From an uncultured Aquimarina sp. (GTDB lineage: Bacteria; Bacteroidota; Bacteroidia; Flavobacteriales; Flavobacteriaceae), in contig CANLOW010000005.1 in the NCBI GenBank assembly GCA_947493035.1, positions 1-64,000 on the forward strand: 64,000 nt of DNA, written 5' to 3'. Positions 1-64,000 of this stretch are shown piece by piece (positions within the stretch are counted from its first letter, which is position 1; the number at the start of each line of letters is the position of its first letter). A program made the position numbers and the translations under genes. The notes under the pieces were generated by a model. It was given only the letters and a program-made list of their open reading frames with translations. It was not told the origin of the DNA and did no database searches.

Positions 1-134
1 ATAACCTGTGCTTTTTCGCCTATTATCAAATCATCTTTAGTAGAGGTTTTTATTAGCTCTTGTTTTTCTTCTTCACAGGAACACATGGCTAGCCCTGCCA
101 ATGTCACTAAAAGTAATTTTTTTGAACTTCTCAT
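1..134 (-). CDS. Partial lipoprotein (N-terminus only)
   Basis: The first 44 codons of a leftward gene are present; the rest lies beyond the window edge. The start is the ATG ending at 134. The N-terminus is a lipoprotein signal: a positive n-region (RSSKK), a hydrophobic core (LLLVTLAGLA) and a lipobox LAMC with Cys18 as the likely lipidation site (Cys20 also lies nearby), followed by a charged linker (EEEKQE). It is therefore probably anchored in the outer or inner membrane. Function cannot be told from this fragment. Confidence 0.75.
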   Translation of the reverse strand, partial: MRSSKKLLLVTLAGLAMCSCEEEKQELIKTSTKDDLIIGEKAQV

Positions 135-351
135 TTTAAAGTTTATTATTTGTGTTTACATTTTAAGTTCTAACGAAATAAACGTTGTTAATTTTATTGT
201 GATTTTAAAGCATTTATTTTAATTCACTATCCTTTAACTATTTAAAGACTAACATATAACTTCTTGCTTACACTTCGTTATATTCTTTTTAACATTTTAG
301 TTATAACGTTACAATTGATTTATTTTCGATGTCATAATCAAAAAAATAAAT

Positions 352-630
352 ATGATTGAAACAATAAAATGGTTAACATTACGTGCTTTAGTTAGTGACG
401 AAATGCTCATGTATGGTCTAGTTCTTAAAGGGGGTAATGCGCTGCAGTTAGCTTATGATATTACGGATAGAGCTTCACTTGATATCGATTTTTCTATGAA
501 AAATGATTTTACTGAGGATCAAGTCAAACATATTGAAATGAAACTTCATTCTTTGCTTAATACTGAATTTGAAAAGAAAAATCTTTTTGGACGTTTTACC
601 AACTACAAAACTAATACAACACATAATTAA
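352..630 (+). pseudogene. Truncated AbiEii/AbiGii-type nucleotidyltransferase toxin fragment
   Basis: This 92-residue ORF carries the core of the AbiEii nucleotidyltransferase family, the toxin part of type IV AbiE systems. The glycine-rich segment LVLKGGNALQLAY (about residues 24-36) is followed by the acidic motif RASLDIDFSM (about 40-49), the GG...DxD arrangement of these enzymes. Full-length members are roughly 200-300 residues, so everything after the first quarter is gone. The reading frame ends in low-complexity Asn/Thr/Lys codons, typical of read-through past a deletion. No AbiEi antitoxin-like gene lies beside it. It is most likely a dead remnant; a short expressed protein is possible but unsupported. 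Confidence 0.6.
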
Positions 631-718
631 AACAAATCTTAAAAAAACCAAAGTATAATACTACAACGCAAACACACTAAACACCAACAAATTAGATACT
701 TAACCAATAAAATTAATT

Positions 719-1270
719 ATAAAAAAAATTAAACTACTAAGTCTAGTGTTTTTGATGTACTTATCTAACACAAACTTATTTGCTAAAACATTAGATGGAA
801 ATTTTGTTAATTTTGGAACAACAACAGATATTCTTTTCAATCAAGAGAATTCAATTCTAGTAAACTTAAAAAGTTATCATACAGTTAAAGTCAAAATAGA
901 AGGAGGCTATTTCAAAAACACAAACTCTTCAAATATGACTTTTGGTATTGGCGGCTCTACAAATTTTTCAGTTGTTTGGAATAAGTGTGAAGATTTTGAA
1001 AAAGGATCTGGAAAAATGACTTTTATATTTACAAAATCTGGCTTACCAACAAAAACTGAAACCATAAACCTAAATTTCTTATACTCTTTCGCCGTAAAAA
1101 GATTAACACAACAAGAGTACTGTAAACGTAAACAAAATTACTTAGGCTATCTGTTCCACGCATCCCCTTCTTTAGACTGTAATAATCCAGATGAAATCAA
1201 TGAAATTTTTAGACGAGCAGACCCTACAGGGTGTTGTAATTTCAAACCTATAGGACATTGCGCCGAATAG
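719..1270 (+). CDS. Small exported Cys-containing protein, start codon uncertain (ATA?)
   Basis: The family was not recognised. The frame can be started at GTG 746 or ATG 755, but both begin inside a signal peptide and lack its positive n-region. Reading upstream in the same frame gives KKIKLLSLVFLMYLSNTNLFA, a complete Sec signal peptide, opened by ATA at 719 (or ATT at 716) where ATG would be expected. No in-frame ATG, GTG or TTG exists between that codon and the stop at 701. The mature part is about 160 residues, beta-rich by composition, with a C-terminal cluster of five cysteines (from about QEYCKR to GHCAE) that could form disulfides in the periplasm or outside. Either a rare ATA start is used or the start has been lost by mutation. 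Confidence 0.5.
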   Translation: MKKIKLLSLVFLMYLSNTNLFAKTLDGNFVNFGTTTDILFNQENSILVNLKSYHTVKVKIEGGYFKNTNSSNMTFGIGGSTNFSVVWNKCEDFEKGSGKMTFIFTKSGLPTKTETINLNFLYSFAVKRLTQQEYCKRKQNYLGYLFHASPSLDCNNPDEINEIFRRADPTGCCNFKPIGHCAE

Positions 1271-1394
1271 GAAATATTATTATTCAAAATAAAATTTTGA
1301 CTTTATTACTTGAAAATTGATAAAAAATAAGAAGCAATCAATTTCAAAAGAACAAGAAACCTGTATATAGTAATTTTAGGTTTTTAATCAACAA

Positions 1395-1429
1395 AAAAAT
1401 GCCCTTCGAAAATTTCGAAGGGCATTTTT
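1395..1429. terminator. Bidirectional terminator
   Basis: A 9-bp or longer GC-containing stem (GCCCTTCGA at 1401-1409 with its complement at 1415-1423) is flanked by an A-run on the left and a T-run on the right. It can therefore stop both the rightward gene ending at 1270 and the leftward sugar operon ending at 1451. Confidence 0.9.
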
Positions 1430-1450
1430 ATATACAATAATTCAAAAAAA

Positions 1451-2902
1451 TTATACTTTATGACGTACATAGAAAGTCTTTTTCTCTAAGTACTGCTCGA
1501 ATCCATATTTACCATCTTCTCCTCCAGAACCTGATAACTTGTATCCGTTATGGAATCCTTGGTGTTGCTCACCATGACCACGGTTTACATAGATTTCACC
1601 ATATTCTAACTCATCGTTACACTTCATGATTGTATTCATATCATTTGTGAAAACCATTGCAGCTAAACCATACTCACAATCATTAGCAAATCCAATAACT
1701 TGCTCGAAAGATGAGAACTTCAATACTGGTAAGATTGGCCCAAAAGACTCTTCGTGAACGATAGTCATGTCTTGAGTAACATTAGTCAATACTGTAGGTT
1801 CAAACCAGAATCCTTTTTCAAACTCTGCTCCTTCAGGACGCTTACCTCCTGTTGCGATAGTAGCTCCTTCCTTTACAGAAACCTCTACTAAATGCTCCAT
1901 ATGCTTAAGCTCTGATCCATTTACTTTTGGCCCCATATCAGTATCATCTAACATTGGATCTCCAACTTTCAATGCCTTAGTTGCTGCTAAAAATTTATCC
2001 ATGAACACATCATAAATATCTTCATGAACATACATACGCTCATTACAAGTACATACTTGACCACAGTTATCGAAACGAGAATGTAAAGCAGACTCTACAG
2101 CTGCATCGATATCAGCATCAGCAAACACAATAAATGGAGCTTTACCACCTAACTCTAATTGTACGTGAGTTAAATTTTGAGCCGCATTACGTGCAATCTG
2201 CTGACCTACAGGAGTAGATCCTGTCATAGTCACCATCTTACAGATTGGGCTTTCCACTAAAGCATTACCCATAGCACGTCCAGGACCTGTCAAGATATTG
2301 ATTACACCAGCTGGTATACCAACCTTAGTAGCCATATTTCCTAACTCTAAAGTCGCTAATGGAGTTTCAGAAGTAGGTTTAATAACGATTGTATTTCCTG
2401 CTACTAAAGCTGGCCCTAATTTACGACCTGCTAAAGCAAATGGGAAATTCCATGCAGTAATAGCAACTACTACTCCACGTGGTACTTTTTGAATCCAAAT
2501 TTGCTCATTAGCATTATCAGAAGGGATAATATCCCCTTCAATACGACGAGCTCCTTCAGCAGCATATTCGATAAAAGAAGCTGTTACAGCTACTTCCATT
2601 TTTGCTACTTTCAATAATTTACCTTGTTCTTTAACTAACAATTCAGCTAAATAATCAGAATTAGCTTTGATTTCATTAGCTAAAGCATATAAATACTCAG
2701 CACGAGTTCTTGCTGGTAGTTTTTTCCACTCTTTTTGAGCTTTATCAGCCACCTCTAAAGCTTCTATAGCTTCTTCAGCAGTACCATTTTGCACTTTAGC
2801 AACTAACTCTTCTGTAGAAGGGCTAATTACATCAATAGTTTCACCAGACGTAGATTTTCTCCACTCACCTCCGATGAATAATTCATATTCTTTTACAGCC
2901 AT
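1451..2902 (-). CDS. NAD(P)-dependent aldehyde dehydrogenase, AldA-like; probable 3,6-anhydro-L-galactose dehydrogenase
   Basis: This is a 483-residue aldehyde dehydrogenase that oxidises an aldehyde to an acid in the cytoplasm. The usual active-site set is visible: N152 in AWNFPF, cofactor-site K175 in IKPTSE, general base E250 in LELGGKAP and nucleophile C284 in GQVCTC. By overall sequence it resembles lactaldehyde/glycolaldehyde dehydrogenase AldA. It is last in a leftward operon after GH2, GH117, a zinc ADH and an SDR. The known 3,6-anhydro-L-galactose (AHG) pathway begins with an aldehyde dehydrogenase of this superfamily, so AHG to anhydrogalactonate is the best guess from context. Lactaldehyde oxidation after fucose or rhamnose breakdown is the alternative. 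The class is certain; the substrate is inferred. Confidence 0.9.
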   Translation of the reverse strand: MAVKEYELFIGGEWRKSTSGETIDVISPSTEELVAKVQNGTAEEAIEALEVADKAQKEWKKLPARTRAEYLYALANEIKANSDYLAELLVKEQGKLLKVAKMEVAVTASFIEYAAEGARRIEGDIIPSDNANEQIWIQKVPRGVVVAITAWNFPFALAGRKLGPALVAGNTIVIKPTSETPLATLELGNMATKVGIPAGVINILTGPGRAMGNALVESPICKMVTMTGSTPVGQQIARNAAQNLTHVQLELGGKAPFIVFADADIDAAVESALHSRFDNCGQVCTCNERMYVHEDIYDVFMDKFLAATKALKVGDPMLDDTDMGPKVNGSELKHMEHLVEVSVKEGATIATGGKRPEGAEFEKGFWFEPTVLTNVTQDMTIVHEESFGPILPVLKFSSFEQVIGFANDCEYGLAAMVFTNDMNTIMKCNDELEYGEIYVNRGHGEQHQGFHNGYKLSGSGGEDGKYGFEQYLEKKTFYVRHKV

Positions 2903-3037
2903 GTGATTTAATTTTAAACTAAGTTACTATTTAAAACGAAAAGAGAGAAGAGAAAATAAATAAGAGACTTGACAAATCATGTCTTTACTACAATCTATTT
3001 TCTCTCTCTAGAAAATTTATTCTAAAATAAATGAAGA

Positions 3038-3808
3038 CTAGCGCCCCATCCATCCACCATCTACTAACATAATGCTTCCTGACATGTAAGAAGCTGCTTC
3101 AGAACACAAGAATACTGTAGGTCCTGCAAAATCTTCAGGCTGACCCCAACGTCCTGCTGGAATACGTGCTAAGATAGAATTTGCTCTTTCTGGGTTATTT
3201 CTTAATGCTTCTGTGTTATCTGTAGAAATATATCCTGGCGCAATAGCATTAACATTAACACCACTACCAGCCCATTCATTAGCAAAAGCCATAGTTAATT
3301 GACCTATAGCTCCTTTAGAAGCTGCATATCCAGGCACTGTAATACCACCTTGGAAAGTCAATAAAGAAGCCGTAAATACAACTTTACCAGAACCTCTTGC
3401 AACCATTTCTTTTCCGATTTCACGAGTTAAAATAAATTGAGCATTTTGATTCACCTCAATTACTTTATCCCACATTTCATCTGGATGCTCAGCTGCAGGA
3501 GTTCTTAAAATTGTACCTGCGTTGTTTACTAAAATATCAATTACAGGAAAATCAGATTTTACAGCTTTAATAAATCCATAAAGCGCCTTACGATCACCGA
3601 AATCACATTGGTAAGCTTTAAAATTTTTACCCGTAGCTTTCACTGCTGCTTCTACAGCACTCCCTTCAGATTCTAAAGAAGCACTTACTCCAATTATATC
3701 AGCTCCTGCTTCAGCTAACGCCACTGCCATTGCTTTACCTATACCTCTTTTACATCCTGTAACTAAGGCTGTTTTACCTTCTAAACTAAACTTGTTTAAA
3801 ATGCTCAT
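3038..3808 (-). CDS. Short-chain dehydrogenase, KduD-like (2-keto-3-deoxy sugar acid 5-dehydrogenase/reductase)
   Basis: A 256-residue classical SDR: TGCKRGIG (17-24) binds the cofactor, NNAG is at 95-98, and the triad is S148, Y161 and K165 (YAASK). The closest recognisable type is KduD, which interconverts 2-keto-3-deoxygluconate and its 5-keto form. In the published AHG pathway an enzyme of this kind reduces 2,5-diketo-3-deoxy-gluconate to KDG, which fits its place in the GH117 operon. The start is set at the ATG ending at 3808 (MSILNKFSLEGK); a longer frame to 3853 adds 15 residues unlike the family. The gap to the next gene is 135 bp and holds no clear terminator. Confidence 0.85.
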   Translation of the reverse strand: MSILNKFSLEGKTALVTGCKRGIGKAMAVALAEAGADIIGVSASLESEGSAVEAAVKATGKNFKAYQCDFGDRKALYGFIKAVKSDFPVIDILVNNAGTILRTPAAEHPDEMWDKVIEVNQNAQFILTREIGKEMVARGSGKVVFTASLLTFQGGITVPGYAASKGAIGQLTMAFANEWAGSGVNVNAIAPGYISTDNTEALRNNPERANSILARIPAGRWGQPEDFAGPTVFLCSEAASYMSGSIMLVDGGWMGR

Positions 3809-3917
3809 ATTTTGTTTTTTATTAGACCAATTGCCTTGTGAAACACAAGACAATTGGATTAAATTATTTAACTAAACGAGGAAAATACCTCTCAAAAAAC
3901 AGTTCTAGCAATTAGAA

Positions 3918-4934
3918 CTACAATTGACAGTCCATTAAGACTTTTAAACCATTAGGGTTTTTATCAATGTTTTCGAATACTTCTTGAATATTTGATAACG
4001 GCTGAACGTCAGTAATCATATCTTCAAAAGGCAATTCGTTAGCTGTAATTAAAGCAATTGATTTTTCATAATCCTCTTTCTCGTATACACGAGCTCCGAT
4101 TAACTTCAATTCTTTCCAGAAAAACTTAAATAAGTTTACTGGTTTAGGTTGACCATGAATAGCTACCATTACGATTCTACCACGAATTCCAGCTACTTCT
4201 GTCATTACATCTAATGCCGGTTGTACTCCCGCTACTTCAAAAACAACATCAGCCAAACGACCTTCAGTTTTTTCACGAACGTATTCCACTAAATCTACAT
4301 CTACTGGACTAACACAATCGAAACCTAATTCTTTTGCTTTAGTAATACGTACAGGATTTACTTCCGAAATAATTACCTGAGCACCTGCTTCTTTAGCAAC
4401 CATAGCCACTAATAAACCAATTGGCCCACCACCTAATACTACAGCTGTTTCACCTTCTTTTAATTCAGATAAGCGAACATCATGTGCTGCTACTGACAAT
4501 GGCTCAATTAATGCTGCAAGTTTTAAGTCAGTCTCAGCTTTTAACTTATGTAAAGTAAATGCTGGTACATTCCAGTATTGTTGCATAGAACCTGGACTAT
4601 CAATACCAATAAATTTCAGCTCTTCGCAAACATGGTTAAAGCCCTTATCAGATGGCTTTGCTCCTCTATCATCTAAAGGACGTACAACCACCTTGTCACC
4701 AACTTCATATCCTGTAACACCTTCTCCAATCGCGTCAATAGTTCCTGACATTTCGTGACCAATAGTCACAGGAATATTTACACGCTGATCCATCATACCG
4801 TGATAGATGTGTACATCTGTACCACAAACACCTGAGTAAGCTACCTTAATACGTACCTCACCATTAGCTGGTGTCTCAACTTCCTTTTCAATTACACTGA
4901 AGGTTTTGTTACCCTCGTATCTAGTTGCTTTCAA
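3918..4934 (-). CDS. Zinc-type alcohol dehydrogenase; possible L-2-keto-3-deoxygalactonate 5-dehydrogenase
   Basis: A 338-residue medium-chain dehydrogenase. Catalytic zinc ligands are recognisable as C37 (GVCGTD), H60-E61 (GHEMSG) and E144 (IEPLS), and the Rossmann motif GGGPIG is at 168-173. The lobe that normally carries four structural-zinc cysteines is present in length (about residues 84-112), but only C103 remains, so the structural zinc is probably absent. The start is TTG at 4934: the frame has only ATT as another possible start before an in-frame stop at 4950, and MKATRYEGN matches a normal ADH beginning. It lies between GH117 (29-bp gap) and the SDR. In AHG catabolism an ADH oxidises L-KDGal before the KduD-like step, a good fit from context only. 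Confidence 0.85.
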   Translation of the reverse strand: MKATRYEGNKTFSVIEKEVETPANGEVRIKVAYSGVCGTDVHIYHGMMDQRVNIPVTIGHEMSGTIDAIGEGVTGYEVGDKVVVRPLDDRGAKPSDKGFNHVCEELKFIGIDSPGSMQQYWNVPAFTLHKLKAETDLKLAALIEPLSVAAHDVRLSELKEGETAVVLGGGPIGLLVAMVAKEAGAQVIISEVNPVRITKAKELGFDCVSPVDVDLVEYVREKTEGRLADVVFEVAGVQPALDVMTEVAGIRGRIVMVAIHGQPKPVNLFKFFWKELKLIGARVYEKEDYEKSIALITANELPFEDMITDVQPLSNIQEVFENIDKNPNGLKVLMDCQL

Positions 4935-4963
4935 ATTTAAAAGAATTAATTAATAGAAATATT

Positions 4964-6226
4964 TTAGTTGTCTTGTACTTTATCATTCTTTTCGTCGTCT
5001 GGAGTGCTTTCTCCAGGAGCAACGTGAGAAGTTTTTCTGTAAGAATCAAAACGCATAATACTCTGGTAATTCCAGCTATTATATACGTGAGACAATCCCC
5101 AGTCAAACACTTTAGTTGGGTTGTCAGAAGTAGCCGTCAAGCTTCTATTTAAACCGATAGCATGTGGCATATTAGCTCCTTTTACCGCACCGCGAATTTC
5201 GAAATTAACTCCATCTTTAGCAAATTGAAATGTATTTCTTTCTGGTCCATCTGTAGTTACTAATGATGCAATACCTCCATCAACTGGCCAAACACAAATT
5301 TCATGACCTGAATTAGATATTGGATTGTATTTAGACTTCACATAAGGTCCTTTTGGATTATCAGCTACTGCTACACCATGACGTATTTGGCGACCTCCGA
5401 AAAGAATCTCCTCACCCATTTGCTCTCCTTTATAGTAAAGGTAAAACTTACCATTTAAAGGAACGATACATGGATCATGAACTTTATGAGAATCGAAATC
5501 TCCTTTTTTCTCTACGTGGAAACGATTTTGTTTTTCTCCTTTCCAGATACCATTATCTGCAGGCTTCAAGATTGGCTCTGCACTTTTTTCCCAAGGACCA
5601 AATGGTGACTTAGACCAAGCTAAACCAACTTCGTTCTTAGTACGAACATCATATGGCGACTTGATAGTTTGGTAACATAAGTAAAACATATCTTCATGTT
5701 GCATTACTTCTACAGTAAAGATAGAACGATCATCGTAAGCTCCTTTTTTACCTAATGGAACTGCTGCTGTTTTATCTTCTTTCCAAGTCCAACCATCTTT
5801 AGAAGTGGCATGCCAAACTGTACAACGATCCCACGGGAATACTTTGTCGTTCTCTACATCTCCTCCAAATCCGTCTGTTGCTCCTGTACTTCTTGAATAC
5901 CAAACATGATATAAACCATCTACAAAAATAACAGCTGAAGGGTCACGTCTAACTACACCTTCTTCGTATGCTAAATCTCCTTTTAGTGGTTGCATTTGAT
6001 TGAATACTCGATACCAATCATTTTCTACATATTTCCATTGCAATGCTCTCTTAGAAGCAGCACTTAAATAGTCTTTATTTGTTATCCCAAAACGATCTAA
6101 CTTTTTAGCTGATAAATCTAATTTCGGTTCACATGGTTTTTCTTCTGTTGGCTGAGGAGCAGGCTTATTACATCCTACTATCAAAGCAGCTGCAAGTGCA
6201 GCAAAAGCGCTAACTTTTATCTTCAT
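4964..6226 (-). CDS. GH117-like lipoprotein, alpha-1,3-(3,6-anhydro)-L-galactosidase candidate
   Basis: A 420-residue five-bladed beta-propeller glycosidase with a lipoprotein signal (LIVGC, Cys19). It resembles GH117, which releases 3,6-anhydro-L-galactose from the non-reducing end of neoagaro-oligosaccharides. D95 in RRDPSAV, D251 in VHDPCIV and H308 in SGHEIC lie at nearly the same spacing as the reported catalytic residues of Zobellia AhgA (about D97, D252, H302). Blade motifs such as YHVWYSRS and KFYLYYKGE support the propeller. Lipidation places it in the outer membrane or periplasm. It is followed by sugar-acid dehydrogenases and preceded by a GH2 at 15 bp. GH43-like families share the fold, but the motif set favours GH117. 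Confidence 0.8.
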   Translation of the reverse strand: MKIKVSAFAALAAALIVGCNKPAPQPTEEKPCEPKLDLSAKKLDRFGITNKDYLSAASKRALQWKYVENDWYRVFNQMQPLKGDLAYEEGVVRRDPSAVIFVDGLYHVWYSRSTGATDGFGGDVENDKVFPWDRCTVWHATSKDGWTWKEDKTAAVPLGKKGAYDDRSIFTVEVMQHEDMFYLCYQTIKSPYDVRTKNEVGLAWSKSPFGPWEKSAEPILKPADNGIWKGEKQNRFHVEKKGDFDSHKVHDPCIVPLNGKFYLYYKGEQMGEEILFGGRQIRHGVAVADNPKGPYVKSKYNPISNSGHEICVWPVDGGIASLVTTDGPERNTFQFAKDGVNFEIRGAVKGANMPHAIGLNRSLTATSDNPTKVFDWGLSHVYNSWNYQSIMRFDSYRKTSHVAPGESTPDDEKNDKVQDN

Positions 6227-6241
6227 GATTTTCTTTGTTTG

Positions 6242-8821
6242 TTATTTAATATTTAAGGTTATTGTATTACTCGAAATATCTTTAGAGCTAGCTTTGATAT
6301 TTGAAATAGTTGTTTTGTCTTTTGCTTGAACAATAAGTAGAGCTTGTCCTAAATGCGTTTTTACTTTATTAGTTTGGTAATCCTGCACACTAGATACATG
6401 CCCATTATCAACTCCTAATAACTTAACATCTCCTTCAATGTCAAACGTAATTTCTTGTTCTATATTTTTAACTGAGTTCCCTTTATCATCTACTAATTGC
6501 GCTACAATATGAGCTACATCATCATTATTAGCATCTAGACTAGATCTATCAACTGTTAATTTCAATTTAGTTGGCTTGCCTGCAGTTACAATAGTCGATG
6601 TAACTATTTTTCCATCTTTCGTCCCTACAGCTTTTACTGTCCCTGACTTGTATGCTACTGCCCATTTATATATATGATCTTCAAAATCAGCTAGCTTTTT
6701 CTTCCCTTGAGAAACATCATTTAAGAATAATTCGATTTCATCACAGTTCGAATAAAGTTCAAGGATAACTTCTTCTCCTTCTTTGTAATCATTCCAGTGC
6801 TCTACTACTCTATGCCAATCCCACAGTCTAGTCTTCCAATGCCCTTCAGTTTTTTCAACTACTTTATTCGTTTTTGGCTCAACTTTAAATAACGACTTTT
6901 CAAGTTTATTTGACGCTATAAAAATACTTGGCTCTTCATTCCATAATGACTTCATCATGTAAAAAGAAGGCTTTTTAAACCCTGCAAAATCTAATAGACC
7001 ACACTCTAAACCTCTTCTTGGCCATCCACGACCATGAGTTTCTCCCATATAATCGATACCTGTCCACAAGAAAGTCCCTGACACAAATGGTCTTTCTTCA
7101 ATAGCTTTCCACTCATGCCATTGCCCAACATTCTCGGTACCCATAATTACTTTATTAGGGTAATTTTTATGAGCATAATCATATAATACACGACGGTAGC
7201 TAAATCCAGCTACGTCTACAGCCTGTCCGTATCCTGATTCTAAACTTACTGAAGGCAAAATCATATTAGCTATTACAACACGAGTAGTATCTAACTCTTT
7301 TGTCCATTTAGATAATCGTTGAGCTGTTTCTGCGGCTACATAGTTTCCTTCTAAGAATTTATATTTTTCAGCATTAAACTTGTATTTCTGTATTTCTATA
7401 AATTCATCATAACGTTTTTTAATTTCTTCTTTACCTATTGGAGGTGCATCGAAAAAATAATTTCCTTCCCATCCCATATTGAAATAACCAGAAGCATGTC
7501 TATGTACTGGGTAAGTCCACTCGATCTCATTACCTATACTCCATTGAAAAACCGATGGATGGTTACGATCACGTAACATTACATTAATTAAATCTTTCTT
7601 TCCCCATTTGTGAAAATGATCTGTATACCCTCTTGATGCATAATCATCATGACGCTCTTCTTGATTCAATCGCTTATCTTTTGGGTTATCCCACTCATCA
7701 AAAAATTCATCTTGTAATAAGATTCCCATTTCATCACATAAATCAATAAATTCTTCAGAAACTGGATTATGAGATCCTCTAATAGCATTAACTCCACCAT
7801 CTTTTAAATGCTGAAAACGTCTTCTCCATACATCTTTTGGTACGGCTGCACCTACTAAACCGGCATCATGGTGTAAACATACTCCTTTGATCTTCATGTT
7901 TTCTCCATTCAAGAAGAAACCTTTATTTGCATCGAATTTTACCGTTCTAATACCTAAAGTACTTGTCTCTTCATCTACAACAACTCCATCTTGTTCTATT
8001 TTGATGTTTGTCTTGTATAAATATGGTTCATTAACCCCCCATAATTTTGGAGAAGGCACTTCTTGATCTAACTGGAACTCTAGTTCTTTTCCTCCTGCTA
8101 CCTTAGCTTCTTTTGAAGTAGAAACTACAACTGCTCCTGTTGCATCTATAATGTCAAAAACAATATTGAATGCTTTCTCCTCGGTGAAGTTATTCTTTAC
8201 TTTTACTTTAGCATCAACTGTTGCTGACGACTTAGCCACCTTAGGTGTTGTAACAAATGTTCCCCAAATAGGGATATGAAGATTGTATTTATTAACCAAC
8301 TTCACTTTTCTATAAATACCAGAACCTGTATACCACCTACTATCAATATAACGAGAATGATCTACTTTCACTTTCAGTTGATTCACTAGGTCCCCATCGG
8401 CTAAATCATTTGTTATATTGAAATAAAATGGAGCATATCCATAAGGTCGCTCTCCGATATGTTTTCCATTTAGCCAATATTCGCTATTATTATATACACC
8501 ATCAAAAACAATATAATTAGTTCTTTTAGCGTCTTTTTTTAATTTAAAATCTTTAGTATACCACCCTATACCTCCTGGTAAAAAACCCGTAGCTCCGTTA
8601 TATATGGTATCAAATGACGACTCAACACTCCAATCATGTGGCACATTTAAAGTTCTCCAATCATCTGATTCAAAAAAAGTATTATCTACTTCTTTACCAT
8701 CTTGTAATTTAAATTTCCAGTCATTATTAAAATCTTGATAAATAGATACTGATTCTTTCGGGGTACACCCAATAAGTAACAGGCTAAGAAGAAAAGCCCC
8801 GAATAAACTGTTTTTTATCAT
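6242..8821 (-). CDS. GH2 beta-galactosidase, lipoprotein
   Basis: An 859-residue GH2 enzyme with a lipobox (LLLIGC, Cys19). In order it has a sugar-binding jelly-roll domain (about 30-180), an immunoglobulin-like domain (about 185-295), a TIM barrel (about 300-620) and a further Ig-like tail. The acid/base is E432 in WSIGNEIEW and the probable nucleophile E563 in IMGTENVG. GH2 members include beta-galactosidases, glucuronidases and mannosidases; with GH117 downstream, beta-galactosidase acting on agar or porphyran oligosaccharides is most likely. It is the first gene of the leftward operon, with about 390 bp between it and a divergent regulator. Confidence 0.88.
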   Translation of the reverse strand: MIKNSLFGAFLLSLLLIGCTPKESVSIYQDFNNDWKFKLQDGKEVDNTFFESDDWRTLNVPHDWSVESSFDTIYNGATGFLPGGIGWYTKDFKLKKDAKRTNYIVFDGVYNNSEYWLNGKHIGERPYGYAPFYFNITNDLADGDLVNQLKVKVDHSRYIDSRWYTGSGIYRKVKLVNKYNLHIPIWGTFVTTPKVAKSSATVDAKVKVKNNFTEEKAFNIVFDIIDATGAVVVSTSKEAKVAGGKELEFQLDQEVPSPKLWGVNEPYLYKTNIKIEQDGVVVDEETSTLGIRTVKFDANKGFFLNGENMKIKGVCLHHDAGLVGAAVPKDVWRRRFQHLKDGGVNAIRGSHNPVSEEFIDLCDEMGILLQDEFFDEWDNPKDKRLNQEERHDDYASRGYTDHFHKWGKKDLINVMLRDRNHPSVFQWSIGNEIEWTYPVHRHASGYFNMGWEGNYFFDAPPIGKEEIKKRYDEFIEIQKYKFNAEKYKFLEGNYVAAETAQRLSKWTKELDTTRVVIANMILPSVSLESGYGQAVDVAGFSYRRVLYDYAHKNYPNKVIMGTENVGQWHEWKAIEERPFVSGTFLWTGIDYMGETHGRGWPRRGLECGLLDFAGFKKPSFYMMKSLWNEEPSIFIASNKLEKSLFKVEPKTNKVVEKTEGHWKTRLWDWHRVVEHWNDYKEGEEVILELYSNCDEIELFLNDVSQGKKKLADFEDHIYKWAVAYKSGTVKAVGTKDGKIVTSTIVTAGKPTKLKLTVDRSSLDANNDDVAHIVAQLVDDKGNSVKNIEQEITFDIEGDVKLLGVDNGHVSSVQDYQTNKVKTHLGQALLIVQAKDKTTISNIKASSKDISSNTITLNIK

Positions 8822-9211
8822 TATACTTTTTTTGATAACGCTGGTTTGTGAAAACGTTATAATTACTAAATATATTACATCACAAAAAACGGATACTTAA
8901 GTAATTACACTAGTAAACATCTCCCAACTACAATAGTTTGCACTTGAAATACCAATTTTAAGGGGCGTAAATATATAAAAAAGTAACTTTTCGGATTTAA
9001 TCTACCCTTTGAAAAATCAATAATTTGTAAAAAAAATAAGCTAAAATCAGTTTTAATTCTATTTTTCATTGTAACTCATCATTTTTCTACTAAAATGTTT
9101 TAGTTATTTTTGTGAACGATTTAAAATTTTATTACCTTAAAAAAGCTCTAATTTATTTTAAATTTAACATCAAATATTCCCCCTTTTGCGACTTTTACGC
9201 ATTACTTGCTT
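8822..9211. promoter_or_regulatory. Divergent control region between the GH2 operon and its candidate regulator
   Basis: This 390-bp spacer separates two divergent genes and should hold both promoters. TATTTTTG at 9105-9112 matches the Bacteroidota -7 element for the rightward gene, but no TTG lies at the usual 17-20 bp upstream, so it is only a candidate. A partial inverted repeat (AACG ... CGTT) is present near 8837-8858, just before the GH2 start. No ORF or clear operator was found in the rest. Confidence 0.4.
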
Positions 9212-10828
9212 ATGATTAAAAAGATGTACCCTTTTAGATGGACACAAACATTGTTATTCATTTTTTTTACTTCCTTTTTTTGCTATGCTATTGAAAACAA
9301 TACCAATCTTCAGGATATAAAAAAAAGAAACAATGATGCTTTTATAAAAAAAACCATAGATACTTATAAAGAAGAAATTCTAAAATACTCTGAAGAGAAA
9401 GATACCATTCCTCTCATTGAAAACCATATCAAGTTATCAAACTTCTATGCTCATATAGCAGATTATGGAAATGCTTACAATGGATATTGGGAAGCTTTAA
9501 TACTAGCAGATAAAACAAAAAACAAGTTTTTTAGAGCCAGGGTACATCAAGCCTTAGGCTGGTTATACATTTTTTATCATAAAGACCAAAAGGCTTTAGA
9601 AAATTTCACCGCATCTTTAAAACTCGACAAACAATTAGTTAGGGATGAAAATATTCACCCCAATTATTTAATCAGTGATTATTTTGCACTTGCCAATTAC
9701 GAGAGAAAGAAAAAAGACTTCTTAACTACCCGAAAATATTTGGACAGCTGTGCTAGATTAGAAAAAAAATTAGGCATTGTGAATCACTATGTACAATGTG
9801 AAAGAGCTTATCTAGATGCTAACGCAGGTAAATACGACTTAGCACTTAATAAATTAAATACGGCACGATCTCATTTCGAAAAAGAAAACCCTGCCTATTT
9901 GATCGTTATAGATTATTTACTTGGTAACACTTTCGAATTTCAAGGAAATACTGAAGAAGCTATAAAACATTATCATAGATCACTAGACCTCACTAACAAA
10001 CATTATCAACATCTAAACTATAGATTATTTAATCATAATACATTAGGTAAATTATATTCTCAAGAAAAAAATTATGAATTAGCTTTCCATCATGCTGTAT
10101 TAGGTCAAGAAATGCAAGAAGAAATATATGGTGTAAAAAGCTTAAATAGTGAAGTGATTTTTGAAATAAATGATAAATACAGAATTCAAAAAGAAAAAGA
10201 AAAAGGACTCATAAAGGAACAATTAATTGAATTATTAAAAAAAGACCAACGCCTAGGTCAATTAAAGACCATTTTATTAATTGTTACGATTTTATCCTTA
10301 ATAACAATCGGGTATTTTGTTATAAAAAACATCAAACAAAAACATCTTGAAGAGAAACAAAAAATACAAACTTTAAGAGATGTAGAAAGAAAGGATGCTG
10401 AAAGGGTTTTAGCTTTAAAAAATAAAGAACTAACTAGCTCTGCACTACAACTTATAGAAAAAGAAGAATTTATAAAAAAGTTAAAGGAAAATGTTCATAC
10501 CACAACTAGTAGTAATAGCAATATCAAGGTAATCAATCAAATGATAAAAAGTGTAGAAAGCTCTACTTCTAATAAATGGGAAGAATTTGAAGCTCGTTTT
10601 ACATCTATTAATCAAAATTTTTATAAAAATCTAAAAAATAGATTTCCGGGATTATCACAAAAAGATCTTAAGGTCTGTGCACTAATAAAACTCAATTTTT
10701 CAAGTAAAGACATGGCATCACTCCTTGGAATTTCTGTAGAAAGCGTACATACATCAAGATATCGATTACGCAAGAAATTAAACTTAGAACGCTCTGAAAA
10801 CCTGAGTGACTTTATTGCTCAATTTTAA
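9212..10828 (+). CDS. Membrane-anchored TPR protein with C-terminal LuxR-type HTH
   Basis: A 538-residue protein with an N-terminal hydrophobic signal or anchor (about 10-26), tetratricopeptide-like helical repeats (about 75-310), a transmembrane helix near 350-370 (TILLIVTILSLITIGYFVI), a coiled-coil linker, and a LuxR-type DNA-binding domain (about 479-525: LSQKDLKVCALI ... MASLLGISVESVHTSRYRLRKK). The layout puts the TPR sensor outside the cytoplasm and the HTH inside, a common arrangement in Bacteroidota. It is divergent from the GH2-GH117 operon and is the obvious candidate for its regulator, by context only. The ATG at 9212 was chosen over TTG 9206. Confidence 0.8.
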   Translation: MIKKMYPFRWTQTLLFIFFTSFFCYAIENNTNLQDIKKRNNDAFIKKTIDTYKEEILKYSEEKDTIPLIENHIKLSNFYAHIADYGNAYNGYWEALILADKTKNKFFRARVHQALGWLYIFYHKDQKALENFTASLKLDKQLVRDENIHPNYLISDYFALANYERKKKDFLTTRKYLDSCARLEKKLGIVNHYVQCERAYLDANAGKYDLALNKLNTARSHFEKENPAYLIVIDYLLGNTFEFQGNTEEAIKHYHRSLDLTNKHYQHLNYRLFNHNTLGKLYSQEKNYELAFHHAVLGQEMQEEIYGVKSLNSEVIFEINDKYRIQKEKEKGLIKEQLIELLKKDQRLGQLKTILLIVTILSLITIGYFVIKNIKQKHLEEKQKIQTLRDVERKDAERVLALKNKELTSSALQLIEKEEFIKKLKENVHTTTSSNSNIKVINQMIKSVESSTSNKWEEFEARFTSINQNFYKNLKNRFPGLSQKDLKVCALIKLNFSSKDMASLLGISVESVHTSRYRLRKKLNLERSENLSDFIAQF

Positions 10829-10924
10829 AAATTGAAAAATACTTCATCTTTTTTGTAACAAAATCTTACATCTATACGTATTACTAATTGAGTAGTATTT
10901 TAATCTAATAAAAATCCACATCGA

Positions 10925-11788
10925 ATGAGACAGCTGAAGATTACGAAGCAGGTAACCAATAGGGAAACAGCATCCCTTGATAAGTATCTACAAGAAATTG
11001 GTAAAGTAGACCTTATTACTGCTGATGAAGAGGTGGAATTAGCTCAGCGTATAAAAGCTGGTGACATGCGCGCCTTAGACAAATTAACTAAAGCTAACTT
11101 ACGTTTCGTAGTATCGGTAGCAAAACAATATCAAAATCAAGGTTTAACTCTTCCTGATCTTATCAATGAAGGAAATCTTGGTTTAATTAAAGCTGCTAAA
11201 AGATTTGATGAAACTCGTGGATTCAAATTCATCTCATACGCTGTATGGTGGATTCGTCAATCAATCCTTCAAGCCTTAGCAGAACAATCGCGTATTGTTC
11301 GTTTGCCGTTAAATAAAATTGGATCGATTAACAAGATCAATAAGACATATGCTTTCTTAGAGCAATCTCACGAGCGCCCACCAAGTGCTGAAGAAATTGC
11401 AAATGAGTTAGACATGACTGTTAATGATGTAAAGGAGTCTTTAAAGAACTCTGGTCGTCATGTATCCATGGATGCGCCTTTAGTTGAAGGTGAAGATTCT
11501 AACTTATACGATGTATTAAAGTCTGGAGAATCTCCGAACCCTGATCGTGATTTATTACACGAATCATTAAAAACTGAAATCGAGCGTGCGTTAGAAACAT
11601 TAACTCCTCGTGAGGCAGATGTAGTACGTTTATATTTTGGACTTGGAGATCAACACCCAATGACTTTAGAAGAAATAGGAGAAACTTTCGATTTAACTCG
11701 TGAGCGTGTACGTCAAATTAAAGAAAAAGCAATCCGCAGATTGAAGCATACTTCAAGAAGTAAAATATTGAAGACTTATTTAGGATAG
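10925..11788 (+). CDS. rpoD: RNA polymerase primary sigma factor, RpoD-type
   Basis: This 287-residue sigma-70 is short because it lacks the long N-terminal region of proteobacterial RpoD, as is normal in Bacteroidota. Region 1.2/2 runs from about [10 protein letters not shown] to [20 protein letters not shown], with the promoter-melting segment [14 protein letters not shown]. Region 3 follows, and region 4 (about 225-285) carries [19 protein letters not shown], the -35-binding helix-turn-helix. In this phylum it recognises TTG/TAnnTTTG promoters, and several are seen in this window. It is transcribed alone: a terminator follows at 11813. Confidence 0.95.
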
Positions 11789-11812
11789 ATTTCTGAAAAT
11801 ATATTTTATACT

Positions 11813-11850
11813 AAAAAGACTCAAAACTTATAGTTTTGAGTCTTTTTATT
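11813..11850 (+). terminator. rpoD terminator
   Basis: A 16-bp perfect stem (11813-11828 with 11832-11847), with GACTCAAAACT as its core and a 3-nt loop, ends in T residues. It lies 25 bp after the sigma-factor stop. Confidence 0.9.
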
Positions 11851-12065
11851 TTCACAAAAAACAATAAGCATTCGATAATATTACTCTAGAAATCACATCT
11901 ACCAAACGAATATTTATCAAATAATTATCCGTTTATCACACCTGATTACCACCAATCTTTTTTAGAGAATAATCAACATTCAAAAACCTAAACATTAAAT
12001 TGACATATAAACCAACAGCTCTTATTTAATCCATTTTCATATTTTTGAAATTAAAAGAAAAAAAC

Positions 12066-12719
12066 ATGCCTACACCTATTATAGCCCCTTCAGTGCTAGC
12101 TGCTGATTTTGGTAATTTGCAACGCGATATCGAAATGATTAATAACAGTGAAGCGGATTGGTTTCATATTGACATTATGGATGGGATGTTTGTACCTAAT
12201 ATTTCTTTTGGAATGCCAGTATTGGCCGCCATACAAAAACATGCAAAAAAACCTTTAGATGTACATTTGATGATCGAACAACCTGATCGATACATTGAAG
12301 AATTTGTGAATTTAGGCGCTGAATTTATCACTGTACATTACGAAGCTTGCCCTCATTTACACCGTAGTATCCAATTGATAAAATCTTTTGGCATAAAAGC
12401 CGGTGTTGTATTAAATCCGCATACTCCTGTAGACGTATTGAAAGATATAGTAACCGAAATAGATATGGCCTTATTGATGAGTGTCAACCCTGGTTTTGGA
12501 GGACAATCCTTTATTGAAAATACTTATAACAAGGTTAAAGACTTACGTGCTTTAGCTGATTCTAAAAAAACGGAATTATTGATTGAAATAGACGGTGGTG
12601 TTTCTAATAAAAATGCAAAAAAATTAGTTGACGCTGGTGCTAATGTCTTAGTGGCAGGTAGCTACATTTTTGGTAACGAAAATCCACATCAAGCTATTCT
12701 CGATATCAAAAACACATAA
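12066..12719 (+). CDS. rpe: Ribulose-phosphate 3-epimerase
   Basis: A 217-residue TIM-barrel epimerase that interconverts ribulose-5-phosphate and xylulose-5-phosphate in the pentose phosphate pathway. Signature segments are APSVLAADFGNL, DIMDGMFVPNISFG, LDVHLMIEQPD, MSVNPGFGGQSF and IDGGV, which supply the metal ligands (His/Asp) and the phosphate site. The start is the ATG at 12066; a TTG at 12045 would add seven residues (MKLKEKN) not expected for the family. TATTTTTG at 12040-12047 resembles a -7 element and would give a very short leader. A weak AT-rich hairpin (12724-12743) follows the stop. Confidence 0.95.
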   Translation: MPTPIIAPSVLAADFGNLQRDIEMINNSEADWFHIDIMDGMFVPNISFGMPVLAAIQKHAKKPLDVHLMIEQPDRYIEEFVNLGAEFITVHYEACPHLHRSIQLIKSFGIKAGVVLNPHTPVDVLKDIVTEIDMALLMSVNPGFGGQSFIENTYNKVKDLRALADSKKTELLIEIDGGVSNKNAKKLVDAGANVLVAGSYIFGNENPHQAILDIKNT

Positions 12720-12985
12720 CAAGCTTAAAAACAGACTTTTAAGACAAAAAAACAACTGTTCACAAATTATAAATAGTTGATTTTGTTATTTTTAGACATT
12801 CATTACTTATTACATAAACTTCAAAATGTAATGTCATTTACTTACATACTTTACACATACCTCAAGAAAACACCTTTTAGTTTAAAAAAAAACTAAAAGT
12901 TGATTATTAATTAAAAAATCAACACTAAAACTGTTAAAAAAATTATTTAAAGCTTAGATTTATGTATAGTTTATAACAGTTACCT
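12720..12985 (+). promoter_or_regulatory. glgA leader with tandem hairpins
   Basis: The spacer before glgA holds several inverted repeats: 12724-12730 with 12737-12743, a 10-bp stem 12874-12883 with 12890-12899 (CTTTTAGTTT), and directly after it a 7-bp stem 12899-12905 with 12917-12923 (GTTGATT). The last two are back to back. No U-run follows the 10-bp stem on the + strand, so it is not a classic terminator. The role is unknown; promoter elements for glgA were not identified with confidence. Confidence 0.35.
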
Positions 12986-14410
12986 ATGTACATATTACAT
13001 ATTTCCGCAGAATGCTTTCCAATTGCCAAAGTAGGTGGTTTAGCTGATGTGGTGGGGGCATTACCCAAATATCAGGAGGCTTCAGGCATTACCTCAAAAG
13101 TTATTATGCCTTTTTATGAAAAAGATTTTGTAAAAAAACACGATCCAATAGGTTTTACAAAGGGAAATCTTTTGCTAGGATTAGAAGAATATTATTACGA
13201 AGTTCTTGAATATGATAAGAAAACGTTAGGTTTTGAATTGTTTCTTGTTAAAATATTTGGACTTACAGATAAAGAAAATGTTTACGGGTACCCCTATGAT
13301 GTAGAGCGATTTACTGCATTCCAAAAAGTAGTTGCCGACTTTATTTTAAATCAAGAAGTTAAACCTGAAATCATACATTGTCATGATCATCATAGTAGTT
13401 TAATTCCTTTTTTTACTGGGCATTGCTACAAATATAATGCTCTGAAAGACATCCCTACTATATTAACCATACATAATGCACAATATCAAGGATGGTTTGG
13501 GTATGAAAAAATGCATTACTTACCAGAATTCCCTGCTGACAAAAAAGGTGTTTTAGACTGGTATGGGCAGATTAATCCATTGGCTACAGGAATTAAATCG
13601 GCTTGGAAAGTAACAACCGTTTCACCCAACTATCTAGGGGAATTACAAGAAAAAGCTAATGGTTTAGAAGCATTACTAAAACAAGAAAACAACAAATCTC
13701 TAGGTATTCTCAATGGGATTGATGATAAACTATGGGATCCCAAAAAGGATAAATACCTAAAAAGTAACTTCGACAAAAAAAGCATTAAAAAGCGTCAAGC
13801 AAATAAAGATTGGATCTGTAAAGAATTTAATCTTAACCCTGACTTACCGCTAATAAGTTTCATTGGGCGCTTTGTACATGAAAAAGGATCTGATTTATTA
13901 GCAGAAACAATCAATTACATCTTCAATGAGTTAAACCTAAAAACTAATGTACTTATTTTAGGTAGTGGAGATGGACAAACGGAACGCAGCCTAAATGATA
14001 TTAAAGCTCAATTTGAAGGTAAATACAATAATTATATTGGTTACAATGAAGAACTAGCCCATATTGTATACGGAGGTAGTGACTTTCTACTAATGCCATC
14101 AAGGGTTGAACCCTGTGGCCTTAACCAAATGTATGCGATGAGATACGGAGCAATTCCTATTGTAAGTAATGTTGGGGGATTAAAAGACACTGTAATTGAT
14201 TTTGATGAAGGAGAACAAGGAACAGGGATCGTTTGTTATGATATTTCAGCACATGAAATTGGCTTTGCTATTAAACGTGCTGTAGTTGTATATAAAAACA
14301 AAACATTCTTTGATACGAAAAAAACACAAATCATGAATATCGATAGTGGTTGGAAAAAATCAGCTGCTGAATATATTAAAATGTACCAATCTTTAACGCT
14401 TAAATCATAA
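12986..14410 (+). CDS. glgA: Glycogen synthase (ADP-glucose, GT5)
   Basis: A 474-residue GT5 enzyme that transfers glucose from ADP-glucose to the growing alpha-1,4-glucan. The N-terminal donor motif KVGGLADVVGALP (about 15-27) is intact, as are HCDHHSS-like HCHDHHSSL, the FIGRFVHEKG segment opening the second Rossmann domain, and the C-terminal PSRVEPCGLNQMYAMRYG with the catalytic Glu. It is first in a rightward run glgA-glgC-glgB-GH31, with glgC only 8 bp downstream, so the genes are probably co-transcribed for glycogen storage in the cytoplasm. Confidence 0.95.
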   Translation: MYILHISAECFPIAKVGGLADVVGALPKYQEASGITSKVIMPFYEKDFVKKHDPIGFTKGNLLLGLEEYYYEVLEYDKKTLGFELFLVKIFGLTDKENVYGYPYDVERFTAFQKVVADFILNQEVKPEIIHCHDHHSSLIPFFTGHCYKYNALKDIPTILTIHNAQYQGWFGYEKMHYLPEFPADKKGVLDWYGQINPLATGIKSAWKVTTVSPNYLGELQEKANGLEALLKQENNKSLGILNGIDDKLWDPKKDKYLKSNFDKKSIKKRQANKDWICKEFNLNPDLPLISFIGRFVHEKGSDLLAETINYIFNELNLKTNVLILGSGDGQTERSLNDIKAQFEGKYNNYIGYNEELAHIVYGGSDFLLMPSRVEPCGLNQMYAMRYGAIPIVSNVGGLKDTVIDFDEGEQGTGIVCYDISAHEIGFAIKRAVVVYKNKTFFDTKKTQIMNIDSGWKKSAAEYIKMYQSLTLKS

Positions 14411-14418
14411 TCTAAATT

Positions 14419-15696
14419 ATGTTCAACAAAAAAGTTATCAGTGTTATTCTTGGAGGAGGAAGAGGATCTCGTTTAGCTCCATTGACTAGTCACCGCTCAA
14501 AACCAGCAGTACCTGTAGCAGGTAAATATAGACTGGTAGATATCCCTATTTCAAATTGCATTAATGATGAATTAAAGCGTATATATGTCTTAACACAATT
14601 CAATTCGGCTTCATTAAATTCTCATATCAAAAACACATACCAGTTCAGTAATTTCAGTAATGCATTTGTTGATATTTTAGCTGCTGAACAAACTCCCGAC
14701 AACCCTACATGGTTTCAAGGGACAGCTGATGCCGTAAGACAGTGTCAACACCATTTCCACAGGCATGAGTATGAATATGTTTTGATACTTTCAGGAGATC
14801 AATTATACAACATGGATTTATCTAAAATGATCGAATCTCATGAAAAAAGTGGTGCTGAAATCACCATAGCAACCCAACCTGTAAGCAGTGACGAAGCTCC
14901 TGCATTTGGAATACTAAAAACCAATACTGAAGACTTTATAACAAGTTTTGTTGAGAAACCCGATGCTTCTGAGTTAGACCAATGGACATCTGAGGTTTCT
15001 GAAGGAATGAAACAAGAAGGACGTGAATATTTAGCTTCGATGGGTATTTACATTTTCAATAGAAATATCTTAGACGAAGTGCTAACTGATACCAATACCA
15101 TAGATTTCGGAAAAGAAATAATCCCTGAAGCTATTACTGGTGGAAAAAAAGTATATGGATATCAATACGAAGGTTACTGGGAAGATATCGGAACAATAAA
15201 AGCATTTTACCAAGCAAATTTAGCGTTAACTGATGACATCCCTAAGTTCAATTTATTTGATAAAAACAATACGATCTTAACAAGACCACGTATACTTCCA
15301 CCTAGCAAAATAGATGTAACTTTAATGAAAAAAGCATTGATCAGCGAAGGTTCTATTGTTGCTGCTAAATCTTTAGAACACTCTATTATTGGTGTTCGTT
15401 CAAGAATTGGAAAAAATTCTGAGATTAAAGATTCTTATGTGATGGGAGCCGACAAATATCAAACTCTAGAAGAAATTGATCAGTGTATCAAAGCTAAAAC
15501 ACCTTACATTGGTATTGGTGAGAATTGTAAGATTAGTGGTGCAATCATTGAAAAAAATTGCGCTATAGGTGATAATGTAACCATTAAAGGTGGCGACCAT
15601 TTAGAAGATACCGAAACAGACACCTATGTTGTTAGAGATGGTATCATTGTAATAAAGAATAGTGTAACGATTCCTAATGGGACAACGATTGGATAA
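14419..15696 (+). CDS. glgC: Glucose-1-phosphate adenylyltransferase
   Basis: A 425-residue ADP-glucose pyrophosphorylase that makes ADP-glucose from ATP and glucose-1-phosphate, the committed step of glycogen synthesis. The nucleotide-binding start VILGGGRGSRLAPLT is followed by SKPAVPVAGKYRLVDIPISN, with LSGDQLYNMD and SFVEKPD further on. The C-terminal third is a left-handed beta-helix made of hexapeptide-like repeats (about 310-420). The start lies 8 bp after glgA, so the two are likely translationally linked. Confidence 0.95.
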   Translation: MFNKKVISVILGGGRGSRLAPLTSHRSKPAVPVAGKYRLVDIPISNCINDELKRIYVLTQFNSASLNSHIKNTYQFSNFSNAFVDILAAEQTPDNPTWFQGTADAVRQCQHHFHRHEYEYVLILSGDQLYNMDLSKMIESHEKSGAEITIATQPVSSDEAPAFGILKTNTEDFITSFVEKPDASELDQWTSEVSEGMKQEGREYLASMGIYIFNRNILDEVLTDTNTIDFGKEIIPEAITGGKKVYGYQYEGYWEDIGTIKAFYQANLALTDDIPKFNLFDKNNTILTRPRILPPSKIDVTLMKKALISEGSIVAAKSLEHSIIGVRSRIGKNSEIKDSYVMGADKYQTLEEIDQCIKAKTPYIGIGENCKISGAIIEKNCAIGDNVTIKGGDHLEDTETDTYVVRDGIIVIKNSVTIPNGTTIG

Positions 15697-15773
15697 AATT
15701 AATTACTAGCTGTAAGTTTTGGGGTTTAAAATAATACCCATAAAACTGACAACTGACAACTGACAACTCATAT
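15697..15773. repeat. Heptad tandem repeat before glgB (AACTGAC x3.5)
   Basis: Three exact copies of AACTGAC lie head to tail at 15744-15764, followed by a partial copy (AACTCA) just before the glgB ATG. A CTAGCTGTAAG segment near 15711 resembles the repeat block at 24141. The same heptad recurs between ilvB and ilvD. Confidence 0.75.
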
Positions 15774-17681
15774 ATGAATCACGTTCAAACACATACTTTA
15801 TTTACCGATTTTGACATTTCATTATTAAAAAATGGGTCTCATTATAATTTATTTGACAAATTTGGAGCACATGTTATAGAAAAAGATGGCGTAAAAGGAA
15901 CTTATTTTGCTGTTTGGGCACCAAGCGCAAAAAGTGTCTGTGTTATTGGTAATTTCAATTACTGGGAAGGTGACGACTATCAATTAAATGTTCGTTGGGA
16001 TAGTTCTGGTATTTGGGAGGGTTTTATCCCTAAGGTTGGACACGATGAGATTTACAAGTACAAAATCGAATCTAATAACAATGGAATCGTAACAGAAAAA
16101 GCAGATCCTTACGGACGAAAATGCGAACGCCCTCCACATACTGCATCCATCATTCAAGAATCCTCTTCATATCAATGGGAAGATAACGACTGGATGAAAT
16201 ATCGTAAAAACAAGAATGGATTAGATAAGCCATATTCAATTTACGAAGTACATTTAGAATCTTGGAAGAAAAAAGAAGAAAATGAACACTTAAGCTTTGG
16301 CGAACTAGCATACGATTTAGTGAAACATGTTAAAGCTTTAAATTTTACTCATGTAGAATTTATGCCCATAATGGAATATCCGTACGATGCTTCTTGGGGT
16401 TATCAAGTAACAGGGTATTTCGCTCCTAGTTCTCGTTTTGGTAGTCCTGACGATTTAAAATATCTCATTGATCAATTTCATCAAAATGACATCGGAGTCA
16501 TCTTAGATTGGGTTCCCTCCCACTTCCCTGAAGATGCACATGGTCTTGGTTTTTTTGATGGTTCACATTTATATGAACATCCTGATCGTAAGAAAGGATA
16601 TCACCCTGACTGGAAAAGTTTAATATTCAATTATGGTCGCAATGAAGTAAAAGCTTTTTTGATTAGCAATGCCGTATTTTGGATGCAAGAATTTCATGTA
16701 GACGGATTACGAATAGACGCCGTAGCTTCAATGCTATATTTAGATTATTCGAGAAACGAAGGCGAATGGGATGCAAATCAGTATGGAGGAAATGAAAATT
16801 TAGAAGCCATTTCTTTTTTAAAAGATTTAAACAAAGAAATCTATGCTCGCTTTGAAGGAGTGCAAACCATTGCAGAAGAATCCACAGCCTACCCTGGTGT
16901 TTCAAAACCTATAGACATAGGAGGCCTCGGTTTTGGAATGAAATGGATGATGGGATGGATGCACGACACTTTAGACTATTTTTCTAAAGACCCAATTTAC
17001 AGAAAGCATCACCAAAACGATATTACATTCAGTTTAGCTTATGCATTTAGCGAAAACTTTATGCTTCCGCTATCACATGACGAAGTAGTATATGGTAAAC
17101 GCTCTTTAATCTATAAAATGCCTGGTGACGAATGGCAGCGATTTGCTAATTTAAGAGCGATGCTGGCCTATATGTATTTTCATCCAGGAACAAAGTTATT
17201 GTTCCAAGGAGCCGAATTTGGTCAAACGGAAGAATGGAATTTCGCACAAAGTTTAGATTGGCATTTATTAGATTATGAACCCCATAAAAAAATGATGTCA
17301 TTTATTTCCTCTCTTAACTTGGTTTACCAAAAAGAACCTGCTTTGTATGAAAAGGCTTTCAGTCACGAAGGTTTTGAATGGATTGCTTTAGACGATAGTG
17401 AAAACTCTGTAATTAGCTTTATCAGAAAAGGGCATGACACCGAAAATGATATCATTGTAGTTGGTAACTTCACTACTATACCCAGAGAAAATTATCGCAT
17501 AGGTGTTAATACAAAAAATGACTTAAAGGAAATTTTTAATTCCGATTTAACTGATTTTTATGGAAGCGGGTTAAAAAATGACACATTCATAAAAATTGAT
17601 AGCGAAAAATCGCATGGTAAAAATTATAGTGCTGTAATAAAACTTCCTCCCCTATCGGTAGTGGCTTTCAAACATATATAA
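15774..17681 (+). CDS. glgB: 1,4-alpha-glucan branching enzyme (GH13)
   Basis: A 635-residue branching enzyme that creates alpha-1,6 branch points in glycogen. An N-terminal CBM48-like beta domain (about 30-125, with YFAVWAPSAKSVCVIGNFNYW) precedes the GH13 barrel. The nucleophile is D315 in VDGLRIDAVASM and the acid/base E368 in TIAEEST; their 53-residue spacing equals that in E. coli GlgB. LSHDEVVYGK supplies the transition-state His-Asp. An all-beta C-terminal domain ends the protein. It is the third gene of the glycogen cluster. Confidence 0.95.
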   Translation: MNHVQTHTLFTDFDISLLKNGSHYNLFDKFGAHVIEKDGVKGTYFAVWAPSAKSVCVIGNFNYWEGDDYQLNVRWDSSGIWEGFIPKVGHDEIYKYKIESNNNGIVTEKADPYGRKCERPPHTASIIQESSSYQWEDNDWMKYRKNKNGLDKPYSIYEVHLESWKKKEENEHLSFGELAYDLVKHVKALNFTHVEFMPIMEYPYDASWGYQVTGYFAPSSRFGSPDDLKYLIDQFHQNDIGVILDWVPSHFPEDAHGLGFFDGSHLYEHPDRKKGYHPDWKSLIFNYGRNEVKAFLISNAVFWMQEFHVDGLRIDAVASMLYLDYSRNEGEWDANQYGGNENLEAISFLKDLNKEIYARFEGVQTIAEESTAYPGVSKPIDIGGLGFGMKWMMGWMHDTLDYFSKDPIYRKHHQNDITFSLAYAFSENFMLPLSHDEVVYGKRSLIYKMPGDEWQRFANLRAMLAYMYFHPGTKLLFQGAEFGQTEEWNFAQSLDWHLLDYEPHKKMMSFISSLNLVYQKEPALYEKAFSHEGFEWIALDDSENSVISFIRKGHDTENDIIVVGNFTTIPRENYRIGVNTKNDLKEIFNSDLTDFYGSGLKNDTFIKIDSEKSHGKNYSAVIKLPPLSVVAFKHI

Positions 17682-17762
17682 GTTAACTTTAAGATCATAT
17701 TCGCACAAATTTATTGAGCGATATTTATTTATATAACTGAATTAAGCAAAAAATGTTCAATT

Positions 17763-20159
17763 ATGATTTTAAATGAACAAATACAACATAAAGGAAATCA
17801 ATATCCATCTCATATCATCAAACACGAGAGAGACATGGATACCTTTTATTTCCATACCTATAATCGAGTAGTACTGCAAGTAACTGTTCTTCGGGATAGT
17901 GTGGTGCGTTTCAGGTATACTACAACTAATAAATTTGGTGATGATTTTTCATATGCTTTAGTAGAAAATACAAGTGTTGGTTATAATGCCTTAGAATTAG
18001 CTGAAGAAGAAGATCTATTTATTATAAAAACGGATAAGCTGAATGTAAAAATCAGTAAGGTTAATTTAAAAGTAAACATACACTCTGCTGAAGATGATCA
18101 TCTTATTTTAGGTGATGAACAAGGTTTTCACTGGGAAGATAGTTACGAATTAGGTTCTGATATTGTAAAGATGAGTAAAGTATCTAAAGATGCTGAAAGT
18201 TTTTATGGCTTAGGAGATAAACCTACTCACTTAAATTTAAAAGGGAAACGTTTTGAAAACTGGGTAACTGATTCATATGCTTTTGGTGCTGATACCGATC
18301 CTATATACAAAGCAATTCCTTTTTATGTTGGGTTACAATCAGAAGAAGCTTACGGTATTTTCTTTGACAATACTTTTAGAACTTCATTCGATTTTTGTCA
18401 AGAGCGTCGCCATGTAACTAGTTTCTGGGCTTTAGGTGGTGAAATGAATTATTATTTTATTCATGGTCCTAAAGTGGAAGAAGTAGTCGAAAAGTACACT
18501 TTAATGACAGGAGTACCCGAATTACCTCCCTTGTGGGCTTTAGGATTTCATCAATGTAAATGGAGTTACTATCCTGAATCTAAAGTAAAACAGATTACTA
18601 ATAAATTTCGTGAATTAAATATTCCTTGTGATGCTATTTACTTAGACATTGATTACATGGATGGCTTTCGTTGTTTTACTTGGGATAAAGAGAAATTTCC
18701 CGACCCTAAACGCATGGTCAAAGAACTAGCAGATGACGGATTCAAAACCGTAGTAATTATAGATCCAGGAATTAAAATTGATTATGATTATGACGTTTTC
18801 CTAGAAGGAATTGAAAATGATTATTTCTGTAAACGAGCCGATGGACCTTACATGAAAGGGAAAGTATGGCCTGGTGAATGTTATTTCCCCGACTATACAA
18901 GGCCTGATGTTCGCGAATGGTGGGCTGGTTTATTCAAAGGACTAATTGACGAAGTGGGTGTCAAAGGAGTTTGGAATGACATGAATGAACCTGCAGTGAT
19001 GGATGTACCTGGGAAATCTTTCCCTGATGATGTTCGTTTTGACTATGACGGAAACCCTTGTAGCCACAGAAAAGCACACAATATCTATGGTATGCAAATG
19101 GCTCGTGCCACATATCATGGCGTAAAAAGGTATATTTACCCAGAGCGACCTTTCGTAATAACTCGTGCTGCATACTCCGGTACGCAACGCTATACCAGTA
19201 CTTGGATGGGTGACAATGTTGCCACTTGGGAACACTTAGTAGTAGCAAACCGCCAAATACAGCGAATGGCCATGTCTGGATATTCTTTTGCTGGTACAGA
19301 TATTGGTGGGTTCGCCGAACAACCAAATGGTGAGTTATTTGCTCGCTGGGTACAATTGGGCGTTTTTCACCCTTTTTATCGCGTACATTCTAGTGGTGAT
19401 CATGGAGAGCAAGAGCCATGGTCTTTTGGAGATGAAATTACTAACATCTGCCGAAAATTTATTGAAATACGATATACACTATTACCATATATTTATTCTG
19501 TATTTTGGAAATATATAGCACATGGTACACCTATGCTGAAATCTTTAGTGATGTTCGATCAAGATGATGTTCAAACGCATTATAGAACTGATGAATTTAT
19601 CTTTGGAGACAAAATTTTAGCATGCCCAATTAATGAACCAAATACAAAAGGGCGACGTATGTATATCCCTAAGGGAATATGGTTTGATTATTGGTCTAAT
19701 TCAGTAATTAAAGGAGGAAAAGAATATTGGGTAGATGCAGACATCGATATGATGCCGATATTTATCAAATCCGGAGCTATTATACCTAAATATCCTGTTC
19801 AACAATTTGTTGGTGAAAAAGAAATTACTGAATTGACCTTAGAATGCTATTATGTAGATGGAGAAGAAAAATCTTTTGTTTATGAAGATGATGGTGATGG
19901 TTATGGATACAAAAAAGGAGCTTTTAGTAAACGAGATTTTACTTTTGTTGGAAAAAATGACGAAATTGTAATTCGTCAACACAAACACGGAAAGTTTACT
20001 ACCTCATATCAGACTTTCAAAATCTGTCTAATTGGTGCTCCATTTAGCATTAGCATGATTGAATTAGACAATAAAGAAATTAAACCTGAAATAGGCTACG
20101 AAAATGGAATAGCCTGCTTTATTGTAGACAAAAATTTTGGGGAATTACATATTAAATAA
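17763..20159 (+). CDS. GH31 alpha-glucosidase
   Basis: A 798-residue GH31 enzyme that hydrolyses terminal alpha-linked glucose. The nucleophile is D406 in GVWNDMNEPAV and the acid/base D484 in TWMGDNVATW; the domain-specific segments HQCKWSYYPE and GTDIGGF are also present. There is no signal peptide, so it should act in the cytoplasm. Its place 81 bp behind glgB suggests it recycles short alpha-glucans from glycogen or maltodextrins. Other GH31 activities (xylosidase, transglycosidase) are less likely in this context. Confidence 0.92.
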   Translation: MILNEQIQHKGNQYPSHIIKHERDMDTFYFHTYNRVVLQVTVLRDSVVRFRYTTTNKFGDDFSYALVENTSVGYNALELAEEEDLFIIKTDKLNVKISKVNLKVNIHSAEDDHLILGDEQGFHWEDSYELGSDIVKMSKVSKDAESFYGLGDKPTHLNLKGKRFENWVTDSYAFGADTDPIYKAIPFYVGLQSEEAYGIFFDNTFRTSFDFCQERRHVTSFWALGGEMNYYFIHGPKVEEVVEKYTLMTGVPELPPLWALGFHQCKWSYYPESKVKQITNKFRELNIPCDAIYLDIDYMDGFRCFTWDKEKFPDPKRMVKELADDGFKTVVIIDPGIKIDYDYDVFLEGIENDYFCKRADGPYMKGKVWPGECYFPDYTRPDVREWWAGLFKGLIDEVGVKGVWNDMNEPAVMDVPGKSFPDDVRFDYDGNPCSHRKAHNIYGMQMARATYHGVKRYIYPERPFVITRAAYSGTQRYTSTWMGDNVATWEHLVVANRQIQRMAMSGYSFAGTDIGGFAEQPNGELFARWVQLGVFHPFYRVHSSGDHGEQEPWSFGDEITNICRKFIEIRYTLLPYIYSVFWKYIAHGTPMLKSLVMFDQDDVQTHYRTDEFIFGDKILACPINEPNTKGRRMYIPKGIWFDYWSNSVIKGGKEYWVDADIDMMPIFIKSGAIIPKYPVQQFVGEKEITELTLECYYVDGEEKSFVYEDDGDGYGYKKGAFSKRDFTFVGKNDEIVIRQHKHGKFTTSYQTFKICLIGAPFSISMIELDNKEIKPEIGYENGIACFIVDKNFGELHIK

Positions 20160-20179
20160 CATCAAGTAAAAGCACTTTC

Positions 20180-20216
20180 AATGACCTGTCGACTATATGT
20201 CATCAGGTCATTTTTT
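20180..20216 (+). terminator. Terminator of the glycogen cluster
   Basis: A 9-bp stem (AATGACCTG at 20180-20188 with 20204-20212) runs into a T-run, 20 bp after the GH31 stop. The next gene starts at 20222, so that gene needs read-through or a promoter inside this spacer. Confidence 0.75.
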
Positions 20217-20221
20217 CTATT

Positions 20222-20515
20222 ATGGAAACTACAAATAAAATAACGATACACTATTGTATGCAATGTAATTGGTTAATGAGATCTTCCTGGATGTCACAAG
20301 AACTGTTAACTACATTTAATCTAGAAATAAATGAATTCTCTTTAGTACCTGGCACTGGAGGAATATTTAAAATTTACGCCAATGAAAAGCTTATTTGGAA
20401 TAGAAAATCTGATGGGGGCTTTCCTGAAATCACTGAACTCAAAAGACGTGTAAGGGATATAATTGCTCCAAATAAGAATCTAGGCCATATTGACAGAAAA
20501 AATAGATCGGTTTAA
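20222..20515 (+). CDS. SelT/SelW/SelH (Rdx) family thioredoxin-like protein
   Basis: A 97-residue protein of the Rdx family with the redox motif CMQC (residues 12-15) after the first strand (TIHYC) and the family segment GTGGIFKIYANEKLIWNRKSDGGFPE. Both active-site positions are encoded by cysteine codons, so this is a non-selenium version. A role in thiol redox chemistry in the cytoplasm is inferred; the substrates of the family are unknown. It follows the GH31 gene and its terminator closely. Confidence 0.85.
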   Translation: METTNKITIHYCMQCNWLMRSSWMSQELLTTFNLEINEFSLVPGTGGIFKIYANEKLIWNRKSDGGFPEITELKRRVRDIIAPNKNLGHIDRKNRSV

Positions 20516-20598
20516 TTTATTATTACAATCAACTGCACTCTTTTTACTGATTCAATTATTATATTTTGTATTTACCTTCAATATTGAAATGTCAAACT

Positions 20599-21702
20599 TT
20601 AAAAATTATCGGCGACATATTGGTAAATCAGGTCTTCAGTTTTTTTAATTAATTCGCCTTGAAAGAGTGTATTTCTATTCATAAATATTGCTATAGTTAA
20701 AGGTTTTTCAAAATCTCTTCTTACAGAAGTATTTGTTCCAAACCAACTGCCTAAATGTCCTGCTATGTTTTCGTTTACAAACCATCCCATAGCATAATAA
20801 AAATTATCAGAGTCAATAGGAGTTACTTGTACAGTAGGCTTGAATATTAAATCATGAGTAGAAGAATTAAAAAAAATAGTCCTACTATCTAAAGCTATTA
20901 CATATTTGAAATAATCTTCAACATTTGTATAAACACCTCCAGCCCCTAAAACTCCGTTAAGAAAATGTTGTTTTACTCTAGACCAATTTCCAAAGCTATC
21001 TTTTTCATGACAATGAGCCATTTCTTTAATTTCAATAGGTAGTTCGGGATTTAAAAAGTCTGTATTTCTCATTCCTAATTTAGTAAATATATTTTCTTTT
21101 ATATAGCTTTCAAATTTCTGTCCACTTACCTTTTCAACAATTAGAGGCAAAATAGCATATGCTCCGTTATTATATTGATACTTTTCCCCTGGCTTAGATA
21201 GTTTCCTATTTTCTTTTTCATACCAGTCTAAAAAATCTTTATTAGTTACATTTTTTTCAGACTTCCATTCCTTGAAAAAAATATTTTCGGCATCAATGAT
21301 TCCTGAAGTATGATTTAATAGATGTTGAATTGTTACCCCTTTAAAAGTTTCACACGGAAAAAAGGAAAAAAGAGAATCATTTAGAGATATTCTATTCTCA
21401 TCAACTAAACTCAAAATCGTTAAAGCAGTAAATTGCTTACTTAACGAAGCCATTCTAAAATTAGTTGAGGTTGAGATTGGAGTATTATCCTCTAGATTTT
21501 GTACACCATACCCTTTACCAATAATCATTTTACTATCGTAAGAAACTAGTATAGCAGCTCCAGGTTCACCTTCATCAATTTCAGCCTTGAAGAGTAAATC
21601 AATATCTGTTTTTAGCTTGTTTAAGTTAGTATTACCTATTTGAGCTTTAATATTTGTTAAAAAGAGACACATTGCTAGCGATAAATAAAGTAATTGTTTC
21701 AT
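20599..21702 (-). CDS. Exported serine hydrolase, class C beta-lactamase-like
   Basis: A 367-residue protein of the serine beta-lactamase/DD-peptidase-like superfamily. A Sec signal (LYLSLAMCLFLTNIKAQ) is followed by the catalytic SLSK (S86, K89), the YNN motif (Y177-N179) and HLG near residue 329 in place of KTG. Members act as esterases, D-aminopeptidases or penicillin-binding proteins; true beta-lactamase activity cannot be claimed. It should be periplasmic. It stands alone, leftward. Confidence 0.85.
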   Translation of the reverse strand: MKQLLYLSLAMCLFLTNIKAQIGNTNLNKLKTDIDLLFKAEIDEGEPGAAILVSYDSKMIIGKGYGVQNLEDNTPISTSTNFRMASLSKQFTALTILSLVDENRISLNDSLFSFFPCETFKGVTIQHLLNHTSGIIDAENIFFKEWKSEKNVTNKDFLDWYEKENRKLSKPGEKYQYNNGAYAILPLIVEKVSGQKFESYIKENIFTKLGMRNTDFLNPELPIEIKEMAHCHEKDSFGNWSRVKQHFLNGVLGAGGVYTNVEDYFKYVIALDSRTIFFNSSTHDLIFKPTVQVTPIDSDNFYYAMGWFVNENIAGHLGSWFGTNTSVRRDFEKPLTIAIFMNRNTLFQGELIKKTEDLIYQYVADNF

Positions 21703-22103
21703 TATATTTTGTTTGATTATTAATTCTATTCAAAGCTGTCAATTTTAAATCTCAATAGTCATTTTTAGGGTATGATTTTAGAACTAGTACAGGGACTATT
21801 TTTCGGCTAACAATTTCTAAACTAGAATTTTCAAGTAGTTAACTAAATCAAAAAATAGATTCACTTATCTTTTATCAAATTTTTATAACTACATATATTA
21901 TGCATTAGAAAACTATCTAAAAAACATTAAATATTTTTCATAAAAAAACTCGGATAAATATATCATCCGAGTTTTTAACACAATCAATCACTAAATCATA
22001 AAAAGAAATAATCTCTTTATTATTTTTTTGTAGATATCACCAAAAGAAAAGGTATGATACCAAAACTTATTTTATTTAATACCTAGACTAGTCTAACACC
22101 AGT
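21703..22103. other. 401-bp spacer between two leftward genes
   Basis: It holds the terminator of the VOC gene at 21944-21976 and, to its left, presumably the promoter of the serine hydrolase. No TTG/TAnnTTTG pair at the right spacing was found. No small ORF with family features was seen. Confidence 0.6.
21944..21976 (-). terminator. Terminator downstream of the VOC gene
   Basis: A perfect 12-bp stem (AAAAACTCGGAT at 21944-21955 with 21965-21976) with a 9-nt loop. The A/T tracts give a U-run in either direction; the gene it serves is the leftward one ending at 22104. Confidence 0.85.
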
Positions 22104-22643
22104 TTATTCTCCCCATGAAGAAAGGCCTATGATTTCACCGTTAGGTCCAACAAAGAATGTATACTTATCTTTAGCATAGTTATCATTCTCTAATTCATAA
22201 CCCTCTGCCTTTAACATATCTCCAATAGGCTCAATATCGTTTACTTTAAGCATAAAGTGATTATGGTTTGTATTACCGATAGGACCAACAGTATCAATAA
22301 ATTCAGGAGCGGTTAAAGAAAGACTTATTTCTAAATCATTAGCTTTCATTTTCATTACTAACATCCCTTCTAAACCTGGACCGTGAAGAATTTCTGCATT
22401 TGATAATTTAAAACCTAGAATCTCCCTGTACAATTTCATTGTTTTCTCTAATTCTAATACATGCACACAAATGTATCTTAAACCCGTAACTCTTGCTCTA
22501 GCATCTTCTCCTTTAGAATTAGACTTTTGTGCAGACATAGTACTCGTTCCAGCCATAATAAACATAGCAACAAGTAAGCTTTTTAAAACAGCATTTAAAC
22601 CTTTACTGTTTCCTTTTGTAGTTTTTTTAATATCAATTTTCAT
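22104..22643 (-). CDS. Exported VOC (glyoxalase/bleomycin-resistance fold) protein
   Basis: A 179-residue protein with a long N-terminal signal (about 1-38: LLVAMFIMAGTSTMSAQ) followed by one vicinal-oxygen-chelate domain (about 52-178; GLRYICVHVLELEKTMKLY at its start, FFVGPNGEIIGL near its end). Candidate metal ligands are H61, H133 and E170. Export of a VOC protein is unusual, since most are cytoplasmic. The substrate is unknown. The gene is single, with its own terminator. Confidence 0.8.
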   Translation of the reverse strand: MKIDIKKTTKGNSKGLNAVLKSLLVAMFIMAGTSTMSAQKSNSKGEDARARVTGLRYICVHVLELEKTMKLYREILGFKLSNAEILHGPGLEGMLVMKMKANDLEISLSLTAPEFIDTVGPIGNTNHNHFMLKVNDIEPIGDMLKAEGYELENDNYAKDKYTFFVGPNGEIIGLSSWGE

Positions 22644-22838
22644 AATAAACTTAGTAAAATATATCGTTTGGATAAATCTATGATATTTTACAACAAATCA
22701 CAAGTTCAAAATTATATGATATACTAAATTAATTTTTATTACACATTTAAACACTTGAATATTATAAGTATATTGTGTTCTTAATTTTTCAGTGTAACAA
22801 AACACACAATAAAACATTAATTGAAATAAATACACTTT

Positions 22839-23735
22839 ATGAATTTTTATAAAATTATTTTACCCGCTATTTTCCTCTTTGTATCCTGTAATACAAGTAA
22901 AAAAACACAACCATCTAACGAAAAAAAATATGATTGGGAAGAATTAATAGACACAAACTTATCTCAGTGGGATACGTTTCTTAGCTACCAGCATCAGCCT
23001 GGATATAATGGTAGCCAACCAAAAGATGAAAATGGTGAATTAATACCACCTATAGGCTTAAACAAACCTGGGTACAATGTATTTTCTACAATAAAGGAAG
23101 GTGACCAAACTATAATAAAAAATACTGGAGAATATTATGGTTGCTTAATCACGAAAAAAGAATACAAAAACTACCATTTTCAATTGAAATATAAATGGGG
23201 AAATAAAAAGTGGGCTTTTAGAAAAGACCTATTGAAAGATTCTGGAATCCTTTATCACTCTATTGGACCAATGGGTGTAGAATATTGGAGATCTTGGATG
23301 CTATCACAAGAGTTTCAAATTATGGAAGGCCATACAGGAGATTTTTGGAGTCAAAAAAATTCGGCTATTGATATCAAAGCATACAAACCTGAATCTAACT
23401 TAGATCCTGTTGCCCATAAATCACAAGAATACCTACCTTTTAGTATGAATAGCCCATATAGGAATTATTGTATGCGTAGCAGCAACTTTGAAAAACCTCA
23501 TGATGAATGGAATACACTAGACTTATATTGCTTCGATGGGAAAAGTCTACACGTAGTAAATGGTGAAGTAGTAATGATTCTTAAAGACTCAAGGTATATA
23601 GATGAAAATGGTAAAAACATACCCTTAATTAAAGGTAAAATTCAATTACAAAGTGAAGCCGCAGAAATCTTTTTTAAAGACATTAAAATTAGGAAAATAG
23701 ATTCTTTAACCCAAAGTCAAAAAATTCTATTTTAG
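22839..23735 (+). CDS. DUF1080 (3-keto-disaccharide hydrolase-like) lipoprotein
   Basis: A 298-residue lipoprotein (FLFVSC lipobox, Cys17) with a DUF1080 fold, a concanavalin-like jelly roll: opening WEELIDTNLSQWDTF, then YGCLITKKEYKNYHFQLKYKWG, DSGILYHSIG, EFQIMEGHTGDFW and the end GKIQLQSEAAEIFFKDIKIRKI. Several family members hydrolyse 3-keto-glycosides, so a sugar-processing role at the cell surface is possible. No keto-forming dehydrogenase lies next to it. A terminator follows at 23803. Confidence 0.85.
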   Translation: MNFYKIILPAIFLFVSCNTSKKTQPSNEKKYDWEELIDTNLSQWDTFLSYQHQPGYNGSQPKDENGELIPPIGLNKPGYNVFSTIKEGDQTIIKNTGEYYGCLITKKEYKNYHFQLKYKWGNKKWAFRKDLLKDSGILYHSIGPMGVEYWRSWMLSQEFQIMEGHTGDFWSQKNSAIDIKAYKPESNLDPVAHKSQEYLPFSMNSPYRNYCMRSSNFEKPHDEWNTLDLYCFDGKSLHVVNGEVVMILKDSRYIDENGKNIPLIKGKIQLQSEAAEIFFKDIKIRKIDSLTQSQKILF

Positions 23736-23802
23736 ACGCTAGTATATTAAAGTAAATGCTGTGAAACTGCATTTACTTGCATTAAAAAACCTAACAATTA
23801 CA

Positions 23803-23837
23803 AAGATAAGGCTGTCAAAAAACGACAGCCTTATCTT
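23803..23837 (+). terminator. Terminator after the DUF1080 gene
   Basis: A 14-bp perfect stem (AAGATAAGGCTGTC at 23803-23816 with 23824-23837) and a 7-nt loop. Confidence 0.85.
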
Positions 23838-24140
23838 GTTATAATGAAATACCCGCCTACTTATATCATCTTAAAGAAAGCTTGTTATAAAACACTTAAA
23901 CCCGAATTATGCATTAGAAAATCTATTCCATATCGAAATCCTTGCAAAGTCAAACACTTCTCTTCATTTATTATTTAACGATAACGATGCTATACTCAAA
24001 TCAAGAAAATACTTCATTTTATTGAGCTTTTAATACTCACAACGAAGTTCTAATACATCATGCGGGTTAAACAAACATCAATCGTTTTAGAGCAAAAGAC
24101 GCTCAATTTCCTTTTTGGGTTTAAAGTCCGTTTATAATTT

Positions 24141-24168
24141 TCTAGCTGATTGCTGTAAGCTGTAACTT
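24141..24168. repeat. Degenerate heptad tandem repeat
   Basis: Four 7-bp units in register: TCTAGCT, GATTGCT, GTAAGCT, GTAACTT. On the minus strand these read AGTTAC, AGCTTAC, AGCAATC, AGCTAGA. Confidence 0.55.
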
Positions 24169-24265
24169 TTAAGCCATGAGCTACATAAATATACCCATGA
24201 CATCCTAATATGATATTAAATATTTATAACTGCAGAATAAAATCAATAAAAACCACAAAATAAAA

Positions 24266-24295
24266 AAAGGCTACTCATAAAAATGAGTAGCCTTT
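24266..24295 (-). terminator. Terminator of the nqr operon
   Basis: A 13-bp stem (24266-24278 with 24283-24295; AAAGGCTACTCAT) with a 4-nt loop. On the minus strand it runs into a T-run, 27 bp beyond the nqrF stop. Confidence 0.88.
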
Positions 24296-24322
24296 CATAT
24301 AAATTCAAAACTAAATTATTGC

Positions 24323-25630
24323 TTATCCTCCGAAGTCATCGAAACGAACATTCTCTCTAGGTACTCCAAAATCATCAGCCATTTTCTCAACAGCTTTATT
24401 CATTAATGGTGGACCACAGAAATAAAATTCAATATCTTCTGGCGCATCGTGAGTTGACAAATAATTGTCAATTAATACTTGGTGTACAAAACCTACGAAC
24501 CCGTCTCCTGGCTCTTCGATGCTATTCTTTACTTTCCAGTTATCTTCTTCCATAGGCTCAGATAAAGCAATATGGAATTGGAAGTTAGGGAAATCACGCT
24601 CTAAAGCTCTAAAGTGTTCAGTATAGAATAATTCACGCTTAGAACGACCTCCATACCAATAAGAAACTCTACGCCCTGTTTTTAAAGTACGGAATAGATG
24701 ATATAAGTGAGAACGCATTGGCGCCATACCTGCACCTCCACCGACATAGATCATTTCTGCATCACTATGATTGATAAAGAATTCTCCATAAGGACCTGAA
24801 ATCGTACACTTATCTCCTTTTTTCAAAGAGAATACATAAGATGAAGCTATACCTGGATTCACATCTGCCCATCCACCTTTTGCTCTATCGAAAGGAGGTG
24901 TTGCAATACGAACGTTCAACATAATCTCACGTCCTTCTGCTGGGTAAGAAGCCATAGAGTATGCACGCTCTACATCTTCTGTGTTGGTCATCTTAAGATC
25001 CCATAATTTAAACTTATCCCACTCTAACTGGAATTTGTCTGGAGTCTCATGTTCTTCAGGGTGAGCAGTAATATCAATATCCTTAAAATCGACAGTACAT
25101 CTTGGTACTTCAATTTGGATATATCCACCTGCTTCATAATCCATATCCTCAGGAATTTCAACTACAAATTCCTTAATAAATGATGCTACGTTGTAGTTAC
25201 GCACTACTGTAGCTTCCCATTTCTTAATTCCAAAAATTTCTTCTGGAACTTGGATCACCATATCAGATTTTACTTTAACCTGACAACCAAGACGCCACCC
25301 ATCAGCAGCTTCTTTACGTGTAAAGTGTGGTTCTTCAGTTGGAAGTAAATCTCCTCCTCCATCTAAAACTTGACATTTACACTGGATACAAGTACCACCA
25401 CCACCACAAGCTGATGGTAAGAAAATCTTATTATTCCCTAATGTACTCAATAAGGTTCCACCAGAAGCAACTTCTACTTCTTGTCCTCCATTGATTTTTA
25501 ATTTTACAGGCCCTGATGGTGCTAATTTTTGTTTTGTAAATAATAAAATACCTACTAACAAAAGTGTCAGCACTAGGAATGCAACCACTGTGGCTACAAT
25601 TGTTCCTCCAATACTTGCTGCTATAAACAT
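24323..25630 (-). CDS. nqrF: Na+-translocating NADH:quinone reductase subunit F
   Basis: The 435-residue entry subunit of the sodium pump, which takes electrons from NADH through FAD to a 2Fe-2S centre. One N-terminal membrane helix (about 8-31) is followed by the ferredoxin domain with C75, C81, C84 ([10 protein letters not shown]) and C116, then the FAD domain (RAYSMAS) and the NADH domain ([14 protein letters not shown] ... [10 protein letters not shown]). It is last in the six-gene leftward operon, starting 4 bp after nqrE. Confidence 0.97.
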
Positions 25631-25634
25631 ACTA

Positions 25635-26348
25635 CTACTTGTTTGTATTGATTACCATTTCGTCAGACTCTTTGATAAGCTCTTCAGCTTCTGCCTGAAC
25701 TTCATTTTGCGCTGGCTTTTTGTTTCCTTCATCACCAGTTAGCATTCCTCCGAAACTCATAAATCCGATAGCCATAAGACCCGTAAGGATAAATGTGATT
25801 CCTAATCCTCTTAGAGGTGCAGGTACTGCAGAATAACGAATTTTCTCGCGAATAGCTGCAATTGCAAGGATCGCTAAGAACCATCCAATTCCTGAACTAA
25901 TTCCGTAGTTAAATGCCATTCCAAATGTTGGAATTTCACGAGACTGCATAAATAAAGACCCTCCTAAGATGGCACAGTTTACGGCAATCAATGGCAAGAA
26001 AATACCTAATGAATTATATAATGAAGGAGAAAATTTCTCTACTACAATCTCTACTAATTGTACCATAGTTGCAATGGTAGCAATGAATAAGATAAATGAT
26101 AAGAAACTTAAATCATAATCAGCATACTCGGCTCCTAACCAAGTTAAAGCTCCTGGTTGTAACACGTACTGATCTAACAACCAGTTAACCGGTACTGTAA
26201 TAGCCATTACAAAGATTACTGCAGCTCCTAAACCAACTGCTGTAGATACTTTTTTAGATACTGCTAAGTAAGAACACATTCCTAAGAATGTTGCAAATAC
26301 CATGTTATCTATGAATATCGACTTAAAAAATAACTCTAAATGTTCCAT
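25635..26348 (-). CDS. nqrE: Nqr subunit E
   Basis: A 237-residue integral membrane subunit with six predicted helices. It is paired with NqrD around the membrane 2Fe-2S centre that links NqrF to the FMN of NqrC. Conserved features are [27 protein letters not shown] at the start, C25 in GMCSYLA and C120 in NCAILGG. A charged, Glu-rich C-terminal tail (about 210-237) is longer than in Vibrio. The gaps to nqrD and nqrF are 21 and 4 bp. Confidence 0.96.
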
Positions 26349-26369
26349 AACTCTTGATATTTTTTCTGA

Positions 26370-27050
26370 CTAGCTTTCGATTAATGACTTATTTCTACTA
26401 CGCTGAATCCAAATAATAATTCCAACAGTAATTAAGGCCATAGGTGCTAACAACATAAAACCGTTATTCTCATACCCTAAAGCATATAATCCTGTTTTTT
26501 CAATTGGATCTCCTAAAACTTTGAAACCTAATAATGTTCCTGAACCTAACAGTTCACGGAAGAAACCAACTATAATTAGAATTAAACCATATCCAGCTGC
26601 ATTACCAATACCATCTAAGAAAGATTTCCAAGGACCATTACCTAAAGCAAATGCTTCAAAACGTCCCATGATAATACAGTTTGTAATGATTAGACCAACG
26701 AAAACTGATAACTCTTTACTTAATTCATAAGCAAAAGCTTTCAATGTAAGATCTACTACGATTACTAAAGATGCAACAACGATCAATTGAACGATGATTC
26801 TAATTTTTGATGGAATAATATTTCTCATTAAAGAAATCACCACATTACCCATTGCCAATACGAAAGTCACCGCTAAAGCCATCACTATAGACGCTTTTAA
26901 TTGTGCTGTAATCGCTAAGGCTGAACAAATACCTAATACTTGAATAGTAATTGGATTGTTGTCAAACAAAGGGTCAGTCATCAAAGCCTTGTTTTTCTTC
27001 GAAAACAATGGCTCGTTTTGTTTCACTTCTTTTTCTGCTACTTCAGCCAT
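26370..27050 (-). CDS. nqrD: Nqr subunit D
   Basis: A 226-residue membrane subunit homologous to NqrE. A short cytoplasmic N-terminus precedes six helices, with a cysteine in GICSALA and another in TNCIIMGR, the positions that hold the membrane iron centre. It starts 2 bp after nqrC ends. It is part of the sodium-pumping respiratory complex. Confidence 0.96.
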   Translation of the reverse strand: MAEVAEKEVKQNEPLFSKKNKALMTDPLFDNNPITIQVLGICSALAITAQLKASIVMALAVTFVLAMGNVVISLMRNIIPSKIRIIVQLIVVASLVIVVDLTLKAFAYELSKELSVFVGLIITNCIIMGRFEAFALGNGPWKSFLDGIGNAAGYGLILIIVGFFRELLGSGTLLGFKVLGDPIEKTGLYALGYENNGFMLLAPMALITVGIIIWIQRSRNKSLIES

Positions 27051-27052
27051 AA

Positions 27053-27820
27053 TTAGTTTACTTTAATAGATTCGAAATAAGGCACGTACAACTTCAAGTC
27101 TTTCTTGATCATTGCAGTAACACCATCACCAGTGATGGTAGCACCCGCAATTGCATCTACCTTATTATCATTCTTTCTCTCATTCTTAGGATCATTATTA
27201 CCCTTAGCCACAGTAATACCTTTATAAGTATTACCTGCATAGATACTTTCACCCTTAAAATCTTCGTAGAAAAATGCTTCTTTAATATTAGCACCTAAAC
27301 CAGGAGTTTCTCCTTTGTGATCAAAAAATGCTCCTTTCACAGTTTTTAAATCTCCTTCTAAAGCTACATAACCCCAGATTGCATCCCAAAGACCTTTACC
27401 AAATAATGGCACTACATAAGATTTCTTACCATCTACACTACCTATATACAAAGGTAACTTTCTAGTGTAGGCAGCATCTTTAGCTTTCTGACCTTCTTTT
27501 TTAACATCAATATCGAAAGCTCCTTCAGATTTTGTTGCTTTAGTACCTTCAATGATAAATTGATTATCACCAATATACTTAGCAAATAATTCATCTGCTT
27601 TAGCAGCATCTACAGGACTTGTAGCATCTCCTTCATTATTTGTTAACGTTGCTTTGGTAACCCCCATAGCAAATAAGATGTTCTGCTTTTTCTCTTTCTT
27701 TTTATTCTCGTCTATTTGACTTTTCAGTGAACCGAACACTCCTGCCAAAATAGACCCTACTATCACTACCATTGCCACAGCAAAACCTAGTGTGTAAGAA
27801 TTTTTATCTGTATTTGCCAT
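27053..27820 (-). CDS. nqrC: Nqr subunit C
   Basis: A 255-residue subunit with one N-terminal membrane helix (about 11-31) and an exported FMN-binding domain. The covalent FMN attachment threonine is T228 in AIAGATITG, the ApbE-modified SGAT-type motif. The GETPGLGANI segment (about 170-179) helps bind FMN. It is translationally close to nqrB (2-bp gap) and nqrD. Confidence 0.96.
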   Translation of the reverse strand: MANTDKNSYTLGFAVAMVVIVGSILAGVFGSLKSQIDENKKKEKKQNILFAMGVTKATLTNNEGDATSPVDAAKADELFAKYIGDNQFIIEGTKATKSEGAFDIDVKKEGQKAKDAAYTRKLPLYIGSVDGKKSYVVPLFGKGLWDAIWGYVALEGDLKTVKGAFFDHKGETPGLGANIKEAFFYEDFKGESIYAGNTYKGITVAKGNNDPKNERKNDNKVDAIAGATITGDGVTAMIKKDLKLYVPYFESIKVN

Positions 27821-27822
27821 GA

Positions 27823-29034
27823 TTAAGCCGTTTTAACTTTTAAACGTTTCATACGTTTCGCAATATTACCTTGTACCACATAGTGATCAATAGTTGGTGC
27901 GAAAACATTCATTAATAAGATTGCTAACATAATTCCTTCTGGATATGCAGGATTAAATACACGTATCATAACTGCAAAAAGTCCAATTAGAAAACCATAC
28001 CAGTATTTTCCTTTGTTCGTTTGCGCTCCAGAAACAGGGTCTGTAGCCATAAACGTGATTCCAAAAGCAAAACCACCAATAACTAAATGTTGCCAAAATG
28101 GTAAACTCATTAATGCATAGAACTTACTTCCCTCAGTGATCCATCCTTGAGTAATTACAAAATTGAAGATTAAGCCCATAAACAATGCTCCTAATACACC
28201 ACTAAGAATGATTCTCCAACTAGCAATTTTTGTAAAAATTAAAATTGCAGCACCTACTAATATTAGTAAAGTAGATGTTTCTCCAACAGAACCTGGAATA
28301 AAACCGAAGAAAGATTCATCAATACCGTATGCTAACTCTTTCTTTTGTGCTAACATCCCTAACATTGTTTCTCCAGAATAAGCATCAGGTGTTCCGGCAG
28401 CATCAACAGCTCCTTTTACCCATACCTTATCTCCACTCATCCAAGTTGGATAAGCAAAAAACAAAAATGCACGAATGGTTAACGCAGGGTTTAAGATATT
28501 CATCCCTGTTCCTCCGAAAACCTCTTTTCCTATTACAACACCAAAGGCAACTGCAATAGCTAACATCCATAAAGGTAAATCTACAGGCACAATCAAAGGC
28601 ACTAACATACCTGTAACTAAGTACCCTTCTTCTACCTCATGTCCTTTGATCACTGCAAAAACGAATTCAATAGCAAGTCCTACTAAATAAGAAACTATTA
28701 CTAATGGTAATACTTTGATAGCACCAGTAATTAAGTTATCAAAAGTGAAGAAATACTGTAAGTGATCGAAAAATGAAACAAACTCAGGTTTACCATTAAC
28801 TGCAATTTCTGCTTGGTAACCAGCATTGAACATTCCCCAAATTAAACAAGGTACCATGGCAAGGATTACCATATTCATAGTACGCTTCAAATCATCTGCC
28901 CCACGAACGTGTGCACCACCGTGCGTCGTTTCGTTAGGTAAGTACAAGAAGGTATGGATTGCATTAAATGCAGGGGCCATCTTTTTTCCTTTGTACTGCT
29001 CTTTTATATTATGTAATTTATCTTTTAAGCTCAT
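27823..29034 (-). CDS. nqrB: Nqr subunit B
   Basis: The 403-residue, ten-helix core of the pump, holding a covalent FMN, riboflavin and the sodium path. The FMN-bearing threonine is most likely T223 in DAYSGETML, where Vibrio has SGAT; the Ala to Glu change before the threonine is unusual relative to Vibrio. KEVFGGTGMNILNPAL and ATDPVSGAQT are other conserved stretches. It follows nqrA by 10 bp. Confidence 0.96.
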   Translation of the reverse strand: MSLKDKLHNIKEQYKGKKMAPAFNAIHTFLYLPNETTHGGAHVRGADDLKRTMNMVILAMVPCLIWGMFNAGYQAEIAVNGKPEFVSFFDHLQYFFTFDNLITGAIKVLPLVIVSYLVGLAIEFVFAVIKGHEVEEGYLVTGMLVPLIVPVDLPLWMLAIAVAFGVVIGKEVFGGTGMNILNPALTIRAFLFFAYPTWMSGDKVWVKGAVDAAGTPDAYSGETMLGMLAQKKELAYGIDESFFGFIPGSVGETSTLLILVGAAILIFTKIASWRIILSGVLGALFMGLIFNFVITQGWITEGSKFYALMSLPFWQHLVIGGFAFGITFMATDPVSGAQTNKGKYWYGFLIGLFAVMIRVFNPAYPEGIMLAILLMNVFAPTIDHYVVQGNIAKRMKRLKVKTA

Positions 29035-29044
29035 AGCACTACAA

Positions 29045-30394
29045 TTATCCGATTTCTTTTAACATTAAATCCAATCCTTCGCGTACGATATCTTGATGGT
29101 TTTGCTTAGAAACACAAACAAATTCCGTCAATGCAAAATCTTCAGGAGCGATCTCGTAAGCTCCTAATTTTTCCATCTCATCTAAATCTTGATAAGTGAA
29201 TGCTTTTAGCAATTGCATTGGGTAGATATCTAATGGAAATACTTCTTCGTAATTACCAGTAACTACAAAAGCACGGTGTTCACCATTAGTATTTGTATTC
29301 AGATCATATTTTTTCTTAGGAAATAACCATGAGAATGTCAATGCTCTTGAATAAGATATTTTGTTAAATATAGGCTTATTCCAACCAAAGAATTCATAGT
29401 CATCACCTTCAGGAATGATAGAAAACGTATCAACATACGAACCTAAATGTCCATCAGGAGCAACTGTTGAACCTGTAAGTACATTTCCGTTAATCATACG
29501 CACATTATCTCCGTCTACACCAGCATCGTATACAAAAGTTGAAACTTCAGCTCCAATAATTGCCTCATAGTATTTAGGTGATTTAACAGAAGAACCTACA
29601 ACAGCAACTTTACGAGTTGCATTGTACTTACCTGTTAATAACAATTCACCGATAATCACTAAATCTTGTGCAGCTATTGTCCAAACAATCTCTCCTTTAT
29701 TGATTGGGTCGACTTTAGCGATCTGTGTACTTACATTTCCAATCGGATGAGGACCGTTAAGCGTGTGAATTTCAGCATTAGAAACTTTAGCTAAAGGTGA
29801 TCCTTGATTTTGAACGGAAACATGTACTTTCCCCGGAGTCAATTTCGAAAGCGCTGTTACAGCTGCTTCCAATTCTTGCTCTTTTCCTGTCAACACATAA
29901 TCTAAATCAGCTGCTAGAGGCGCACTGTTATATCCAGAAATAAAGATTGCTTTTGGAGCAACTTCTGGATTAGCAATCACGTCATAAGGACGTTGCTTAA
30001 CAAATGGCCAACAACCTGAAGCTAATAAATGTGATTTTATTTCTTCTCCACTCAACGCATTAACGTTTTTGGATCCGAAATCATGAAACTGCTGTTCACC
30101 ATCTCCAAGAACTTTAAAAGAAAGAATCTTTCTTTTTGCTCCTCTTACGATTTCAACAACTTCACCACTTACAGGGGAATTGAACAAAATTTGATCGTTT
30201 GCTTTGGAATAAAAAAGTGGAGAACCCGCTTTTACTTCCGTCCCAACTTTAGCGACAATCTTCGGAATCACTCCGTGAAAGTCATCAGGACTTATGGCAT
30301 AGGTATTACTCTTAACTGCTTTCGCTGTAGATTTCTCTGCAGCTCCAACTAAGTTAATATCTAGACCCTTCTTAATACGAATGTCTTTTGACAT
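29045..30394 (-). CDS. nqrA: Nqr subunit A
   Basis: The 449-residue cytoplasmic subunit, first in the nqr operon. It has no cofactor and is implicated in ubiquinone/menaquinone-site function. N-terminal features KKGLDINLVG and GVIPKIVAKVGTEVKAGSPLFY fit the family; a Rnf-like fold is expected. A well-formed promoter lies at 30427-30456. Confidence 0.95.
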   Translation of the reverse strand: MSKDIRIKKGLDINLVGAAEKSTAKAVKSNTYAISPDDFHGVIPKIVAKVGTEVKAGSPLFYSKANDQILFNSPVSGEVVEIVRGAKRKILSFKVLGDGEQQFHDFGSKNVNALSGEEIKSHLLASGCWPFVKQRPYDVIANPEVAPKAIFISGYNSAPLAADLDYVLTGKEQELEAAVTALSKLTPGKVHVSVQNQGSPLAKVSNAEIHTLNGPHPIGNVSTQIAKVDPINKGEIVWTIAAQDLVIIGELLLTGKYNATRKVAVVGSSVKSPKYYEAIIGAEVSTFVYDAGVDGDNVRMINGNVLTGSTVAPDGHLGSYVDTFSIIPEGDDYEFFGWNKPIFNKISYSRALTFSWLFPKKKYDLNTNTNGEHRAFVVTGNYEEVFPLDIYPMQLLKAFTYQDLDEMEKLGAYEIAPEDFALTEFVCVSKQNHQDIVREGLDLMLKEIG

Positions 30395-30426
30395 ATTTAG
30401 TAGTTGAATTTATCTTAAAAACCGCA

Positions 30427-30456
30427 CAAATTTACGTATTTCTTGAGCCTATACAA
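30427..30456 (-). promoter_or_regulatory. nqr operon promoter
   Basis: On the minus strand TTG (30456-30454) and TAAATTTG (30434-30427) are 19 bp apart, matching the Bacteroidota TTG-N17-23-TAnnTTTG consensus. Transcription would start about 30 bp before nqrA. A second -7-like TATCTTTG on the + strand at 30472-30479 may serve the divergent gene, but its -33 element is poor. Confidence 0.75.
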
Positions 30457-30582
30457 AAGAACTAATCACAGTATCTTTGTTATTTAAATAGATTCCAAAT
30501 AAACACCAAAAAGACAATAATATGCCATATTTTCGGTAATTAGGAACAGAATTTGACTAGACTTCAAAAAAGACCATTTAGA

Positions 30583-31836
30583 ATGAAGATTCCATATTTA
30601 ATAATTTTAGTAATATTTACTTTTTTGAATTCAATAAATGGACAACAAGCTTTTGACCTAACTCCACCAGAATACATAAAAACAGTACAATTCTCTCAAG
30701 CTGACGTTAACCTTCCCGGAATACCTTTAGTTGAGTATGGTTCTTCTTTTGAAATTAGCTTTGATGATATTATGGGTGATGAAGCATTTTATCACTACAA
30801 AATATCTTACTACGACTACGATTGGAAAACTTCAATCTTACCAAAAAACGAGTATTTAGACGGATTAGATAATTTCAGGATTCTAGATACCGAAAATTCC
30901 CTTACTACACTTCAAATCTACACTCATTACAGGTTACAGATTCCCAATAGAAACACAAGAGCCTTACTAAAAACAGGAAATTATTTATTAGAAATCTACA
31001 ATGATGATGATGAATTAGTATTCACTAAAAAGTTTATCGTTTATCAAAGGCAATCAATTATCAGATCATGGGTAAAACGCTCTAGAGACTTAAATTTCAT
31101 ACACGAAAAACAAGTTGTTCAATTTGAAATCGAAACAGAACAACCTATTATTGAACCACAACGAAACTTAAAAACTGTAGTCATGCAAAATCACAATCCA
31201 AAGACAGCTATCTATGGTTTAGAGCCTCAATTCAATTTTGGAAATAAATTCACTTTTAAATACGATCAAGAATCTAGTTTTTGGGGAGGTAATGAATATT
31301 GGAATTTTGACAATAAAGAAATACGAAATGCCACCTTCAATATCAGTCACATTGAGTTACTAGACATTTACCATAATTACCTTTATACACATCCTTCTAG
31401 AAAGGAAAGAACTTACACATACAATCCTGATATCAACGGTAATTATGTTATTAGGAATTTAAATGCAATAAATAATGACATAGAAGCAGATTATGTTTGG
31501 CTACATTTTTCAGTTCGCTTCCCTAAGACAGAAAAAGACAAAGAAGTCCATCTTTATGGAGCATTCAACAACTTCGAAACAGACAATAGCACTTTATTAA
31601 CTTACGACAACACCTCAAAAACTTACAAAGGCAAACGTCTATTTAAACAAGGGTTTTATAACTTTAAATATGTTACTAAAAACAAAAATGGAACTATAGA
31701 ACCAGGAAGTATTTGTGGGAATTTTGACAAAACCGAAAATGAATACACTGTTTTAGCTTATTATCGCGCACCAGGTCAGCGATTTGATGCCGTTATAGGG
31801 TTAGGAAATACGACATCTGTTAATATTAGCAACTAA
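30583..31836 (+). CDS. Type IX secretion plug protein (DUF5103)
   Basis: A 417-residue exported protein with the DUF5103 architecture: signal peptide (LIILVIFTFLNSINGQ), then beta domains with PEYIKTVQFSQ, YHYKISYYDYDW, a long middle region and a C-terminal E-set-like domain (VHLYGAFNNFETDNS ... KTYKGKRLFKQGFYNFKYV). In T9SS this protein is thought to plug the SprA translocon channel. The start is the ATG at 30583; an upstream TTG would add MTRLQKRPFR before the signal peptide. Confidence 0.85.
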   Translation: MKIPYLIILVIFTFLNSINGQQAFDLTPPEYIKTVQFSQADVNLPGIPLVEYGSSFEISFDDIMGDEAFYHYKISYYDYDWKTSILPKNEYLDGLDNFRILDTENSLTTLQIYTHYRLQIPNRNTRALLKTGNYLLEIYNDDDELVFTKKFIVYQRQSIIRSWVKRSRDLNFIHEKQVVQFEIETEQPIIEPQRNLKTVVMQNHNPKTAIYGLEPQFNFGNKFTFKYDQESSFWGGNEYWNFDNKEIRNATFNISHIELLDIYHNYLYTHPSRKERTYTYNPDINGNYVIRNLNAINNDIEADYVWLHFSVRFPKTEKDKEVHLYGAFNNFETDNSTLLTYDNTSKTYKGKRLFKQGFYNFKYVTKNKNGTIEPGSICGNFDKTENEYTVLAYYRAPGQRFDAVIGLGNTTSVNISN

Positions 31837-31901
31837 ATATATTTTTTAAAAGAAAAATAGTATCTTTAGTTACTTCAAATTAATAAACCAAATTATCAAT
31901 T

Positions 31902-32288
31902 ATGGTTCAGCAAGTAACGAGCGGTATTAAAATTTCGGTGGAAACCCACTTCGAAGGCACGTTCTACAAGAACTATAAGATTCATTTTGCCTTTGGCTAT
32001 CGAGTTACTATTGAAAATCAAAGTAAAGACTCAGTACAACTAACGTCTCGCTTTTGGAAAATCAAAGATGCTCTCAATAGTACCGAAATCGTAGAAGGAG
32101 AAGGTGTTGTTGGAAAAAAACCTGTCTTAAGACCTGGAGAATCACACACCTACAGCAGCGGATGTCTTTTATCTTCCCCTTTTGGATCAATGAGCGGACA
32201 TTACAACATGGTAAATTTCACTTCTACTAGAAAATTTAAAGTTGCTATACCATCATTTAAGCTAAGCGCTCCTTTCGCTATCAACTAA
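31902..32288 (+). CDS. apaG: ApaG-domain protein
   Basis: A 128-residue single-domain protein of the ApaG family, an Ig-like beta-sandwich: YRVTIENQSKDSVQLTSRFWKI, VVGKKPVLRPGESHTYSSG and PFGSMSGHYNMV are characteristic. In enterobacteria it is linked to Co2+/Mg2+ resistance, and its biochemical role is unclear. Its last 27 bp overlap the convergent gene on the other strand. Confidence 0.93.
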   Translation: MVQQVTSGIKISVETHFEGTFYKNYKIHFAFGYRVTIENQSKDSVQLTSRFWKIKDALNSTEIVEGEGVVGKKPVLRPGESHTYSSGCLLSSPFGSMSGHYNMVNFTSTRKFKVAIPSFKLSAPFAIN

Positions 32289-33269
32289 AGGAAAAGCTTC
32301 TTCTTTGACTTTAGTAATATCAAATCTATACGCCTTACCATCCTGTTCGATATGACAGTATTCACAATTAGAGTCATGGATAAATTTATACTCTTTCCCT
32401 ATATCAAATAAAGTATCATCTACAGTAAACTTTCCTTTAAAATCTAAATTCAATTCTTCATCAAAACGAAAGATTTCATATAATTCGCCATAAGACTGAA
32501 TCTTAAAATAAGCACTCGACCCAACACCAGTTAACAACTGAGCATCTCCAACCTTCTCTTCTAATTTAGCATTAGATATCTCAGGAATCTTAGGATCAAA
32601 ATAGTTAGTCAAATTCTCTAACAACACAGAATCAGTATAATAACCTACTTCACCATTCAAGACATGATAAACATCTCCTTTAGTACTTGTAATTTTAACA
32701 TTACCTAAGGGACTAGGAGTAAATAGACTATTTTTCTTAAGCTTTTTAACTTTACCCTGATCTGTTAATGAATGTATAAATGTATCTGCTACTAAACGCG
32801 AACAATTACTACCTGTATTCCCAAATGTCATATAAGGAACACTTCCTTGACTTTGTAAATTACTCAAAAAACCATAAGCCTTATCATAATCGATGGTATC
32901 ACAAACAGAAGCTATCATACGCCCCGTTCCATGAGTCTTTTTAGGATGTGCCTCCATCCATATTAAAATCTCATCAAGATTGACGATTTTATCATTCTCT
33001 ATTACAGCTTTAATAGGAATTTTCAACTCTGCATCAGTATTTCCACTACGCACTCTACCCTTTCCTTTGGGAGTAACATATCTTCCAAAATCAAAATACT
33101 GAATGTTTCCCGTTTTGTTTTCGATAAGCAACAATAATGTATGACCTGCTTTGATATGTTTTTTTCTTCCTAAACCTATATATGGAAATATATAATTAAG
33201 TACAAACTCATCTGAATAGTGCACAAAAGTATCAGGGAATGCTATTGGAATAATTTTACCAGTATTCAC
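32262..33269 (-). CDS. Conserved Bacteroidota protein, possible papain-fold (permuted NlpC-like) hydrolase
   Basis: A 335-residue protein, probably the DUF6695 type. AGHTLLLLIENKTGNIQYFDFG (H43) and GNTGSNCSRLVAD (C156) look like the His and Cys of a permuted NlpC/P60 or DUF4105-like fold, where the His strand precedes the Cys helix. That function is inferred, not shown. No signal peptide is visible. It starts 3 bp after the NRDE gene ends, so the two are likely co-expressed. Confidence 0.55.
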   Translation of the reverse strand: MNTGKIIPIAFPDTFVHYSDEFVLNYIFPYIGLGRKKHIKAGHTLLLLIENKTGNIQYFDFGRYVTPKGKGRVRSGNTDAELKIPIKAVIENDKIVNLDEILIWMEAHPKKTHGTGRMIASVCDTIDYDKAYGFLSNLQSQGSVPYMTFGNTGSNCSRLVADTFIHSLTDQGKVKKLKKNSLFTPSPLGNVKITSTKGDVYHVLNGEVGYYTDSVLLENLTNYFDPKIPEISNAKLEEKVGDAQLLTGVGSSAYFKIQSYGELYEIFRFDEELNLDFKGKFTVDDTLFDIGKEYKFIHDSNCEYCHIEQDGKAYRFDITKVKEEAFPLVDSERSA

Positions 33270-33272
33270 TTA

Positions 33273-33992
33273 TTAAATCTTAACGGGTTCAAATGACTGA
33301 CAATACACTGCATCTTCTAACAAATCCTCATATCGCATTTGTATCTCATCATTTTCTAATTGAATTTGAGTAATACTTCTTGTTTGTAAAGTATCTCGTT
33401 TTATTTGAAGGTCATAATATGAATTACCTTCTCCTGCGTTTTTATGAAACTCTAGTAAATTTTCAGCATTTAAAACGTTATTGCTTCTAAAGTCAGACAA
33501 CCAATCACGTCTTAACTGTTTCATATCATCAGTATACAAGGTCGAAGATGACCATATATGAGATTCGGCTGTATCTAGCTCTCTGAAATATTTTCTTTCT
33601 CCATCCCAAACCATTTCATAAAAATGAAGCTTAAAACTCCAATCAACAGCTACCAAAGTAAAAGGCTCCAATCCTTCACAATTATACAACTGTAAAGCCT
33701 GGCTTAGGTTTTCTTCTTGTAGTATATCCGTAACCACTAAACCTCTACTATGCCTGTAGCGTGATTTTTTTTTATGATTTTCAAACCCTCCATTTAATAA
33801 GCAGATCACAGATTGCTTATTACTAGCTGCAATCCACGTACCTCCTGCTTTTTTATCCTGGGGGAACATTAATAATTTATCTTGGAATTCGTAAGTCGAT
33901 ATAGGTGAAGTCTCTCTTCCTATGGCCTCATCCCTATTCGACGTCAACACAAAACCTTTGTTGTCTTTTGAAACTAAAGTTACCGTACACAT
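33273..33992 (-). CDS. NRDE/TANGO2-family protein
   Basis: A 239-residue protein beginning MCTVTLV with the family signature LTSNRDEAIGRET (about 17-29), plus GGTWIAAS and LLNGGFENH. The second-position cysteine and the fold resemble N-terminal-nucleophile hydrolases. In eukaryotes TANGO2 is tied to haem and acyl-CoA handling; bacterial roles are not settled. It is followed at 3 bp by the putative papain-fold gene. Confidence 0.88.
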   Translation of the reverse strand: MCTVTLVSKDNKGFVLTSNRDEAIGRETSPISTYEFQDKLLMFPQDKKAGGTWIAASNKQSVICLLNGGFENHKKKSRYRHSRGLVVTDILQEENLSQALQLYNCEGLEPFTLVAVDWSFKLHFYEMVWDGERKYFRELDTAESHIWSSSTLYTDDMKQLRRDWLSDFRSNNVLNAENLLEFHKNAGEGNSYYDLQIKRDTLQTRSITQIQLENDEIQMRYEDLLEDAVYCQSFEPVKI

Positions 33993-34043
33993 ATAATCCT
34001 GTCAGTCTTTGCAATCTAAGACAACTTACAATAATTTCCTAAT

Positions 34044-34673
34044 TTACCCTTTATATTTCATCGGCAGATATACAACTTTCTTGGTCTCAAAGAACTCCTC
34101 TTCAAAATAGTTACTCAACTCAAATTGCTGTATAGTTGTAAAAGAAGCTAATTCTTCTGTAAGGTCTCCCCCTTTTAAATATAGAATTCCGTTTTTAAAC
34201 TCATGATCAGACTTCTTCTTTATATTAGGCCTTACCCATTTAACAAAATCGGTCATTTTTGTAACTGCTCTACTTATAATGAAATCAAATTGAGTATCAA
34301 AAGTACCTGCCCTTTTTTGCTCTGCTTTCACATTAGTCAATTCTAATGCTTCAACAACGGCATTGACTACTTTTATTTTTTTAGCAATTACATCGCATAG
34401 GTAAAATTGTGTCTCGGGAAACAAAATAGCTAAAGGTATCCCTGGAAAACCACCTCCTGTACCCACATCCATTACATGACTACCAGCTTTAAAGGACTGA
34501 ATTTTGGCTATTCCTAAGGAATGTAATACATGGCGTTCATATAAAGCATCTAAATCTTTACGAGAAATTACATTAATCTTTGCATTCCAATCAGTATATA
34601 AAGATTGAAGTTTATCAAATTTCTCTATCTGATCCTCTGTTAGCTCAGGGAAATATTTTAAAAGGATATTCAT
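34044..34673 (-). CDS. rsmG: 16S rRNA (guanine527-N7)-methyltransferase
   Basis: A 209-residue SAM-dependent methyltransferase that makes m7G527 in 16S rRNA. Signature segments are WNAKINVISRKD, HVLHSLGI, VMDVGTGGGFPGIPLAILFP (SAM site, about 66-85), FYLCDVIAKKIKVV and ISRAVTKM. Length is typical. It is divergent from the desaturase across 228 bp, where TAATTTTG on the minus strand near 34720 may be its -7 element. Confidence 0.95.
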   Translation of the reverse strand: MNILLKYFPELTEDQIEKFDKLQSLYTDWNAKINVISRKDLDALYERHVLHSLGIAKIQSFKAGSHVMDVGTGGGFPGIPLAILFPETQFYLCDVIAKKIKVVNAVVEALELTNVKAEQKRAGTFDTQFDFIISRAVTKMTDFVKWVRPNIKKKSDHEFKNGILYLKGGDLTEELASFTTIQQFELSNYFEEEFFETKKVVYLPMKYKG

Positions 34674-34901
34674 TCTTATTATCTATTGTTGCGAAAAAAA
34701 CTACTATTCACCAAAGTGCAAAATTATGCAATATTGACTTGAGATTTCACTTTACCTGCTTTAATTGTAATTATTTTCAAACAAAAAAAGTTTATCGTTT
34801 TGTCGCAAGAATATTTTTAATATAATATTGTTCTTTAACTATTAAAAAAACTCAGATCATCAGATAAAACGCTATTTTTGCGTATTACAAGCAAAATATA
34901 C

Positions 34902-36002
34902 ATGGATAACGGTCAAATTCGATTTAATAGAAATAACACACCTGCTTTTTTTAGAACACTAAATAAGAGGGTGAATTCTTATTTTAAAGAACATAACCTA
35001 AAAAAAACTGGTGATTTTAGACTATATCTTAAGACAGCTGTTATGTTGACTCTTTTTGTAACCCCTTATTTTATCATCTTGTTTTCAGGTATTCCTGAAT
35101 GGTCAATGCTTTTATTATGCATTGTAATGGGTATAGGAATGGCTGGTATAGGAATGAATGTTATGCATGATGGAAATCACGATTCATATTCTGACAAAAA
35201 ATGGGTCAATAAAATTATGGGAGGTAGTATGTATTTCTTAGCTGGAAATGTATATAACTGGCAAGTACAACATAATGTTTTACACCACACTTACACCAAC
35301 ATACATGGTCATGACGAAGATCTAGATGCTGGTCGAATTATCAGATTTAGTGAACATGGAAAATGGAGCCCTATTCACCGATTTCAACATATTTACTCTA
35401 TATTTCTATACGGTTTACTTACAGTAAATTGGGTGACTACAGTCGATTTCAAACAAACTAAACGCTATTTGAAACGAAAATTATCTTACGGAAAATTCCC
35501 TAACCCTGCAGCACAATGGGCTTCCGTAATTATTAGTAAAATCTTATATTTTACGGTATGGATTGCCACTCCGATTCTTGTATTGGATACACCTTGGTAC
35601 TTAATACTTCTTGGTTTTTTTGTAATGCACTATGTTGCTGGTATGATACTAAGTGTAATTTTTCAATTAGCACATGTTATAGAAGACACAGAAACCCCAC
35701 TTCCTGACAACAGTGGTACTATGAATAACTCTTGGGCTATTCATCAATTATTAACTACAACTAACTTTGGAACTAAAAATAAATTTTTAAGTTGGTTTTC
35801 TGGAGGGTTGAATCATCAGGTGGAACACCATATATTTCCACACATTAGCCATGTACATTATCCGAAAATTGCAAAGATTATAAAACAAACTGCAAAAGAG
35901 TTTGATTTACCTTATAATGAATACAAAACTATGGGCAACGCTTTAGCAGCCCATTTCAAACATTTAAAACACTTAGGTACTAAACCTACCTTTGTATCAT
36001 AA
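34902..36002 (+). CDS. Membrane fatty-acid (acyl-CoA/lipid) desaturase
   Basis: A 366-residue desaturase with the three histidine boxes HDGNH (89-93), HNVLHH (124-129) and QVEHH (306-310) that hold a di-iron centre; the Q in the third box resembles front-end (delta-6-like) desaturases. Four or more membrane helices surround the boxes. No fused cytochrome b5 domain is present. The start is the ATG at 34902; a TTG 24 bp upstream lies inside a TATTTTTG -7-like element (34873-34880). It likely adjusts membrane fluidity. Confidence 0.9.
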   Translation: MDNGQIRFNRNNTPAFFRTLNKRVNSYFKEHNLKKTGDFRLYLKTAVMLTLFVTPYFIILFSGIPEWSMLLLCIVMGIGMAGIGMNVMHDGNHDSYSDKKWVNKIMGGSMYFLAGNVYNWQVQHNVLHHTYTNIHGHDEDLDAGRIIRFSEHGKWSPIHRFQHIYSIFLYGLLTVNWVTTVDFKQTKRYLKRKLSYGKFPNPAAQWASVIISKILYFTVWIATPILVLDTPWYLILLGFFVMHYVAGMILSVIFQLAHVIEDTETPLPDNSGTMNNSWAIHQLLTTTNFGTKNKFLSWFSGGLNHQVEHHIFPHISHVHYPKIAKIIKQTAKEFDLPYNEYKTMGNALAAHFKHLKHLGTKPTFVS

Positions 36003-36025
36003 AAATTAGCATATAATTAAATAAG

Positions 36026-37216
36026 ATGAGTAATCAATTATCTGACAGAATTAACAGTTTAGCCCCATCGGCTACTTTAGAAATGGCGGCAAAGGCCCGT
36101 GAACTTCGTGCTGAAGGAAAAGACATTATCGGTTTGAGTCTAGGAGAACCTGACTTCAATACACCTGATTATATTAAAGATGCAGCAATAAAAGCCGTAA
36201 ATGATAATTATAATTCTTACACTCCAGTTGATGGATATGGGGAATTGAAAACGGCTATCATTAATAAATTCAAGAGAGATAACAACTTAAGCTACGAAGC
36301 TTCTCAAATTGTTGTATCTACTGGTGCTAAGCAAGCATTGTATAATGTAGCTCAAGTATGTTTAAATAAAGGAGATGAAGTAATACTTCCTTGTCCTTAC
36401 TGGGTTAGTTATAGTGATATTGTAAAATTAGCTGATGGAGTTCCTGTAGAGGTTGCTACTTCAATAGAGAATGACTTTAAGATGACACCTGAGCAACTAG
36501 AAGCTGCTATTACTCCTAAGACTAAAATGCTTTGGTATAGCTCTCCTTGTAACCCAAGTGGATCTATTTATAGTAAAGAAGAATTACGAGCTTTAGCTGA
36601 TGTACTAAAAAAGCATCCACAGATTATTGTTGTGAGTGATGAAATCTACGAACATATAAACTATGGTGTTACAGCTCATGCTTCTATGGCTGAGTTTGAA
36701 GATATGTATGACCGTACTGTAACAGTTAACGGAGTTGCAAAAGCATTTGCTATGACTGGTTGGAGAATCGGTTATATTGGAGCTCCTACTTATATTGCTC
36801 GTGCTTGTAATAAATTACAAGGACAAGTAACTAGTGGGGCCAACTGTATTGCACAGCGTGCTGTTATTACTGCTTTAGAGGAACCTGTAAGCCGTATTCA
36901 ATATATGGTTGATAAATTCCAAGAGCGTCGTAAATTAATCTTAGGGCTATTAAATGAAATTGAAGGTTTCAAATGTAACGAGCCAGAAGGAGCTTTCTAT
37001 GTATATCCAGACATCTCTTACTATTTCGGAAAGACATTAGGTGGTAAATTAATCAATAACGCATCTGACTTTGCCATTTATATCTTAGAAGCTGCCAATG
37101 TTGCTACCGTAACAGGTGATGCTTTTGGTAATGGAAATTCTATTCGTATTTCTTATGCAGCAAGCGAAGAACAAATCATTGAAGCTATTGCTAGAATTAA
37201 AAAGGCCGTAAGCTAA
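36026..37216 (+). CDS. Aspartate aminotransferase (class I PLP)
   Basis: A 396-residue PLP enzyme that exchanges the amino group between aspartate and oxoglutarate. K239 in NGVAKAFAMTGWRIGY carries PLP; SSPCNPSGS, VVSDEIYEHINYG and the final RISYA (Arg for the carboxylate) complete the site. It resembles AspC of the bacterial I-gamma group. The start lies 23 bp after the desaturase stop. A terminator follows at 37240. Confidence 0.93.
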   Translation: MSNQLSDRINSLAPSATLEMAAKARELRAEGKDIIGLSLGEPDFNTPDYIKDAAIKAVNDNYNSYTPVDGYGELKTAIINKFKRDNNLSYEASQIVVSTGAKQALYNVAQVCLNKGDEVILPCPYWVSYSDIVKLADGVPVEVATSIENDFKMTPEQLEAAITPKTKMLWYSSPCNPSGSIYSKEELRALADVLKKHPQIIVVSDEIYEHINYGVTAHASMAEFEDMYDRTVTVNGVAKAFAMTGWRIGYIGAPTYIARACNKLQGQVTSGANCIAQRAVITALEEPVSRIQYMVDKFQERRKLILGLLNEIEGFKCNEPEGAFYVYPDISYYFGKTLGGKLINNASDFAIYILEAANVATVTGDAFGNGNSIRISYAASEEQIIEAIARIKKAVS

Positions 37217-37239
37217 ATTTACCCTTTAAATTTAATAAC

Positions 37240-37275
37240 AAAATGCCCTTTCTTCTTATAGATTGGGCATTTTTT
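37240..37275 (+). terminator. Terminator after the aminotransferase
   Basis: A 9-bp stem (AAAATGCCC at 37240-37248 with 37265-37273), a 16-nt loop and T residues. Confidence 0.8.
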
Positions 37276-37293
37276 AGTTTGTATCTATAATTA

Positions 37294-37311
37294 GGCGCAT
37301 TCAGAAAACAG
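37294..37311 (+). repeat. IS left inverted repeat
   Basis: The 18-bp terminal repeat; its partner is at 38922-38939 with two mismatches. Confidence 0.85.
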
Positions 37312-37358
37312 CTAATCCCTTGTAAATACTGATATTACTTTGTAAATCAAAGAAACAT

Positions 37359-37406
37359 AAAACCCCGGATATGACCAATTTGGTCCAAAAACGGGGTTTT
37401 TCTTTT
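37359..37406 (+). terminator. Terminator-like hairpin inside the IS left end
   Basis: An outer 9-bp stem (AAAACCCCG at 37359-37367 with 37392-37400) encloses an inner 5-bp stem (GACCA with TGGTC at 37373-37385), followed by T residues. It lies just before the transposase ATG at 37417 and would stop transcription entering from outside. Confidence 0.75.
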
Positions 37407-37416
37407 TCTCTTATTT

Positions 37417-38784
37417 ATGAAATTACGAAGAATTAGTGACTTTCAGCATGAGTTTTCGTTTTTATCTTATAGTGAAAATTTTGCTGCTTATTATGCTCGG
37501 CTTTTAGAGAATGATTTGGGTAAAATTTATGTAGGCATTCCTTGGGATGATTTGGTCAAAGAGTTTGGTTTACAAGAAGTCGGGAAAGGAGCACGAATGT
37601 CTTTTAGTTCTAGAGGAAGAATTGCTCTAATGTTTTTAAAGCATTATTGCTGTCAGAGTGATAAGCGATTGATCGAACAACTCAATAGTAATATTGATTA
37701 TCAGTTTTTTTTGTGATATTCACTTAGGTTTTGAACGTATCACTAATTATAAGATAGTTAGCCAAATTAGATGTGAGTTAGCCGATAAACTATCGATAGA
37801 TCGTCTAGAAAAGGCTCTAGTTTCTTATTGGTTACCCTATATGTCACCAAAGAGTCAGATAACGATGGATGCAACTTGCTACGAGAATGAAGTTCGTTAC
37901 CCTACTGATGCTAAACTATTATGGGAAGCTGTAAGCTGGCTACATAAAGAAGTAAAACTTAGTTGTAATGCCCTAGGCTTAAAAATACCTCGCAGCAAGT
38001 TTAACAAATGGGCAAGTCGCTACATTGGTTATAGTAAAGACCGATCTAAACGAAGAAATAACGTCGAAGTGTTACTAGAGGACTACTTCGATTACTAAAG
38101 AAGTTTATAGCCATTGAAGAAGCATTACGAAAGAACTATACTCAACTCTCTTTTACAGACGGTTACTTCAAACGTATTGATACAATAAGCAAACTTTATA
38201 AACAACAACATCTATGGTTTTACGAAGGTATAAAACCCACTAATCGTATTGTAAGTATTGCGAAAAACTACATCAGACCTATTATACGAGGAAAAGAAGT
38301 AAAGCCAATTGAATGGGGAGCTAAAGTGAATAAACTACAAATTGATGGAGTTAGTTTTATTGAACACTTGAATTTTGATAATTTTAATGAAGGTACTCGG
38401 TTAAAAAGCACTATTTACAAAGCGCAACAACTCACGAAAACAAAAGTCAAAGTGGTTGGAGCTGATGCCATTTATGCTACCAATACTAATCGAAAATTCA
38501 TTACTCAAAATAATATTAAAACAGACTTTAAGCGAAAAGGCAAATTACCCGTAGGATACAAAGATGAAAAGTTGCTCAAAAAGCAAATCACTAAAGAAAG
38601 AGCCACTAGACTAGAAGGAAGCTTCGGTGAAGAAAAGCAATATTATCATCTCAAAAAGGTAAAAGCCAAAACCAAAAAGAATGAAATACTCTAGATCTTC
38701 TTCGGAATTCACACTGCCAATGCTTTAGAAATAGGAAGAAGGATACAGAGCAATAGTAGAGAGAAAGTAGCCTATTTTTTTTAA
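37417..38784 (+). pseudogene. Transposase with two frameshifts and one nonsense codon
   Basis: Joined across frames this gives about 455 residues of a DDE transposase: a DUF772-like N-terminal part, the first Asp in TMDATCYENEVRYPTD, the second in VVGADAIYATNTNRKF and Glu in TRLEGSFGEEKQYY. The first break is one extra T in an 8-T run at about 37703-37710 (frame 1 to 2). The second is at about 38085-38100 (frame 2 back to 1). An in-frame TAG at 38692 sits where the homologous frame continues as IFFGIHTANALEIGRR up to a TAA at 38782. The element should not move by itself. Confidence 0.88.
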
Positions 38785-38860
38785 GACAAAATTTAACGGG
38801 AATGGTATGTCTTGATTTGACTGAAAAATATAAATCTTTCTAAAAAACACTGAAAAAAAG

Positions 38861-38897
38861 AAACCCGAGACATGAATCTAATCATATCTCGGATTTT
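38861..38897 (+). terminator. Hairpin after the transposase
   Basis: CCGAGA at 38865-38870 pairs with TCTCGG at 38887-38892, with further inner pairing (ATGA/TCAT) and flanking A/T tracts; it acts as the end of the IS transcript. Confidence 0.65.
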
Positions 38898-38921
38898 ATA
38901 TCGGCAATTTTCAAAACTGTT

Positions 38922-38939
38922 CTATTTTCTGAATGCCCC
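38922..38939 (-). repeat. IS right inverted repeat
   Basis: The 18-bp terminal repeat, inverted relative to 37294-37311; AATTA follows directly. Confidence 0.85.
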
Positions 38940-38941
38940 AA

Positions 38942-40111
38942 TTAATTATCCTTTTGAAATACACGTGGTATTTTAATAAAACTAATTAAAAAACTAAATG
39001 AAATTATTTCAAACCCTGAAATGAGTGCAGTTACTGCTGGAATAACTCTTCTTAAGAATACTTTTGGCATTAAATTACCAAAATCGTTATCTGCCCAATA
39101 CTTTAAACTTAAAAAAGTCGAAACAATACCAAAAAACACTAATAAAACTCCAATAACTAATCCCTTTTCTAACTGTATATATTTGCTCCACTTTTCATAT
39201 AATGATGTTTTAGGTAGCAATCCATTAATTACACCATATATTCTAGAGAACAGATAAAATAGTATAAACTGTACACCTATAATGATCGCAGTGTTTATAT
39301 ATAGTAATGTATGAACATCGAAAGTAATCGAAGAAAATTTAATTGAATCAAAGGATAATACTAAAGTTCCTAATATCCCAATAAAGAAAAAAACTATACC
39401 AGGAATAAAAAACAACCATTTAGGACTATAAAGTAATAAAAATACTAAATGCCTCCAACCGTCAACCCAAGTGTTCAAATGTGGTTTTCTATCTCTCCCA
39501 TCCTTTGATAAAGTCGTTGGCACTTCAACTATTTTAAGCTTTTTCAAGACACTTTTTACAATCATTTCCGAAGCAAACTCCATTCCCGTGGTAACCAAAT
39601 TCAATTGATCATAAGCTCGTTTTGAAATTCCTCTCAATCCACAATGAAAGTCTCCTATATTACATCTAAAAAACAATCTTCCAATAAATGATAACACAGG
39701 ATTACCTAGATATTTATGAAGAAAAGGCATTGCTCCCTGTTCTACTCCTCCTTTAAATCTATTCCCCATTACTAAATCTGCTCCATTTCTTAATTCATTA
39801 AGAAATGGTTCTAAACCTAAGAAATCATAACTATCGTCTGCATCTCCTATAATACAAAATTTTGCTTTACTAGCTTCTATTCCATTAATAATAGCACTAC
39901 CATAACCTTTTTGAGATGCATGTACAACTCTAGCCCCTTCATTTATTGCTATTTCAACAGACTTATCTGTACTACCATTATCAGAAATAATTACTTCTCC
40001 ATTTATTTTATACATCTCTAAAAAGCTTTTAGCCTTCTTTATACATATAGGTAAAGTTAACTCCTCATTTAAACAAGGCATTATTATGGAAAGCTCTAAA
40101 TCTTCATTCAT
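38942..40111 (-). CDS. GT2 family glycosyltransferase with C-terminal membrane domain
   Basis: A 389-residue protein. The GT-A domain (about 1-230) has IIMPCLNEELTLP, a DNGSTD nucleotide-sugar motif, GDADDSY as the metal-binding DxD region and HCGLRGISK, like polyprenyl-phosphate sugar synthases (DPM1/GtrB types). Four hydrophobic helices follow (about 235-380). Likely it makes a lipid-linked sugar for surface glycan or protein glycosylation. It overlaps the upstream membrane protein by 4 bp (ATGA). Its TAA stop at 38942-38944 lies in the IS target duplication. Confidence 0.88.
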   Translation of the reverse strand: MNEDLELSIIMPCLNEELTLPICIKKAKSFLEMYKINGEVIISDNGSTDKSVEIAINEGARVVHASQKGYGSAIINGIEASKAKFCIIGDADDSYDFLGLEPFLNELRNGADLVMGNRFKGGVEQGAMPFLHKYLGNPVLSFIGRLFFRCNIGDFHCGLRGISKRAYDQLNLVTTGMEFASEMIVKSVLKKLKIVEVPTTLSKDGRDRKPHLNTWVDGWRHLVFLLLYSPKWLFFIPGIVFFFIGILGTLVLSFDSIKFSSITFDVHTLLYINTAIIIGVQFILFYLFSRIYGVINGLLPKTSLYEKWSKYIQLEKGLVIGVLLVFFGIVSTFLSLKYWADNDFGNLMPKVFLRRVIPAVTALISGFEIISFSFLISFIKIPRVFQKDN

Positions 40112-41421
40112 GAAGTCGATTTCTTAAAATTACTAAAAAACTCTTTCAATAAAATCCCTATAATCATTAATACAAAAAGATTATATGGCATACTCCAAAT
40201 TATATTATTCATATGCCCATGAAAAACAGCATGTCCTTTAAAAAATATAAACCAAGAAAGAGGTGCAAAAAATGAAAGTATCGTTAACACAAAAAGTGCT
40301 TTATATTTTCTAGATATAAAAATACATCTTCGATAGAAGACAAAAATAATTATAAGAAACAAAGGTAATATTAGTAAAAGGTTTAATCCTGAAGGGATAT
40401 TTAATTTTGATAAAAATGAAAAACTAAAAATATGCTTCCCTAAATATTTCTTTAAAACTATTACTATATCGTAATCAGGCCTTTCAAATGTATTACCCCA
40501 AGTACGACTCAAAAAAGTATCTATCAAATAATTACTATCTCCTACTCCTGAATTTGCGATCTGTATATCTAAAACCACAAAATTAATAATTACGGCTAAT
40601 ACTACAGCTAAAGTAAAAAACACAATCTCTTTCAAAATTTTATTATTTGACTTTTCATAGTAAATACCATAATAAATAATTGGAATGAAACTCATTATCA
40701 AGACAGTTGTCACATATTCAAACCCAGTAAAGAAAAATTTTATTAGCAAGGCAATGCTAGTAATCATAAATATTATAATATGAGATAAATTTCTTTTTCT
40801 ATATAAATACAAAACACTTATGAATGGTACGTAAAATGCCCATAAGACCCAATACAAATTACTTGAAAAAACAATAATCCATGTGGAAAAAAAAACTCCT
40901 AAAAAGGTTATAATTTCAACAAAAGCACCTAATTCTAATCTTACCCAATGCAAGAATAAAACAAAGATTAAAGCGGTAAAAAAAGCATTTGAAAGCCTAA
41001 AAAAATTAAATAATCGAATAGGGTTTGCTGTTGTTAATTTTTGCACAACAGACATTACTAAACCTTGACCTGCTATTTGAGAATTATAAGTTGAATATTC
41101 GAAATCTCCTTCTACTTTTACTTCTTTTCGAAAAAGCTTGTATTGATACTCTTTCTTATCTATAGTTGAATCCTTTGGTAGAATAGATCCCATAAAACCA
41201 CCCTTATAAAATATTCCTTTTTCACGAGACACTACTAATTTTCCAATAGCTAAACTTTCGCTATCTCTTTGAAATCCTTCAAAAAAAGGTTGATCAACTA
41301 CATTAAATAGATTAAATCCAAAATTTAAAAACAAGAGTAGTAGAAAGAAAACACTTAAACAAAAACCTTTCATTGTTCTTCTTTGACTAAAATAATCTTC
41401 TATTTTTCTAATAAACACCAT
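40108..41421 (-). CDS. Polytopic membrane protein, putative GT-C-like partner of the GT2 enzyme
   Basis: A 437-residue protein with about ten hydrophobic helices and a long extracytoplasmic loop after the first one (about residues 40-115, with VDQPFFEGFQRDSESLAIG). The acidic loop after helix 1 resembles GT-C glycosyltransferases that use lipid-linked sugars, but no family was firmly recognised. The 4-bp overlap with the GT2 gene argues for joint function. The start is set at ATG 41421; an upstream TTG lies inside the ilvN terminator and is rejected. Confidence 0.6.
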   Translation of the reverse strand: MVFIRKIEDYFSQRRTMKGFCLSVFFLLLLFLNFGFNLFNVVDQPFFEGFQRDSESLAIGKLVVSREKGIFYKGGFMGSILPKDSTIDKKEYQYKLFRKEVKVEGDFEYSTYNSQIAGQGLVMSVVQKLTTANPIRLFNFFRLSNAFFTALIFVLFLHWVRLELGAFVEIITFLGVFFSTWIIVFSSNLYWVLWAFYVPFISVLYLYRKRNLSHIIIFMITSIALLIKFFFTGFEYVTTVLIMSFIPIIYYGIYYEKSNNKILKEIVFFTLAVVLAVIINFVVLDIQIANSGVGDSNYLIDTFLSRTWGNTFERPDYDIVIVLKKYLGKHIFSFSFLSKLNIPSGLNLLLILPLFLIIIFVFYRRCIFISRKYKALFVLTILSFFAPLSWFIFFKGHAVFHGHMNNIIWSMPYNLFVLMIIGILLKEFFSNFKKSTS

Positions 41422-41438
41422 AAATAACGAATATAAAA

Positions 41439-41464
41439 AAAGCACCAAGAAGTCTTGGTGCTTT
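41439..41464 (-). terminator. Terminator of the ilvD-ilvB-ilvN operon
   Basis: An 11-bp stem (AAAGCACCAAG at 41439-41449 with 41454-41464), a 4-nt loop and a T-run on the minus strand. It lies 23 bp after ilvN and 18 bp before the next ATG. Confidence 0.88.
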
Positions 41465-41486
41465 ATTAACTTTTCGAATAATTTAT

Positions 41487-42017
41487 TTACTCCTCATCAA
41501 AATCTTTCAAAACATCTGAGATCATCATCGCTTCTTTAGATACCGCAATACGACCTGAACGTGTAAATTGTAATAACCCAAAAGGCTTTAAAGCCGAGTG
41601 TAACGCTTCTGTTTCGATACGTCTTCCTGTCTTACTGATTACAAAAAACTTTTTGTTTACCGTAACAATAGAAGCACCACTCTTCTTTATAATATTTTGA
41701 ATTTGTGGTTCATCAAATAACAACTCAGACTTTACTTTGTATAAAGCAGTCTCTTGAGAAATTGTCTCATCATCAGTATGGTAATATGCTTTGATTACCT
41801 CAATTTGTTTTTCAATTTGACCAACAATTTTCTTTACTTTTTCCTCAGTCATTTTCACTAAAATCGTAAAGCGGTATACGTCTTCGATTTCAGATTCAGA
41901 AGCTGTCATACTTAATAAATTCACATGACGCTTTAAAAAGATTGTTGAAATACGGTTTACTAACCCAACGTTATTTTCGGTGTAAACAGATATGGTATAA
42001 TATTTTCTTTCTTCCAT
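41487..42017 (-). CDS. ilvN: Acetolactate synthase small (regulatory) subunit
   Basis: A 176-residue regulatory subunit with an N-terminal ACT domain (YYTISVYTENNVGLVNRISTIFLKRHVNLLSMTASESE, about 5-43) that binds valine for feedback control, and a C-terminal domain that activates IlvB. It starts 7 bp after ilvB and is last in the operon. No ilvC or leu genes follow, unlike many Flavobacteriaceae; they must lie elsewhere. Confidence 0.95.
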   Translation of the reverse strand: MEERKYYTISVYTENNVGLVNRISTIFLKRHVNLLSMTASESEIEDVYRFTILVKMTEEKVKKIVGQIEKQIEVIKAYYHTDDETISQETALYKVKSELLFDEPQIQNIIKKSGASIVTVNKKFFVISKTGRRIETEALHSALKPFGLLQFTRSGRIAVSKEAMMISDVLKDFDEE

Positions 42018-42024
42018 GGCTTGC

Positions 42025-43725
42025 TTAACTTAATCTGATATCAGAAACCGAAGCTCCTGTCGGAATCATTGGGAATACATTATTTTCTTTCTCTACACAA
42101 ACTTCTAAAAAGTAAGGACCTGGCGTTTCTAACATTGTTTTAACTGCATCTGCTAAATCTTCACGCTTAGACACACTATTTGCGGGAATGTTATATCCTT
42201 CAGCTATCTTAACAAAATTTGGATTAACCATTTCAGTAGATGCATAACGGTTATCAAAGAAAAGCTCTTGCCATTGGCGTACCATTCCTAAAAACTCGTT
42301 ATTCAACACTAATACTTTAACTCCAATATTGTACTGAAAGATCGTTCCTAACTCCTGAATTGTCATTTGATAACCTCCATCACCACTGATTGAAATCACT
42401 TGACGATCAGGCGCTCCTTGTTTAGCTCCCATTGCTGCTGGTAAAGCAAATCCCATTGTTCCTAAACCTCCAGAGGTTACATTACTTTTAGACTTCACAA
42501 ATTCAGCATAACGAATCGCCATCATTTGGTGTTGACCTACGTCCGTAACGATAACAGCATCACCTCCCGTTACTTCATTTACATGACGAATTACTTCTCC
42601 CATGCTCAATCCATCTTTTGATGGATACAATTCTTCTTGAATTACTTTTTCGTGCTCAATCTTATCATAAGCTTTGAATTCAGCTACCCAAGATGGATAT
42701 GTTTTTTTATCAACTAAAGGCAATATATCAGCTAACGTAGTCTTTACACTACCCATAACTGCTACATCACTCATTACGTTTTTATTTACCTCTGCTGGGT
42801 CAATTTCAAAATGAATTACTTTAGCTTGTTTGGCATATGTAGCTAAGTTTCCTGTTACACGATCATCAAAACGCATACCGATAGCGATTAATAAATCACA
42901 TTCGTTAGTCAACTTATTTGGTCCATAATTTCCATGCATACCTACCATTCCCACATTTAGTTCGTGAGAGGTTTCTAGTGCTGACACACCTAGTATAGTC
43001 CAAGCTGATGGTATTCCCGATTTTTCTACTAAAGCTTTAAATTCAGCTTCTGCTTCACCCAAGATTACCCCTTGCCCCCAAACTATCATTGGTTTTTCTG
43101 CTTCATTAATTAAAGCAGCTGCATCCTTTAATGATTGAGGATCTGTAGCTGGTATTGCTTTATAACTACGAACTCCTTTACAAGGCGCATAACTAAAATC
43201 AAACTCAGCAAATTGAGCATCTTTAGTTATATCTACCAAAACAGGTCCTGGACGACCAGAACGTGCAATGTAAAATGCTTTTGCCATCATGGCAGGAATA
43301 TCTTCTGCTTTTGTAATCTGAATATTCCATTTTGAAACAGGTGTTGAAATACCTACGATATCTGTTTCTTGAAAAGCATCAGATCCCAATAAATGAGAAG
43401 CAACTTGCCCTGTTATACACACTATAGGAGTAGAATCAATTTGAGCATCAGCAATACCTGTTACTAAATTCGTAGCACCAGGCCCTGATGTTGCCATAGC
43501 AACTCCTACTCTACCACTCGTACGAGCATATCCTTGAGCTGCATGAATAGCCCCTTGCTCATGGCGTGCCAAGATATGTGTTAACTTATCTTGATACTTA
43601 TATAATTCATCATATACAGGCATAATAGCACCACCAGGGTAACCATATAGAAGGTCTACTCCTTCTGCTAGCAAACAGCGAATTACTGCTTCTGCTCCTG
43701 TAATACGTTCTGTATTTTTACTCAT
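42025..43725 (-). CDS. ilvB: Acetolactate synthase large (catalytic) subunit
   Basis: A 566-residue ThDP enzyme that joins two pyruvates (or pyruvate and 2-oxobutyrate) in valine, leucine and isoleucine synthesis. The catalytic Glu lies in ARHEQGAIHAAQGYAR; the ThDP-Mg site is GDGGYQMTIQELGT...NNEFLGM, and the FAD site is in the middle domain. It is the second gene of the ilv operon; the 134-bp gap to ilvD carries heptad repeats and no terminator. Confidence 0.96.
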   Translation of the reverse strand: MSKNTERITGAEAVIRCLLAEGVDLLYGYPGGAIMPVYDELYKYQDKLTHILARHEQGAIHAAQGYARTSGRVGVAMATSGPGATNLVTGIADAQIDSTPIVCITGQVASHLLGSDAFQETDIVGISTPVSKWNIQITKAEDIPAMMAKAFYIARSGRPGPVLVDITKDAQFAEFDFSYAPCKGVRSYKAIPATDPQSLKDAAALINEAEKPMIVWGQGVILGEAEAEFKALVEKSGIPSAWTILGVSALETSHELNVGMVGMHGNYGPNKLTNECDLLIAIGMRFDDRVTGNLATYAKQAKVIHFEIDPAEVNKNVMSDVAVMGSVKTTLADILPLVDKKTYPSWVAEFKAYDKIEHEKVIQEELYPSKDGLSMGEVIRHVNEVTGGDAVIVTDVGQHQMMAIRYAEFVKSKSNVTSGGLGTMGFALPAAMGAKQGAPDRQVISISGDGGYQMTIQELGTIFQYNIGVKVLVLNNEFLGMVRQWQELFFDNRYASTEMVNPNFVKIAEGYNIPANSVSKREDLADAVKTMLETPGPYFLEVCVEKENNVFPMIPTGASVSDIRLS

Positions 43726-43733
43726 TTTTTGTC

Positions 43734-43850
43734 GCTTTACGCTTTACGCTAATCGCATAATGCTGATTATTTGGGCTTCGACTACACTAAACCCGACAAC
43801 AATATTTTTATTTACAAACACCGACTGACAACTGACAGCCGACAACTGTT
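43734..43850. repeat. Two heptad repeat blocks between ilvD and ilvB
   Basis: Block 1 (43734-43768): GCTTTAC, GCTTTAC, GCTAATC, GCATAAT, GCTGATT, five units in register. Block 2 (43823-43850): GACTGAC, AACTGAC, AGCCGAC, AACTGTT. Block 2 shares its unit with the repeat before glgB. They lie inside an operon, in transcribed RNA. Confidence 0.65.
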
Positions 43851-43859
43851 AAATTTTTG

Positions 43860-45536
43860 CTAGAATTCATCCGTTACACACCCTTGAGATGCTGAAGAAA
43901 CCGAACGTGCATATTTATATAACACTCCTTTTTTAACCTTCAACTCTGGTGCAACCCATGATTTTCTTCTTTCAGCTAAAACTTCATCCGAAACTTCTAC
44001 GTTAATAGTATTTGTTTCAGCATCAATCGTAATGATATCTCCATCTTCGATTAGACCTATATTACCTCCTATTTGTGCTTCTGGCGTAATATGACCTACA
44101 ACGAACCCGTGAGTTCCTCCTGAAAAACGACCATCAGTAATTAAAGCTACTTCTTTTCCAAGACCAGCTCCCATAATTGCAGCTGTTGGCTTTAACATTT
44201 CTGGCATTCCTGGCCCTCCTTTTGGCCCTTCGTAACGAATTACAACCACATCACCTTTCTTCACTAAACCATCACGAATTCCATCATTAGCATCGTATTC
44301 ACTATCAAACACTTTTGCTGTTCCTGAAAAACGTAAGCCTTCTTTACCTGTAATTTTTGCTACAGATCCTTCAGAAGCAATATTACCATATAACATACGT
44401 AAGTGACCTGTTGCTTTAATTGGCTTATCTAAAGGCATGATTACATCTTGTCCCTCTTTTAAGTCAGCTACATCAGCTAAATTTTCAGCTAACGTCTTAC
44501 CAGTTACGGTTAAACAATCTCCATGAAGTAATCCTTCTTTTAATAAATACTTACATACTGCTGGAATACCTCCTACCGCATGTAAATCTTCCATAGCATA
44601 CTTACCAGATGGTTTTAAATCGGCAATGAAAGGAGTCGTATCACTAATTTTCTGAAAATCTTCTAATGTAAAATCTACATCAGCTGCTCTTGCAATAGCT
44701 AAAAAGTGTAATACCGCATTGGTAGAACCACCTAAAATAGTGATTAAACGCACTGCATTTTCAATAGATTTTTTTGTTACAATGTCAGATGGCTTAATAT
44801 CTTTTTCTAACAAATATCTCATCTGCTTTCCTGCAGTTACACACTCTGTCTTTTTAACATCGCTAATTGCAGGATTCGAAGAGTTATATGGCATAGACAT
44901 ACCTAAAACTTCAATAGCTGATGCCATTGTATTTGCAGTATACATTCCTCCACAAGCTCCTGCTCCAGGAATTGCTTTACGAATTACTTGACGATACTCT
45001 CCTTCTTCGATAGTACCAGCTACTTTTTCTCCCCATGCTTCAAAAGCAGATACAATATCTAACTTTTTATCTTCATGACATCCTGATGCAATAGTTCCTC
45101 CATAAATAAGGATAGAAGGGCGATTCAAGCGAATCATAGCCATTAATGCTCCTGGCATATTTTTATCACAACCAACTACGGTAACCAAACCATCATAAGA
45201 TAATCCATGTACTACAGTTTCCATAGAATCTGCAATCACATCACGAGATGGTAATGAATAACGCATCCCTGGAGTTCCCATTGCGATTCCATCACTTACT
45301 CCAATAGTATTGAAAATTAATCCAAATGTTTCTTTAGAGTTGACGCCTTCTTTGACTTCTTTTGCCAAATCATTCAAGTGCATATTACAAGGGTTTCCTT
45401 CATAACCTGTACTTGCAATACCGACTAATGGCTTGTTAAAGTCTTCATCTTTTAACCCAACCGCGTATAGCATCGCTTGTGCTGCTGGTTGTGTATCATC
45501 TTGCGTTACTCGTTTACTAAACTTGTTAATTTCCAT
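43860..45536 (-). CDS. ilvD: Dihydroxy-acid dehydratase
   Basis: A 558-residue Fe-S dehydratase giving the 2-oxo acids of valine and isoleucine. Iron-sulfur cysteines appear in [20 protein letters not shown] and [14 protein letters not shown]; the C-terminal [14 protein letters not shown] is typical. It is first in the ilvD-ilvB-ilvN operon and has a strong promoter and a candidate leader peptide just upstream. Confidence 0.96.
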
Positions 45537-45562
45537 TTGGTAAATAATACTTTTAATCTAAT

Positions 45563-45631
45563 TCAATATAAATGTAGGCAACTACTTATTAAACAAAATT
45601 CAATAGAATCAACTATTACAATGTTCAACAT
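45563..45631 (-). CDS. Candidate ilv leader peptide (22 aa)
   Basis: The ORF starts at ATG 45631, about 30 nt after the predicted transcription start, and ends 26 bp before ilvD. The peptide begins MLNIVIVDSIEF; ten of its 22 residues are Leu, Ile or Val, including a run I-V-I-V. The RNA has competing pairings: GCAAC (45653-45649) with GTTGC (45582-45578), or the local hairpin GTAG-TTGC-CTAC (45585-45574). There is no GC-rich terminator, so any control would be translational. AT-rich DNA favours Ile/Leu codons by chance, hence the low confidence. Confidence 0.3.
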   Translation of the reverse strand: MLNIVIVDSIEFCLISSCLHLY

Positions 45632-45667
45632 GTATATTCATACAAATTGTTGCTTTTTTTAAGACGA

Positions 45668-45696
45668 CAAAGATAGCTATATCTTTAAAATGACAA
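45668..45696 (-). promoter_or_regulatory. ilvD promoter
   Basis: On the minus strand TTG (45696-45694), 18 bp, then TATCTTTG (45675-45668): an exact match to TAnnTTTG at normal spacing. Transcription should start near 45661, leaving a leader of about 125 nt. Confidence 0.8.
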
Positions 45697-46291
45697 CGAA
45701 TCATCTAAAGTTTTGAATTAATTTAAAAAAATTCTAGTTTTAATTAAAAACATCCAAACGAAAAGATTCTCTTACCGGCTTTAGTTATTCATTTTCAAAA
45801 AAGTACATCTACCACTTAAATATTATTTTGATACAACTATTATAAATGAATCGATTCCCTTGATCACTAATTATTCAATTTCCTGCATACTTTTACCTCC
45901 CTTAGATAAGTTTCTGATACAGGTTTTATTAATAGTTACAATTTAATATTAATAAATTTCTTTAAAAAGCCTAACAATGTGTTAAAGTTAACATTAAAAA
46001 AGTAAGAAAATTCTAACATTAAAAAACAACCTTACAAAATACTAACACCTAAAAAACAAACACTTGACTACACAAAGGCAACTCTTTAGCTTAAAAACGA
46101 TTTATACAGCTATTGAGCTAAAAAAATTTTAGTAAGCACTAAATATCAATACTTTTGGTACGAATTTTTTATAATTTAATTTGTAAGAAATCTAACAATA
46201 ATAAATTACCATTATTGCTAGGTAATTTATTGTTACAGCAAACATATTACGCTTTCTAATTGACTACCTAACTCAGAAACACCATTTTAAA
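45697..46291. other. Rest of the divergent spacer between ilvD and the T9SS-tail gene
   Basis: About 600 bp of very AT-rich DNA without a supported gene. TACTTTTG at 46150-46157 matches the -7 element for the rightward gene, without a good -33 partner. An AT-rich hairpin at 46197-46210 with 46221-46234 (14 bp including one G-T pair) would lie in that gene's leader. Confidence 0.5.
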
Positions 46292-46699
46292 ATGAGAATA
46301 CTAAAGTATTTAATACTATTAATTTCGCCCTACTACTTTTTTGCACAAACTGGAGCTAGCACTAATACTGTAGCTGCTGATTATAGTCTAACAATCAACA
46401 ATGACTTTGCTTGTGAAAACTCACCTAGCTTGTCTCTAGATCCAAACAATGTCGACAAAGGTGATTTTATAATATACCCTAACCCTGTTAAAAATGGAAT
46501 TTGCTCCATAGTATTTCCTTCAGACAAATATGATGAAGCGAGTATCTCACTGATCAATTTATCAGGGAAAACAATTTTCACAAATAGCTCTTTAAAACAA
46601 GGTTCTAAAATTGATTTAAGTAAAATCTCATCTGGTGTATATATAGGAGTTATAACTAGTAATAAAAAAACAACTATTCTAAAATTAATAAAAGAATAA
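46292..46699 (+). CDS. Small T9SS sorting-tail protein
   Basis: A 135-residue protein: signal peptide (YLILLISPYYFFAQ), about 40 residues of linker with no domain, then a complete type A T9SS C-terminal sorting domain (about 60-135: FIIYPNPVKNG, ASISLINLSGKTIF, IDLSKISSGVYIGVI, KTTILKLIKE). It is almost only tail, so the cargo is minimal. It is 7 bp ahead of the large G8 protein, which has a signal peptide but no sorting tail. It may be the remnant of a larger gene, or a small secreted peptide. Confidence 0.85.
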   Translation: MRILKYLILLISPYYFFAQTGASTNTVAADYSLTINNDFACENSPSLSLDPNNVDKGDFIIYPNPVKNGICSIVFPSDKYDEASISLINLSGKTIFTNSSLKQGSKIDLSKISSGVYIGVITSNKKTTILKLIKE

Positions 46700-46706
46700 T
46701 ACTGCC

Positions 46707-49673
46707 ATGAAATCATTTAACAAACTATTTGTATTATTCATTGCAATATTGAATAGTATAACACTTATAGGACAAGAACAGACTTTGTTTGCTGAAGAAA
46801 ACAAAACACTGCAACTAAACACAAATCAATTATTAGAAGATCAAACCATACAATGGCAAGAATCTACAAATAACAGTGATTGGAATTCTATTGACGGAGC
46901 TACAACTAGCTTCCATATGGTTACATTAACGAATTTACCGAAATATTACCGCGCAACAATCACTGCTACTAATTGCGAGAACACTTTCTTTTCTGATGCT
47001 ATTTCCGTTTTCAAAAAAGAAACCTCTGAAGCATTGCTTTGGTCTAACCCTGCAACTTGGGGAGAAAGTGGTAAACCTAAAGAAGGTGATGCCGTTACCA
47101 TACCTATGGGTAAACATATCTTACTTGATGAAACCCCTCCAAACCTAGGTAAAATGATGATTATGGGAACTTTAGAATTCGATCGAAAAGACCTTTCATT
47201 AACTACCGAAAATATTATGGTTCATGCAGGCGAATTGATTATTGGAACTGAAAGGAGACCTTTTACAAAAAAGGCCGTGATAACATTAACCGACACCAAT
47301 GTAGATGCTGAAAACACTCGTGGAATTATGGTAATGATGGGTGGTAAATTAGAGCTTCACGGTGTTTCCCCTGATGTAGCTTGGACTAAAATAAATGCCC
47401 ATGCCGAAGATGGAGCTACTCAATTGACTTTAAAAGATAAAACTAATTGGAAAGCTGATGATGAGATTATTGTAGGTCCTACTGATTTTTACGAAGCAGC
47501 TAATGGAAAATCGATCACTCAAAAAAGAACTATAAAAACTATCAATGAAAAAGACATCAGCTTAAATACTCCTTTAGAAGCTTTTCACTGGGGCCTATTA
47601 CAATACGCTACTAATAAAGGAATGAGTTTAGTTGAGGAAGATATAGTTCCAACTCCAACTGGCGACTTCTTGTACGGAATTACCCCTAATAATCCAAAGA
47701 TTTTAGATGAGAGAGCTCCTGTTGGAAATCTTACTCGTAATATCGTTGTACAATCTCCTGACGATGAAGCTTGGAAAAACAATGGATTCGGTGCACATAT
47801 AATGATTATGAGAAAATCTGAAGCCCATTTAGACGGTGTAGAAATAAAACGTGGTGGTCAAAGAGGAAAATTAGGTCGTTACCCTTTCCATTGGCATATG
47901 CTAAGTTACAAAGGATCAGAAAATTTAGGTGATGCTACTGGACAATACATTAAAAACTCGACAATTAATGTATCTATGAATAGAGGAATTGTTGTCCATG
48001 GAACTAACGGAACTCTAGTAAAAAACAATGTAGTATTCGACACTAAGGGACACGCCATTTTCACAGAAGATGCTGCCGAACGTAGAAATACTTTTGACAA
48101 TAACTTAGTATTAAAAGTGCGAAGTCCTGGCGAACAATTTGCATTGAAACTACACGAAATACAAAAAGGCAACAATAATAGAGGTGCTTCTGGTTTTTGG
48201 ATTAGTAATCCTGATAACACAACTATCAACAATCATGTTGGGGATTCTCAAGGAACCGGGTATTGGTTAGCATTTCCTGACGCTCCGCTTGGCGAAAGTT
48301 CAGAAGCACTTTATGATGACGGAAAATTAATGGTACCTCGAAGAATCCCTTTTGGAGTATTTGAAAATAACACAGCACATACTTGTCGCGGAGATGCGCT
48401 ACATAACGATAATCCTGAAATAAATAAATTAGGTAAAACAGGTCGAGGCTTGTTTAAAAATTATATTTCTGACGAAACTGGGAGAAATGTGAAATTTCCA
48501 AGAGACACTTGGCAGCGATTCAATATTAAAAGATTTAGCGCTTGGAAAAGCCATGCTGTAGCATGGGAGAGAGCAACACATGTGAATGCATTAGAAGCCG
48601 TTGGAGCAGATAATCAGGATACTTTTTTTGCTGGTTCTGGTATAAGAGGGTTAATTATAGGTGGACTAGTTGTGGGACGAAGTTTAAACTACAAATACAA
48701 TGCTTCAAAAATTAATGATGAACATGTACATAATGCATTTGCTAGTTATCATCACACATTCGATATCCAAGGAAACATTGCCATTAATTTTCAACCTACT
48801 GATGGTGCTGATTCAGGAGTGTTCGGCATAACTGATTACTACTTAAGACCTGTAGAAAAAGGGCACTGGCTAAGTAAATCTAACATACTAATAAACAGTC
48901 ATCCTGGTGTAAGAATAACAGCAAGTGAAGCAAATAACCCTGGTCATGTAGACCCAATAAAACCTCACTTTAACTTAGCCGGCGCTGTATGGGATCCTCA
49001 AGGACAATGGGGTCCTATCAACAATTATTTGGTTCCTGACAAGCCTTTCTATACATACGGAAGCTCAACTATCTCAAATATAACTCCAAACACTGAAGTT
49101 AGTGGAGGGGTAAGTATAGAAGGGACTTTCTATGGCATAGATGGTTTTGCTGCAAAAAGTGCGAATGGTAGTTTTCACCTTAACGGAAGGACTGAAATGA
49201 AATTTACGCGATACGATAACCAACTTAAAGAAGTTGATAATTTCACTTTACATTTCAACGATTCTGATCTACTTCAAAACATGAAAGATTTCGCAGCTAA
49301 AAAAGATGGCGTTTTTGAAGTTGAATTTCCCTTATTAAATGATATTTACGATGAGCAATTCTCAGCTCAAAATTTCTTAACTGAGAATGACGAACTTTTA
49401 ATTGCCTTCGAATTTTCAGGAAAAAAGAATGCTACTGTTAGAGGTTATGACAAAAATTTCACACTTGAAAAAGACATAGACTTTTTGGAATTTATAAAAA
49501 AATCAAACTTTCAAGAAGTAAAAGAGTCTCCTACAGCTGCATATTGGCAAGATAAAGCCAATGAAAAAGTATGGATGAAAATTAAAGGTGGGTTTATAAA
49601 TCACCCCTTAAACATACATAGGTGGGAAGGATATATTTACCAAAACCTAATAGTACGAATTTGGGAAAGATAG
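46707..49673 (+). CDS. G8-domain/right-handed beta-helix exported protein
   Basis: A 988-residue protein with a signal peptide (LFVLFIAILNSITLIGQ), an Ig-like segment (about 25-108), a G8 domain (about 109-200: WSNPATWGESGKPKEGDAVTIP ... LGKMMIMGTLEFD) and a long beta-helix (about 370-660, with GRYPFHWHMLSYKGSENLG and repeated NN turns). The order is that of CEMIP/TMEM2-like proteins, some of which bind or cleave hyaluronan. A polysaccharide-active surface protein is a reasonable guess. No T9SS tail is present at the C-terminus. Confidence 0.8.
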   Translation: MKSFNKLFVLFIAILNSITLIGQEQTLFAEENKTLQLNTNQLLEDQTIQWQESTNNSDWNSIDGATTSFHMVTLTNLPKYYRATITATNCENTFFSDAISVFKKETSEALLWSNPATWGESGKPKEGDAVTIPMGKHILLDETPPNLGKMMIMGTLEFDRKDLSLTTENIMVHAGELIIGTERRPFTKKAVITLTDTNVDAENTRGIMVMMGGKLELHGVSPDVAWTKINAHAEDGATQLTLKDKTNWKADDEIIVGPTDFYEAANGKSITQKRTIKTINEKDISLNTPLEAFHWGLLQYATNKGMSLVEEDIVPTPTGDFLYGITPNNPKILDERAPVGNLTRNIVVQSPDDEAWKNNGFGAHIMIMRKSEAHLDGVEIKRGGQRGKLGRYPFHWHMLSYKGSENLGDATGQYIKNSTINVSMNRGIVVHGTNGTLVKNNVVFDTKGHAIFTEDAAERRNTFDNNLVLKVRSPGEQFALKLHEIQKGNNNRGASGFWISNPDNTTINNHVGDSQGTGYWLAFPDAPLGESSEALYDDGKLMVPRRIPFGVFENNTAHTCRGDALHNDNPEINKLGKTGRGLFKNYISDETGRNVKFPRDTWQRFNIKRFSAWKSHAVAWERATHVNALEAVGADNQDTFFAGSGIRGLIIGGLVVGRSLNYKYNASKINDEHVHNAFASYHHTFDIQGNIAINFQPTDGADSGVFGITDYYLRPVEKGHWLSKSNILINSHPGVRITASEANNPGHVDPIKPHFNLAGAVWDPQGQWGPINNYLVPDKPFYTYGSSTISNITPNTEVSGGVSIEGTFYGIDGFAAKSANGSFHLNGRTEMKFTRYDNQLKEVDNFTLHFNDSDLLQNMKDFAAKKDGVFEVEFPLLNDIYDEQFSAQNFLTENDELLIAFEFSGKKNATVRGYDKNFTLEKDIDFLEFIKKSNFQEVKESPTAAYWQDKANEKVWMKIKGGFINHPLNIHRWEGYIYQNLIVRIWER

Positions 49674-49724
49674 AATAGCAATTAATATTAGTGATAGATT
49701 TTCTTAAAACCATTTAGATTAAAG

Positions 49725-49755
49725 AATATCGGGGTAACTCCCGATATTTTTTTTT
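49725..49755 (+). terminator. Terminator after the G8 gene
   Basis: A 9-bp stem (AATATCGGG at 49725-49733 with 49740-49748), a 6-nt loop and a run of T. Confidence 0.85.
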
Positions 49756-49812
49756 GCAATAAAAAATAAAAGGAAAAGTTTATATTATGTTTGCTTTATA
49801 ATACTAGGATTA

Positions 49813-52191
49813 ATGCTTGCTATTTTTTTTAAAGAATTACGCCACTTCTTTGCAACCACTATAGGTTACATTTTTCTAAGCGTATTTTTATTTGTTACAG
49901 GAATCTCTTTATGGTTTCTACATGGCAATCAAAACATCTTTGACAGCGGTTTTGCTAGCTTAAGCACTTTTTTTGAAATGGCTCCTTGGCTACTTCTAAT
50001 ATTGATACCTGCAATCTGTATGCAATCATTTGCTGAAGAAAAAAAGCTAGGTACTCTCGAATTATTATTAACTAAACCTATTAGCACTAACAAACTTGTT
50101 TTAGGAAAATTTCTAGGGGTATGGGCTATTTTAATATTAGCATTACTACCTACTTTAGTGTATGCATTTGCTATTCATTCCTTAATAAATGAAAATCAAA
50201 ATATAGATTTCGGTGCTATAGCAAGTTCATATATAGCTTTACTTTTACTTGGCGCTACATATACTGCTATTGGGATTTTCACCTCTACCCTATCTTCTAA
50301 TCAAACCATTGCCTTAATATTAAGTGTTATCGTATGCTTGGGCGCTTATTATGGATTTTCGTTTTTTAGTGAATTAAATTCTGGCGTAGCCTTAGACCAA
50401 ATAGGACTAGCTTATCACTACAACCGAATCAATCAAGGAGTTTTAGACAGTAGAGATATGATCTACTTTCTAGTGATCACTTTTATATTCTTAAAAGTTA
50501 CTAGCCTTTTAATTTCTAGAAACAATCATAAAGATTCTATAAAAAAAGTTGGGGTTCAAATAATAATAGCTTGTACTATATTAATCTTAGGTAATTGGAA
50601 ATACCAAAGACTTGACCTTACCCAAAATAAACGTTTTAGTCTTTCTGACACCACAAAAGAAAGCCTACTAAAAGTAGCTAATCCCATTGCAATTGATATA
50701 TTATTGGAAGGGAACTTACCTCCTGAATTCAAACAACTACAACGAGAAACCAAACAGCTATTAGAAACATATGCTGCACAAAACCCTAACATTAAATTCT
50801 CTTTCACGAATCCTTTAGAGCCTGTTGAAATAAGAGATCAGAACTTAAAGGAATTACAGCGTCTTGGGTTAACCCCTGCTGAAGTCAGCACTCAATTTGA
50901 AGGAGTGTTAAAAAAAGAAGTTGTAGTGCCGTGGGCTATGGCCTATCTAAAAAACAAAACAGTAAAAATCCCTTTACTTCAAAATGGTTTAGGTGCAACT
51001 ACCAACGAACGCATTAATAAGTCTGTAGCTAAATTAGAATACGCCTTTACTGACGCGATACAACAGCTAACGGTAGGGAAAACAAAAAAGGTCGCTATAC
51101 TAAAAGGTAATGAACAGTTAAAAGACATTTACATAGCCGATTATATCAAAACTATTCAAAAACATTATCGTGTTGCTCCTTTTACATTGGATTCAGCTAA
51201 AACAGATCCTGTAAAAACATTAGATCGATTAAAGGAATTTGATTTAGTTATTAATGCTAAACCCACACAATCCTTTTCAGAAAAAGGTAAGCAAATACTA
51301 GATCAGCATTTACTTTCTGGACGAGCACAAATGCACTTGATCGATATGGTTATTGCTGAAAAAGACAGTATTTTCAATACAACCAAACAAAAAAGTTTAG
51401 CTTGGTATCGTGATTTAAAATTGAATGATTTCTTCTTTTCTTATGGAGCCCGTATAACACCTCAATTAATTGATGATTTATACGGAGACCCATTAATCCT
51501 AGCAAAAGGAAATGATAGTAACACACAATATGTTCCTTATCCATGGGGGTACTCACCTTTGACAAGATATCCTAATAAACATATTTTAGCCTCTAATTTG
51601 CCTCCTGTAAAATGTGATTTTGCAAACCCTATTGATACCTTGAAAAACGGTATTAAAAAAACAATCCTATTACAAAGTTCTCCTTTCACCAAAACTCAAG
51701 GAGTACCATTCGAAATGAATATTGCCAACAGCTTAACACCAAAACCTGAAACTTACTACAGTAATGGAATCCAAAATATCGGGGTTTTATTAGAGGGAAG
51801 CTTTAAAAGTTGTTACAGCCAGCGTATTCTACCTTTTAAAACACCCAACTTTCAAGAGAAAGGAAAACCATCGAAATTATTAATAGTGTCTGACGGTGAT
51901 ATCATTAAAAATGGGGTACAACAACAAACTCCATTAGAATTAGGTTTTGACCCTATTAGCCGAAAGACTTATGGAAATAAAGATTTCCTAAGCAACGCTA
52001 CCCATTATTTATTAGGCAATGAAGGCTTAGTTTCTTTAAAATCTAAACAACTGATCATTCCTTCTTTAGATTTAGAAAAGGTATCTATATTTAAAACAAA
52101 ATGGCAATGGATATGCTTACTACTCCCTCTTCTAATGGTAAATCTAGGATATCTAGGGTTTGTGTTTTGGAGAAAAAGAAAATACACTTGA
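49813..52191 (+). CDS. Fused GldF-GldG gliding ABC transporter subunit
   Basis: One 792-residue frame holds what are normally two genes. Residues 1 to about 240 are the ABC-2 permease GldF (FFKELRHFFATTIGYIFLS, then QSFAEEKKLGTLELLLTKPIS, six helices). From about 245 on it is GldG: a membrane helix (IIIACTILILGNW), then RLDLTQNKRFSLSDTTKESL, a long extracytoplasmic part and a C-terminal helix (about 763-782). The length is close to the sum of the separate F. johnsoniae proteins. With the ATPase GldA, not seen here, it forms a transporter linked to gliding in some Flavobacteriia. No internal stop or start separates the halves. Confidence 0.87.
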   Translation: MLAIFFKELRHFFATTIGYIFLSVFLFVTGISLWFLHGNQNIFDSGFASLSTFFEMAPWLLLILIPAICMQSFAEEKKLGTLELLLTKPISTNKLVLGKFLGVWAILILALLPTLVYAFAIHSLINENQNIDFGAIASSYIALLLLGATYTAIGIFTSTLSSNQTIALILSVIVCLGAYYGFSFFSELNSGVALDQIGLAYHYNRINQGVLDSRDMIYFLVITFIFLKVTSLLISRNNHKDSIKKVGVQIIIACTILILGNWKYQRLDLTQNKRFSLSDTTKESLLKVANPIAIDILLEGNLPPEFKQLQRETKQLLETYAAQNPNIKFSFTNPLEPVEIRDQNLKELQRLGLTPAEVSTQFEGVLKKEVVVPWAMAYLKNKTVKIPLLQNGLGATTNERINKSVAKLEYAFTDAIQQLTVGKTKKVAILKGNEQLKDIYIADYIKTIQKHYRVAPFTLDSAKTDPVKTLDRLKEFDLVINAKPTQSFSEKGKQILDQHLLSGRAQMHLIDMVIAEKDSIFNTTKQKSLAWYRDLKLNDFFFSYGARITPQLIDDLYGDPLILAKGNDSNTQYVPYPWGYSPLTRYPNKHILASNLPPVKCDFANPIDTLKNGIKKTILLQSSPFTKTQGVPFEMNIANSLTPKPETYYSNGIQNIGVLLEGSFKSCYSQRILPFKTPNFQEKGKPSKLLIVSDGDIIKNGVQQQTPLELGFDPISRKTYGNKDFLSNATHYLLGNEGLVSLKSKQLIIPSLDLEKVSIFKTKWQWICLLLPLLMVNLGYLGFVFWRKRKYT

Positions 52192-52199
52192 TTAACAAT

Positions 52200-52247
52200 G
52201 CATAACGCTTTACACTAACCATTAAACGCAATTATAATATTATAATT
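52200..52247. repeat. Heptad repeat and AT palindrome
   Basis: GCATAAC, GCTTTAC, ACTAACC, ATTAAAC (52200-52227) share units with the block before ilvB. An 18-bp perfect A/T palindrome follows at 52230-52247. It lies between convergent genes. Confidence 0.5.
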
Positions 52248-52299
52248 ATAGTAAAATAGTCGAGTTTAATGATAAGCGATATTAGCATTGAGGTGTTAA

Positions 52300-52824
52300 C
52301 TATTTCCCTCCTGCACCTTTAAAATTATGATCACTATTCTTGAATAACACATTAAATGTCGTTAAGCTTCCATAAATACGCGTAATATATTGTTGCAAAT
52401 CAATTTTGTCTTGATCATCTAATGTTTTCGAGCTATTGATCTTTTGTTCCATAACTCGGATACGATCCCGTACCATTACTACCTTATGAAAAAAGCTATC
52501 AATAGGAATCTCTTTAGATTTCAAATTTTCATCACCTGGAATAAGAGATAACGTCCCTCCCTTCCATTTATCAGCGATTGGAATTATCTCTGAAATATCC
52601 GAATACTTCTTTAATAGCTTCTTAAAAATCGTTTCAACCTCATAAAAACTCACAGCATCCACTTCATCTTCTACTGCTTCAATTACTTCAAAATCCTCAT
52701 CAACTTCTATAGTTTCCAAACCTTTATCAATAAATGTAACCCAATACATTTTTGAAGTTACATTAGTCACTACTCCCATTCCATATTGAGAATGCTTAAT
52801 TCTTGATCCTATTCCTAAAATCAT
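52300..52824 (-). CDS. Conserved hypothetical with N-terminal SH3/Tudor-like segment
   Basis: A 174-residue cytoplasmic protein. Residues 1-45 (GIGSRIKHSQYGMGVVTNV ... YWVTFIDKGLETIEV) look like the small beta-barrel found in CarD- and UvrD-tail-like RNA polymerase interaction domains. The rest is helical and charged. The family is common in Bacteroidota but its role is not known to me. It is convergent with the fused gldFG gene. Confidence 0.6.
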   Translation of the reverse strand: MILGIGSRIKHSQYGMGVVTNVTSKMYWVTFIDKGLETIEVDEDFEVIEAVEDEVDAVSFYEVETIFKKLLKKYSDISEIIPIADKWKGGTLSLIPGDENLKSKEIPIDSFFHKVVMVRDRIRVMEQKINSSKTLDDQDKIDLQQYITRIYGSLTTFNVLFKNSDHNFKGAGGK

Positions 52825-52908
52825 ATATTTATATTTTATATCTTATAGAGATGTAAAATAGGTAATTTTATGAATACCAACACTTAACAACCCCTAAAAA
52901 CTTCGACA

Positions 52909-53982
52909 ATGACTAAACATTTTAAGCTATTTTTCCTTTTATTCTTTGGGTTTTCAGTAGCCTATGCGCAAGATGCAGGTTCAGTTTTAGGCATCCCTAA
53001 TGCTACTACAAGTGAAATCATTGCAATTACTGGAGCTCAAGAAGGCTCACTAATGTATAGTAACACTGAAAATGTTTTGTATATGTACAACGGCTCTGCC
53101 TGGATTACTATGACGGCTGATAATCTTGGAAATCATTTTGCAACTCAAAATATCCGAACGAATGGTTTTTGGTTAAGTGGCGATAGTGACAACGAAGGTT
53201 TTTTCATTGATAGTACTGGTAATGTTGGTGTTGGAACTGGGGCTTTTACTCCTGAAAGACAATTCCATGTTGCTGGCGAAAATGGAGGTATTAGATTAGA
53301 TCGATTTGGAGACGACGCATTCTTCTTTTTTGTAAATAAAGATGCTTCAGGCGCCAATGTAATTTATAACTGGGCTCTTATTAACAACAATGATGATAAT
53401 AGTTTTCAGATAAGAAATTATGGTACCGAAGTTGGCGGCTTAGGGTTAGCTAATACATTTGTTTTAAAATCGAATAATCAAGTACAAATACCTGCATACG
53501 GATTATCAACAACATTCGATGACAATAGCCCTGCTAAATTACTTGGCGTAACCAATGACGGAAGTATTGTACAAACGAATACTTCAGCAGGTGGTATTGC
53601 TTATGAAAAAATTGTGATTTGGGCTGAAGAAGGTGGTACTCTAGACACCAATAGCCAAGAATGGTCATTTGGAGACAACTCAACAGGGCGTATTGGTATT
53701 CCCTTACCTGAAGACTGGGAAGCTTACGCTGTTAGTTTTAATGCAGATGGCAATTCTGCTACGAGTACCGCACAGATAAATGTAGTAAACACAGTCGACA
53801 ACTCTGTTTTATTCACTATCAATGCTAGTGCGGGTGGTGTAGCTAATAATATGGTGTATACAGAAGTTTTAAGTACTCCTGTCAACATACCTGCCGGTAC
53901 TAGTTTAGGTTTTATAACAGTAAGTGACACTGGCAATGTCCGTGACGCACGTGTTGCTGTTTTTCTAAGAAGAAGACCTTAG
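52909..53982 (+). CDS. Exported tail-fibre-like beta protein
   Basis: A 357-residue protein with a signal peptide (LFFLLFFGFSVAYAQ). The middle resembles phage tail fibre or S74-type ectodomains: GNVGVGTGAFTPERQFHVAGENGGIRLDR, then LKSNNQVQIPAYG. The C-terminal third (about 230-357) is a separate beta domain ending in RVAVFLRRRP. There is no T9SS tail and no chaperone/peptidase at the end. It may be a trimeric surface fibre; function unknown. uvrA starts 43 bp downstream. Confidence 0.6.
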   Translation: MTKHFKLFFLLFFGFSVAYAQDAGSVLGIPNATTSEIIAITGAQEGSLMYSNTENVLYMYNGSAWITMTADNLGNHFATQNIRTNGFWLSGDSDNEGFFIDSTGNVGVGTGAFTPERQFHVAGENGGIRLDRFGDDAFFFFVNKDASGANVIYNWALINNNDDNSFQIRNYGTEVGGLGLANTFVLKSNNQVQIPAYGLSTTFDDNSPAKLLGVTNDGSIVQTNTSAGGIAYEKIVIWAEEGGTLDTNSQEWSFGDNSTGRIGIPLPEDWEAYAVSFNADGNSATSTAQINVVNTVDNSVLFTINASAGGVANNMVYTEVLSTPVNIPAGTSLGFITVSDTGNVRDARVAVFLRRRP

Positions 53983-54025
53983 ACAATTGCAAAAGTTACT
54001 TTAACTCTATATTCAATAAATATAG

Positions 54026-56890
54026 ATGGTCATTGCTAACGAATTTTCTAATTTAGCAGCTATGCAGATTGATAACCACATTGTAGTTCAGGGAGCGCGT
54101 GCTCATAATTTAAAAAATATAGATGTTACCATTCCAAGAGACCAATTAGTCGTAATTACAGGGCTTTCAGGTTCCGGAAAATCTTCTTTAGCTTTCGACA
54201 CGATTTATGCCGAAGGACAACGTCGATACATTGAAACTTTTTCTGCTTACGCGCGTCAATTTCTGGGAGGGTTAGAACGCCCTGATGTTGATAAAATTGA
54301 TGGCTTATCACCTGTAATCGCTATTGAACAAAAAACAACAAGCAAAAGCCCGAGAAGTACCGTTGGGACTATTACAGAAATTTATGATTTTTTAAGACTA
54401 CTATTTGCAAGGGCTAGTGATGCTTTTAGCTATGAGACAGGAGAAAAAATGGTTAGTTACTCGGATGATCAAATCCTTGAGCTTATAAAAAAACATTTCC
54501 TTGAAAAAAGAATCAATATTGTTGCTCCTGTTATTCGATCTAGAAAAGGACACTATCGCGAATTATTTGAACAAATAGCTAAACAAGGTTTTATAAAAGT
54601 TAGAGTTGACGGGGAAATTAAAGATATCGAAAAAGGAATGAAACTCGATCGATATAAAACTCATGATATTGAAATCGTCATTGATCGATTAGCTATAAAA
54701 GAAGACGAAGACACCTTAAAAAGGCTTAGTGAAAGTATTAAAACAGCTATGTATCATGGTGACAATGTACTTATGGTCATAGAGCATGGTGAAACGAAAG
54801 GACGTTTTTTTAGTAGAGATCTCATGTGCCCTTCCTCAGGTATATCTTATCCAAACCCAGAACCTAACAATTTTTCTTTCAACTCGCCCAAAGGAGCTTG
54901 TCCTAAATGCAATGGAATCGGTAATGTATATGAGGTTAACCCTGAAAAGATAATTCCTGATGATAGTATTTCTATCAAAAAAGGTGGTATGACTCCGCTT
55001 GGACCTCAAAAAAGCAGTTGGATCTTTAAACAACTAGAATTGATAGCCTTGAAGTACGACTTTGCTTTAATGGGTCCTATAAGCAAAATACCCAAGGCCG
55101 CTTTAGAAATGATTCTGCATGGTGGAAAAGAAAAATTCACCATCAATAGTAAAGACTTAGGTGTCGCTCGCAACTACAAAATTGACTTTGAAGGTGTCAT
55201 CTCATTCATAGAAAGTACTTATAAAAATAGTGACTCTACCTCTTTAAAAAGATGGGCATTAGAATATATGGACAATAATATTTGTTCACAATGTAATGGA
55301 AGTCGGTTACAGAAAGAAGCTCTCAATTTTAAAATAAACAATAAAAATATTGCTGAGTTAGCTCAAATGGACATTCTAGAATTACAACAATGGTTCTTAG
55401 ACTTACCAAAGCAGCTTAGCGATACACAAACCAAAATTGCCGCAGAGGTTGTTAAAGAGATTAGTACTCGCATACAATTTTTAGTAGATGTTGGATTAAC
55501 TTACTTATCCTTAAATCGAAGTAGCAAATCATTATCTGGCGGAGAAGCGCAACGTATTAGGTTAGCCACACAAATTGGGTCACAATTAGTTGGTGTATTA
55601 TACATATTAGATGAGCCTTCGATTGGATTGCACCAGCGTGACAATGAAAAATTAATTAACTCACTTATACAACTTCGAGATATAGGAAACTCAATTATCG
55701 TTGTTGAACACGACAAGGACATGATTCTAAATGCTGATCATGTTATTGACATAGGCCCTAAAGCAGGTCGTTTTGGCGGAGAAATTATCAGCCAAGGCTC
55801 TCCAAAAAAACTGCACCAAGAAGCTACACTGACAGCCGACTATATCTCAGGAAAAAAAGAAATTAAAATTCCTTCAAAACGTCGAGAAGGCAATGGAAAG
55901 ACACTAAGCCTAAAAGGGTGTACTGGAAACAACTTAAAAAATGTCAGTATTGATATTCCTTTAGGTAAATTAATTGTAGTTACTGGAGTTTCTGGTAGTG
56001 GAAAATCAACCTTAATTAACGAAACCCTTTATCCTATATTAAATGCTCATTACTTTAATGGCGTAAAAGTCCCTATGCCTTATAAAAGTATAGAAGGGAT
56101 CGGTCATTTAGATAAAGTAATTGATATTAACCAATCTCCTATTGGTAGGACTCCACGGTCTAATCCCGCTACTTACACAGGCGTATTTTCTGAAATAAGA
56201 AATCTTTTTACTCAAACACCTGAAGCTCAAATTCGTGGTTACAAACCGGGTAGATTTAGCTTCAATGTAAAAGGAGGGCGTTGTGAAACTTGTTCTGGAG
56301 GAGGATTAAGAGTGATCGAAATGAATTTTCTACCTGATGTACATGTAGAATGTGAAACTTGCCAAGGAAAACGTTTTAATCGTGAAACTTTAGAAATTCG
56401 ATATAAAGGAAAATCTATTTCGGATGTTTTAAATATGACTATTAATGAGTCCTGTGATTTTTTCGAGCCTATTCCAAAAATTTACAGAAAATTAAAAACC
56501 ATTAAAGATGTTGGTCTTGGATATATCACTCTTGGACAACAATCAACTACACTTTCTGGAGGAGAAGCTCAACGTATTAAATTAGCAAGTGAACTCTCAA
56601 AAAGAGACACGGGAAACACGATTTATATCTTAGATGAACCGACTACTGGTTTACACTTCGAAGATGTTCGTGTACTGATGGAAGTAATCGACAATCTAGT
56701 CAACAAAGGGAATACTGTATTGATTATTGAACACAATATGGATGTCATCAAATTAGCTGATTATATTTTCGACATTGGACCTGAAGGTGGTAAAGGTGGA
56801 GGAACATTAGTTACTAAAGGAACACCTGAGCAAGTTGCTAAATCTCGCAAAAGTTTTACAGCACGCTTTTTGAAAGAGGAATTGAAATAA
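54026..56890 (+). CDS. uvrA: Excinuclease ABC subunit A
   Basis: A 954-residue ABC-type DNA damage recogniser of nucleotide excision repair. Two ATPase modules carry Walker [10 protein letters not shown] and GVSGSGKST and signatures LSGGEAQRI in each half; zinc modules include [12 protein letters not shown] and [28 protein letters not shown] start at ATG 54062 ([17 protein letters not shown]) fits the family as well as 54026. Bacteroidota often carry two uvrA paralogues, so this may be one of two. Confidence 0.95.
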
Positions 56891-56945
56891 TTCAATTAAC
56901 TACTTCGGAGCATAGGATACAAGGCGTTCAAAGAAAATATCATTA

Positions 56946-56980
56946 ATATTTCAAGGCAAGCCTTAAAATATTACCCCCTT
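56946..56980. repeat. Dispersed intergenic repeat, copy 1
   Basis: This 35-bp stretch matches 61298-61332 at 27 of 35 positions (shared core TTTCAAG.CA..CCTTA..ATATTAC.CC). This copy contains a small palindrome, AAGGC-AA-GCCTT. Confidence 0.5.
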
Positions 56981-57035
56981 AATGGTGCTATTAATAGTTT
57001 AACTATAAATTGAAAACTAGAGCATTTTTTATTCT

Positions 57036-57065
57036 TTGAAAATTAAATATTAAACACTAATTTTG
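57036..57065 (+). promoter_or_regulatory. rplS promoter
   Basis: TTG (57036-57038), 19 bp, then TAATTTTG (57058-57065), a full match to the Bacteroidota consensus. The start of transcription should be near 57072. Confidence 0.78.
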
Positions 57066-57072
57066 CACCCGC

Positions 57073-57114
57073 ATTGAATCAACCTCTGACGATGATCGTG
57101 AATGTTGTTTTGAT
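57073..57114 (+). ncRNA. Structured rplS leader, candidate L19 autoregulatory element
   Basis: Positions 57073-57083 pair with 57104-57114 (ten pairs including G-U, one mismatch at 57079/57108), enclosing a 4-bp hairpin ACGA-TGA-TCGT (57089-57099) between two internal loops. The fold begins at the predicted transcription start and ends 23 nt before the ATG. Ribosomal-protein leaders bound by their own product are known in many phyla; here the role is inferred from position and fold. Confidence 0.45.
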
Positions 57115-57137
57115 CTAAACTTTATTTTTATCCTAAA

Positions 57138-57485
57138 ATGGAAAATTTAATCAAATTTGTTCAGGATGAGTTCGTAACAAGAAACGAATTACCTGAATTT
57201 TCAGCTGGTGATACTATCACTGTGTATTACGAAATTAAAGAAGGTGAAAAAAGCCGTACTCAGTTCTTCCGTGGTGTAGTATTACAAAGAAGAGGTTCTG
57301 GTAGTTCAGAAACTTTTACTATCCGTAAGATGTCTGGTACTGTTGGTGTAGAGCGTATTTTCCCAGTGAACTTACCATCTATCCAAAAAATAGAAATCAA
57401 CAAGCGTGGAAAAGTACGTAGAGCTCGTATCTTTTACTTCCGTGAGCTTACAGGAAAGAAAGCACGTATCAAAGAAAAGAGATAA
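57138..57485 (+). CDS. rplS: 50S ribosomal protein L19
   Basis: A 115-residue L19 at the subunit interface. It has FSAGDTITVYYEIKEGEKSRTQFFRGVVLQRRGSGSSETFTIRK and VGVERIFPVNLPSI; the C-terminus GKKARIKEKR is basic. The usual trmD-rimM partners are not adjacent; the gene has its own promoter, a structured leader and a terminator, as a single unit. Confidence 0.97.
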   Translation: MENLIKFVQDEFVTRNELPEFSAGDTITVYYEIKEGEKSRTQFFRGVVLQRRGSGSSETFTIRKMSGTVGVERIFPVNLPSIQKIEINKRGKVRRARIFYFRELTGKKARIKEKR

Positions 57486-57504
57486 TATCTTTATCTTTAA
57501 ATAC

Positions 57505-57533
57505 AAAGCCATCCAAAAGGATGGCTTTTTTTA
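57505..57533 (+). terminator. rplS terminator
   Basis: A 10-bp stem (AAAGCCATCC at 57505-57514 with 57519-57528), an AAAA loop and a T-run. Confidence 0.92.
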
Positions 57534-57699
57534 TACCCAAAAATCAAGTCTTCATAAATTTACCCCTTATTATTTTTCAAAATCTTAAAATTAAAGCCTT
57601 TTATTGACAGGTCTATAAATTCAAGTCTAGACAAAAACAAAAGGGGTTTATTTTGTATATTCGCATGCATTTTTTCGCAAACGAAATAGTATAAACTAA

Positions 57700-59940
<2,241 letters not shown>

Positions 59941-59970
59941 TCGATAATATTTTTTCAAGTTAATAGTGTT

Positions 59971-60005
59971 AAGGCTCAAAGGAAAATTCCTTTGAGCCTT
60001 TTTTA
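59971..60005 (+). terminator. icd terminator
   Basis: A 13-bp stem (AAGGCTCAAAGGA at 59971-59983 with 59988-60000), a 4-nt loop and T residues. Confidence 0.92.
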
Positions 60006-60133
60006 TATCAATATGTTTCAAAAGAATTTATAGAACAAACGCATTTTTGTTATATATAATCATGAAGCTTTAACATATATTAACCACAAATTCTTAAATT
60101 CTATTCAGAATCAAAAAGTTTCTTAATTAACTA

Positions 60134-60700
60134 ATGCAAACCGAATCTTTAAAAAAATATTTCAAAAAAATAACTCCTATCACTGAAAGTGATTTAAATA
60201 CCATTTGCGATTTATTTAAACCTAAAAAAATAGCTAAAGGAGATTTAATACTCAGGCAAGGGACAGTCTGTAAATTTGAAGGTTTTGTTTTAGAAGGTTG
60301 TTTTAGAGTGTTTAGCATAGATAAAAGCGGCAACGAAAAAAACCTATACATAGCTGTAAAAGACTGGTGGTTAATGGATATTGATAGCTTCATGAACGGA
60401 ATACCTTCCCAACTTAACATAGAAGCATTAGAAGACAGCCTTATTTTAGAAATATCGAAATCAGACAAAGATTTTTTATTTGAAAAATTAACAGTGATGG
60501 AAAAGATTTTCCGAATTATGTCTCAAAAATCTATTGTTGCATGGCAAAGACGATTGATACGAAATCATTGTTTGACCGCAAAAGAGCGATACCAACATCT
60601 AATAGACACTTACCCTACTATTGTTGACAAACTCAATAATCGACAAATAGCCAAATACCTTGGTATTTCTCATGAATTTCTTAGTAAAATAAAAAAATAG
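60134..60700 (+). CDS. Crp/Fnr-family transcriptional regulator
   Basis: A 188-residue regulator with an N-terminal cyclic-nucleotide-binding-fold domain (about 10-115: KKIAKGDLILRQGTVCKFEGFVLEGCFRVF) and a C-terminal winged-helix segment (about 145-188: LTAKERYQHLIDTYP ... NRQIAKYLGISHEFLSKIKK). No Fnr-type cysteine cluster is present, and the effector is unknown. Two exported proteins follow on the same strand (67 and 123 bp), its likely targets. Confidence 0.88.
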   Translation: MQTESLKKYFKKITPITESDLNTICDLFKPKKIAKGDLILRQGTVCKFEGFVLEGCFRVFSIDKSGNEKNLYIAVKDWWLMDIDSFMNGIPSQLNIEALEDSLILEISKSDKDFLFEKLTVMEKIFRIMSQKSIVAWQRRLIRNHCLTAKERYQHLIDTYPTIVDKLNNRQIAKYLGISHEFLSKIKK

Positions 60701-60767
60701 CATCATTGAACTTGTTCAACAATTATTTCTTTCATTATTTAGAAATTCGTAAAGAAATAACCAAACA

Positions 60768-61256
60768 ATGATACGAATCAAAAAAAAGGCTTTTACCCCC
60801 TTATTACTTCTCTTATTAGGAGTAAATCAAATTTCTTTGGGTCAAAATTACAATGATATAACCCTAGAGCAATCATCAAAAATTATCAATATAGCTTTAG
60901 AAAAAGCCAAACAGTTAAATGTATTGGTAAATATCGCTATCGTAGACAAAGGCGCCAACTTAAAAGCATTTAAACGAATGGATGGGTCTTACCTAGGTAG
61001 TATTGATGTTGCCATAAAAAAAGCTAAAACAGCACGTTATTTTAATACTTCTACTCGTGATCTAGGAAAATTAACACAACCAGGAGGTGTCATTTATAAT
61101 ATAGAACATTCAAATAGAGGACTCATTACCTTTCCTGGAGGTGTCCCTTTAAAGGATAAAAATGGAGACATCATTGGAGCTATTGGCATAAGTGGAGGTA
61201 CTATTGATGAAGATGAAAATATAGCCTATTTCGCTGCTAAATTCCTATTGAAATAA
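60768..61256 (+). CDS. Exported GlcG/HbpS-family protein
   Basis: A 162-residue protein with a signal peptide (LLLLLLGVNQISLGQ) and a GlcG/HbpS (DUF336) domain: ALEKAKQLNVLVNIAIVDKGANLKAFKRMDG, SIDVAIKKAKTA, FPGGVPLKDKNGDIIGAIGISGGTIDEDE. In Streptomyces HbpS binds haem outside the cell and relays redox state. The present protein would be periplasmic; haem binding here is not shown. Confidence 0.87.
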   Translation: MIRIKKKAFTPLLLLLLGVNQISLGQNYNDITLEQSSKIINIALEKAKQLNVLVNIAIVDKGANLKAFKRMDGSYLGSIDVAIKKAKTARYFNTSTRDLGKLTQPGGVIYNIEHSNRGLITFPGGVPLKDKNGDIIGAIGISGGTIDEDENIAYFAAKFLLK

Positions 61257-61297
61257 ACTAGTTCGAGGTTAACTCACTAAACATTCTCAAAAAACAA

Positions 61298-61332
61298 AAT
61301 TTCAAGTCACACCTTAGGATATTACACCTTTT
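61298..61332. repeat. Dispersed intergenic repeat, copy 2
   Basis: 27 of 35 positions match 56946-56980; the small palindrome of copy 1 is not preserved. Confidence 0.45.
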
Positions 61333-61379
61333 GTTACAGCAATAAATTAAGACTACCATCATAATATTACTCTAAAACA

Positions 61380-62918
61380 ATGAATTACACAAGCACCATT
61401 ATAAGCGGAATAGTTACCTTAATAACAACATACTCAACCCTAGCGCAATCTTTACAAAACTCAAATCATCATACTTCACTAGAAGTAGGAATGGAAACGA
61501 CCTCTCATAACACGGTTACTTCTACCACATATAGTATTGGAGATGAAAATTTCGCATACTCAGGTGGAGATGGTGGAATCATAGAGGCTTTTGAAATCAG
61601 TCCAAAAGGAGCACTTTCTAAAATAGCATCTTACCGTTTAAACAACGAAAATGGGCCTTCTAGAGGTCTAATTGCAGATCGTATTGAAGGTAATGATTTC
61701 TTATTTGTTGGTAATAAAGGAGACAATTCTGTTGAAGTTTTTAAAATAGCTACGACAGGTAAATTAGATCGTGTTTTTATCCTTAAAGATACACCTGAAA
61801 CTTACCTAGGTACTGTCATTACACTAGAAGTAATTCATATGAAAAATACTTCCTATCTCTTTGTCGGAGGATTGGAGAGCACTCCTGGTTTAAGCTCTTT
61901 TAAAATTTCTAAAGACGGCTCACTATCTCATGTCACATCACTACAAGATGATGATACTATTCACACCGATGGAATTATAGGTATGTACACTCATGTAATT
62001 AATGGAAAAACATTTCTTTTTACAGGTGGATTCCATGATAATGGAATCAGCAGCTTTAGGGTTTACGATGATGGTACATTCAAAAATGTAAGCAATATTT
62101 CTGACAATACTACCGATCGATATTTAACGGGAACTTATCCTGTAAATGGAGTTACATTAAATGGCAATCACTATGTCATTGTAGGACATAGACACCACAA
62201 GTACTATAAAAGAATAGAGTTTATTAAGAAAAAAGACTTTATCTACCATGGAGATGGCGTTAGCATATTTAAGATCTCTAAAAAAGGAGAAATTCAACCT
62301 CATTCCGTTTATGTAAATAATGAAAAGACACTATTAGCAGGACAAACTAAAATTGATGTCCTAAAAATTGATGAGCAAAAAGCTTATGTAGCAGTAGCTA
62401 CGAAAGACGATCATAGCATTCAACTATTAGAGTTAAATACCTCTGGTATTTTAGAACCCTTAACTACATTACCTGTTAAGTATCCAATATACTATGGAAT
62501 GTCATCCATAAAAATTAAGGACAACTATTTCTTTTTAGCGGGTTCTGTTGACCAAAGCTTAAAGCAATTTTTCTCTTATCAAATACTTAAAAATCCGGAA
62601 GCAACAACGAAATCATCTAGTGTTTTAAGACACTTAGTGTGCCTTACTTACAAAGACGAAGCTCCAAAAAAAGAAGTAGAAAATGCTGTCAATAGTTTCA
62701 TTGATTTAAAAAATAAAATTACTGTTATTGATAATTTCGAATGGGGAACTAATACCAGTAAAGAAGGTCACGATAAAGGTTTTACCCACTGTTTTACCCT
62801 GACATTTAAAACTCAAGAAGATTTAGAAACCTATTTACACCACAAAGACCACCTTGAACTTCTTAAAATTGTAAAACCCATAATTAAAGACGCATTTGTT
62901 TTTGATTATTGGAATTAA
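61380..62918 (+). CDS. Exported beta-propeller protein fused to a Dabb domain
   Basis: A 512-residue protein. A signal peptide (about 1-23, ending STLAQ) precedes a lactonase-like propeller (about 45-405) with repeated units such as ISPKGALSKIASYRL, IATTGKLDRVFIL, ISKDGSLSHVTSL and ISKKGEIQPHSVYV. The last 95 residues are a stress-response dimeric alpha-beta barrel (Dabb: RHLVCLTYKDEAPKKEVENA ... FEWGTNTS ... FTLTFKTQEDLETYLHH ... FVFDYW). The pairing of these two folds is unusual. Context suggests a redox or haem-linked role; the chemistry is unknown. Confidence 0.8.
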   Translation: MNYTSTIISGIVTLITTYSTLAQSLQNSNHHTSLEVGMETTSHNTVTSTTYSIGDENFAYSGGDGGIIEAFEISPKGALSKIASYRLNNENGPSRGLIADRIEGNDFLFVGNKGDNSVEVFKIATTGKLDRVFILKDTPETYLGTVITLEVIHMKNTSYLFVGGLESTPGLSSFKISKDGSLSHVTSLQDDDTIHTDGIIGMYTHVINGKTFLFTGGFHDNGISSFRVYDDGTFKNVSNISDNTTDRYLTGTYPVNGVTLNGNHYVIVGHRHHKYYKRIEFIKKKDFIYHGDGVSIFKISKKGEIQPHSVYVNNEKTLLAGQTKIDVLKIDEQKAYVAVATKDDHSIQLLELNTSGILEPLTTLPVKYPIYYGMSSIKIKDNYFFLAGSVDQSLKQFFSYQILKNPEATTKSSSVLRHLVCLTYKDEAPKKEVENAVNSFIDLKNKITVIDNFEWGTNTSKEGHDKGFTHCFTLTFKTQEDLETYLHHKDHLELLKIVKPIIKDAFVFDYWN

Positions 62919-63055
62919 ATTCTCTCAAAATCAAATTTACGCAACCTGTTAACTTCAAATATGACAATAACAGTAACACTTTAAGCATAATAAAAAACAC
63001 TTGTTATTTAAATTATTATTGAATTAAAACTGTGCCATATTCTACATAAACCAAT

Positions 63056-63063
63056 TATATTTG
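63056..63063 (+). promoter_or_regulatory. thrS -7 element
   Basis: TATATTTG matches TAnnTTTG exactly; no TTG lies at 17-20 bp, only TGTG at 63031. Transcription would start near 63070, just before the leader hairpin. Confidence 0.5.
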
Positions 63064-63077
63064 TTGGTAATCAAGAA

Positions 63078-63106
63078 TTGCCTTCGAACTTGTAATCGCA
63101 AGGCAA
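63078..63106 (+). ncRNA. thrS leader hairpin mimicking the tRNA-Thr(UGU) anticodon arm
   Basis: TTGCCTT (63078-63084) pairs with AAGGCAA (63100-63106); then C85-G98 and G86-C97 pair, and A88-T96 closes a 7-nt loop CTTGTAA (63089-63095), with A87 and C99 bulged. The loop is CU-UGU-AA: U33, anticodon UGU for threonine, A37, A38. ACTTGTAATC is identical to the anticodon region of E. coli tRNA-Thr(UGU). In E. coli ThrRS binds a similar mimic in its own mRNA and blocks translation; the same is inferred here. The hairpin ends 18 nt before the ATG. Confidence 0.7.
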
Positions 63107-63124
63107 AAATTTTCTAAGCAGAAT

Positions 63125-64000
63125 ATGATAAATATTACATTACCAGACGGTTCGGTAAAACAATTTGAAAGCGGAGCTACAGCAATGGACGTAGCTAAAA
63201 GTATCAGTGAAGGATTAGCAAGAAACGTGATTTCAGCAAAATTTGATGATCGTATTGTTGAAACAAGCACCCCATTAACCCAAGATGGTAGTTTAACATT
63301 ATTTACTTGGAATGACAAAGAGGGAAAAGAAGCTTTCCGTCACTCTTCAGCCCACGTCTTAGCACAAGCTTTAGAGCAATTATACCCAGGTATAAAACTA
63401 AGTATTGGGCCTGCTATAGAAAATGGTTTCTATTACGATGTAGATCTAGGAGAACAAACAATATCAGACAAAGACTTCAAGAAAATTGAGGATAAAATGT
63501 TAGAAATTGCTCGTGGCAAACATGAGTTTAGACTAAAAGCTATTTCTAAAGCTGATGCTTTAGCAAAATATACAGAACAAGGAAACGAATATAAAGTTGA
63601 GTTAATTGAAAATCTTGAAGACGGTACTATTACTTTCTGTCATCACGATGATTTTTCTGATTTATGTCGCGGGGGACACTTACCTCATACTGGATATATA
63701 AAAGCGGTAAAATTAATGAATATTGCTGGTGCTTATTGGCGCGGTGATGAAAACAACAAGCAGCTAACTCGTATTTACGGAACATCATTTCCTAAACAGA
63801 AAGAGTTAAAACAATATCTAGAACTATTAGAAGAAGCTAAACGCCGAGATCACAGAAAACTTGGTAAAGAACTAGGTTTATTCACCTTTTCTCAACGTGT
63901 TGGTCAAGGATTACCTCTTTGGCTTCCTAAAGGAGCTGCCTTACGTGATCGTTTAGAGCAATTTTTAAAGAAAGCACAAAAAAAGGCTGGATATGAAATG
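63125..64000 (+). CDS. thrS: Threonyl-tRNA synthetase (5' part, runs off the window)
   Basis: The first 292 codons of ThrRS are present. In order: the TGS domain (about 1-62, ITLPDGSVKQFESGATAMDVAKSI), the N2 editing domain with FRHSSAHVLAQAL (H73 and H77) and FSDLCRGGHLPHTG (Cys and His of the editing site), then the start of the catalytic domain (ELGLFTFSQRVGQGLPLWLPKGA). The start is the ATG at 63125, right after the anticodon-like leader hairpin. The class II motifs lie beyond the window. Confidence 0.96.
   Translation, partial: MINITLPDGSVKQFESGATAMDVAKSISEGLARNVISAKFDDRIVETSTPLTQDGSLTLFTWNDKEGKEAFRHSSAHVLAQALEQLYPGIKLSIGPAIENGFYYDVDLGEQTISDKDFKKIEDKMLEIARGKHEFRLKAISKADALAKYTEQGNEYKVELIENLEDGTITFCHHDDFSDLCRGGHLPHTGYIKAVKLMNIAGAYWRGDENNKQLTRIYGTSFPKQKELKQYLELLEEAKRRDHRKLGKELGLFTFSQRVGQGLPLWLPKGAALRDRLEQFLKKAQKKAGYEM

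Follow-up and report, generated by a model that had tools for sequence, protein, structure and literature searches.

The thrS leader at the end of the window

The window, that is the whole 64,000-nt stretch analysed here, belongs to a 3.34 Mb genome of the genus Aquimarina (referred to as G000) and ends within thrS, the gene for threonyl-tRNA synthetase (ThrRS). The leader of this gene holds a hairpin with an anticodon-like loop, and the features around it are as follows:

63056..63063, + strand: TATATTTG, the likely -7 promoter element, identical in 4 of 4 clade members
63078..63087, + strand: 5′ arm of the hairpin, UUGCCUUCGA, with covariation for the core at 63080-63104
63088..63095, + strand: 8-nt loop, ACUUGUAA, with UUGUA invariant in the clade
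63096..63106, + strand: 3′ arm of the hairpin, UCG, bulged C63099 and AAGGCAA, with the place of the bulge kept in the clade
63107..63124, + strand: A/U-rich spacer of 18 nt between the hairpin and the thrS start codon
63125..64000, + strand: thrS, which continues past the end of the window and has 651 codons on the contig

In tRNA numbering, the loop ACUUGUAA consists of an extra A followed by positions 32–38 (CUUGUAA), with the anticodon UGU at 63091-63093. An earlier note on this DNA had described a hairpin at 63078-63106, 18 nt ahead of the thrS ATG (63125), with TATATTTG at 63056-63063 and with U33, UGU (G35 and U36 included) and then A in the loop, and all of these were present as described. 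Two of its details had to be revised. The loop, described as 7 nt long, has 8 nt, since a 7-nt loop would need an A63088-U63096 pair that breaks the CGA/UCG helix; in its nested form, UUGCCUU-CGA-ACUUGUAA-UCG-c-AAGGCAA, the hairpin has 10 bp and one bulged C. Moreover, ACTTGTAATC, said to be identical to tRNA-Thr(UGU), matches this genome's own tRNA at 9 of 10 positions, with C versus T at position 32. The arm of tRNA-Thr(UGU) in G000 reads GCTGA-TTTGTAA-TCAGC, as found when 30 of the 37 tRNA places were examined.

Judging from the promoter element, which lies 14 nt ahead of the hairpin in the window, transcription would start about 5–8 nt downstream of TATATTTG. A generic sigma-70 scan gave no excess over chance (2 found vs 1.6 expected), and no Shine-Dalgarno sequence was seen by eye in the spacer; Bacteroidota rarely use Shine-Dalgarno pairing. 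When the 125-nt window leader was folded alone, it was not above chance (z −1.33, with 20 of 200 shuffles equally good). No Rfam family, T-box included, reached its gathering score at the hairpin, and none of the five weak matches in 61000–64000 at E up to 5 lay there. In 14 loci with the element there was likewise no Rfam match at the element; the sole match was a SAM riboswitch elsewhere, an aptamer (RF00162, L386:3763-3873, 69.2 bits) at the end of its locus with the 3′ end missing. We also noted an imperfect inverted repeat in the window, GCCATATTCTAC (63034-63045) and GCAGAATATGA (63119-63129), of which the first copy lies upstream of the promoter element and the second covers the thrS start codon; it was not evident in relatives.

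Conservation of the hairpin in the window clade

The hairpin was found in 4 of 60 thrS leaders of the genus, namely in G000 and in L161–L163, which are the same genomes as L031–L033 (one uncultured Aquimarina isolate and two Aquimarina MAGs), and these four bearers form one clade in the ThrRS tree with a support of 100. In the other 56 leaders, the last TAnnTTT[GA] is located 5–22 nt before the start codon (median 20), which leaves no room for a hairpin. The earlier note had named absence of the hairpin from orthologous leaders as refuting; most Flavobacteriaceae leaders do indeed lack it, but this is due to the short leader, as in these 56 of 60, and not to a random loop. The hairpin-less leaders (L002–L030 and L164–L190) mostly share a long promoter stretch, ATTGTATG...TTTATTATCGTATTATCTTTG, which extends beyond the -7 element. 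As for the alignment of leaders that the note had proposed as a check, hairpin-bearing close orthologues show covariation in the stem and a conserved NGU loop.

The four species are well separated, with pairwise differences of 44–58% at the fourfold-degenerate sites of thrS, and only 39 of 203 such sites are identical in all four. The silent sites are thus near saturation, yet UUGUA in the loop is invariant, while the three remaining loop bases vary. The 25-nt core (63080-63104) aligns free of gaps across the four and all 32 of its 32 pair cells are standard pairs; 3 of the 8 core pairs have changed on both sides and 5 never vary. The paired fraction of this four-leader core was reached by 2 of 500 shuffles, and so it is by comparison of four species, not by folding alone, that the hairpin exceeds chance. 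The bulge on the 3′ side is at the same place in all four (C, A, A and A), TATATTTG lies 13–16 nt from the core, and the core ends 20, 17, 20 and 18 nt from the ATG.

The next gene upstream of thrS is a 512-aa frame in G000 and a 757-aa frame in L031; L032 has no frame of at least 80 aa within the last 1 kb upstream of thrS, in L033 it is a 741-aa frame, and the corresponding frame of G000 lies three genes further off. As these neighbours differ, the element travels with thrS. Searched with the model R1, 7 genomes gave scores of 36.8–41.6 bits at the four thrS leaders, and no other site in them exceeded 24.6 bits. A run with stricter filters over 397 genomes sampled from the Flavobacteriaceae added no thrS leader. 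Its matches in 11 other genomes of the 397 (24.7–30.1 bits) had no thrS within 1.5 kb and were taken as chance; an open frame of 558 aa encloses the best of these matches and also the relative of that match.

Anticodon-like hairpins in other Bacteroidota families

We surveyed thrS leaders from across the phylum for loops of 7 or 8 nt of the form U33-N34-G35-U36-A37, closed by 6 bp or more, adding 30 nt of coding sequence to each leader. Among 384 unique leaders, the core GUA (positions 35–37) was found in 70, compared with a mean of 1.08 and a maximum of 6 for the other 63 cores; the families f22, f17 and f19 and a second Flavobacteriaceae genus, g151, were sampled more deeply after a first match there, and 70 of 384 is accordingly no prevalence. 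The count of 384 is obtained with identical leaders removed over all groups, and removal within groups leaves 403 rows; both give 70. The four window-clade hairpins are outside the 70 because the bulge cuts their contiguous stem. An initial sample of the phylum comprised 109 leaders; for 8-nt loops of the form [AG]NUN-XXX-N and at least 4 closing pairs, GUA occurred seven times in it, the most of all 64 cores (core mean 0.78). At 6 bp, once the four window-clade leaders were set aside, GUA occurred 35 times in 380 unique leaders, against a mean of 0.13 and no more than 2 for the other 63 cores.

With duplicates removed within groups, the hairpin was present in 39 of 48 leaders of f17, 16 of 53 of f22, 9 of 30 of g151 and 3 of 31 of f19. 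A sample of mixed same-class and other-class genomes (sh_class) had it in 3 of 40, two f17 genomes and one f22 genome. None of the leaders from the genus (59), the named loci (80), a further set (22), the same order (20) and other classes (20) had it at 6 bp. Outside their leaders, the surveyed loci contained 41 such hairpins in 2.15 Mb, from which 0.54 leaders would be expected, versus 46 of 285 seen. An early dinucleotide control was disturbed by promoter sequence in Flavobacteriaceae. In one f22 assembly (G672, with L332 and L401), two full thrS matches of 77% and 62% identity were found, the first of which may come from a contaminating contig.

When one loop position at a time was varied, position 33 was U in 70 leaders (other letters in 5), position 35 was G in 70 (others in 7), position 36 was U in 70 (others in 2) and position 37 was A in 70 (others in 4). 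All four letters are found at positions 32 and 38, and position 34 is U in 64, C in 8 and A in 7. With U33, G35 and U36 fixed and the wobble base free, the pattern is that of the threonine anticodon arm. The four leaders without A37 all have U and none has G, the letter at this place in the E. coli operator loop. The loop of the window, ACUUGUAA, was met six times in g151 on another stem. Other Bacteroidota families show loops of the U33-N34-G35-U36-A37 form on stems that are unrelated.

Covariation was examined in an alignment of 37 hairpins from outside the window clade (A3), from which L049 and L053, whose hairpin overlaps the promoter, and L340, with a weak stem, were left out. In A3, 90.0% of the cells are paired, vs 52.0% in shuffles and 31–42% when slid, and 7 of 7 pairs have two-sided changes, with a covariation score of 1.064 against 0.276 in shuffles. 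The rows were picked for at least 4 closing pairs, which makes the inner four pairs partly circular; the three outer pairs are free of this choice and are paired in 34, 33 and 18 of the 37 rows. The stem is located 5–48 nt from the start codon (median 25). The nearest upstream TTTG lies a median of 13 nt before the stem, and at most 25 nt in 42 of 48, and because of this short distance the hairpin is probably near the 5′ end of the mRNA. Nine leaders were folded, with mostly ordinary energies (z −0.15 to −2.72); in the lowest-energy folds of L386, L031 and L032 the 8-nt loop was not fully open.

On the ThrRS tree (243 rows), the presence of the hairpin is patchy and needs at least 12 changes. 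Its labels were set with a 5 bp cut-off and with two spurious Aquimarina hits excluded, and 38 of the 80 named loci were included. Gain and loss look alike in this count. The different stems suggest, short of proof, that the element originated repeatedly.

The family f17 mostly has two hairpins, and here the compact single hairpin of the earlier note does not apply, although that form holds in the window clade and single hairpins were seen in g151 and f22. The model R2 gave 15 matches over the thrS start codon in f17, of the form AAUCAU-AGUUGUAG-AUGAUU, in which the AUGAUU arm is the Met-Ile start of thrS; of the window's relatives, it reached L161 and L162 and missed L163, and it also missed L001. 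A mimic with a 7- or 8-nt loop and the start codon in its 3′ arm is present in 39 of 48 f17 leaders, and 30 of these 39 also have an upstream mimic, 43–55 nt away from loop to loop. The 5′ arm of the start-codon mimic is non-coding and conserved, and in the two leaders with a GUG start (L415 and L423) the stem is kept through a G-U pair. Many of the upstream hairpins have a 7-nt loop, such as UUCGUAU on GAUCAC/GUGAUC in L246. The lowest-energy fold contained the start-codon hairpin in L386, L372 and L387, and lacked it in L241. The two stems are often near-copies of each other (AAUCAC/GUGAUU vs AAUCAU/AUGAUU, as for example in L378, L388 and L389), as if duplicated. In four related f17 leaders (L370, L371, L421 and L422), a 4-bp hairpin, UUAC-GUUUGUAG-GUAA, whose loop begins 25–27 nt ahead of the start codon, is found in place of the start-codon hairpin.

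ThrRS as the probable reader of the loop, and known systems

The window ThrRS aligned nearly end to end with a solved ThrRS, with the N-terminal, catalytic and anticodon-binding parts present. Of five residues that contact the anticodon in E. coli ThrRS, four are kept, and the fifth, R589, is replaced by K. The fixed loop letters are the threonine identity bases. From these sequence comparisons taken together, we consider it highly probable (about 85%) that thrS is controlled at translation through the hairpin as an operator: ThrRS would bind the anticodon mimics and repress its own synthesis in the manner known from E. coli, though on simpler and tighter elements.

In such a mechanism, the anticodon-binding domain of free ThrRS would dock on the hairpin, whose loop presents U33-N34-G35-U36-A37 just as tRNA-Thr does, and ribosomes would then be barred from the start codon close by. 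Uncharged tRNA-Thr, if abundant, would compete for ThrRS and so allow translation of thrS. The one-hairpin form would operate in the window clade, in part of the genus g151 and in part of the family f22; in G000, with 18 nt between stem and start codon, a bound dimer would presumably be near enough to obstruct the ribosome. In f17, the ThrRS dimer could hold both hairpins together, and the start codon, which lies in the second one, would be sequestered by binding in a weak A-U-rich stem; without the enzyme, ribosomes could open this stem. The conserved structure, the covariation, the fixed loop positions and the place in thrS leaders were computed, and from these we infer ThrRS binding, repression and competition by tRNA. 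The reading of the earlier note, a tRNA-Thr anticodon mimic in a thrS leader, is supported.

Other explanations were weighed. The hairpin may be an intrinsic terminator or transcription attenuator that acts on messages from the upstream gene or on that of thrS. L031 has a T run soon after the stem, whereas in G000, L032 and L033 the run is short or several bases off, and a scan of 62900-63200 for a G+C-rich stem with an immediate T run found none. Furthermore, a terminator loop need not be fixed as UUGUA is, and the element stays with thrS while the upstream genes differ; we regard termination as very unlikely. A palindromic DNA operator for a transcription factor would agree with an inverted repeat adjoining the promoter, but here the arms are wholly different between groups and still complementary while the asymmetric middle is conserved, the reverse of the usual protein-binding palindrome, and one of the f17 repeats contains the start codon. 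This reading deserves hardly any credence, and the same is true of chance, or of a mere stabilising hairpin at the 5′ end with no specific function of the loop. The single window leader does fold no better than many shuffles and 56 of the 60 genus members do without a hairpin; it is contradicted by the covariation, by the rarity of such hairpins outside leaders and, apart from single weak members, by the statistics of the loop.

It is also conceivable, though improbable, that another RNA-binding partner (a small RNA, a modification enzyme or a different protein) reads the loop instead of ThrRS. In favour of this, A37 is near-fixed, whereas E. coli ThrRS does not require it in its operator, where the predicted domain-2 loop has G37. 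On the other hand, the fixed letters are the threonine identity bases, the wobble position varies freely and the leader belongs to thrS. A related and very doubtful idea is that the near-fixed A37 lets the enzymes of threonylcarbamoyl-A37, which use threonine, see the loop as well, and that the leader would serve as a threonine sensor; the free position 38 counts against it. Recognition by ThrRS accounts for the data, because the identity bases are in the loop, the gene is thrS and there is a precedent in E. coli. In a wider form, to which we give even odds, Bacteroidota would have recurrent, repeatedly evolved ThrRS operators made from 20–30-nt mimics, and in f17 the dimer would clamp two of them, hiding the start codon directly.

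If true, mimics on unrelated stems in several families, with the threonine identity bases fixed, would represent a readily evolving solution and a clear case of translational control for a phylum that rarely uses Shine-Dalgarno pairing. Regulation is predicted to be lost when G35 or U36 is changed.

T-box leaders are also leader RNAs of synthetase genes and sense tRNA by pairing with it; here, the leader would instead imitate the tRNA. In yeast, ThrRS binds an element of the RPC10 mRNA that resembles the tRNA-Thr anticodon arm, and the available part of PMC9956033 reports it as favouring translation. The likeness to an anticodon arm in a mRNA that ThrRS binds is shared with the proposed Bacteroidota operators (where binding is presumed); the differences are that yeast is a eukaryote and that the element lies inside the message of another gene. 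Closer by family, Flavobacterium psychrophilum has aminoacyl-tRNA synthetases, the genes unspecified, among its mRNAs with structured 5′ UTRs, and the part of PMC9723704 at hand does not mention anticodon mimicry; these leaders are possibly an earlier glimpse of the element. In the open full-text literature, outside which most subscription papers lie, no title or abstract start among the matches listed described such mimics in Bacteroidota, and PMC2864571, PMC8040213 and PMC7247131 had no term match for threonyl or tRNA synthetase.

Bacterial control of a synthetase by anticodon mimicry has, to our knowledge, mainly one worked-out case, E. coli thrS. There, exchanging the loop for a different anticodon is reported to hand control over to the matching synthetase. 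According to the available parts of PMC11088916 and PMC3858243, the translational operator of E. coli thrS has domains I–IV, and ThrRS attaches to two anticodon-like hairpins in its mRNA leader and prevents 30S binding. As in the leaders described here, a hairpin with an anticodon-like loop (U33, NGU) lies near the thrS start codon, and f17 shares the two mimics as well. Domain 2, which we predicted as GUGAUCU-[UUCGUGU]-GGGUCAC, has a loop close to the UUCGUAU of the f17 leader L246. There is no common sequence between the E. coli operator and the Bacteroidota stems, and homology is not indicated. In contrast to E. coli, f17 has the start codon within its second mimic, and the window clade has one hairpin, A37, no Shine-Dalgarno sequence and a short leader. 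The principle is thus known from E. coli, and the form in the window, with one hairpin and an 8-nt loop, differs from it.
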